Source: Flavobacteriaceae bacterium (GTDB lineage: Bacteria > Bacteroidota > Bacteroidia > Flavobacteriales > Flavobacteriaceae). From it: a stretch of 35,142 nt of DNA. How positions within the stretch are numbered: the first letter of the stretch is position 1; each line of letters starts with the position of its first letter. The notes beneath the pieces were generated by a model that saw only the letters and a list, made by a program, of their open reading frames with translations, searched no databases and was not told where the DNA came from. Where the stretch lies: contig JALWKK010000096.1 in assembly GCA_027081505.1 (NCBI GenBank), forward strand, positions 1 through 35,142. The letters are read 5' to 3'. Positions 1-35,142 of the stretch are shown here, one piece after another. A program made the position numbers and the translations under genes.

Positions 1-145
1 ATAATAAACCTTTTGAAATATTTTATAAATTTGTAAACAACAATGTTGCATTTGCTAGTTGAATCTGCCGGTCATAAATAATAAAGAAAAATAGCTAAAA
101 TTGATTTTTTTTTAGTAAAATTGGGGACTTAAAAAATTTACACCC

Positions 146-2326
146 TTGAACAATTTACTACGCAAAAGTTTATTTTTACTTTTTATCACGGTTGTTTCAC
201 TTGTTAATGCGCAACAAAAAGAAATCACCCTTGAGGAAATATGGCAAGGTGCTTTTAGAACCGAGCGTCTACAAGAATTAAAATCGTTAAAAAACGGAAA
301 AGAATATGCCGTTCTTAATTTTAACAGAGCTACTCGTTCTTCAAGCATTGACGTATACGACTATGTTTCGGGCAAAAAAATTCGCACATTATTAGACAGC
401 AATGATTTACCCGGTATTCCGTATTTTTTAAGTTATGAACTAAGCGAAGACGAATCTAAAATATTACTAACAACAAATTTTGAGCCTATCTACAGACATT
501 CGGGAATCGGAACTTATTATGTGTACGATTTGGTTTCAAAAAAACTCACCAAAGTTTCGAAAGAAGAAATACAAGAACCCAACATTAGCCCGGACGGGAG
601 TAAAGTAGCCTACGGTTACAATAACAATATTTATATTAAAGATTTGGTAACGGGTGAAACCAAGCAAATTACTTTCGACGGTGAAAAAAATAAGATTATA
701 AACGGAATCACCGATTGGGTGTATGAAGAAGAATTTGCCTTTGTAAGAGCTTTTCAATGGAACAAAACCGGAACTTCCTTAGCCTACATTCGTTTTGATG
801 AAAGCAACGTGCCGGAATACTCTATGCGAATTTTCGGAGAAGATTTGTATCCTAAAATTGAAACCTTTAAATACCCGAAAGCCGGTGAAAATAATTCGGA
901 GGTATCGCTTCACGTGTACCATTTAAACACTGATAAAACCAACAAAGTCGATTTAACAGCTTATAATCATTATTATATTCCACGAATAAAATGGACAAAT
1001 AATCCCGATTTATTAAGTGTTCAATTAATGAATCGCCACCAAAATAAATTGGATTTGGTTTTTGTAAATACCGCGACCAATACAACCCAATTAATCTATC
1101 AAGAAACCGACAAAGCATATATTGACATTACAGACAACCTTACTTTTTTAAACGACAACAGTTTTATTTGGACAAGCGAGCAAGACGGATGGAATCATAT
1201 TTATCTTTTTGACAGCAAAACCAAAAAATTAAAACAAATTACCAAAGGAAATTGGGAAGTAACCGTTTTTTACGGATTTAGTAACACAACCGGTCGAATT
1301 TATTTTCAAAGCACCGAAAACGGAAGTATAAACAGAGATGTTTATTCAATTTTAGCAACCGGGAAAAACAAACTTCGGCTTACGCAAGAAACCGGAACCA
1401 ACAGCGCCGATTTTAGTGCCGACTATACGTACTTTATAAATACTTTTTCCAATGCAACTACTCCTCCGGTTTACACTTTGCATTTGGCAAAAAACGGAAA
1501 GAAAATTCGGGAAATAAAAAACAACACTTCTTTGTTAAAAAAATTAGATAATTATGTTATTTCACCTAAAGAATTTTCAACCATTACCATAAACGGAGAA
1601 GAGTTGAATATGTACATGATTAAGCCTAAGGATTATGATACAGCAAAAAAATATCCTGTTTTAATGTACCAGTATTCCGGACCCGGAAGCCAACAAGTAG
1701 CAAACCGCTGGATGAGTGCCAATGATTATTGGCATCAAATGCTTGCACAACAAGAAGAAATTATCATTGTTTGCGTGGACGGAAGAGGAACCGGATACAA
1801 AGGACGCGATTTTAAAAAAATAACACAATTACAACTCGGTAAGTATGAAGTTGAAGATCAAATTGCCGTCGCCAAGAAATTAGGTGAGCGAGATGATATC
1901 GATGCCAACCGAATTGGTATTTGGGGCTGGAGTTACGGAGGTTTTATGGCTTCCAATTGTTTGTTTCAGGGCAATGATGTATTTAAAATGGCAATAGCCG
2001 TAGCACCGGTAGGAAGTTGGCGTTTTTACGACACCATTTATACCGAACGCTATATGCAAACTCCGCAGGAAAATCCCAACGGATATGATGATAACTCGCC
2101 CATTAGTCACGTTGATAAACTTACAGGAAACTTTTTACTGGTTCACGGAAGTGCAGACGACAACGTACACCTGCAAAACAGTATGCGAATGATTGAAGCA
2201 TTAATACAAGCCGATAAACAGTTTGATTGGGCAATTTATCCGGATAAAAATCACGGAATTTACGGTGGCAACACCCGATTGCATTTATTTAGAAGATTAA
2301 CCGGTTTTGTAAAAGAGAATTTATAA
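146..2326 (+). CDS. Secreted dipeptidyl-peptidase IV-like serine peptidase (S9 family)
   Basis: The protein is 726 residues and starts at a TTG; no ATG lies between the in-frame stop at 116-118 and the hydrophobic signal peptide (residues 1-22, ending NAQ), so TTG is the only start that keeps the export signal. An N-terminal beta-propeller is followed by an alpha/beta hydrolase domain. Visible catalytic residues are Ser596 in GWSYGG, Asp671 in GSADDNVH and His703 in DKNHG. The DWVYEEEF motif (Glu194-Glu196) is the double-Glu site that holds the substrate N-terminus in DPP IV enzymes. Family knowledge: removal of X-Pro (or X-Ala) dipeptides from peptide N-termini, usually in the periplasm. The two di/tripeptide transporters downstream fit with uptake of its products. 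A weak promoter match (TAAAATTG) lies at 116-123. Confidence 0.95.
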   Translation: MNNLLRKSLFLLFITVVSLVNAQQKEITLEEIWQGAFRTERLQELKSLKNGKEYAVLNFNRATRSSSIDVYDYVSGKKIRTLLDSNDLPGIPYFLSYELSEDESKILLTTNFEPIYRHSGIGTYYVYDLVSKKLTKVSKEEIQEPNISPDGSKVAYGYNNNIYIKDLVTGETKQITFDGEKNKIINGITDWVYEEEFAFVRAFQWNKTGTSLAYIRFDESNVPEYSMRIFGEDLYPKIETFKYPKAGENNSEVSLHVYHLNTDKTNKVDLTAYNHYYIPRIKWTNNPDLLSVQLMNRHQNKLDLVFVNTATNTTQLIYQETDKAYIDITDNLTFLNDNSFIWTSEQDGWNHIYLFDSKTKKLKQITKGNWEVTVFYGFSNTTGRIYFQSTENGSINRDVYSILATGKNKLRLTQETGTNSADFSADYTYFINTFSNATTPPVYTLHLAKNGKKIREIKNNTSLLKKLDNYVISPKEFSTITINGEELNMYMIKPKDYDTAKKYPVLMYQYSGPGSQQVANRWMSANDYWHQMLAQQEEIIIVCVDGRGTGYKGRDFKKITQLQLGKYEVEDQIAVAKKLGERDDIDANRIGIWGWSYGGFMASNCLFQGNDVFKMAIAVAPVGSWRFYDTIYTERYMQTPQENPNGYDDNSPISHVDKLTGNFLLVHGSADDNVHLQNSMRMIEALIQADKQFDWAIYPDKNHGIYGGNTRLHLFRRLTGFVKENL

Positions 2327-2359
2327 ATTTTGTCGTAATACAAGCAAGAAAAAAGAATA

Positions 2360-2548
2360 GTGGAAATAAGTTTTAACACAAAAGAAGAAAATAATAACAG
2401 AAGAAAAACAGAATTTTTGAGCCTTCCTCAAGAAGAACGATTTTTGAGATTTCTGGTATTATGCGAGCAAGTAGTATCATTATTTCCGGCAAAAAAGGCA
2501 AAAAAAAATAATTTTGTTATAGATTTATGCACGAATGAATTGGAATGA
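2360..2548 (+). CDS. Small hypothetical protein, partner of the downstream nucleotidyltransferase-fold gene
   Basis: This 62-residue, charged, soluble protein has no signal peptide or membrane segment. The start is a GTG; the frame opens after a stop at about 2337 and contains no ATG before it. The middle (residues 18-45) looks amphipathic and helical. Its last 14 bases overlap the start of the next gene, so translation of the two is probably coupled. I do not recognise a named domain. From memory, small proteins of this shape precede similar nucleotidyltransferase-fold genes in other Bacteroidota. That would fit an antitoxin or partner role, but this is inference only. Confidence 0.6.
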   Translation: MEISFNTKEENNNRRKTEFLSLPQEERFLRFLVLCEQVVSLFPAKKAKKNNFVIDLCTNELE

Positions 2549-3002
2549 AAAAATAACCGAATTTATTAAGTTAGCAAACAAACATCAAGTAAAAATGCTA
2601 TTAGTAGGAGGAGGAGCTGTTAATTTTTACGGATACCAAAGGCACAGTGCAGATGTAGATTTTTGGATTGAAACAACAGATGAAAACTTAAATAAATTGG
2701 TTGCAGTTATTAAAGAAATGGGATATGATATTGATGAATTTCCGAAGGAGGTAAAACAACAGTTGCAAAATATTTCTATAAAATTTTCACCTTTAGACTT
2801 GGATTTAGAATTAATAACCCGTTTCTCGGTTAACAAAACTTTTAAACAAGCCTACAATGATAGTAAAAAGGTTACCGTAAAAAGTAAAAATTTAGAATGG
2901 CGAGTTATATCATACGAAGATTTAATTACCAGCAAAATAAAAGCAAACAGACCTAAAGATTTATTAGATATACAACAATTAAAAACATTAAAGAACAATT
3001 AA
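2535..3002 (+). CDS. Nucleotidyltransferase-fold protein (MNT/AbiEii/DUF6036-like)
   Basis: The 155-residue cytoplasmic protein carries the minimal nucleotidyltransferase signature: a glycine-rich turn G25-G26-G27 followed by Asp40-Val-Asp42 in a strand (SADVDFWI), and a later acidic strand (DLDLELIT, about residues 92-99). The C-terminal part (ISYEDLITSKIKANRPKDLLD) matches the helix-rich end common in AbiEii- and MNT-like proteins, where a Lys and an Asp follow the core. Such proteins are often toxins or antitoxins of type IV or type VII pairs that modify tRNA or a partner protein, but some have other roles. It overlaps the upstream small gene by 14 bases. The pair is wedged between a peptidase and a peptide transporter, with 15 bases before the next gene, so it may have been inserted into an older peptide-use cluster. 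Confidence 0.75.
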   Translation: MNWNEKITEFIKLANKHQVKMLLVGGGAVNFYGYQRHSADVDFWIETTDENLNKLVAVIKEMGYDIDEFPKEVKQQLQNISIKFSPLDLDLELITRFSVNKTFKQAYNDSKKVTVKSKNLEWRVISYEDLITSKIKANRPKDLLDIQQLKTLKNN

Positions 3003-3017
3003 CTTAAACTGTAAAAT

Positions 3018-4607
3018 ATGGAATTCAAATTTGGAGGTTCAGAAACAAATCAAAGAACAGTCTTAAATCATCCCTCAGGCTTATTTGTGTTATTTTTTAC
3101 CGAAATGTGGGAACGCTTTTCGTATTACGGAATGCGCGCACTTTTGGTACTTTTTTTAGTTGCTTCCCTAATGGAAGAAGGTTGGGGTTGGGAACGTTCC
3201 GACGCTTTGTTTTTATATGCTTGGTACACCGGGCTTGTATATATTACACCTATTATCGGAGGGTTTATTGCCGATAAATATTTAGGATACCGAAAAGCCG
3301 TTGTTATAGGAGCCTTGCTTATGACTCTGGGACACGCTTCAATGGCTCTGGAAACATTTTCAGACCCGTTTTTCTTTTTGGGGTTAGCCTTGCTTATTAT
3401 CGGAAACGGACTGTTTAAACCCAATATTTCATCCATAGTAGGGCAATTATACAAAACCCAAGGAAAAGAAAAAGACGCCGGTTATACCATATTTTATATG
3501 GGAATAAATGCTGGTGCGTTTTTAGGAATTTTACTTTGCGGTTATATAGGAGAAAAAATAGGATGGCACTACGGCTTCGGACTAGCCGGAATTTTTATGT
3601 TCTTCGGAATGCTGCAATTTTATTTTGCACAAACTATTTTCGGGAGAATCGGGCTTTCTCCTACAAAAACCGAAGAGTGGGACGATGCTATTGAAGATAC
3701 CGTTGAAGAAGCAAAAGACAATATTGAGGACGTGATAGACGATGCCGGTAGATCCAAGATTACCAAAGACCGCCTTACCGTTATAGGAATTTTCGCCTTT
3801 TTTACCATATTTTTTTGGTGGGCTTTTGAGCAAGCCGGCGGTTCTATGACAATTTTTGCAGCCGATTATACCGATAGAGTTTTAGATGGAACCGGTGCTA
3901 TGACATTTAAAATATTCAATGCCATTTTAACCATTGTTCCTATGATAATCATAACCGTAGTTTTGGCATTACTTTTTAAACAAACCTTTTCAAAATACGC
4001 ATTATCAAATATCTTGCTCGGTACGAGTTTTGTTATAATTTGGGCTATTGTAATCTGGATGCTCCGAAGAGAGTTTATTGCCGAAACCGCCGAAGTTCCC
4101 GCTTCTTGGTTTGGAATTTTAAACTCCTTTTTTATAATAGCATTTGCCCCGCTTTTTTCAAAAATATGGGAAAGCAAATACAACCCTACCGGACCGGTAA
4201 AATTTGCCACAGGATTGATATTATTAGGACTTGGTTTTGGAATTTTAGCTTACGGCTCCTTGGGAATTCCTCTCGGCGCAAAAGAAGCTTCCGTCAGTAT
4301 GATATTCTTGATTTTGGCTTATTTGCTTCATACGCTTGGAGAGCTATGCCTGTCGCCCGTTGGTCTTTCTTATGTAAGTAAATTAGCTCCGGCAAAATTA
4401 GTCGGACTTATGTTTGGCGTTTGGTTTGTGGCAAACTTTATTTCCAATACCTTAGCAGGAATCACAGGTAGCTTCATAGACCCGATTGTCGAAAATTACG
4501 GAATGACCACATTTTTCCTAATATTTACATTAATTCCCATAGGTGCCGGTCTCATTATGTTGGCTCTTAACAAAACTTTATTGAAAAAAATGCACGGCAT
4601 AAGGTAA
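3018..4607 (+). CDS. POT-family proton-dependent di/tripeptide transporter, copy 1
   Basis: This 529-residue inner-membrane protein of the major facilitator superfamily has the POT signature in its first helix: Glu29-x-x-Glu32-Arg33-Phe34-x-Tyr36-Tyr37-Gly38, known for proton coupling and peptide binding. The second family signature is seen as GNGLFKPN, and a late GELCLSPVGLSYVSKLAP block matches TM10. Many further hydrophobic segments give the expected 12-14 helices. A strongly acidic loop (about residues 215-250, EEWDDAIED and similar) separates the two halves and is presumably cytoplasmic. It lies 25 bases ahead of a second POT gene and downstream of a DPP IV-like peptidase, which suggests coupled peptide cleavage and uptake. 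No terminator is visible between the two transporters, so co-transcription is likely. Confidence 0.95.
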   Translation: MEFKFGGSETNQRTVLNHPSGLFVLFFTEMWERFSYYGMRALLVLFLVASLMEEGWGWERSDALFLYAWYTGLVYITPIIGGFIADKYLGYRKAVVIGALLMTLGHASMALETFSDPFFFLGLALLIIGNGLFKPNISSIVGQLYKTQGKEKDAGYTIFYMGINAGAFLGILLCGYIGEKIGWHYGFGLAGIFMFFGMLQFYFAQTIFGRIGLSPTKTEEWDDAIEDTVEEAKDNIEDVIDDAGRSKITKDRLTVIGIFAFFTIFFWWAFEQAGGSMTIFAADYTDRVLDGTGAMTFKIFNAILTIVPMIIITVVLALLFKQTFSKYALSNILLGTSFVIIWAIVIWMLRREFIAETAEVPASWFGILNSFFIIAFAPLFSKIWESKYNPTGPVKFATGLILLGLGFGILAYGSLGIPLGAKEASVSMIFLILAYLLHTLGELCLSPVGLSYVSKLAPAKLVGLMFGVWFVANFISNTLAGITGSFIDPIVENYGMTTFFLIFTLIPIGAGLIMLALNKTLLKKMHGIR

Positions 4608-4632
4608 AAAAACAAATTAAATTTAAGCAATT

Positions 4633-6414
4633 ATGACAACAACAGACGATTTTTTTAAATCAAAAGTATTAGGACATCCCGCAGGATTATTTGTACTGTT
4701 TTTTACCGAAATGTGGGAACGGTTTTCCTACTACGGAATGCGCGTATTATTGGTACTATTTTTAACCTCTGCGACTACCGGATTTAATCCCGGATGGGCT
4801 TGGGACAGAAAAGCAGCGCTCGCTCTTTTTGGATCTTACGCCTCGCTGGTTTACATTACTCCTATTATAGGCGGATGGCTTGCCGACAACAAAATCGGTT
4901 ACAAAATGGCTGTGGTTTACGGTGCTGTTGTTATGACACTCGGACATGCTTTTATGGCTATTGAAACCGAACTGTTTTTATACTTGGGGCTCCTTTGCTT
5001 AATTATTGGGAATGGTTTGTTTAAACCCAATATGACTTCTATTATCTCGCATATGTACAAAAATCATCCCGAGAAAAAAGACGGTGCTTTTACTTTATTT
5101 TATATGGGTGTTAATGCCGGAGCATTTTTAGGAATTTTACTTTGCGGAACCTTAGGCGAAAAGTACGGCTGGTCATACGGGTTTGGTCTTGCAGGTATTT
5201 TTATGCTTCTGGGAATGCTTCAATTTTTCTTTGCTCAACCTCTATTTGGGCATATAGGCGACAAACCCAAAAAAGAAATTACCGAAGGTGAAGTGAAAAA
5301 TTCTGAAGTGCTGGAAGAAGGTGAAAACAAACTAAATCACTTTACTTTTTTAGACAAAATACTTATGTACATTAGTGGTATACTGGGTGTGTTGTACGTA
5401 ATAAACGACCCTCTTTACGAAATATCAAAAATGAAAGGTGCAGAAAATCCCATCAATTTATTTCCGTTTGAAATTAATGGAATTTCGGGACAAAATATTG
5501 CTATATTAATTGCTCTATGTGCATTTTTATTATTGATAGTTATGAGAATCTCTCGTTATTCTAAAGTAATTAGAGACCGAATGATTGCTGTTGCTGTTTT
5601 TGCCTTTTTTACTGTTTTCTTTTGGGCATCTTTTGAACAAGCTGCTGGATCGATGAATATTTTTGCCAGAGATTATACAGATAGAATTTTAACCGGAAGC
5701 TCTGCTTTATCTTTTAAAATTGTTAATACACTCATTTATATTATTCCTTTAGCAATAATTAGTTGGGTACTCATAAAATTAATCATAGTATCGTACCATA
5801 AAATCAAAACATCCAATATCATTTTAGGTTTTAGTTTTGTAATTATTTGGAGCATCGTATTATGGCTACTGTATCGTGAGTTTTTACAAGACAAGACAGA
5901 AATACCCGCTTCTTGGTTTAATATTTTAAATTCACTTTATATCATTGCGTTTGCTCCGTTTTTTACCAAGTGGTGGGAAAGCAAATACAACCCGAGTGCT
6001 GCAGTAAAATACGGATTGGGTTTAATTCTATTAGGTCTCGGATTTGGTGTTTTGGCCTTCGGCTCAAAAGACATTCCACCCGGAGCAATGACCGCAGCCG
6101 TGAGTATTATCTGGTTAGTTATCGCTTACTTCCTACACACATTGGGCGAATTATGCCTGTCACCCGTTGGGCTATCCTACGTGAGTAAATTAGTTCCCGG
6201 AAGAATGATTGCCATGATGTTTGGCGTATGGTATATAGCTGTTGCCATTGGTAACAAACTTGCCGGAAAAATGGGAGGAATGATTGATGATATTACCAAT
6301 GAATATTCATTAAGTACTTTTTTCTTAATATTTACACTTATTCCTGCAGGAGTAGGCCTTCTGGCTATGATACTAAACCCGTTGCTTAAAAAGTTGATGC
6401 ACGGAGTAAGATAA
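4633..6414 (+). CDS. POT-family proton-dependent di/tripeptide transporter, copy 2
   Basis: This 593-residue paralogue of the preceding gene shares the same N-terminal signature (Glu26-x-x-Glu29-Arg30-Phe31-x-Tyr33-Tyr34-Gly35), the GNGLFKPN block and the GELCLSPVGLSYVSKL block. It is about 60 residues longer, because the central region (about residues 210-310) has a charged loop followed by two extra hydrophobic segments, like the HA/HB helices of many bacterial POT proteins; copy 1 has only an acidic loop there. The pair probably arose by tandem duplication and diverged in substrate range (inference). A strong hairpin terminator follows at 6441-6460. Confidence 0.95.
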   Translation: MTTTDDFFKSKVLGHPAGLFVLFFTEMWERFSYYGMRVLLVLFLTSATTGFNPGWAWDRKAALALFGSYASLVYITPIIGGWLADNKIGYKMAVVYGAVVMTLGHAFMAIETELFLYLGLLCLIIGNGLFKPNMTSIISHMYKNHPEKKDGAFTLFYMGVNAGAFLGILLCGTLGEKYGWSYGFGLAGIFMLLGMLQFFFAQPLFGHIGDKPKKEITEGEVKNSEVLEEGENKLNHFTFLDKILMYISGILGVLYVINDPLYEISKMKGAENPINLFPFEINGISGQNIAILIALCAFLLLIVMRISRYSKVIRDRMIAVAVFAFFTVFFWASFEQAAGSMNIFARDYTDRILTGSSALSFKIVNTLIYIIPLAIISWVLIKLIIVSYHKIKTSNIILGFSFVIIWSIVLWLLYREFLQDKTEIPASWFNILNSLYIIAFAPFFTKWWESKYNPSAAVKYGLGLILLGLGFGVLAFGSKDIPPGAMTAAVSIIWLVIAYFLHTLGELCLSPVGLSYVSKLVPGRMIAMMFGVWYIAVAIGNKLAGKMGGMIDDITNEYSLSTFFLIFTLIPAGVGLLAMILNPLLKKLMHGVR

Positions 6415-6440
6415 ACAAAAAAAACAAGTATTTTATACGA

Positions 6441-6464
6441 AACGCTCCGATAGGAGCGTTTTAT
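6441..6464 (+). terminator. Rho-independent terminator after the POT pair
   Basis: A perfect 8-base stem (AACGCTCC / GGAGCGTT) with a four-base GATA loop is followed by a short T-rich run. It lies 27 bases after the second transporter and 55 bases before the thioredoxin gene, so it closes the peptidase-transporter transcript. As the stem starts with AA and ends with TT, it may work weakly in both directions. Confidence 0.85.
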
Positions 6465-6519
6465 GTTTGTAAACGGTACACTTTTTGCGATGATGTTGCT
6501 TAAATAAAATAACCCGAAA

Positions 6520-7059
6520 ATGAAAAAAATAATAGTTCTATTTGCTCTTTTCCCCATTACCTTGCTTGCACAAGATAAAATTCAATGGATGACTATGAAT
6601 GAAGCACTAGCTGCTCAAAAAGAAAATCCGAGAAAAATAATAATGGATGTATATACCAATTGGTGCGGACCGTGTAAAATGATGGATAGAAACACTTTTT
6701 CAAACAAAGATGTCATTAAATTTATTAACGATAAATATTATGCAGTAAAATTTAATGCCGAAGGAACCGAAGAAATCACCTATCTAGATTTCACCTATAC
6801 AAACCCCAACTATCAAGAAGGAAGAAAAGGTCGCAATGCCACTCACTTTTTTGCCGATGCACTACGTTTACAAGGTTATCCAAGCATTGTATTTTTTGAA
6901 GAAGACGGAAAATTAATCCAGCCTGTTGTAGGATATAAAACACCTAAACAACTTGAGATTTATCTTAAAATGATTGCAAACGACGACTATAAAAAATTAA
7001 CCACAGCTGAAGCTTGGGAAGAATATCAAAAAAAATTCAACTATACTTTTAAAGAGTAA
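6520..7059 (+). CDS. Secreted thioredoxin-fold protein
   Basis: The protein is 179 residues with a signal peptide (residues 1-18, ending LLAQ) and no lipobox, so it is probably periplasmic. The redox-active motif is Trp48-Cys49-Gly50-Pro51-Cys52-Lys53, as in classical thioredoxins, and the cis-proline region is seen in QGYPSIVF. The family (thioredoxin-like, DUF255/Thioredoxin_7-like) reduces or shuffles disulfides in exported proteins; the specific partner cannot be read from the sequence. It lies between the terminator of the POT genes and a convergent comEC gene, so it is probably monocistronic. A long hairpin inside the 3' end of comEC may serve as its terminator. Confidence 0.9.
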   Translation: MKKIIVLFALFPITLLAQDKIQWMTMNEALAAQKENPRKIIMDVYTNWCGPCKMMDRNTFSNKDVIKFINDKYYAVKFNAEGTEEITYLDFTYTNPNYQEGRKGRNATHFFADALRLQGYPSIVFFEEDGKLIQPVVGYKTPKQLEIYLKMIANDDYKKLTTAEAWEEYQKKFNYTFKE

Positions 7060-7092
7060 TCTCATAAGTTAAGTTACGTTTATTTAAAACGA

Positions 7093-9117
7093 TTACTCTA
7101 AAATGAAAGCTCCCTTTGTGCCTGTATAGTGAAAGGGGAGCTTTCTTCTTTTACACGTTTTTTTCCACCTCTCAATATAACTCCTGTAATTACTTCCGTC
7201 TGCAATTATTTGTCGGGGTTGCAAACTATCTATTAATCTATCCAAATGTATCTTCGGGCTGTGTGTTAGTACCACATAATCTATCTTATGGTTGGGATAT
7301 AATCCTAAACTATCTAAAACCAAAATCATCTTCTTATTATATGTAAAAACAAACGGAAGTTTTTCAATGGTACGTTTAGCAATTCGGTTGGCAATATAAT
7401 AATCTTTAACAGGTGGCTGTTGTAAATAATTAATGGTAGTATCATTTGTTAAAACGCGCAGATTGCTACCGTTTTTGTATGCCATAACAGATGTACGTGT
7501 CTTATGAAAGATGATAAACTCATTATAATGAGTTGCTTGTTTTTCAAAAAAGGCGAATACTAAAAAAACAACCACAGAAGACAATGCAAGAATACTGTTT
7601 TTCGCATTTCTGTTTTTCCATACTAATACAAAAGATACAATTACCAAGTACGAAGCGAAAACTTTATAACCGGAAAAAGAAATATTGGATACTATAAACC
7701 CATCTTGCTTACTTGCCCATAAAACAAAGGTGTTTAACCATTCAATAACATAATTAAATGCAACCGAAAGCCAAACCGGCAATGCATTTATTAATGCCAA
7801 AACTATTGTAAAAATACCCAAAGACAGTATAATACCTAAGAAGGGTAATATTACAATATTTGTTAAAAAGGATAAACCCGAAAATTGATGAAAATAATAC
7901 AACAGTAGGGGTGTAACACCTATTTGAACAACAAAAGTTATGGTTAAAATTCCCCAAAATAATTTGTCTAGATAAAATCTGGGTCTGTAATATTTATACA
8001 GTTTGGGGTGCATCCATAAAATAAAAAACACGGCAACATAACTTAACTGAAAACCAACTTGAAACAACCACAAAGGGTTTAGCAACAATAAAAAGAAATA
8101 CGATAAAAACAGGGTGTTAATAGCATTGGTTTCTCTATTTATGAGTTGCGCAAGCACTAAAAAAGAAAACATAGTAACCGCTCTAACTACCGAAACCGAC
8201 AAACCGGCTATTAGAGCAAAACCCCACAATAAAACAACGGTTAAAAGTAGAGCGGATGTTTTACCGCCCTTTAGATAGTGCAAGGGTTTTAGTAAAAAAG
8301 AAATCAATAACAAAACAATACCAACGTGCAATCCAGAGACTGCCAAAATATGTGTTGCTCCGGCTTTTTGATATCCTTCATACAGTGCTTTACTAATGTC
8401 TTTTCGTTCTCCTAAGAGTAACGCTTCAATAATTGCCAATTCATCTTTAGTGAGGTTGTTTTCTTTTAACTTTAGGATGATGTGATTTCGTAAGGAAGCA
8501 GCAATTCCTAGAAGTGTTTTTTTACCTTTTCGTTGTTCTAAAACATCCAGACCCGAAATGCGCACCTGATTATTTATCCCCAATGTTTTTAGATACTTTG
8601 AGTAATCAAATGTATATGGATTTCTATTCGAAAATACTTCCGAAAATTTTGCGCTTATTAACAACTCATCATCAACATAAAAAGGCTGAAAAAGTGAATC
8701 TTTTTTTACCGAAACCAAGATAGTTCCGGTAGAAAGATTACCATCAACGGCAATAACCTTTGCTATAAAGTTTTGTGTATATACATTGGGTTTTAAAACG
8801 CTTTTTACCTTACATTGCACAAGTTGAAAACTGTCCTTTTTAATAAAATTTTGCGCATTACCGGGCTGAAAATCGGGTAGCCGGAAGGTTACATTTACAT
8901 AACCAAGCAAGAAAAAAGTACCAAATGCAACTACGGTAAAAATTTTATTTGGCTGAACGTTCTTTAGATTAAGAAACCAAAGTAAAACCAATACCAACAA
9001 ACCCGCCGACACTAATTTGAAAAAAAACACAGGGTCGGAAGGAAAAAAATAACCCGCAACTATCCCTCCTGTTAAAAACAAGGAAAGCTTAACAACAGCA
9101 AAGTTTACAAACCGCAT
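7093..9117 (-). CDS. comEC: ComEC/Rec2-family DNA uptake channel
   Basis: The protein is 674 residues. An N-terminal membrane hairpin is followed by a soluble OB-like region (about residues 90-190), then the competence domain with many membrane segments and the signature AGATHILAVSGLHVGIV. The C-terminal metallo-beta-lactamase-like part is short and degenerate: around VVLTHSPKIHLDRL the usual HxHxDH zinc motif is missing, as is common in Bacteroidota ComEC. In transformable bacteria ComEC moves single-stranded DNA through the inner membrane. No other competence genes are nearby. It starts at ATG and is convergent with the thioredoxin gene, with 33 bases between the two stops. Confidence 0.93.
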   Translation of the reverse strand: MRFVNFAVVKLSLFLTGGIVAGYFFPSDPVFFFKLVSAGLLVLVLLWFLNLKNVQPNKIFTVVAFGTFFLLGYVNVTFRLPDFQPGNAQNFIKKDSFQLVQCKVKSVLKPNVYTQNFIAKVIAVDGNLSTGTILVSVKKDSLFQPFYVDDELLISAKFSEVFSNRNPYTFDYSKYLKTLGINNQVRISGLDVLEQRKGKKTLLGIAASLRNHIILKLKENNLTKDELAIIEALLLGERKDISKALYEGYQKAGATHILAVSGLHVGIVLLLISFLLKPLHYLKGGKTSALLLTVVLLWGFALIAGLSVSVVRAVTMFSFLVLAQLINRETNAINTLFLSYFFLLLLNPLWLFQVGFQLSYVAVFFILWMHPKLYKYYRPRFYLDKLFWGILTITFVVQIGVTPLLLYYFHQFSGLSFLTNIVILPFLGIILSLGIFTIVLALINALPVWLSVAFNYVIEWLNTFVLWASKQDGFIVSNISFSGYKVFASYLVIVSFVLVWKNRNAKNSILALSSVVVFLVFAFFEKQATHYNEFIIFHKTRTSVMAYKNGSNLRVLTNDTTINYLQQPPVKDYYIANRIAKRTIEKLPFVFTYNKKMILVLDSLGLYPNHKIDYVVLTHSPKIHLDRLIDSLQPRQIIADGSNYRSYIERWKKTCKRRKLPFHYTGTKGAFILE
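7105..7153 (+). terminator. Hairpin terminator for the thioredoxin gene, inside the comEC 3' end
   Basis: The arms 7105-7117 (GAAAGCTCCCTTT) and 7132-7145 (AAAGGGGAGCTTTC) pair over 13 bases with one bulged base and a 14-base loop, followed on the plus strand by TTCTTTT. It lies about 45 bases after the thioredoxin stop and falls within the last codons of the convergent comEC gene. The stem is much stronger than chance for this AT-rich DNA. Confidence 0.65.
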
Positions 9118-9158
9118 ATAGTATTAAATAAAAAATTACTTCTTGCTTTTTCTTAAAT

Positions 9159-9389
9159 CTAAAATTCAAAATCAAGAAGTTGAGATAAAGATACCTCAAG
9201 TGTATTTGCTAGATTGTAAAGTGTACTTAAAGTAGTGTTTATCTCTCCACGCTCGATTCTACCAATTTGAGAAATCGGTATATTGGCATCATAAGCTAAC
9301 TGTTCTTGTGATAAATTTCTCTCCTTTCTAAGTTTCCTAAGATGTTTTCCAAACGCCTTTATACAACTTATGTTCTTATTATTTATCAC
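9159..9389 (-). CDS. Small XRE-family helix-turn-helix regulator
   Basis: The 76-residue protein consists almost wholly of a Cro/CI-type helix-turn-helix domain (about residues 13-68: KHLRKLRKERNLSQEQLA, then IPISQIGRIERGE, then LYNLANTLEVSLSQLL). The start is a GTG. There is no sensor or dimerisation domain beyond this, so it is probably a compact repressor, possibly acting on its own promoter. A perfect 16-bp palindrome lies 35 bases upstream of its start, and a shorter inverted repeat (ATAGTA/TACTAT) immediately upstream. It sits between comEC and a divergent secreted protease gene. Its target genes are not known; the protease is the nearest candidate. Confidence 0.88.
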   Translation of the reverse strand: MINNKNISCIKAFGKHLRKLRKERNLSQEQLAYDANIPISQIGRIERGEINTTLSTLYNLANTLEVSLSQLLDFEF

Positions 9390-9408
9390 ATAGTAAATTT
9401 GATACTAT
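9390..9408. promoter_or_regulatory. Inverted repeat next to the XRE gene start
   Basis: ATAGTA (9390-9395) and TACTAT (9403-9408) form six-base inverted arms spaced by seven bases, immediately upstream of the GTG start of the XRE gene. The size and position suit an operator for autoregulation, but the short AT-rich arms could be chance. Confidence 0.35.
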
Positions 9409-9423
9409 ATTGAAAATTTTTTC

Positions 9424-9439
9424 AACGCATATATGCGTT
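9424..9439. promoter_or_regulatory. Perfect 16-bp palindrome, candidate XRE operator
   Basis: AACGCATATATGCGTT reads the same on both strands over 16 bases. It lies in the 183-base gap between the XRE regulator (minus strand) and the metalloprotease gene (plus strand), which is where a shared operator would be expected. A perfect 16-mer palindrome containing CG and GC steps in such AT-rich DNA is unlikely by chance. Binding by the neighbouring XRE protein is inference. Confidence 0.55.
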
Positions 9440-9572
9440 ATTTAAAAAATATTTATTATATTAGCCCTCAACTCCTCGAAATAATAAAAATGCTTGCAAG
9501 CTATTTTGCAGTACCGGTTGCAAACGGTAGTGTGACGGGGATTGAATTGTTTAATTTTAAAAATTAGAATTT

Positions 9573-10994
9573 ATGAAATCAAAAATAATTACATTGTTAT
9601 TATTGAGCTTAACTTTGCTTGCTTTTGGGCAACAACAGGATATTTGTGCTACGCCTGATGAGGGTAGTAGTTATTATACTACCAACTATAGTAATAGTAT
9701 AGACCCGGCTTATTTAGATACCTTTGACCCTGTAGTGTATAATATTAAATTTTGGGAAATAAACTCGGAAGATGATGTTCCTTCAAACAATCAAATAACG
9801 GAAGATATGGTATTGGATGCAGTCGCAAGGATGAATATTGCGCTAAATGATGCCAAGATATTTGTTAAGTATAGAGGATTTGAACGATTTGCTTCAAATC
9901 TATTTGATACTATAACTGTTGCAGGCAGTAATTCTTATGGTAATATGAAAGCTTGGGCAGCAAGTAACGGATATAAGGAACCCAATGCTATTAATGTGTA
10001 TATGCCCAAACACTCCGGCGATGGCACTACTAATTTCTCGGGTATTGCTACAACACTCGGTGCTGTCTTTGCTATACGCTTTGAAGCGGTAACCACACCG
10101 GTTATGCTTCACGAATTAGGTCACGTACTGGGTTTACCTCACACTTTTGTTGGTTATAACTCTTCTAATTGTGAACATGTTACTCGCAACCCCAATGACC
10201 CCAATTATAATGCAGACACCAGTGGCGATAAGATTATAGACACACCGGCACAAGATACCATGTGGAACGATGTTGACCCTAATACTTGTGAACATATCCC
10301 GGGTGATTCAGATTGTCAAGGGACTCAATATGAAATAGCACCTGAAGACGTAAAAAACTTTATGGGCTACGGGGGGTTACGTTTGTGCGGTGACAGATAT
10401 ACGGTAGGACAAAAAATACGTATGCGAGAACGCTTACTAACTGCCGGGACTATGATAAACGCCGAAACAGATATAGCCTCACTTTTTGAACCCTATAAAG
10501 GCGAATATTACCTGGCTGGAGCTTACGACCCTACAATACATACCCCGTATTTTCAGCCCGGATTTAATTACCGATTTGTTGAATGTGACGGAAATTATCC
10601 GCAACCGGCAGATTTTTACGATATTTCGTATCCTGTAAGTTGGACAAATGTATTATTGGCAATTACAGAAAACGATACCAACTACGGTAACATAAAACAC
10701 CCCAACCACTCGGCAATTTATATTGAAGAAGTAGATGAAGTAGGTAACGATAGTGATTACTATGATTATCCACGAAAATGTTACGACAATAATAACAAAG
10801 CAGCCGGAAGCGGTATTGTTACCAAGTTTAACGACGGTGTGTTAAATGCCAACGTAACGGTTATGCCCCAAGACTCCACCGCCATTAACAACCCGCAGTT
10901 AATACAAAACTTACAACCCGGTTTGTATAAAATAGATAAGGTGTATGACAACGGAGCCATAGACCAAACCATTATTTTAAAAGATAATAATTAA
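9573..10994 (+). CDS. Secreted metzincin metalloprotease (M43 pappalysin-like)
   Basis: The protein is 473 residues with a signal peptide (about residues 1-19, ending AFGQ). The zinc motif HExxHxxGxxH is complete: His180, Glu181, His184, Gly187, His190. A Met-turn candidate is Met264 in KNFMGYG, followed by GQKIRMRERL. Cys-rich, acidic segments (GDKIIDTPAQD and nearby cysteines) between the two are typical of pappalysin-like M43 enzymes of Bacteroidota. After about residue 310 the fold is unclear. The last 30 residues (LQPGLYKIDKVYDNG, then IILK) look like the end of a T9SS sorting domain but lack the usual PNP start, so T9SS export is only possible. It is followed by a hairpin and a T9SS cargo gene, with which it may be co-regulated. 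Confidence 0.85.
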   Translation: MKSKIITLLLLSLTLLAFGQQQDICATPDEGSSYYTTNYSNSIDPAYLDTFDPVVYNIKFWEINSEDDVPSNNQITEDMVLDAVARMNIALNDAKIFVKYRGFERFASNLFDTITVAGSNSYGNMKAWAASNGYKEPNAINVYMPKHSGDGTTNFSGIATTLGAVFAIRFEAVTTPVMLHELGHVLGLPHTFVGYNSSNCEHVTRNPNDPNYNADTSGDKIIDTPAQDTMWNDVDPNTCEHIPGDSDCQGTQYEIAPEDVKNFMGYGGLRLCGDRYTVGQKIRMRERLLTAGTMINAETDIASLFEPYKGEYYLAGAYDPTIHTPYFQPGFNYRFVECDGNYPQPADFYDISYPVSWTNVLLAITENDTNYGNIKHPNHSAIYIEEVDEVGNDSDYYDYPRKCYDNNNKAAGSGIVTKFNDGVLNANVTVMPQDSTAINNPQLIQNLQPGLYKIDKVYDNGAIDQTIILKDNN

Positions 10995-11006
10995 TTTTAG
11001 TAAATT

Positions 11007-11042
11007 TAACCCCTGATGCACCATAGATGCTGTCAGGGGTTA
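11007..11042 (+). terminator. Inverted repeat between the metalloprotease and FG-GAP genes
   Basis: The arms TAACCCCTGA (11007-11016) and TCAGGGGTTA (11033-11042) pair perfectly over ten bases, with a 16-base loop that itself has a GCA/TGC pairing. The downstream sequence is A-rich rather than T-rich, so it may act as a weak terminator, an mRNA-stabilising stem or an attenuator between the two genes. Confidence 0.6.
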
Positions 11043-11056
11043 AAAATATATAAACA

Positions 11057-12442
11057 ATGAAAAAAATAATATTCGTTTTACTAATCGATATTTTTTTATT
11101 TAAAGGATTTGCACAATCCGGTTTTGGAGAAAAGCAAATTATTGACACTGACGCGTATGCTCCGGCTTGGCTAGCTACTGCTGATATAAATGGTGATGGA
11201 AATCAGGATATTATTACTGCATCTGTAGGAAATAACACGGTTTCTTGGTATGAAAATTTAGATGGTTTGGGTAATTTTGGTGATAAAAATAGTATTACAA
11301 ATAACTTACCCTCTGCGGATTATGTCAATGCGTCAGATATTGACAACGATGGCGATATAGACATATTGGCTTTAAGCCCTTCGTCTAATCAAATTGTTTG
11401 GTTTGAAAACTTAGACGGTAACGGTACTTTTGGTAATAAAAATATTATAAATAACACTCAAGATGTCCCAAAAACGGTTCTAAGTAGCGATATAGACGGA
11501 GACGGGGATAACGATGTAATAGCATGTTCAAGGTACGATAACACCATTGCTTGGTACGAAAACGTAGGAGGACAAGGCAACTTTAGCGGAATGAATATTA
11601 TAACCTCAACGGCAGATACTGCCATTGGTATGGATGTGGCAGATATAGATGGCGATGGCGATATGGATGTTGTCTCCGACAGTTCTTCAATAGTAAACAC
11701 TCCATCTTGGTATAGAAATATGAATGGAGAAGGTACCTTTGGTGGTGAGCATATTATAACTTCAGAAAACTTTGGGCTTATGTTTGTCCTTGCTACCGAT
11801 TTAGATGGAGATAATGATAATGATATTGTCTCGGTAGAGTTTGGAGGAAATACTATTGCTTGGTTTGAAAATCTTAATGGTTTTGGTACGTTTGGTACTA
11901 AACAAATAATAACTACCGAAGTCCTTCAACCTAGTGTTGTTGATGTTGGTGACATCGATAATGATGGAGATAACGATATTGTGTCTATTTCTGTAAATGA
12001 CGGTAAAGTAGCTTGGTATAAAAATAACGGCACAGGAAATTTTGGAGAACAAAAATTGATAGACTCTAATTTAATTAAAGGTATAGTTTTATCCCTATCA
12101 GATGTTGACGGTGATGGTTATTTAGATATAGTTGCCTCAAATGTAGATCCAGATACAAAATCATTAGTCTGGTACAAAAACCTTACCTATCTCGGTATGG
12201 AAGACCAACCCTTACAATCACTAAGCCTTTACCCAAACCCTGTAACCAACGTTTTACAAATAAATAACCCAAACAACGCAGTGATTAAACAAATACAAGT
12301 GTATAACTTGTTGGGTAAAGAAGTGATACAAGTGCAGGGTAATAGCAAAACCATAAATGTGTCCAACTTACAATCCGGTGTTTATTTTGTAAAACTAATT
12401 ACGCAAGAGGGAGTAAAAACGGCAAAAATAATTAAGAAATAG
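11057..12442 (+). CDS. T9SS-secreted FG-GAP/VCBS-repeat protein
   Basis: The protein is 461 residues with a signal peptide (residues 1-19, ending FAQ). Seven repeats carry the calcium-binding pattern D-x-[DN]-x-D-G-D-x-D (for example ADINGDGNQDI, SDIDGDGDNDV, GDIDNDGDNDI), each paired with a WYEN or WFEN strand, which suggests a seven-bladed beta-propeller. Residues from about 387 form a type A T9SS C-terminal sorting domain: LYPNPV, then VYNLLGKEV, LQSGVYFVKL and the basic end AKIIKK. It is probably exported through the outer membrane and attached to the cell surface or released. The propeller may bind a sugar or protein; the ligand cannot be read from the sequence. It converges on the C40 peptidase gene with only eight bases between stops. 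Confidence 0.92.
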   Translation: MKKIIFVLLIDIFLFKGFAQSGFGEKQIIDTDAYAPAWLATADINGDGNQDIITASVGNNTVSWYENLDGLGNFGDKNSITNNLPSADYVNASDIDNDGDIDILALSPSSNQIVWFENLDGNGTFGNKNIINNTQDVPKTVLSSDIDGDGDNDVIACSRYDNTIAWYENVGGQGNFSGMNIITSTADTAIGMDVADIDGDGDMDVVSDSSSIVNTPSWYRNMNGEGTFGGEHIITSENFGLMFVLATDLDGDNDNDIVSVEFGGNTIAWFENLNGFGTFGTKQIITTEVLQPSVVDVGDIDNDGDNDIVSISVNDGKVAWYKNNGTGNFGEQKLIDSNLIKGIVLSLSDVDGDGYLDIVASNVDPDTKSLVWYKNLTYLGMEDQPLQSLSLYPNPVTNVLQINNPNNAVIKQIQVYNLLGKEVIQVQGNSKTINVSNLQSGVYFVKLITQEGVKTAKIIKK

Positions 12443-12450
12443 TACAAACA

Positions 12451-12948
12451 TTATATCACCCTCCTAACTTCAACAAAAGCGCGTTTCCAGTATTTTTCGT
12501 GAAGCGAAGAAACAATTACTCCTTTTGAGGTTGTTGCGTGAATAAAAAATAATTCGCCTTGTTTGTTTTCTACAACCAACCCTACATGATTAATCACGTT
12601 TCTGTTTTTATTGGTTTTAAAAAATACCAAATCGCCTTTTTTAGCTTTGCTCACGGGAATTCGTTTTCCCTTCTTAGCCATATCCCTTGATACTCTGGGT
12701 AGTGCAATTTTTTCGCTTTTAAAAGAAACATATACCAACCCGGAGCAATCCATTCCTTTTTTGGTCGTTCCGCCAAACTTATAACGCGTTCCTTGAAAGC
12801 TTTTTGCATAGTTTACAATGTTAGAAGCTTTGCCCTTTTTATTTTTTGAAACCGAAATAACTTCTTTTTTAGATGAAGTGGTTTTAGGTCTGCTTCCGCA
12901 GGAAAATAGAAGTACAGAAACTGTAATAATTAGTAATAAATTTTTCAT
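12451..12948 (-). CDS. NlpC/P60 (C40) peptidoglycan hydrolase, lipoprotein
   Basis: With the ATG start at 12948 the protein is 165 residues; a TTG 15 bases upstream is possible but would only add residues ahead of the signal. It has a lipoprotein signal (LLFSC, lipidated Cys17). The papain-like catalytic triad is Cys68 in MDCSGLVYVSF, His121 in INHVGLVV and His137 in FIHATTSKGV. The family cuts the D-Glu to diamino acid bond of peptidoglycan stem peptides. The gene ends the minus-strand run surE, small membrane gene, lpxB, C40 gene, with 46 bases after lpxB, and is probably co-transcribed with these envelope genes. Confidence 0.93.
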   Translation of the reverse strand: MKNLLLIITVSVLLFSCGSRPKTTSSKKEVISVSKNKKGKASNIVNYAKSFQGTRYKFGGTTKKGMDCSGLVYVSFKSEKIALPRVSRDMAKKGKRIPVSKAKKGDLVFFKTNKNRNVINHVGLVVENKQGELFFIHATTSKGVIVSSLHEKYWKRAFVEVRRVI

Positions 12949-12994
12949 AGATGTTTTTTTCAATACCTGTTCACAAATTAAAATACAATAGGTT

Positions 12995-14110
12995 TTATTT
13001 ATTAAAAGATTCCAAAATAAGTTGTGCCGTTTTTTTACTGGCTCCTTCGCCTCCCAGTTTTTGTTCCAAATCGTAATAATCTAAAAATAAAACGCTTCGG
13101 GTGTAGGGGTCTAAGATTCTTGCAAGTTCTTCTTTTAATCTTTTATAGTTAAAATCGGTTTGTATAAGTTCGGTTACGACTTCTTTATCCAATATCAAAT
13201 TCACTAACGAGATGTATTTTAGCTTAATTATGCGTTTAGCTATTTCGTACGAAATCCGGTTTCCTTTGTAACAAACTACTTGCGGTACTTTAAAGAGTGC
13301 CGTTTCAAGGGTTGCCGTTCCCGAAGTAACCAAAGCGGCATGGCTTACACTTAATAAATCGTAGGTTTTGTTTTGTAATAAATGTACATGAGGATGGGTT
13401 AAAAACGGTTGGTAAAATTCGTTATCCAATCCCGGTGCTCCTGCAATAACAAATTGGTATTCGGGAAAATCATTTACTACTTGCAACATCACCGAAAGCA
13501 TTTTAGAAACTTCTTGTTTCCGGCTTCCGGGAAGTAGTGCTATAATGGGTTTTTCTTCCAGATTGTATTCTTTTTGAAATGCATTTACCGAAATCGGCTT
13601 TCGGTGCGCAATGGCATCCAGAAGCGGGTGCCCCACAAAATGAACCGGATAGTTGTGTTTTTTTTCGTAAAAATCTTTTTCGAAAGGAAGTATTACATAC
13701 ATTTGGTCAACATCCCTTTTTATGGCTTTAATTCGTCCTTCTTTCCAAGCCCAAATTTGAGGCGAAATATAATAATGTGTAGCAAATCTTTGTTTTTTAG
13801 CCCATTTGGCAATTCGCATATTAAAACCGGGATAATCTATAAAAATAATTGCATCGGGTTTAAAAGTTTGAATGTCTTTTTTACAAAACGAAATATTCTT
13901 AACTATCGTTCGCAGGTTCAACACCACTTCGGCAAAACCCATAAAAGCAAGCTCTTTATAATGTTTTACAAGTTCGCCTCCGGCTTGTTGCATTAATTCC
14001 CCTCCCCAACATCGTACTTGTGCGTGAGCATCTTGCGCTTTCAATTCTTTAATGAGATTGGAGCCGTGTAAATCGCCCGAAGCTTCTCCTGCTATAATGT
14101 AATACTTCAT
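12995..14110 (-). CDS. lpxB: Lipid-A-disaccharide synthase
   Basis: The protein is 371 residues, close to the usual length. The N-terminal GEASGDLHGSNLIKEL, the GFAEVVLNL block, YISPQIWAWKEGRI, LPFEKDFYEK, VGHPLLD and LLPGSRKQEV are hallmark LpxB segments. LpxB condenses UDP-2,3-diacylglucosamine with lipid X to give lipid A disaccharide on the inner face of the inner membrane. It shows the organism makes lipid A by the Raetz pathway. It lies downstream of surE and a small membrane gene on the same strand with 29 bases before it. Confidence 0.97.
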   Translation of the reverse strand: MKYYIIAGEASGDLHGSNLIKELKAQDAHAQVRCWGGELMQQAGGELVKHYKELAFMGFAEVVLNLRTIVKNISFCKKDIQTFKPDAIIFIDYPGFNMRIAKWAKKQRFATHYYISPQIWAWKEGRIKAIKRDVDQMYVILPFEKDFYEKKHNYPVHFVGHPLLDAIAHRKPISVNAFQKEYNLEEKPIIALLPGSRKQEVSKMLSVMLQVVNDFPEYQFVIAGAPGLDNEFYQPFLTHPHVHLLQNKTYDLLSVSHAALVTSGTATLETALFKVPQVVCYKGNRISYEIAKRIIKLKYISLVNLILDKEVVTELIQTDFNYKRLKEELARILDPYTRSVLFLDYYDLEQKLGGEGASKKTAQLILESFNK

Positions 14111-14139
14111 TTTTCTTTTATCGGTTTTCCGGTTTTCAA

Positions 14140-14418
14140 TTAATAAAATTTAGCAATTAAAATTCCCAAAGCAGCAGCTACAGTGGCTAAAACCACTCCC
14201 CTGGCTCTGTATAATTGTCCTTTTTTTAAAAACACAAAAAAAGCCAATAGATTAAGTATGGCACCCAGTGCAATAATATTCCCTAATAAATCTTCTTTGG
14301 TAGCTACTTTTATAGTTGTTTCAAGACTGTATTTCGAAAAAAAATAAATATACAAATAACTTCCTGCCAGATTGGCAATTATGCCAACAACAAAACCGAT
14401 AAGTATTTCTTTTTTCAT
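14140..14418 (-). CDS. Small inner-membrane protein of unknown function
   Basis: Starting at the ATG at 14418, the protein is 92 residues with three hydrophobic segments (about residues 5-26, 45-65 and 73-90). That ATG overlaps the surE stop as ATGA, which supports this start over an upstream TTG inside surE and implies translational coupling. No catalytic motif is seen. It lies between surE and lpxB; the position suggests an envelope role, but function is unknown. Confidence 0.8.
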   Translation of the reverse strand: MKKEILIGFVVGIIANLAGSYLYIYFFSKYSLETTIKVATKEDLLGNIIALGAILNLLAFFVFLKKGQLYRARGVVLATVAAALGILIAKFY

Positions 14419-15185
14419 TTCAAATTCCAATTATTAATATCCTTAATGGCATGATGGGCTGTAAGATCAAATTGCGTAGGCACTATAGAAATATATCCTT
14501 GGTCAAGTGCCCAAATGTCGGTATCTTCTCCGTTATCTTTATTAACAAACTCACCGGTTAACCAGTAGTAATCTTTCCCTAACGGGCTGGTACGTTTGTC
14601 AAAATCTTCTTTCCAATAACCATTTGCTTGCTTACAAATTTTAATTCCGTTAATTTTTCCTTTCGGAATATTTACATTTAGCACCACTCCTTTGGGTAAT
14701 CCGTTTTGCAAACATTGCCGGGTAATTTGTTTTATAAACTTTTCGGCTGGGGAAAAATCGGCTTCAAGTGAATAATCCAACAACGAAAAACCAATAGACG
14801 GAATACCTTGTGTTCCGGCTTCAACGGCAGCACTCATAGTCCCGCTGTAAATCACATTAATAGATGCGTTGCTTCCGTGATTAATACCGCTTACACACAA
14901 GTCGGGTTTGCGTTTTAGAATTTCGTTTACGGCAATTTTTACACAATCTACCGGTGTTCCGCTACAGCTGTATTCTTGCTGTGGCTCATCTTTAGAAATG
15001 GTTATTTTATTGCAAAATAAAGTGTCGTTTATTGTTATGGCGTGTCCCATCCCGCTTTGGGGCGAATCGGGTGCAACCACATAAACTTCACCAAAAGTAT
15101 TCATTATTCTAATTAAGTTCCGAATACCCGGAGCGGTAATACCATCATCATTGGTAACTAAAATAAGCGGTTTTTTATCCTGCAT
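14415..15185 (-). CDS. surE: 5'/3'-nucleotidase SurE
   Basis: The protein is 256 residues and matches SurE throughout: metal ligands Asp13-Asp14 in LVTNDDG, Ser44 in PQSGMGHA and Asn102 in SGINHGSN, then YSGTMSAAVEAG. SurE removes phosphate from nucleoside 5'- and 3'-monophosphates and is linked to survival in stationary phase. It is the first gene of the minus-strand surE to C40 peptidase run. A promoter candidate lies upstream at 15207-15214 on the minus strand. Confidence 0.96.
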   Translation of the reverse strand: MQDKKPLILVTNDDGITAPGIRNLIRIMNTFGEVYVVAPDSPQSGMGHAITINDTLFCNKITISKDEPQQEYSCSGTPVDCVKIAVNEILKRKPDLCVSGINHGSNASINVIYSGTMSAAVEAGTQGIPSIGFSLLDYSLEADFSPAEKFIKQITRQCLQNGLPKGVVLNVNIPKGKINGIKICKQANGYWKEDFDKRTSPLGKDYYWLTGEFVNKDNGEDTDIWALDQGYISIVPTQFDLTAHHAIKDINNWNLK

Positions 15186-15206
15186 AAAGTATGAATTTAC
15201 AAAAAG

Positions 15207-15238
15207 CTAAAATACACAATTAAAAATTTTGTTTACAA
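15207..15238 (-). promoter_or_regulatory. surE: Candidate promoter for surE
   Basis: On the minus strand TATTTTAG (15214 to 15207) matches the TAnnTTTG -7 element at seven of eight positions, with a TTG 21 bases upstream (15238 to 15236). The start codon follows about 22 bases later. The match is imperfect. Confidence 0.4.
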
Positions 15239-15392
15239 AACCAATACCTTTATATTTCGGAAAAATATTTCTTTTAACACAAAGAATAATTAAAATGGAA
15301 AATAGATTAACAAAATATTAATAAAGTTACCATACTAATGGCACGGTTTTTTGTGTTAAACGGTGGTTATAAACAAACGATATATGCGACTA

Positions 15393-17537
15393 ATGAAAAA
15401 GAATTTTAAGCTCTTACTACTTGCCGTATTTGTTTCGGCAGCCTCTTGCAGTTTTACAACAAAACAATTTGATGACACAGACAAAGATAAAACTTTACTG
15501 GATTTAATAACCTACGTACTTGAACATACACATTACGACCCGAAGGATATAAACGACGATTTTTCAGAACATTTATACCGTCGGTTTATTGACCAGTTAG
15601 ATCCTTTAAAACGCTATTTTTTAGATTCAGATATTGCTGAGTTTTCGAAATACAAAACACTATTGGACGATCAAATTAAAGAACGAGATTTAACTTTTTT
15701 TAATTTAGTTTATAACCGGTTAATGAAACGAATGGAAGAAGCCAAAAATATATATCCTAAGGTTTTAAAAACACCATTTAATTTTAAAAAACAAGACAGT
15801 ATTAACACCGATTATGAAAACATTCCCTACGCCGGTTCTAAAAAAGAATTGGAAAAACGCTGGCGCGAGCAATTAAAGTTTTCGGTTATATCCAGCCTTT
15901 ACGACTTAATAGAGAATAATGGTAAAAACTCTGAAAATGATAGTATTACTAAAAAAACGGAAAAGCCGAAAAGTCTCACCGAACTGGAAAAAGAAGCCAG
16001 AGAAAGCGTACAGAAATCAATGGATGAGTATTTTGATTTTACAAAAGATTTGGAACGCAAAGATTATTTTGCTACTTTTTTAAATGTTATAGCACAACAA
16101 TTTGATCCTCACACCAATTATTTTGCACCACCCGATAGAGATAAATTTGATATGCAAATGAGTGGTAAACTGGAAGGAATAGGTGCCAGACTTCAGAAAA
16201 AAAACGATTATATTAAAGTAATTGAAATTATAAGTGGTGGTCCCGTTTGGCGAGGAGAATATCTAGATGTTGGAGACATTCTTCTAAAAGTAAAACAAGA
16301 AAATGAAGAAGTTCCGGTAAGCATTGTAGGTATGCGAATTGATGATGCCGTAAAATTGATTAAAGGACCCAAAGGCACAAAAGTAACACTAACAGTTAAA
16401 CGGGTTGATGGTACTATTGAAGACGTTACCATTACACGTGATGTTGTTGAACTTGAAGAAACCTATGCAAAATCTACCCTTATTAAAAAAGGAGAGAAGA
16501 CCTACGGTTTAATTTATCTCCCGCAGTTTTATTTTGATATGTATGATTATAATAATAGAAATGCCGCAAGCGATATAAAAAAAGAAATTGAAAGATTAAA
16601 AAAACAAGGTATCGAAGGTTTAATTATTGATATTAGAGATAATGGAGGCGGCTCGTTACGTACTGCCATAGACCTTGGAGGACTTTTTATTAAAAACGGA
16701 CCTATTGTACAAGTTGCTTCTACAGGTGAGCCTAAAAAAGTTCTTAAAGACACCGACAATGGTGTAATCTGGGATGGATCTCTTGTTATTTTGGTAAACG
16801 AATTTTCGGCATCATCTTCCGAAATTTTTGCAGCTTCAATGCAAGATTATAAAAGAGCCGTAATTATAGGAAGCAAACAAACCTATGGTAAAGGAACCGT
16901 GCAAAATTTGGTAGACCTCAACCGTTGGTTACGAAAAAATAATATGGGAGATTTGGGTGCTTTAAAACTTACCACGCAAAAATTCTACCGTGTAAACGGC
17001 GGATCAACCCAACTTGAAGGTGTAAAAAGCGATGTGGTAATACCGGACAGATACAGCTATATTGAAGCCGGAGAAAGAGATTTTGAAAACCCGCTTCCCT
17101 ACGACAAAATATCGCCTGCCAACTATACACCCTGGAGCGGTTATGCTAATTATGAAACCGTTATTGAAAACAGTAAAAAAAGAATTGCCGAAAACAATTA
17201 TGTGAAAATGTTAGATCAAGAAGCTAAATGGGTAAAAGAAAAAAGAGATGAAAATTATGTAGCTTTAAATATTGATGATTATAAAGCCGAAGTAGAAAAA
17301 AGAAGAGAAGAACTGAAGCAATTTGAAAGTGTTGATGAGTATGATAATAAACTAAAATTTCAATCGCTTCCTTACGAAATAAACTTAATGAAACAAGACA
17401 CAACACTTAAAGAAAAAAGAAAACGTTGGCATAAAAACCTAAGTAAAGATTTATATGTAAATGAAGCGGTAAATGTTTTAGAAGATTTAAAAATTAATTC
17501 GTTCTCTCAACATAAAATAGCCGAAATTAAAGATTAA
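15393..17537 (+). CDS. prc: Tail-specific (C-terminal processing) protease, S41 family, lipoprotein
   Basis: From the ATG at 15393 the protein is 714 residues; the longer GTG frame (from 15363) places ten residues before a good lipoprotein signal, so the ATG is preferred. The lipobox is VSAASC with Cys19. An N-terminal helical region is followed by a PDZ domain (about residues 240-350, with GIGARLQKK and GGPVWRG). The protease domain has Ser474 in EFSASSSEIF, Asp485 in MQDY and Lys500 in TYGKGTVQ, aligning with the Ser/Asp/Lys set of E. coli Prc. A C-terminal DUF3340-like helical region follows. Prc trims the C-termini of periplasmic proteins and controls levels of peptidoglycan hydrolases. 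The C40 hydrolase nearby could be a substrate, but that is speculation. Confidence 0.94.
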   Translation: MKKNFKLLLLAVFVSAASCSFTTKQFDDTDKDKTLLDLITYVLEHTHYDPKDINDDFSEHLYRRFIDQLDPLKRYFLDSDIAEFSKYKTLLDDQIKERDLTFFNLVYNRLMKRMEEAKNIYPKVLKTPFNFKKQDSINTDYENIPYAGSKKELEKRWREQLKFSVISSLYDLIENNGKNSENDSITKKTEKPKSLTELEKEARESVQKSMDEYFDFTKDLERKDYFATFLNVIAQQFDPHTNYFAPPDRDKFDMQMSGKLEGIGARLQKKNDYIKVIEIISGGPVWRGEYLDVGDILLKVKQENEEVPVSIVGMRIDDAVKLIKGPKGTKVTLTVKRVDGTIEDVTITRDVVELEETYAKSTLIKKGEKTYGLIYLPQFYFDMYDYNNRNAASDIKKEIERLKKQGIEGLIIDIRDNGGGSLRTAIDLGGLFIKNGPIVQVASTGEPKKVLKDTDNGVIWDGSLVILVNEFSASSSEIFAASMQDYKRAVIIGSKQTYGKGTVQNLVDLNRWLRKNNMGDLGALKLTTQKFYRVNGGSTQLEGVKSDVVIPDRYSYIEAGERDFENPLPYDKISPANYTPWSGYANYETVIENSKKRIAENNYVKMLDQEAKWVKEKRDENYVALNIDDYKAEVEKRREELKQFESVDEYDNKLKFQSLPYEINLMKQDTTLKEKRKRWHKNLSKDLYVNEAVNVLEDLKINSFSQHKIAEIKD

Positions 17538-17637
17538 TTTTTTAACCAAGTAATATAGGTTCTATCTTATTATCGCAGAAATATATTTCAGAATTACAAA
17601 TTGGTAACCATAGCATTCTTTTTTCTATTTTTACCAA

Positions 17638-18744
17638 GTGAAAACTCGATCTACATCCTTAAGTAAAATTGCACTCCAAAAATTCAAAAAAAGTTTTTGG
17701 GGTGTTTTCAGTTTTGTATTTTTAGTTATCTGCACACTAATAGCAATTTTTGCTTATGCATTGGCACCGGATAACTCTCAAAACGCCAACCAACAACACC
17801 TCTCAATACACTCCAAACCTCCGGGATTTAAAGTAGTTATGTTAACCCTTCCCGGAAAAGAAATAAAACAAAACAAGCTACAAGCATTTTTCTTCGGAAA
17901 AAAAACCACTGCTTCAGAAATTCCCATTTCAGGTTACCAACTCACTAAAACCGGTATTCTTATTACGCATTACACTCCTAACGGAAGTTCGGGAGTACAA
18001 AAAGAGTACCCGCTTTCCAAATTCCCAAAAGCAAAAACGGTTAAAGACATCAAAAAAAAATACCTAACCCAAAAAACCTTTTTACTAGGAACCGATAAAT
18101 ACGGGCGAGACCTCTTAAGCAGGATGTTAGTAGGCATTCGTATTTCGCTATCTATTGGATTTATTGCTGTGTTAATATCGTTACTAATAGGTATTACACT
18201 GGGAGCCATTGCCGGCTATTTTGGAGGCTTGGCAGACACTATTATTATGTGGCTTATTAATGTAACCTGGTCTATACCCACTTTGCTGTTAGTTATTGCT
18301 ATTACCTTAGCATTAGGCAAAGGGTTTTGGCAAGTGTTTATTGCTGTAGGACTTACTATGTGGGTAGAAGTGGCAAGGGTCGTTAGAGGACAAGTTTTAA
18401 GTATAAAAAAAATGCAATACGTTACCGCAGCTCGCACGTTGGGGTTTTCTAATTGGCGCATTATCACCAAACATATATTACCCAATAGTATGGCTCCCGT
18501 AATTATTATTTCGGCAGCTAATTTTGCCGCTGCCATATTAATTGAAAGCGGATTAAGCTTTTTGGGTATTGGCGCACAACCGCCTATGCCCAGTTGGGGT
18601 GGTATTATAAAAGACCATTACAGTTACATTATTTTAGGCAAACCCTATCTGGCAATTATTCCCGGATTGGCAATTATGAGTTTGGTAACCGCTTTTATGC
18701 TTATTGGCAATGCACTTAGAGATGCGTTGGATGTGAAGGGATAA
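17638..18744 (+). CDS. Oligopeptide-type ABC transporter permease (DppC/OppC family)
   Basis: The protein is 368 residues from a GTG start; no ATG occurs before the first membrane helix (about residues 22-44). A long soluble region (about residues 50-145) precedes a TDKYGRDLLSRMLVG motif and the five-helix permease domain. The EAA loop that contacts the ATPase is seen as AARTLGFSNWRIITKHILPN. The end LGIGAQPPMPSWG matches DppC/OppC proteins. The usual partners (OppA, OppB, OppD, OppF) are not adjacent, so it is an orphan subunit here and must work with partners encoded elsewhere. Substrate is probably peptides, fitting the POT and DPP IV genes in the same window. Confidence 0.88.
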   Translation: MKTRSTSLSKIALQKFKKSFWGVFSFVFLVICTLIAIFAYALAPDNSQNANQQHLSIHSKPPGFKVVMLTLPGKEIKQNKLQAFFFGKKTTASEIPISGYQLTKTGILITHYTPNGSSGVQKEYPLSKFPKAKTVKDIKKKYLTQKTFLLGTDKYGRDLLSRMLVGIRISLSIGFIAVLISLLIGITLGAIAGYFGGLADTIIMWLINVTWSIPTLLLVIAITLALGKGFWQVFIAVGLTMWVEVARVVRGQVLSIKKMQYVTAARTLGFSNWRIITKHILPNSMAPVIIISAANFAAAILIESGLSFLGIGAQPPMPSWGGIIKDHYSYIILGKPYLAIIPGLAIMSLVTAFMLIGNALRDALDVKG

Positions 18745-18797
18745 AAAATTGTACCCGACACAAACCAAGTAAAACCGCAACAAACCTGTACTGAGTA

Positions 18798-18863
18798 TTT
18801 CGACTTTGCTCAATATAACACTTACCGAAGTAAAGGTTCCAACCCTTCGACTACGCTCAGGGA
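18798..18863. repeat. Two copies of a TTCGACT-nnnn-GCTCAG intergenic repeat
   Basis: TTTCGACTTTGCTCA (18798-18812) and CCCTTCGACTACGCTCAGGGA (21 bases ending at 18863, core TTCGACTACGCTCAG) share the core TTCGACTnnGCTCA. The second has CCCT/AGGG complementary ends. Sequences of this kind are frequent intergenic palindromic repeats in Flavobacteriaceae (knowledge from memory). They follow the 3' end of the ABC permease gene. Confidence 0.6.
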
Positions 18864-18887
18864 TGGTTTTGGAACTTATAGGTAAAT

Positions 18888-18930
18888 AAAGGGTTTGTAA
18901 AAGGTTATAGAATTTGCAAACCCTTTTAGT
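18888..18930 (+). terminator. Hairpin, possible terminator after the ABC permease
   Basis: AAAGGGTTTG (18888-18897) and CAAACCCTTT (18917-18926) pair perfectly over ten bases with a 19-base loop, then TTAGTTTC. It is 144 bases past the permease stop, so if it is the terminator the transcript has a long 3' tail. Confidence 0.5.
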
Positions 18931-19038
18931 TTCATTAATTAGGATTTTTAAGCTGAAATAATTTAAGAGTTAAAAACCAAAATAGTTTTCTGTGTTTAGC
19001 GAAAATATTTTCAACTATTTTTGACATTATTGCTTGTA

Positions 19039-19069
19039 ATACCTATTCTTAATATAAAATAGTCCAAAA
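19039..19069 (-). repeat. Short interspersed repeat, member A
   Basis: The 31 bases match 27238-27268 in inverted orientation with one mismatch. It ends at the point where the open RHS reading frame begins (frame open from 19063). The sequence resembles the 3' half of the 78-base repeats at 24075 and 27142 (shared GGACTATTTT and ATA...AAC.GGTAT). Confidence 0.8.
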
Positions 19070-20145
19070 AGATTTGGTATAAAAAGTATTATAATCCAGA
19101 GTTAATAAAAACAAAACAATATGCAGGAGCTTTTGTTTATGAAGATAATTCGTTAAATTTGTTTATGCACGCAGAAGGTTTTGTTAAAAAGACAGTAACA
19201 GGAGAATTTAAATATGTGTTCCAACATAAGGATCACTTAGGGAATATACGCATGAATTATACGGATATCAACGGCAACGGGAGTATTTCTGCTTCAGAAA
19301 TTTTGGAAGAACATAACTACTATGCCTTTGGAGGAAAGCACTTAGGATACAATAATGTTGTTATTGATATGTATGATCGAAAATTTAACGGTGTAGAGCA
19401 AGAAAAAACATTTGGTATAAATTTGTATGAAATGGATTTCAGACAATATGATGTCGCAATTGGCAGATTTATAGCCATAGACCCTGTAACCCATTTTTCT
19501 ATGAGTACTTATACCGCTTTTGATAATAATCCTGTTTTTTGGTCTGACCCTAGTGGGGCAGATGGTGATGATTATGATTATGAATTGGATAGAGATTTTG
19601 ATAGAGATAATGAGCCTGATCGAAGAGGAGATTTTATAGGAGATACAGAATGGGACGACAATGGAGATGCATTTGTATGGAATGGAGATAGTTGGGACAG
19701 GGTGGAAAATGAAATAGTAGTAGATTTAGGTATTGTAGGAAGTAATAACGATGAAAGAAATGATTTTCTTGGAGAAAGAGATGATATTGATCAAGATGCA
19801 CAGGATTACCCGGAATTAACAAATAATTATAATAGAGATATAGGTTTTAAGCCAGACTATGATATTACTATCGACGGAGTAAGCTATTCAAATAAAGGAG
19901 CCTATACACTTTGTGCTGGAGAAAAAATAAGAATACCCATAGATGGGGTTAATGTTAATGGGACAGTGCATAAGGTCACCAATGGTTATGAAAGTGTTAT
20001 TATTGATGAAACTGGAAGAGTAGGTGTAGATGGTTATTCTGTCATTGATCGTCTTATTTACGTTTTGATTGGTGGCGAAATAGAACGAGATGATATAAAT
20101 GATGATGATGATGGTTGGGACGCATTATTTAATTGGAAAGAATGA
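19063..20145 (+). pseudogene. 5'-truncated RHS/polymorphic toxin end (core end plus variable tip)
   Basis: The open frame runs from a stop at 19060-19062 to a TGA at 20143-20145. RHS-like sequence starts at about 19105 (IKTKQYAGAFVYEDNS), ahead of any good start codon; the first usable codon, a TTG at 19159, lies within it. The core end is clear: KDHLGNIRMNY, YYAFGG, RQYDVAIGRFIAIDP and the closing motif DPSGA (19546-19560). The 194 residues after DPSGA are a very acidic variable tip, the position where RHS proteins carry a toxin; I do not recognise its activity. The N-terminal wall and nearly all YD repeats are missing, so this cannot make a normal RHS protein. It may be a silent tip cassette or plain debris. 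The next gene overlaps its stop. Confidence 0.85.
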
Positions 20146-20480
20146 TTAAGATTAGTAAAAATAAATTATTCGATAGTTTAATATTCGTATTAGTAATATT
20201 ATTCAGTATACCCTATATCTATATAATATTAGCTATAAGTAATGTTGGAAGACATAATGTTTTTAAAAACGATCCTTCATTTTATTATGATGATATATTT
20301 AAGTTTATTTACGCATTACCTGTATATGGTTTTATTGTCGTTTTAATTGAACTTCTTCTTATCCTTTCTAAAGGGAATGTTTCAAAATTTAAAATATTTG
20401 TATTTATTAGTTTAATTATATTTTTTTTTCTATTATACTATTTCGACCCAGGAGGTTATTTATTTTGGTTTTTCGATTAA
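20142..20480 (+). CDS. Membrane protein, candidate immunity protein to the RHS tip
   Basis: With the ATG at 20142 the protein is 112 residues; this ATG overlaps the RHS stop as ATGA, so it is favoured over a TTG nine bases upstream. It has three hydrophobic segments (about residues 10-32, 55-77 and 85-108). Genes directly overlapping RHS toxin ends are nearly always cognate immunity genes, and a membrane protein would protect against a toxin acting at the inner membrane. No family is recognised, so the immunity role rests on position alone. Confidence 0.7.
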   Translation: MIKISKNKLFDSLIFVLVILFSIPYIYIILAISNVGRHNVFKNDPSFYYDDIFKFIYALPVYGFIVVLIELLLILSKGNVSKFKIFVFISLIIFFFLLYYFDPGGYLFWFFD

Positions 20481-20492
20481 ACTGATATTATT

Positions 20493-21020
20493 ATGAAATT
20501 TATCCATTTTTATTTTTTTATTATTGTTTCTGCGAATGCTTATTCACAAAATAATAATTACGACTATTTAATTAACAAGTCGATTGAATACATTGAGCTC
20601 GAAAATTTTAATAAAGGTAGAGATTTCGCACAAAAAGCTTATAAAATTAATCCAGAAAGAGGAGAGGCATATTATTGTTTAGCAGTAATTAAACTTTCTG
20701 AATGCAAAAATGACAATAAAAATTCCTGTATTGAAGGATTATTTTTTGTTGAAAAGTTAGATACTTATTTAAATAATTATAGAAATTCACATTTTGTAAG
20801 AGGGTCATTACAGGCAAAAATCAAAGACTATGAAGGTTCGCTAATTAGTTTTAATAAAGCGATTGAACTTAAACCTAAAAGCGGCTATTATTATTACAAC
20901 AGAGGATATGTTTTATTTAAATTAGGAAAAGAAAAATTATTTTGTAATGACTTAAGAATTAGTTGCGACCTTGGATATTCTAGGTCTTGCAAATTGTATT
21001 TAAAAAATTGCGGCAATTAA
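20493..21020 (+). CDS. Secreted tetratricopeptide-repeat protein
   Basis: The protein is 175 residues with a signal peptide (residues 1-19, ending AYSQ). Two or three TPR units are visible: one near residues 33-63 (ENFNKGRDFAQKAYKINPERGEAYY) and one near 107-140 (KDYEGSLISFNKAIELKPKSG, then YYYNRGYVLFKLGK). The C-terminal 30 residues hold five cysteines (CNDLRISCDLGYSRSCKLY and a final CG), suggesting disulfides in the periplasm. It lies 12 bases after the immunity candidate and directly ahead of an orphan tip fragment in the same frame. TPR proteins commonly bind other proteins; an immunity or adaptor role within the RHS locus is possible. Confidence 0.75.
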   Translation: MKFIHFYFFIIVSANAYSQNNNYDYLINKSIEYIELENFNKGRDFAQKAYKINPERGEAYYCLAVIKLSECKNDNKNSCIEGLFFVEKLDTYLNNYRNSHFVRGSLQAKIKDYEGSLISFNKAIELKPKSGYYYYNRGYVLFKLGKEKLFCNDLRISCDLGYSRSCKLYLKNCGN

Positions 21021-21167
21021 AAAAAACTTAGCAAAAATTCATTTAATCCTTCAGCTTTTCATAGTGTAAAGAAAGGGGTATTAGCTTTTTCAAAATCTCG
21101 AAATTTCTCTCATATTGTAGGGAATAACCCAAGTAATACATGGATTTTATATGATTTTTATAAATAA
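21021..21167 (+). pseudogene. Orphan toxin-tip-like fragment
   Basis: Directly after the TPR stop, the same frame stays open for 48 codons to a TAA at 21165-21167, and reads as protein-like sequence (SFNPSAFHSVKKGVLAFSKS, then HIVGNNPSNTWILYDFYK). There is no start codon. The next gene starts one base after its stop, the layout seen between RHS tips and immunity genes. It is therefore read as the left-over last 45 or so residues of a displaced toxin tip. The sequence is basic, unlike the acidic tip at 19561-20142, so the two would be different toxins. Confidence 0.5.
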
Positions 21168-21168
21168 A

Positions 21169-21522
21169 ATGAAAAAAGAATATTTTTGGATAGCGTTTTT
21201 AATTTTTGTTATTGTCTATATTATAGTTGCTCAGAATTTTGGTTCTAAGAGAACAATCAGACGTTTTGAATATTTTTATACAACAAATATCAGTGGTGTT
21301 TTGGAGTATGCCAGAGCAGGCTCTTATGGTAGCGTATTCAAGGTTCAAGGGATTGAAAATGAATTTGTATTTTACCCAAATACGGGAAAATTAAATAGGA
21401 AAAAAATATTTTACCATATTGCTAAAAAAGGCGATTTAATATATAAACCTGCATATTCGGATACTTTAAAATTAATTAAAAATGGTAAAATTTACTTATA
21501 TACATTTAAGAAGTTTGATTAG
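21169..21522 (+). CDS. Membrane-anchored immunity-like protein
   Basis: Starting at the ATG at 21169 the protein is 117 residues: one N-terminal membrane anchor (about residues 5-24) and a soluble beta-rich domain (TTNISGVLEYARAGSYGSVF, then EFVFYPN and GDLIYKPAYSDTLKLIKNGK). An upstream ATG at 21151 would add six residues. It follows the orphan tip fragment by one base and is followed by an overlapping truncated lipoprotein gene. From memory, similar small anchored proteins recur in flavobacterial RHS loci, but I cannot name the family. Role as immunity protein is inferred from position. Confidence 0.65.
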   Translation: MKKEYFWIAFLIFVIVYIIVAQNFGSKRTIRRFEYFYTTNISGVLEYARAGSYGSVFKVQGIENEFVFYPNTGKLNRKKIFYHIAKKGDLIYKPAYSDTLKLIKNGKIYLYTFKKFD

Positions 21523-21691
21523 GTGTTTTTTTACAATTCTGGTTGTTGTTTTATTTATTAACTGCTCTAACGACAATAATTATGAACAAACAAAAATAAT
21601 GGCAGATAAATTATTACTTGATATTTCTTTAGGAAAAGCTAACAGTCATTTCCCAAAAAAATATTTCCCCCGCTGTCAAGCGATTGTATAG
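21515..21691 (+). pseudogene. Truncated lipoprotein, cut by the integrase remnant
   Basis: A frame from a TTG at 21515 (overlapping the previous stop by eight bases) encodes a lipoprotein signal (VVVLFINC) and then KIMADKLLLDISLGKANSHF and PKKYFP. After about 21667 the plus strand reads as recombinase sequence in another frame, and the lipoprotein frame ends within 24 bases at 21691. This looks like a breakpoint that removed the rest of the lipoprotein gene. The intact protein would probably have been another immunity-like or surface lipoprotein of the RHS locus. Confidence 0.55.
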
Positions 21692-21905
21692 TCACATCTT
21701 TAAAAAACTAAAGAAAATAAACAACAACGTAGAAAATATAAAGCAGATTAGAGCATCAGTAATAACATATTGGTTAGGACAATACAACTTACGAAAAGTA
21801 CAATATTTAGCAGGACATCGTTACATCAGTTAAACGGAAAGATACTTACAAGACGATTTAGAAAACCTGCACCAAATCGTAAATAATTTTCATCCAATCT
21901 CATAA
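21672..21905 (+). pseudogene. Tyrosine recombinase (integrase) C-terminal remnant with premature stop
   Basis: In the frame starting near 21672 the sequence reads VKRLYSHIFKKLKK, then KQIRASVITYWLGQYNLRKV, then QYLAGHRYIS, a stop (TAA at 21831-21833), then TERYLQDDLENLHQI and an end at 21905. This is the catalytic end of a Bacteroidota tyrosine recombinase: the Arg of QIRAS, the His of AGHRYIS and the Tyr of TERY (21843-21845). Relatives read AGHRYISSTERY, so the stop probably arose from a Ser codon by a single C to A change. It lies four codons ahead of the nucleophile. The N-terminal three quarters of the gene are missing, so the element that brought it is dead here. Confidence 0.88.
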
Positions 21906-21929
21906 ACTAAAAATATGGAACAAAAATTG

Positions 21930-21937
21930 TATATTTG
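21930..21937 (+). promoter_or_regulatory. -7 promoter element of the toxin-antitoxin pair
   Basis: TATATTTG is an exact match to the Bacteroidota -7 consensus TAnnTTTG. It lies 22 bases before the ATG at 21960 and inside the longer frame that could start at 21915, so it both marks a promoter and argues for the shorter antitoxin. A clear -33 TTG is not seen at the usual distance. Confidence 0.65.
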
Positions 21938-21959
21938 CTATACTAAAAACGTAGAAATT

Positions 21960-22196
21960 ATGGCAACAATAGATTTAAGAAAAACAGTCAAACAGTATAT
22001 AAATACAGCAGATATACGTCTTTTAAAAATGATAAAAGCATTAGCAGAAAGTTATCAAAATGACGAGCAAGAACTTACGTTAACTAAAGAGCAATACGAA
22101 CTTATTGACAAGCGTAGAGAAGCTCATTTAAAAGGTGAAAGTAAATCGTTTACTTGGGAACAAGTTAAACAGAACGCAAGAAACGCTGCTCAATAA
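21960..22196 (+). CDS. Antitoxin of a ParE-type toxin-antitoxin pair
   Basis: The 78-residue protein starts at the ATG at 21960. The N-terminal helical part (IDLRKTVKQYINTADIRLLK, about residues 4-35) is followed by the tail LIDKRREAHLKGESKSFTWE, which is typical of the addiction-module (unstable antitoxin) family in Bacteroidota, where it wraps the toxin. The stop overlaps the toxin start by one base (TAATG), so the pair is translationally coupled with antitoxin first. Such antitoxins usually repress their own promoter together with the toxin. Confidence 0.88.
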   Translation: MATIDLRKTVKQYINTADIRLLKMIKALAESYQNDEQELTLTKEQYELIDKRREAHLKGESKSFTWEQVKQNARNAAQ

Positions 22197-22486
22197 TGAC
22201 TTATATTTTAGAAGTTAAAGACGAAGCTAATTTAGAAATCATAGAAGCTTATCTTTATTACGAAGAAAAACGCATAGGATTAGGCGAAGAATTTTTAGAA
22301 CATTTAGATACTTATTTTGACAGAATTACAACTTATCCAAAACATTTTCCACAAAATAGAAAACCATATCGAGAAGCATTTATAAAACGTTTTCCATTTT
22401 TGATTATTTACGAAATAGCAAAGGGAAAAGTAATTGTATATTCTGTTTTTAATACTTGGCAAAATCCAGAAAAGAAGAAGAAATAA
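22196..22486 (+). CDS. ParE/RelE-superfamily toxin
   Basis: The 96-residue protein has the RelE/ParE fold pattern: an opening strand (YILEVKDEANLEIIEAYLYY), two helices (residues about 10-50), a segment YPKHFPQNRKPYREAFIKRF, and the closing strands PFLIIYEIAKGKVIVYSVFN. The long helices and the PYREAFIKRFPFLIIYEI block suit ParE-like toxins that act on DNA gyrase rather than ribosome-dependent RelE enzymes, but the target cannot be fixed from sequence. It appears intact. It follows a dead integrase remnant, so it may be a survivor of the element that carried it. Confidence 0.88.
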   Translation: MTYILEVKDEANLEIIEAYLYYEEKRIGLGEEFLEHLDTYFDRITTYPKHFPQNRKPYREAFIKRFPFLIIYEIAKGKVIVYSVFNTWQNPEKKKK

Positions 22487-22920
22487 AAATCCCCACAAAA
22501 CAAAATCCAATTTTATCATACTTCAAAAATCTTTGTATTTTGTTTTGTTCCGCTCGCCACCACTTCTGTAGTTTTTAAGTCATATTTTTTGAAAGCCAAC
22601 GCAAATACAGCACATTACTTTTTTATAGAAAATTAGTTGATTATTAGAAACTGGAAACTATAAAAAAGCAAAGAGCTGTGCCAACGCTCAAAAACAAAAA
22701 ATCCGCCATAAAACCTACCCAAAGCAAAGTGTATTAGCCCCCAAAAAAGTCGGACAAGATTCTATTTAAATATTTAGTATAATTTTGTCCTATATAAAAA
22801 CAAAAAGAACGTTTAGATATTTATAAAAAAAGATACAAAATAAATTGTTATTTTGATCTAAAGACAACCAAGGATGGTTCATCCGTAAATTTATATATCC
22901 CTTAATTAATAGAAGAGTAA
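22487..22920. other. Gene-free stretch after the toxin-antitoxin pair
   Basis: No coding frame is supported. A perfect 12-base inverted repeat (ACAAAACAAAAT at 22495-22506, ATTTTGTTTTGT at 22537-22548; 30-base loop) just after the toxin could be a weak terminator. A second short inverted repeat (GGACAA 22752-22757, TTGTCC 22785-22790) overlaps TAATTTTG (22780-22787), an exact match to the -7 consensus, 134 bases ahead of the nuclease gene. The rest shows nothing recognisable. Confidence 0.55.
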
Positions 22921-23751
22921 ATGAACTATAAAAAAACATACACCCTCCTACTTGTTATCACCGTTATCGGTTTGTATTTTTTAGAAAAATACATAGCCAA
23001 AAACAACATAAAATTTCCAACCGAAAACAATAAAAAATACCAAGCAAATACTCCTAAAAGTTCAGGCGAATTTAACGATACTTTTTTGCCAAAATCTACT
23101 ACCGGAGCAATTGTAAAACATAATTTTTATACGCTTTCTTACAGCGAACCCAACGAGCAAGCAGAATGGGTTGCTTATACATTACAAAAAAATCATCTTT
23201 CTAAAAACGAATTAGATCGTCCTTATTTTGAAATAGACAAAAAAGTAAAAACCCGCTCAGCAGACTGGCGTAATTATAAAAACTCTGGATACGACAGAGG
23301 ACACCTTTGTCCTGCCGGCGATAGAAGGTTTGATTACAACGCCTTTAAAGAAACTTTTTTAACCAGTAATATCAGTCCGCAAAATCATGAATTTAATGCA
23401 GGTATCTGGAATCGGTTAGAACAAAAAACAAGATATTGGGCTGCCAAATACAATGGTGTTTATGTAATAACCGGAGGCGTTTTAAAACCCAACCTTCAAA
23501 CTATTGGATATGAAAAAGTTTCGGTACCAAACTATTTCTACAAAATTATAGCAGACAACACCAACGGAAAGATAAAAACCATTGCCTTCCTTATCCCTAA
23601 CAAACCCCTAAGCAATTCGTTTTACGATTATGTTGTATCCATCGACGAAATAGAAAAACAAACCGGAATCGATTTTTTTTACCAGTTGCCCGATACTGTC
23701 GAAAATAAAATAGAAAGCTCCGTTAGCATAGAAGCGTGGGGGAAGAATTAG
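22921..23751 (+). CDS. DNA/RNA non-specific endonuclease, membrane-anchored
   Basis: The protein is 276 residues with an N-terminal hydrophobic segment (about residues 7-24) that acts as a signal anchor, so the nuclease domain faces the periplasm. The beta-beta-alpha-metal motif is Asp125-Arg126-Gly127-His128 (DRGHLCPAGD), followed by Asn150 in TSNISPQ, Asn159 in FNAGIWNRLE and Glu167. These match the general base, the metal-binding Asn and the catalytic Glu of Serratia-type nuclease. The family degrades both DNA and RNA; roles include nutrition and defence against incoming DNA. It starts at an ATG. No inhibitor gene is adjacent. Confidence 0.94.
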   Translation: MNYKKTYTLLLVITVIGLYFLEKYIAKNNIKFPTENNKKYQANTPKSSGEFNDTFLPKSTTGAIVKHNFYTLSYSEPNEQAEWVAYTLQKNHLSKNELDRPYFEIDKKVKTRSADWRNYKNSGYDRGHLCPAGDRRFDYNAFKETFLTSNISPQNHEFNAGIWNRLEQKTRYWAAKYNGVYVITGGVLKPNLQTIGYEKVSVPNYFYKIIADNTNGKIKTIAFLIPNKPLSNSFYDYVVSIDEIEKQTGIDFFYQLPDTVENKIESSVSIEAWGKN

Positions 23752-23760
23752 TAAACAGTC

Positions 23761-23802
23761 TTCAGTTGGCAGTTTTCAGTTGGCAATCTTCAGTTGGCAA
23801 TT
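23761..23802 (+). repeat. Tandem repeat, three 14-base units
   Basis: TTCAGTTGGC begins at 23761, 23775 and 23789, an exact 14-base period, with the spacer alternating AGTT, AATC, AATT. It begins ten bases after the nuclease stop. Arrays of this sequence are common between genes in Flavobacteriaceae (from memory) and have no known function. Confidence 0.9.
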
Positions 23803-24074
23803 TTATTAATTCTGAACTAAAAAAACCTACCTGCTAAAAATTGGATTTTAATATTTTTATTTTATTAAAAATTAGAGCCCAGATTTACCACCGATCAAAC
23901 TCTAGCAAAAAATTATCTAAAATTAAGTATTTACTGACCTTAAAGGTGTTTGATTCCTTAAAAGTATTTATTAAGACATACGTATTTTTGGATAGTAACA
24001 GGATTAGCTTCTGTACTCATTCGGCACAATAATGGCTGTCATCTTGATGTGTGTGTATCTGCAAATGCGATTTT

Positions 24075-24152
24075 ATACCGAATACGAATTCAGTATAGCT
24101 CAATTTCAAGTTTTCTCATTGGACTATTTTCATACTGTAACGGTATTCACCA
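24075..24152 (+). repeat. 78-base interspersed repeat, copy 1
   Basis: It aligns without gaps to 27142-27219 with eight mismatches in 78. The ends carry short inverted termini (ATACCG and CGGTAT), and the first 22 bases form an imperfect hairpin (ATACCGAAT / ATTCAGTAT). Read as codons, nearly all differences would change an amino acid, so it is not conserved as protein. It sits downstream of the minus-strand aldehyde dehydrogenase, next to its terminator. Confidence 0.85.
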
Positions 24153-24180
24153 AAAAGCACCCAAAACCGGGGTGCTTTTT
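24152..24180. terminator. Bidirectional terminator downstream of the aldehyde dehydrogenase
   Basis: AAAAAGCACCC (24152-24162) and GGGTGCTTTTT (24170-24180) pair over 11 bases with a seven-base loop. The A-run on one side and T-run on the other suit termination on either strand; on the minus strand it is 25 bases after the aldehyde dehydrogenase stop. Confidence 0.88.
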
Positions 24181-24205
24181 ACAAAAATTATATAAATTTT
24201 ATTTT

Positions 24206-25759
24206 TCACAAATCAAATTTAATTCCTTGAGCCAGAGGAAGTTCATCTGAATAATTTATAGTATTGGTTTGTCTTCGCATATAAGCTTTCCAAGAGTCAC
24301 TTCCGCTTTCACGACCGCCACCGGTATCTTTTTCGCCACCAAAAGCACCTCCAATCTCGGCTCCGGAGGTTCCGATGTTTACATTTGCTATACCGCAATC
24401 GCTTCCGGCAAAACACAAAAAGCGTTCGGCTTCTTTTATATCATTTGTCATAATTGCCGAAGATAATCCTTGCGCCACACCGTTTTGCAATGCAATGGCG
24501 TTCTCTACTTCACCGCTGTATTTAATTAAATATAAAATTGGCGCAAAAGTTTCATTTTGAACGATTTCGTAATGGTTTTCTACTTCAATAATTGCAGGTT
24601 TTACGTAGCAACCGCTTTCGTAACCTTCACCTTCTAACACGCCTCCTTCTACAATCACATTTCCACCCTCTTCTTTGGCTTTTTCAATTGCCGAAAGGTA
24701 CATTTCGACGGCGTCTTTATCGATTAAAGGACCTACGTGATTGTTTTCGTCTAACGGATTTCCAATTTTAATTTGTTTGTACGCACCTACTATAGCGTCT
24801 TTTACTTTATCATAAACACTTTCGTGAATAATAAGTCTTCTGGTAGAGGTACAGCGTTGTCCGGCTGTTCCTACGGCTCCAAAAACGGCTCCGGGAACCA
24901 CCACTTTTAAATCGGCTGTTGGTGTAATAATAATCGCGTTGTTTCCTCCCAATTCCAAAATCGTTTTACCAAGTCTTTCTGCTACTTTTGCGCCTACAAT
25001 TCTTCCCATACGGGTAGAGCCGGTAGCAGAGATTAACGGCACACGCTTATCTGTTGTCATCATCTCTCCAACTCGATAATCGCCGTTAATAATACAAGAT
25101 ATACCTTCGGGCATATTATTATCTTTTAATACTTCGGCTATAATATTTTGGCAAGCAATAGAACAAAGTGGTGCTTTTTCGGAAGCTTTCCAAACCGTTA
25201 CATCACCACATACCCATGCCAGGGCAGTATTCCAAGACCAAACGGCAACCGGAAAGTTAAACGCAGAAATAATTCCTACAATCCCTAACGGATGCCATTG
25301 CTCACGCATTACGTGACCGGGACGTTCCGATGGTATGGTAAGCCCTGTAAGTTGTCGGGAAAGTCCAACCGCAAAATCACAAATATCTATCATCTCTTGT
25401 ACTTCGCCATATCCTTCTTGAAGTGATTTTCCCATTTCGTACGAAACCAATTGACCCAACGGCTCTTTTAACTCTCTTAGTTTGTTGCCAAATTGTCTAA
25501 CGATTTCTCCTCGAACGGGAGCCGGAACGGCACGCCATTTTAAGAAAGCATCTTGTGCTGTGGCAATAACTCTATCATAGTCTTGTCGTGTGGTAGTTGT
25601 AACCGTACCTATTAGGCTCCCGTTTACCGGAGTATACGACTCGATTATCTTACCATCACCAAACCGGTTGTTTCCGGTTGAAGTCCCTTGATTGTGTTTT
25701 TTTACTCCTAATTTTTCCAGTGCATTTTCAATTCCAAATGCGGTTGCTGTTGTAGCCAT
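24206..25759 (-). CDS. Aldehyde dehydrogenase, ALDH7 (aminoadipate-semialdehyde) type
   Basis: The protein is 517 residues, the usual ALDH length. Key residues: Asn168 in AFNFPVAVWSWN, Lys191 in VWKASEK, Glu269 in ILELGGNNA, catalytic Cys303 in GQRCTSTRR and the late FAPILY motif. The pattern AFNFPVAVWSWNTA, GQRCTSTRRL and GTSGAEIGGAFGGEKDTGGG is that of ALDH7 (antiquitin), which oxidises alpha-aminoadipate semialdehyde to aminoadipate in lysine breakdown and has also been linked to osmotic stress. The genes that would make its substrate are not in view, so the pathway is inferred from family only. It starts at an ATG and is followed by a strong terminator. Confidence 0.93.
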   Translation of the reverse strand: MATTATAFGIENALEKLGVKKHNQGTSTGNNRFGDGKIIESYTPVNGSLIGTVTTTTRQDYDRVIATAQDAFLKWRAVPAPVRGEIVRQFGNKLRELKEPLGQLVSYEMGKSLQEGYGEVQEMIDICDFAVGLSRQLTGLTIPSERPGHVMREQWHPLGIVGIISAFNFPVAVWSWNTALAWVCGDVTVWKASEKAPLCSIACQNIIAEVLKDNNMPEGISCIINGDYRVGEMMTTDKRVPLISATGSTRMGRIVGAKVAERLGKTILELGGNNAIIITPTADLKVVVPGAVFGAVGTAGQRCTSTRRLIIHESVYDKVKDAIVGAYKQIKIGNPLDENNHVGPLIDKDAVEMYLSAIEKAKEEGGNVIVEGGVLEGEGYESGCYVKPAIIEVENHYEIVQNETFAPILYLIKYSGEVENAIALQNGVAQGLSSAIMTNDIKEAERFLCFAGSDCGIANVNIGTSGAEIGGAFGGEKDTGGGRESGSDSWKAYMRRQTNTINYSDELPLAQGIKFDL

Positions 25760-25931
25760 TTTATTTTGTTTTTTTTAAATCTGAATGTAACTACAAAGAT
25801 ACGCATAAGTTCTAAGAAAATAAAAAATGAAATACGAACATTGTTACGGGTTTAACCACAACTTTAGCTATAGTTTTATTAGAAAGAATAATTTGAAGGA
25901 TATTGTATTCGAAATAGCAAACTAATTTCCG

Positions 25932-25939
25932 TATTTTTG
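25932..25939 (+). promoter_or_regulatory. -7 promoter element of the gpsA-like gene
   Basis: TATTTTTG matches TAnnTTTG exactly and lies 21 bases before the ATG at 25961. A TTG at 25903-25905 is 26 bases upstream, slightly further than usual. The position supports the ATG over an in-frame TTG at 25937, which lies inside the element. Confidence 0.6.
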
Positions 25940-25960
25940 ATTTTCAAAAAACATAAAAAT

Positions 25961-26965
25961 ATGACCGCTAAACCTAAATTTGCTGTTTTTGGAGGAGGAA
26001 GTTGGGCAACCGCAATTGTAAAAATGCTTACCGAAAATCTTGACGAAGTAGGCTGGTATATGCGAAGTGTTTATGCAGCAGAGTATATTAAAAAAAACGG
26101 TAATAACCCTAATTATTTAAGTTCGGTTTCTTTTAACAAAAAGCAACTTATAGTTAGTAACGATATTAACGAAATGGTGGCTTATGCAGATTATTTGGTT
26201 TTTGTAATTCCGTCGGCATTTTTATATTCAGAACTCAAAAAACTTACTGTTTCGATAAAAGATAAAGTTATTGTTTCTGCCATTAAGGGAATTGTACCGG
26301 AAAGTAGCCTTATTGTAGGCGATCATTTTTATACACACCATAAAATTCCTTTTGAAGATATTGTGGTTATAACCGGACCTTGCCACGCCGAAGAAGTCGC
26401 TCTGGAGAGACTGTCGTATTTAACCATTGCTTCTGCCGATGCTAAAAAAGCCCAAATTGTTGCTAATAATTTAAGCAGCAACTATATAAAATGCTCCATA
26501 AGTGAAGATATTATAGGTACCGAATATGCCGCTATGCTAAAAAATATTTATGCCATTGCTGCCGGAATTGCACACGGATTAGGTTATGGCGATAATTTTC
26601 AGAGCGTGTTAATGAGCAATGCCATTAGAGAAATGAAACGCTATGTAAAGAAAGTTTATAAAATGAAACGAGATATTAACGGCTCTGCTTATTTAGGCGA
26701 TTTATTGGTTACCGGATACTCGGTTTTTAGTAGAAACCGTATGTTTGGAAATATGATAGGAAAAGGCTACACGGTAAAAAGCGCACAAATGGAAATGAAA
26801 ATGATAGCCGAAGGTTACTACGCTACAAAAAGTGCTTACGAACTCAATGAAAAAAAAGGAGAAAAAAAAGCAAAAACACCCATTATAAATGCCGTTTACG
26901 CTATTTTATACCAAAACAAAGAGCCTAAAAATGTGTTTAAAAAATTAGCAGATAAGTTGAATTAG
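25961..26965 (+). CDS. gpsA: NAD(P)H-dependent glycerol-3-phosphate dehydrogenase (GpsA-like)
   Basis: From the ATG at 25961 the protein is 334 residues, the normal length for GpsA. The Rossmann motif is FGGGSWATAI (residues 10-19). Further family blocks are VFVIPSAFL, SAIKGIV, GPCHAEEVALE, TEYAAMLKNIYAIAAGIAHG (with the active-site Lys) and GDLLVTGYSVFSRNRMFG. GpsA reduces dihydroxyacetone phosphate to sn-glycerol-3-phosphate for phospholipid synthesis in the cytoplasm. Residues such as RSVYAAEYIKKNGNNPNYLS differ somewhat from enterobacterial GpsA but are usual in Bacteroidota. It appears monocistronic; no clear terminator follows. Confidence 0.93.
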   Translation: MTAKPKFAVFGGGSWATAIVKMLTENLDEVGWYMRSVYAAEYIKKNGNNPNYLSSVSFNKKQLIVSNDINEMVAYADYLVFVIPSAFLYSELKKLTVSIKDKVIVSAIKGIVPESSLIVGDHFYTHHKIPFEDIVVITGPCHAEEVALERLSYLTIASADAKKAQIVANNLSSNYIKCSISEDIIGTEYAAMLKNIYAIAAGIAHGLGYGDNFQSVLMSNAIREMKRYVKKVYKMKRDINGSAYLGDLLVTGYSVFSRNRMFGNMIGKGYTVKSAQMEMKMIAEGYYATKSAYELNEKKGEKKAKTPIINAVYAILYQNKEPKNVFKKLADKLN

Positions 26966-27141
26966 TTTTTTTGTTAGGCACTTTCTTGAGTAAGGTCAAA
27001 AATTAGATTTTCTTATTTTTTGAGATCTAATAATCCGGTTAAAATTAAGTTTGTAACTCAATAATCTTTGATTTTTCGGTTTTTTGTTTGATTTTTTAAG
27101 GTTTCCAGTGATATTATTAAAATTATTTTGAGGATAAATTA

Positions 27142-27219
27142 ATACCGAATACAAATTCAATATAGTTCAATTTCAAGTTCTCTCATTGAACTATTTTCAT
27201 TCTGTAACGGCATTAACCA
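27142..27219 (+). repeat. 78-base interspersed repeat, copy 2
   Basis: It aligns without gaps to 24075-24152 with eight mismatches. Its right terminus has decayed (CGGCAT instead of CGGTAT). Like copy 1 it lies downstream of a minus-strand gene. Confidence 0.85.
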
Positions 27220-27237
27220 TTCTAAAATAAAAAATAG

Positions 27238-27268
27238 TTTTGGACTATTTTATATTAAGAACAGGTAT
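27238..27268 (+). repeat. Short interspersed repeat, member B
   Basis: The 31 bases are the inverted counterpart of 19039-19069 with one mismatch. The segment TTGGACTATTTT then ATA...AAC.GGTAT also parallels the 3' half of the 78-base copies, so it is probably a shorter or more diverged member of one family. Confidence 0.8.
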
Positions 27269-27310
27269 AAGTTGCAGTCGCATACAAGATATTCAACCTT
27301 AAAGAGAAAA

Positions 27311-28114
27311 CTAATCTAAATAATAAATATACCCGATGTTTATCCAATATATCCAATCATTGGCTTTATTTTCGGGTACGGGGACACTCCCGTTATTTTC
27401 GAGAGAAGGGTTTAAACCATCTACCCAGTTAGAAAAATAGTATTGCCAACGACTATCCAGCATCAAGTCGCTTAAAGGAGTTAATTTGTAGCGTATTCCT
27501 ACACTCATAACAACAGACCAAGTAGAAGCGCTTTCCTGCTGAAACGCATTCAAATACTTGATAGGTGTTGTAGCAGGTGTATTTAACGGTCCTAATTCTG
27601 AATAAACATCGGGGTCATAACTTACCCAATGGACTCCAAAACTTCCAAAGGGAGCAATTCTATACGCTCCGGCAGCAAAATCTCTAATGCTTAACGGAAA
27701 ATATTCTAATTGCGATCCTATATCAAACACACGGGTCGATCCTTTCATTGCACGAAGTTGATCTGCAAATAACCCTGTTTCTTGTGGCTCTACCCAACGA
27801 CCGAAATGTTCTAATTTTACTTTATAATAATCTATTTCGTTTCTAATTTTAAAATGGTCATTAAAATAGGTGTCTTTTGTGTAGCAATTACAATCTGCCC
27901 TGTAAGAAAAGTTAATGTAATGTATTAAACCAAAAGCAATTGTTGTATTTCCGACATTGGTGTCAAAATTATTTCTTTGACCAAAATCAGAATACATTGC
28001 GAGAGGTCCGGTAATAAAGCCTATCTCGTGTGAGAAGCCAAACTGTGCAAAAATATTCTGTTTTGAAAAGACAAAAAAGAACGATACCAATAGCCAAATT
28101 CTGGTATTCATCAT
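27311..28114 (-). CDS. Outer-membrane-type beta-barrel protein (THC0290_0291-like)
   Basis: The protein is 267 residues with a signal peptide (about residues 1-24, ending IFAQ). The rest is rich in aromatic residues and alternating hydrophobic strands (SHEIGFITGPLAMYSDFG, the late SVGIRYKLTPLSDLMLDSRW, and a final INIGYIYYLD), as expected for a small outer-membrane barrel. I think it belongs to the flavobacterial THC0290_0291 family, whose function is unknown; this is from memory. It is divergent from gdhA and has its own exact -7 element at 28140-28147. Two adjacent ATG codons could start it; the first is used. Confidence 0.7.
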   Translation of the reverse strand: MMNTRIWLLVSFFFVFSKQNIFAQFGFSHEIGFITGPLAMYSDFGQRNNFDTNVGNTTIAFGLIHYINFSYRADCNCYTKDTYFNDHFKIRNEIDYYKVKLEHFGRWVEPQETGLFADQLRAMKGSTRVFDIGSQLEYFPLSIRDFAAGAYRIAPFGSFGVHWVSYDPDVYSELGPLNTPATTPIKYLNAFQQESASTWSVVMSVGIRYKLTPLSDLMLDSRWQYYFSNWVDGLNPSLENNGSVPVPENKANDWIYWINIGYIYYLD

Positions 28115-28139
28115 ATTTTAGGTTTAGATTGAGACGTAA

Positions 28140-28147
28140 CAAATATA
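28140..28147 (-). promoter_or_regulatory. -7 promoter element of the barrel protein gene
   Basis: On the minus strand TATATTTG matches TAnnTTTG exactly, 25 bases before the start codon. A TTG lies 15 bases upstream, a little closer than usual. Confidence 0.6.
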
Positions 28148-28209
28148 TAAAAACTTATTTAACAAGGAAATTTTAAATCGAATTTTATGTTTTTCTGAAA
28201 TTTACACTC

Positions 28210-28236
28210 TTGTTTTTAGATATAGAGTTATATTTG
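28210..28236 (+). promoter_or_regulatory. gdhA: Promoter of gdhA
   Basis: TTG (28210-28212) and TATATTTG (28229-28236, exact match to TAnnTTTG) are separated by 16 bases. The ATG is 44 bases after the -7 element. Together with the opposite element at 28140-28147 it forms a compact divergent promoter region. Confidence 0.65.
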
Positions 28237-28280
28237 CAGACACCTAAATAACGAAAACTTTTTCAGTAAATTATTTTTAA

Positions 28281-29624
28281 ATGAAAGAAAGTATAAAAGC
28301 GTTCATCACTTCAGTTGAAAAGATGAACCCCAACGAGCCTGAATTTATTCAAGCGGTAACCGAAGTAGCAGAAACAGTTATTCCCTTTATTGAGCAAAAT
28401 GAGAAGTATCAAAACAAAAAACTTCTCGAGCGTATGGTTGAACCCGAAAGAGTAATAATGTTTCGCGTCCCGTGGACAGACGATTCCGGAGAAATCCAAA
28501 TAAACAAAGGATACCGAGTACAGTTTAACTCGGCAATTGGTCCTTACAAAGGTGGGCTTCGATTTCACCCGACAGTAAACCTGAGTATTTTAAAATTTTT
28601 AGGCTTTGAACAGGTTTTTAAAAACAGTTTAACCACACTACCAATGGGTGGCGGAAAAGGCGGTTCAAACTTTAATCCAAAAGGGAAAAGCGATGCCGAA
28701 GTAATGCGGTTTTGCCAAAGCTTTATGACCGAATTATCCAAACACGTTGGTGCCGATACCGATGTTCCAGCCGGCGACATTGGCGTAGGAGGAAGAGAAA
28801 TTGGTTACCTTTTCGGACAATACAAACGCTTACGAAATGAATTTACAGGTGTACTTACCGGAAAAGCACTTTCGTACGGCGGATCACTTATTCGTCCCGA
28901 AGCAACCGGATACGGAAATGTATATTTTGCGCAAAATATGTTAGCTACCAGAGGTGAAAGCTTTGAAGGCAAAACCGTAGTAGTTTCCGGTTCGGGCAAC
29001 GTAGCCCAATATGCTACCGAAAAAGCAACACAACTGGGAGGAAAGGTAGTAACCCTATCCGATTCTTCTGGTTACATCTATGATAAAGATGGAATCGACC
29101 AAGAAAAGTTAGACTTTGTTATGCACCTAAAAAATGTAAAACGGGGAAGAATAAAAGAATATGTAACCAAATATCCTTCTGCTCGTTATTTTGAAGGAGA
29201 ACGACCTTGGGGAACACCCTGCGACATTGCATTGCCTTGTGCAACGCAAAATGAACTTAACAAAGAAGAGGCTGAAAATCTTGTTAACAACGGTTGTTTT
29301 TGTGTAGGAGAAGGTGCTAATATGCCCTGTACTCCCGAAGCTATTGAAGTTTTTCAAAACAACAAAATATTATTCTCTCCCGGAAAAGCATCTAACGCAG
29401 GTGGAGTAGCTACTTCGGGATTGGAAATGTCTCAAAATTCACTAAGACTAAGTTGGACAGCCGAAGAAGTAGACCAAAAATTACACACCATAATGAACAA
29501 CATACACGCTGCCTGCTTAAAATACGGAAAAGATGGCGATGGATATGTAGATTACGTAAAAGGAGCCAATATTGCCGGGTTTGTAAAAGTTGCAGATGCA
29601 ATGCTCGCACAAGGAGTTGTATAA
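28281..29624 (+). CDS. gdhA: NADP-type glutamate dehydrogenase
   Basis: The protein is 447 residues, matching the hexameric short-form GdhA. Substrate and catalytic residues are visible: Lys90 in GPYKGGLRFHP, Lys114, Lys126 in PMGGGKGGSNF and Asp166 in PAGDIGVGGREIGY. The nucleotide-binding domain has VVVSGSGNVAQYA followed by TLSDSSGYIY; a Ser at the end of the second strand (rather than an acidic residue) fits NADP(H) use. It makes glutamate from 2-oxoglutarate and ammonia, a main ammonium entry point. It has its own promoter and a strong terminator. Confidence 0.96.
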   Translation: MKESIKAFITSVEKMNPNEPEFIQAVTEVAETVIPFIEQNEKYQNKKLLERMVEPERVIMFRVPWTDDSGEIQINKGYRVQFNSAIGPYKGGLRFHPTVNLSILKFLGFEQVFKNSLTTLPMGGGKGGSNFNPKGKSDAEVMRFCQSFMTELSKHVGADTDVPAGDIGVGGREIGYLFGQYKRLRNEFTGVLTGKALSYGGSLIRPEATGYGNVYFAQNMLATRGESFEGKTVVVSGSGNVAQYATEKATQLGGKVVTLSDSSGYIYDKDGIDQEKLDFVMHLKNVKRGRIKEYVTKYPSARYFEGERPWGTPCDIALPCATQNELNKEEAENLVNNGCFCVGEGANMPCTPEAIEVFQNNKILFSPGKASNAGGVATSGLEMSQNSLRLSWTAEEVDQKLHTIMNNIHAACLKYGKDGDGYVDYVKGANIAGFVKVADAMLAQGVV

Positions 29625-29647
29625 TTTTTTGTGAAAATTTATTTTCT

Positions 29648-29678
29648 AAAAAGGTTGCTTAAAAAAAGCAACCTTTTT
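29648..29678 (+). terminator. Rho-independent terminator after gdhA
   Basis: AAAAAGGTTGCTT (29648-29660) and AAGCAACCTTTTT (29666-29678) pair over 13 bases with a five-base loop, ending in a T-run. It starts 23 bases after the gdhA stop. Confidence 0.93.
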
Positions 29679-29710
29679 GTATTCATATACGGCAATAAAA
29701 ACTATTTTAG
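29677..29710 (+). promoter_or_regulatory. Candidate promoter for porZ-recO
   Basis: TATTTTAG (29703-29710) fits TAnnTTTG at seven of eight positions, with a TTG (29677-29679) 23 bases upstream. The ATG of porZ follows 33 bases later. The TTG lies in the tail of the gdhA terminator, so the two signals are tightly packed. Confidence 0.4.
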
Positions 29711-29743
29711 CATGTTATTTAGATTAATCACATTAACAAATTT

Positions 29744-32029
29744 ATGAAGGAGTTTGCTAATTTTTTCTTTGCTTTTATTATCTCTATAAGTTGTTATTCA
29801 CAAAATTTTGAGGATTCGTGGATTGGATATTTCTCTTATGTCTCTACTAAAGATATTACTCAAGGAAAAGACAAACTCTATGTTGCCGCTGAAAACGCCA
29901 TTTATACTTACGATTTAAGCACACAAGAAATCAACACTATTTCTACCATAAACGGACTTTCCGGTGAAGAAATAACGAGCATTCATTACAGTGAAAACAA
30001 CCGGCTCCTAATAATAGGACACGAAAGCGGTTTGTTTGAAATTATTAAAGATGATGAAGAAAATGTACTTCAAGTTGTAGATATTCTTGAAAAGCCTACT
30101 ATTCCTCCTAACAAAAAACGCATTAATCATTTTAACGAGTACAACAATTTGCTTTACATTTCTACAGAATACGGTATTTCGGTTTATGATTTAGCCACCT
30201 TAGAGTTTGGCGACACCTATTTTATAGGAACTAACGGCGCACAGACAGATGTACAAAAAACTACCGTTAAACCACCATATATTTATGCGGCAACAAGAAT
30301 AGATGGAATTAAAAGGGCAGAAGTGGAAAATTCCAATTTGGTTGACTTTGCAAATTGGACAACGCTTATCGGAATTGGCTTTAGAGGCATTCAATTAGTA
30401 GGAGATAAATTATATGCCGTTGCAAATAACAATAAAATTTATACAGTAAATGATTTAGGTGATGTTACTCAAATAGATAGTTACAATGAAAACATTATCG
30501 ACTTTCAATCCGCTAACAGCCTACTCACTATTACTACCGAAACAACGATAAACACCTACGACGAAAATTACCAATTACTCGCATCAACATCCAATGTTAT
30601 TTCGGGTTTTACGCTTCAGTTACAATCCGGTTTTGCTTTTAATAATAATCAATATCTGGGAACCACAAAAGACGGTTTATTAATTGTTCCTTTCGGAAGC
30701 AATCAAGCACAGCAAATATTACCCGATGGTCCCATCAATAATCATCCTTTTACTTTAGACGCTTCCCCGGGACAACTTTGGGTTGCCTATGGTGATGTAA
30801 CCGTTTCGTACAATCCGTACCCGTTAACCAAAGTAGGAGTAAGCAACCTCAAAGACAATGTTTGGACAAATATACCTTACGAAGAGCTTTTTGATGCTAA
30901 CGATCTGGTAAGAATTCAAATAAACCCCGATAATCCCAATGAAGTATATATGACTTCATTTTTAAAAGGGCTACTTAAAATTGAAAACCAAGCCCCGAGT
31001 ATTCTTTTTAACGAAACCAATACAATAATGGAAATCCCTCAAGGAAACCCGGCTATTGGAATTAGGATTTTCGGATTGGATTACGATAAACAAGGTAATC
31101 TATGGACAGCTCAAGCACTAACCAATGATGCACTGATAAAAATGAGTCCCGGCGGACAATTTCAATCTTTTGACGTTTCAAGTATTATTGATGGGGAAAA
31201 CGAAATTGCTTTTACAGACCTGACTACCAGTAGAGAAGGTTATGTTTTCTTTGGTGCTATAAGAAACGGATTAATCGGATATAATCCCAACGAGGATAAA
31301 TTTAATCTAATTGGTACCGAATCCGGAAATTTACCTTCAAAAGCTATTAGATCCCTAACTTTTGATAAAAACAATACACTTTTTATAGGAACCTTAAAAG
31401 GACTTCGGGTTTTATATAATGTTTCAGGGTTTTTTGAAGATGGTGCAAACACACAAGCAAAACCTATTATTATTAATGATACGGGCGTGGGTGCCGGACA
31501 AGAATTATTATTTGAACAATCTATATCCGATATTCAAATAGACGGGTCAAATAATAAATGGATTGCTACGGCTTCATCAGGAGTTTTTCATTTTACATCA
31601 AATGGTCAAGAAACCCTACACCATTTTACTAAGGATAATTCACCGTTACCATCAAATAATATCCAAGCGGTTGCAATAGACGATTTAAGCGGTGTTGTTT
31701 ATTTTGCTACAAAAAACGGGCTGGTTGCCTATAAAGGTACGGCTACCGCTCCAAGAGATGATTTAAGTAATGTATATGCCTTTCCAAATCCGGTACGACC
31801 CGGATTTACCGGTAATGTAACCATAGATGGACTTACAGAAAATGCCAATGTAAAAATAACCGATATTACAGGAAGTCTTGTTTTTGAAACCACATCTGAA
31901 GGAGGAAGTGTAGTATGGGACACGACAGCTTTTGGAAAATACAAAGTAGCTTCGGGTGTATATTTGGTTTTGGTTTCAACCGAAGATTTATTAGAAACCA
32001 AAGTAACCAAAATAATGATTGTTAGGTAA
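29744..32029 (+). CDS. porZ: Type IX secretion protein PorZ
   Basis: The protein is 761 residues with a signal peptide (residues 1-20, ending CYSQ). The start of the mature part (SWIGYFSYVSTKDITQGKDK) and the repeated propeller strands (KLYVAAENAIYTYDLSTQEI, later GKDGLLIVPFG and FIGTLKGLRVLYN) match PorZ, which has two beta-propellers. The end (about residues 676-761, FPNPVRPGFTGNVTIDGL to MIVR) is a sorting-domain-like module. PorZ is a surface component of the T9SS attachment complex that binds A-LPS and helps anchor cargo. It overlaps recO by one base (TAATG), a link I recall as frequent in Bacteroidota. The FG-GAP protein at 11057 is a likely client of the same system. Confidence 0.9.
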   Translation: MKEFANFFFAFIISISCYSQNFEDSWIGYFSYVSTKDITQGKDKLYVAAENAIYTYDLSTQEINTISTINGLSGEEITSIHYSENNRLLIIGHESGLFEIIKDDEENVLQVVDILEKPTIPPNKKRINHFNEYNNLLYISTEYGISVYDLATLEFGDTYFIGTNGAQTDVQKTTVKPPYIYAATRIDGIKRAEVENSNLVDFANWTTLIGIGFRGIQLVGDKLYAVANNNKIYTVNDLGDVTQIDSYNENIIDFQSANSLLTITTETTINTYDENYQLLASTSNVISGFTLQLQSGFAFNNNQYLGTTKDGLLIVPFGSNQAQQILPDGPINNHPFTLDASPGQLWVAYGDVTVSYNPYPLTKVGVSNLKDNVWTNIPYEELFDANDLVRIQINPDNPNEVYMTSFLKGLLKIENQAPSILFNETNTIMEIPQGNPAIGIRIFGLDYDKQGNLWTAQALTNDALIKMSPGGQFQSFDVSSIIDGENEIAFTDLTTSREGYVFFGAIRNGLIGYNPNEDKFNLIGTESGNLPSKAIRSLTFDKNNTLFIGTLKGLRVLYNVSGFFEDGANTQAKPIIINDTGVGAGQELLFEQSISDIQIDGSNNKWIATASSGVFHFTSNGQETLHHFTKDNSPLPSNNIQAVAIDDLSGVVYFATKNGLVAYKGTATAPRDDLSNVYAFPNPVRPGFTGNVTIDGLTENANVKITDITGSLVFETTSEGGSVVWDTTAFGKYKVASGVYLVLVSTEDLLETKVTKIMIVR

Positions 32030-32748
32030 TGACAGTTACCACTCAAGCTATTGTTCTTTCGAGTATAAAATATGGTGAAGCAGATCTTATTGTTACTTGC
32101 TACACAAAAGACTACGGACTCAAAAAATATATGCTTAAAGGAGTTTTAAAAAGCAAGAAAGGAAAGCTAAGAATTTCGTATTTTCAACCCCTAACCCAAT
32201 TAGAAATAGTAGCAATACATAAAAACAAAGGAACTCTTGAACGTATAAAAGAAGTAAAGATTAGTGCGTCATATAAAACACTTCAAACACAAGTTACAAA
32301 AAGTACGCTGGCTCTGTTTTTGTCCGAAATTTTAAAAACAGCCATTCAGGAGGAAGAAAAAAATACAGACTTGTTTGATTTTCTTTCCCGCTCTTTTATT
32401 TGGTTAGACACGCATAAGCACTTTGCCAATTTTCATATTCTATTTTTATTAAAACTTTCTGCATATCTGGGTTTTTACCCGAAATTGGATAAAACTAACA
32501 ATCAATACTTTAACATTCTGGAAGGAAATTTTCAAGTAAACAGCACCAATTCCTATTGTGTTTCGGGAGAAAAAATAACCTATTTTAAAACCTTCTTCGG
32601 CATAAATTTTGATGAAACACAGCACATAAAACTAACCGGAAAAGTACGATTGGAAATACTTACCTTATTGCTAAGTTATTATCAATTACATTTGGAAGGT
32701 TTTAAAAAACCGAAATCTGTAGATGTGCTTGTCCAAATATTCCGTTAA
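32029..32748 (+). CDS. recO: DNA repair protein RecO
   Basis: The protein is 239 residues. It opens with the OB-fold signature TTQAIVLSSIKYGEADLIVT and YTKDYGLKKYMLKGV, then KGKLRISYFQPLTQLEI, followed by the helical C-terminal part. The zinc-binding cysteines seen in some RecO proteins are not evident. RecO loads RecA on SSB-coated single-stranded DNA with RecR. The start codon overlaps the porZ stop by one base, and the TonB receptor gene begins ten bases after its end, so all three are likely on one transcript. Confidence 0.94.
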   Translation: MTVTTQAIVLSSIKYGEADLIVTCYTKDYGLKKYMLKGVLKSKKGKLRISYFQPLTQLEIVAIHKNKGTLERIKEVKISASYKTLQTQVTKSTLALFLSEILKTAIQEEEKNTDLFDFLSRSFIWLDTHKHFANFHILFLLKLSAYLGFYPKLDKTNNQYFNILEGNFQVNSTNSYCVSGEKITYFKTFFGINFDETQHIKLTGKVRLEILTLLLSYYQLHLEGFKKPKSVDVLVQIFR

Positions 32749-32758
32749 TCATTTCTAT

Positions 32759-35142
32759 ATGAAAGCTATATTTGCTTTAATAGTCTTGTTTTTTTGTAGT
32801 GCATCTATATTTTCACAAAAAATTACAGTTTACGAAGAAACCAGTAATTATCCTCTCGCCGGAGTAGCCATTTATAACAAAACCAAAAACATTACTACAG
32901 TTACCGATATAAATGGAGAGGCAGATATTTCTGCTTTTAAAGACGGGGAACTTATTTTTTTTCAATACATTTCGCATCAAACAATTGCACTTACAAAAAA
33001 AGAGATTGTTAAGTTTCACTTTAAAGTATATCTACCCGTCAATACAAATACCTTGGAGGAGGTAGTTTTATCTGCATCTAAATTCGGACAACAAAAAAAA
33101 GATATTGCACAAAAAATTGTAAGTATTTCGAGTAGAGATATAATTTTTTCTAATCCGCAAACGGCAGCCGATTTGTTAGAAAGTACAGGACAAGTATATG
33201 TGCAAAAAAGTCAATTAGGAGGCGGAAGTCCTATGATTCGTGGATTTGCGACAAACAGATTGCTCATAGCGGTTGACGGAATACGGTTTAACACAGCAAT
33301 TTTTAGAGGCGGAAATGTTCAAAATATTATTTCAATAGATCCCTTTACCGTAGAACACACCGAAGTGATTTTGGGTCCCGGATCTATTATTTACGGTAGC
33401 GATGCCATTGGTGGTGTAATAAATTTTTATACCAAAAAACCTAAACTTTCAAACTCTGAAAAAACCGAGCTTTCCGGCTCGATGACAGGAAGATTTTCTT
33501 CGGCTAATCTTGAAAAAACAGGTCATCTGGATATTAATTTCGGAAAAAAACAATGGGCATTTATGTCCAGTATCAGCTTTAGTGACTTTGATGATTTAAC
33601 GATGGGTAAAAATGGACACAAAGACTATTTAAGAACCCAATATGTGAAGCCCAATGTCGGAAACGATCAGGTTGTTACCAATCCCAATCCAAGAAAACAA
33701 ATTTACACAGGTTACAGTCAGTTAAATTTAATGCAAAAAATACGTTTCATCCCAAACGAAAACTGGGATTTTAATCTTGGTTTATTTTACACCACTACCA
33801 ACGACATACCCAGATACGACAGACTTATTAGAAAAAAAGACGGTGATTTTATAAGTGCCGAATGGTATTACGGTCCACAAAAATGGGTGAGTGGAAACCT
33901 CCAGGTTGCCCATTCGGGTAAGAATTGGTACGACAAAGGATTGCTTACATTATCGTACCAACGTTTTAATGAAAGTAGAAACGATCGAAATTTTGGAGAA
34001 GCTATTTTATATAAAAGCAACGAAGAAGTAAACGCTTATACAGCCGCTTTAGATTTTACAAAAAAAATACACCATAACAAACTCTTTTATGGTTTTGAAT
34101 ATGTTTATAATAAAGTAAACTCTGAAGGTAGTAAAACAAATGTACTAACACACGATTCGCAACCCGATGCTTCCAGATATCCGGATAATTCATCCTGGCA
34201 ATCGATGGCGGTGTACACAAATTTTTTATGGCGTTTTTCAGAAAAGGCTACCTTTCAAACCGGAGTTAGATACAATCATATTATTTTACAAGCTAATCTA
34301 AACACTCCCTTTTATGATTTTCCTTTTTCAGAAGCCGATATAAACACCGGAGCGCTAACAGGAAGTGCCGGATTATCTTGGCAACCTAACAAAACCATAG
34401 GCTGGAAAGTTAATTTTTCGACAGCGTTTAGATCTCCTAATATCGATGATGTCGGAAAAATATTTGACAGTGAGCCGGGTGCTGTAGTTGTTCCTAACCC
34501 AAACATAAAACCCGAATATGCTTATAACGGAGAAGTAGGCTTACTTTTAAATTTTGAAAATAAAGTTAAACTTAATTTTACCACTTATTTAACACACTTA
34601 AAAGATGCACTTGTAAGAAGAAATTTTTCGTTAGACGGGCAAACAATTATAGATTACCAAGGCGAACCCAGTACGGTGCAAGCCATACAAAATTTAGGAA
34701 GCGCATCTATTCAAGGGTTTGAATTTGGGTTTGATATTCATCTAACTAAGAATCTCAATTTCACAGGACAATATAGCATAGCCGATGGATTACAAAAGGA
34801 AGAAAATGGCGAAAAAGTGCCGGTTAGACACGTTGCACCTGCTTTTGCAAACGCTCACCTTATCTGGAAAAAAGATAAACTAAAATTAGATGCTTTTGTA
34901 AATTATAATGGCACTCATGACTTTGAGGATATGGCTCCTAGCGAAATAGCAAAACCTTTTCTTTATTTAAAAGACAAGGATGGTAATCCGTATTCTCCTT
35001 CTTGGTACACACTTAATATTACAGGACAATACCAACTTTCTAAAGCATTGCAATTTACCGCTAGTTTAGAAAACATTACTAACCAATTGTACCGCCCCTA
35101 CGCAAGTGGAATCGCAGCACCGGGAACCAACCTGATTGTTTC
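32759..35142 (+). CDS. TonB-dependent outer-membrane receptor (3' end outside the window)
   Basis: The open frame starts at an ATG at 32759 and runs without a stop to the window edge (794 codons). It has a signal peptide (residues 1-20, ending FSQ), a carboxypeptidase-regulatory-like domain (about residues 21-95), a TonB-box-like TLEEVVLSA (98-106), the plug (about 110-230, with LGGGSPMIRGFATNRLLIAV and GPGSIIYGSDAIGGVINFYT) and a beta-barrel. The last visible residues (RPYASGIAAPGTNLIV) are a typical barrel end, so only a few residues are missing. Plug features (GGGSPMIRGF, SDAIGGVI) suit iron or haem receptors, but the ligand is not certain. It lies ten bases after recO. Confidence 0.93.
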   Translation, partial: MKAIFALIVLFFCSASIFSQKITVYEETSNYPLAGVAIYNKTKNITTVTDINGEADISAFKDGELIFFQYISHQTIALTKKEIVKFHFKVYLPVNTNTLEEVVLSASKFGQQKKDIAQKIVSISSRDIIFSNPQTAADLLESTGQVYVQKSQLGGGSPMIRGFATNRLLIAVDGIRFNTAIFRGGNVQNIISIDPFTVEHTEVILGPGSIIYGSDAIGGVINFYTKKPKLSNSEKTELSGSMTGRFSSANLEKTGHLDINFGKKQWAFMSSISFSDFDDLTMGKNGHKDYLRTQYVKPNVGNDQVVTNPNPRKQIYTGYSQLNLMQKIRFIPNENWDFNLGLFYTTTNDIPRYDRLIRKKDGDFISAEWYYGPQKWVSGNLQVAHSGKNWYDKGLLTLSYQRFNESRNDRNFGEAILYKSNEEVNAYTAALDFTKKIHHNKLFYGFEYVYNKVNSEGSKTNVLTHDSQPDASRYPDNSSWQSMAVYTNFLWRFSEKATFQTGVRYNHIILQANLNTPFYDFPFSEADINTGALTGSAGLSWQPNKTIGWKVNFSTAFRSPNIDDVGKIFDSEPGAVVVPNPNIKPEYAYNGEVGLLLNFENKVKLNFTTYLTHLKDALVRRNFSLDGQTIIDYQGEPSTVQAIQNLGSASIQGFEFGFDIHLTKNLNFTGQYSIADGLQKEENGEKVPVRHVAPAFANAHLIWKKDKLKLDAFVNYNGTHDFEDMAPSEIAKPFLYLKDKDGNPYSPSWYTLNITGQYQLSKALQFTASLENITNQLYRPYASGIAAPGTNLIV

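What the first reader, a model, noticed from the sequence alone, without database searches (positions are those of the whole stretch)
21660..21905. Dead integrase tail with a stop four codons before its catalytic tyrosine
The catalytic end of a Bacteroidota tyrosine recombinase is readable at 21672-21905, including Arg, His and Tyr. A TAA at 21831 replaces what relatives have as Ser, explained by one C to A change. The rest of the gene is gone. It fixes the nature of this island as a former mobile element and shows it can no longer use this integrase to leave.
Basis: partly seen in the sequence, partly recalled or inferred. Interest (0 to 1): 0.6.

Follow-up and report, generated by a model that had tools for sequence, protein, structure and literature searches.

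The report
Fossil of a toxin-tip-swapping mobile element
The broken integrase tail is the remnant of a mobile element, found whole in many bacteria of the same family, that appears to insert itself at one fixed point inside a bacterial weapon gene (rhs) and so swaps the weapon's toxic tip for a new one.

Summary
Confirmed: a tyrosine-recombinase C-terminus is readable at 21692-21905 with an in-frame TAA at 21831; the other three quarters of the gene were not found in this incomplete MAG. It lies in a 4.2-kb insertion that the two nearest congeners lack. The useful result is what the intact gene belongs to. Relatives 80-89% identical are the second of two recombinases (IntB) in a four-gene block, HTH / ATPase / IntA / IntB. 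As a rule the block sits behind an rhs toxin tip, and an orphan rhs fragment follows it. In 26 of the 31 copies with such a fragment it starts at the same rhs codons (N-Y-Y-P-F-G). One MAG holds two copies, identical at 7,836 of 7,837 bases, in two different rhs genes, with flanks diverging at this site. So this is a site-specific element that integrates into the rhs core, in frame, and displaces the old tip. IntA keeps all six catalytic positions; IntB nearly always lacks the first arginine. The window holds a wreck of such an element; its right end is lost at an IS fragment.

The parts
18745..22920 (.). insertion between an ABC-transporter permease gene (17638-18741) and a DNA/RNA non-specific endonuclease gene (22921-23751)
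   Evidence: absent in congeners G301 and G303, which have 25 and 29 bp there
19036..19083 (.). dispersed ~45-bp repeat at the point where the rhs gene is cut off
   Evidence: many near-identical copies in G000, G303 and G301
19093..20142 (+). 3' end of an rhs gene: end of the core plus variable C-terminal tip
   Evidence: TIGR03696 Rhs_assc_core 49 bits; core profile 14-173 of 179, E 1e-49; 44% to a full-length rhs
19315..19331 (+). att-like site: rhs codons N-Y-Y-x-F-G (here A instead of P), where relatives of the element integrate
   Evidence: aligns with positions 70-88 of the right-end model, that is by the rhs half only, E 7; place defined in relatives
20133..20477 (+). small membrane protein next to the tip, candidate immunity protein
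   Evidence: position only; no family match
20493..21017 (+). TPR protein, cargo or immunity
   Evidence: Pfam TPR
21151..21519 (+). small protein with a hydrophobic N-terminus, cargo or immunity
   Evidence: ORF; no confident family
21515..21691 (+). short lipoprotein-like ORF abutting the integrase remnant; may be truncated
   Evidence: frame; homology to the element starts right after it
21692..21905 (+). IntB remnant: last ~70 codons and stop of the second tyrosine recombinase
   Evidence: 89.5% DNA identity to L101; profile 219-271 and 273-294 of 294
21831..21833 (+). in-frame TAA four codons before the catalytic Tyr codon
21915..22193 (+). antitoxin-like gene (addiction module component)
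   Evidence: PF09720 E 2e-5; TIGR02574 E 1e-7, just under its cut-off; 97% protein identity to L101
22196..22483 (+). ParE-type toxin gene
   Evidence: PF05016 E 1e-5; 97% protein identity to L101
22487..22730 (+). non-coding right-hand part of the element, up to the break
   Evidence: 76% to L101 5158-5374; alignment runs to 22730 and stops
22730..22830 (+). left end of an insertion sequence; stands where the element's right end should follow
   Evidence: 93% to other copies in G000, followed in L178 by a transposase-like reading frame (by eye)

Best explanation
The tail is what is left of intB, last gene of the recombination block of an integrative element of about 7-8 kb that lives in rhs genes of Flavobacteriaceae. 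Element order: 3' part of the rhs core from codons N-Y-Y-P-F-G on, new toxin tip, immunity gene, HTH regulator (opposite strand), MCM-like ATPase, IntA, IntB, cargo (in the loci looked at, for instance a toxin-antitoxin pair or an ORF6N protein), conserved right end ...AAAAAAACGCATA, then AACTAYTATCCN. IntA with IntB recombines the circle's att site with the same codons of a resident rhs gene; the exchange falls within the 5 bp TTYGG (Phe-Gly codons). Reading stays in frame, so the resident Rhs shaft gets the incoming tip, and the old tip with its immunity gene is pushed downstream as an orphan. Repeats give arrays. In the window such an element has decayed: rhs cut at a small repeat, the middle deleted from HTH to IntB codon ~220, the right end lost at an IS, a stop in the rest. 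Shown: anatomy, fixed site, two-copy case, decay. Inferred: circle, catalytic roles of IntA and IntB, ATPase function, toxicity of the tips, immunity function of their neighbours.
For: Order HTH(-) > ATPase > IntA > IntB in 58 of 61 copies with enough upstream DNA (two of the other three only have a gene hit in two pieces); an rhs core or core fragment upstream in 38 of 42; of 39 copies with >=4.5 kb downstream, 31 have an rhs hit within 4.5 kb and 26 of those 31 begin at core-profile position 87-90 of 179. Right-end/att sequences line up. In tandem arrays outer-left and inner site differ at positions up to 12 of AAYTAYTAYCCNTTYGG and inner and outer-right site from position 18 on (L053, L054, L116; L096: up to 9 and from 19), which confines the exchange to positions 13-17. 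AG_MB154 has two copies, 7,836/7,837 identical, in two rhs genes; left flanks 217 of 723 bases equal without gaps. Tips: 98 sequences fall in 61 families. The window tail sits in a 7-row set (SH-aLRT 95) of the IntB tree, beside L101, which has the right end and an rhs fragment; window 21692-22730 runs along L101 through TA pair and cargo. Sister species G303 and genome G050 hold like wrecks: rhs, IntB tail, TA-like pair.
Against: No empty/occupied strain pair was found: a search with an orphan tip met one other genome of that genus, without a match, and a second tip had only 35-43% matches in 3 of 397 genomes. No circle was seen. In the window the att right end is absent (best model hit there E 1.3, elsewhere). 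The loci are the best 80 of 342 confirmed stretches and several are tandem copies, so counts are not independent; the right-end model was built from the sequences it then found. Ten of the 39 testable copies have no right-end hit; 8 of 39 have no rhs hit within 4.5 kb (one of them, L140, has one 6.4 kb on), 3 are followed by a complete core, 1 starts at 65 and 1 at 110. One right end (L142) joins rhs at other codons. The two rhs genes of AG_MB154 are related upstream (531 bp at 93%), identity runs 11 bp left and ~20 bp right of the sites, and the L097 right flank is only ~33 bp long.
Confidence: 0.82

Rival explanations
1. The tips are displaced by ordinary homologous recombination between rhs cores (the model of Jackson 2009); the recombinase block is a passenger that happened to insert beside rhs.
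For: rhs cores are conserved and RecA could join them; tandem copies may be homologous duplications; the two rhs genes of AG_MB154 share 531 bp at 93% further upstream; Jackson 2009 argues for displacement by homologous recombination (passages).
Against: Junctions fall at one point (26 of 31) with a conserved non-rhs right end abutting it. Homologous exchange would give scattered breakpoints; Jackson reports core fragments of variable length in enterobacteria. In the two-copy MAG identity stops 11 bp left of the site.
Confidence: 0.1
2. The tail belonged to an ordinary genomic-island or prophage integrase that brought the 4.2-kb insertion into the permease-endonuclease gap.
For: The insertion is absent in sister species and carries a TA pair.
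Against: The nearest intact relatives are IntB of the rhs block; homology to L101 continues through the TA pair; none of the 20 direct-repeat families found joins the two edges and ARAGORN finds no tRNA in the window.
Confidence: 0.05
3. The IntB 3' end is kept on purpose, for instance as leader or promoter of the TA pair, which is why only this part survives here and in G303 and G050.
For: Same remainder in three places beside the TA pair or a similar pair; 9 bp separate the IntB stop and the first antitoxin ATG.
Against: Ascertainment: the query was this tail. With the ATPase as query, partial remnants turn up too (G069, G211, G142, G122, G051). The tail's ratio of silent to replacing changes against L101 (15:8) is not different from that of the TA genes (19:7; Fisher p 0.76), and the G050 toxin frame is itself broken.
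Confidence: 0.12
4. The stop is a sequencing or assembly error in a MAG.
For: Single MAG, no reads available.
Against: Irrelevant to the conclusion: the gene lacks its first ~220 codons, and similar tails with stops occur in G050, G143 and G303.
Confidence: 0.05

Closest known systems
Rhs C-terminal displacement (Jackson et al. 2009, PMC2935791; passages seen)
   Same: new tip joined to the resident rhs core, old tip left downstream as an orphan; a circular intermediate is proposed
   Different: [quoted passage not shown] here a recombinase block sits between tips and the junction is fixed
Orphan cdiA-CT/cdiI arrays with intervening integrase and transposase genes (PLoS Genet 2016, PMC4927057; passages seen)
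   Same: arrays of toxin/immunity modules with recombination genes between them; transposition and site-specific recombination suggested
   Different: CDI; no att site or element boundary in the passages seen
rAID systems of Bacteroidales (PMC12247911; passages seen)
   Same: tyrosine recombinase beside immunity genes, Bacteroidota
   Different: arrays of orphan immunity genes behind a predicted recombinase, with intergenic motifs; not described there as sitting inside rhs
Elements with tandem or trio tyrosine recombinases: Tn554, RIT (PMC3414803; passages seen)
   Same: two or three adjacent recombinase genes
   Different: here two recombinases plus an MCM-like ATPase; target is rhs
Gamma-mobile-trio (GMT) islands (recalled, no paper seen)
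   Same: recombinase-based module that carries toxins in some cases and phage defence in others
   Different: IntA reaches only 48 bits against the GmtY model's cut-off of 340

Membership tests
Tyrosine recombinases (PF00589) | C-terminal catalytic residues R-II, H, Y | tested here: met
   all three codons are in the window tail, with a stop before Y
Tyrosine recombinases (PF00589) | R-I and H-II of the catalytic set | tested here: not met
   the R-I region is missing in the window; in intact IntB R-I is R in 1 of 64 and H-II is H in 11 of 64; in IntA both 66 of 66
IntB of the rhs-tip element | sequence clade of IntB | tested here: met
   quick tree of 67 rows, window tail (26% of columns) in a 7-row set, SH-aLRT 95, nearest L101 at 89% over 76 columns
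rhs-tip integrative element, complete | HTH, ATPase, IntA, IntB block | tested here: not met
   only the IntB tail in the insertion; no ATPase match and no close IntA match in the MAG
rhs-tip integrative element, complete | rhs core with att codons and tip on the left | tested here: met
   window 19093-20142, site 19315-19331
rhs-tip integrative element, complete | right end and orphan rhs fragment | tested here: not met
   no right-end match in the insertion; homology stops at 22730 at an IS end
Integron | IntI with its own model score | tested here: not met
   IntA 92 bits against TIGR02249 cut-off 265; IntB 21 bits
RIT element | three tyrosine recombinases in a row | tested here: not met
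   IntA and IntB match PF00589; the third protein matches no Pfam or NCBIfam model
GMT island | GmtY above cut-off | tested here: not met
   48 bits against 340
rAID | recombinase with co-oriented orphan immunity genes and intergenic motifs | not tested
   definition from passages of PMC12247911; no rAID model was run
Site-specific mobile element in general | excised circle / empty site | tested here: inconclusive
   no reads, so no circle test; two tip searches found no with/without pair; two near-identical copies with different flanks

The most novel reading that the evidence does not exclude
Flavobacteriaceae carry a dedicated, self-mobilising warhead exchanger: a recombinase pair plus MCM-like ATPase that integrates, excises and stacks toxin-tip/immunity cassettes at one codon-precise site in rhs genes, in frame, so that a cell can gain a new weapon while keeping immunity to the old one, and can switch back by excision. 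A sister branch of the same block moves phage-defence systems instead.
Probability: 0.55. Interest if true: 0.8.

Novelty: new variant of a known kind. Interest (0 to 1): 0.66.

Why it matters
[quoted passage not shown] Here a recombinase block is tied to rhs tips, with element ends and an exchange point mapped to 5 bp. That makes tip displacement testable in a simple two-plasmid assay, gives a marker for finding orphan tip and immunity genes, and lets small remnants like the window's be read as records of past weapon swaps.

Tried and rejected
Composite-transposon reading of the identical integrase copies 7-8 kb apart: rejected, they are tandem copies of one element. Selective retention of the IntB tail: not supported. 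Empty-site search by orphan tips: nothing usable. att right end in the window: not found. ATPase by sequence: no Pfam, NCBIfam or PDB match, weak PHROG matches only; the predicted model (mean pLDDT 68.8) matches MCM helicases at E 3e-6 but with TM-scores of only 0.26-0.35, so 'MCM-like' is weak. The Ser codon look-up used a search pattern that admits only Ser codons, so it proves nothing; the protein alignment is the evidence. One search was a script whose parsing failed; one search replaced it. The Bryopsis chloroplast rhs paper (passages) gave no link to this element.

Rows dropped before counts: from the right-end model five rhs-fragment starts of 45 were taken out by hand (L089 4506, L091 4652, L118 3314, L140 16336, L143 4323) and one (L090) was shifted by 3 bp, leaving 40 rows, 39 distinct. 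For the tips, frames under 90 aa were dropped, then two of 100 with under 60 aa beyond the core; these include at least six genomes fetched twice, as G handles and as named records. IntA/IntB residue counts use distinct sequences covering more than 250 profile positions (66 distinct of 82 and 64 distinct of 78). The downstream and order counts use L084-L150 only.

Full report
Observation. The window is contig C96 of a 2.12-Mb, 78.8%-complete MAG in 112 contigs. The frame at 21663-21902 encodes the C-terminus of a tyrosine recombinase with one stop, TAA at 21831, in the place of a Ser that ten of ten aligned intact relatives have, four codons before the Tyr. In the family search 46 of 299 genomes matched at E <= 1e-5, G000 included; the seven best non-self rows are 80-85% identical, and many of the others (28-45%) are probably ordinary Xer-like recombinases (that label is my inference). 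DNA homology to the closest relative, L101 (a Lutibacter MAG), starts at 21692.

Surroundings. In congeners G301 and G303 the permease stop and the endonuclease start are 25 and 29 bp apart; in the window 4,176 bp lie between. Three other relatives with both genes in one stretch (L067, L068, L078) also have them side by side; a fourth (L072, another genus) has about 10 kb of other genes between them; in the remaining 12 of the 18 fetched loci no endonuclease hit was found in the stretch. The insert holds: a dispersed 45-bp repeat; the 3' end of an rhs gene with a tip; small membrane, TPR and lipoprotein-like ORFs; the IntB tail; an antitoxin/ParE pair; and the end of an IS. With one full-length rhs as query it is the only match in this MAG at E <= 1e-5.

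What the intact gene belongs to. In the first loci taken, identical integrase copies lay 7-8 kb apart and rhs fragments lay beside them. A profile search of genome contigs then gave 67 loci (best 80 of 342 confirmed stretches), nearly all Flavobacteriaceae by record title (exceptions include Saccharicrinis, Oleispira and an unplaced Flavobacteriales MAG). In them HTH(-), ATPase, IntA and IntB occur in this order in 58 of 61 copies that have enough upstream DNA. An rhs core or core fragment lies upstream in 38 of 42. Of 39 copies with at least 4.5 kb downstream, 31 have an rhs hit within 4.5 kb; 26 of these start at profile position 87-90, 3 at position 1 (a complete core), 1 at 65, 1 at 110; 8 have none, though L140 has one further on, again at position 89. 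The ATPase is present in 22 of 299 family genomes, remnants included.

The site. Upstream of the orphan fragment stands a conserved right end, typically AAAAAAACGCATA, followed by AACTAYTATCCNTTTGG. On the left the same rhs codons follow Glu-Glu-(Asn/Ser/other) codons of the host gene in most of the loci. In tandem arrays the outer-left and inner sites differ at positions 9 and 12 (L053), 3, 6 and 12 (L054), 12 (L116) and 6 and 9 (L096); inner and outer-right sites differ from position 18 (L096: 19) on; so the exchange lies within TTYGG, positions 13-17. L106 and L114 show differences on one side only. Successive right ends in one locus lie mostly 6.7-8.1 kb apart. In MAG AG_MB154, two copies sit in two different rhs genes of one 3.69-Mb contig: 7,836 of 7,837 bases equal, left flanks 217 of 723 equal without gaps, right flanks different although only ~33 bp is left on one of them. 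Further upstream the two rhs genes share 531 bp at 93%.

Proteins. IntA has all six catalytic positions in 66 of 66 distinct sequences. IntB has R-I in 1 of 64 and H-II in 11 of 64, but R-II, H and Y in 64 of 64. So the tail in the window comes from a conserved but degenerate partner, and IntA is the likelier catalyst (inference). The ATPase carries a P-loop (by eye) and has only a weak structural match to MCM helicases; a distant version (L058) is joined to DnaG-type primase domains. Tips are very diverse: 98 in 61 families; several families hold both tips of full-length rhs and orphans, from different species.

What happened in the window. Window 21692-22730 follows L101 from IntB through the TA pair into the right-hand part. 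The homology stops at 22730, where the IS end begins. On the left the rhs match begins just behind the 45-bp repeat. HTH, ATPase, IntA and about 220 codons of IntB are gone from the insertion. The remainder has few replacing changes (8 of 23 differences from L101, stop included; 14 of 36 between two intact relatives), so it probably died recently. A sister species, G303, shows a comparable wreck inside an rhs array, with right end and orphan rhs fragment still present and a TA-like pair read by eye, and G050 another.

Known and new. C-terminal displacement of rhs is known; Jackson 2009 (passages) proposes homologous recombination with circles. Orphan tips have been noted in Ornithobacterium (passages). 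CDI arrays with integrases between modules have been noted (passages). In the library searched I found no account of an element with att sites in rhs (the lists are capped and most subscription journals are not held). I file the element as a new variant of site-specific mobile elements and the window as its decayed member.

Limits. No circle, no with/without strain pair, no experiment. Counts are not independent (tandem copies, related elements), and the right-end model was made from the sequences it describes, though the rhs start position is a separate measure.

Noticed in passing
L140, L145, L146, L148 (each ~6-18 kb): The same HTH/ATPase/IntA/IntB block without an rhs core upstream carries phage-defence genes downstream (PADLOC): HamB (L140), QatA/C/D (L145), GajA/B with a type IIG enzyme (L146), CBASS cyclase, E1-E2 and JAB (L148). 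These four IntB form one clade (SH-aLRT 100). L140 still has an orphan rhs fragment behind the defence gene.
   Followed up: partly
L142 5105: A right end of this kind joins rhs at other conserved codons (about T-Y-T-Y-D-A), upstream of the usual place: perhaps a branch with a second target in rhs.
   Followed up: no
L097 and L098: One MAG with two almost identical element copies in two rhs genes: best place to study recent movement.
   Followed up: yes
L176 / L152 (G303:C239): Sister-species rhs array with an IntB tail, TA-like pair, right end and orphan rhs fragment.
   Followed up: partly
L056, L057, L150 (Flavivirga aquatica): Many copies of the element family in one genome, some with stops: 11 tail matches.
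   Followed up: no
window 19036-19083: Short dispersed repeat with complementary ends, many copies in G000 and G303, at the break of the rhs gene.
   Followed up: partly
window 22730-22830: IS end, 93% identical to copies elsewhere in the MAG, two of them at contig ends.
   Followed up: partly
window 9174-9356, minus strand: Partial match to the element's HTH profile (2-62 of 109, E 5e-12), 10 kb from the insertion; probably an unrelated XRE-type regulator.
   Followed up: no
L089 4506, L140 16336: A second kind of right end (AAAAAAGACGG...) at the same rhs codons, suggesting another subfamily of the element.
   Followed up: no
L111: Contig binned as Oleispira (Gammaproteobacteria) carries the flavobacterial element: probably mis-binned.
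   Followed up: no
window 2535-3002: Small ORF that looks like a nucleotidyltransferase, next to two transporter genes; by eye only.
   Followed up: no
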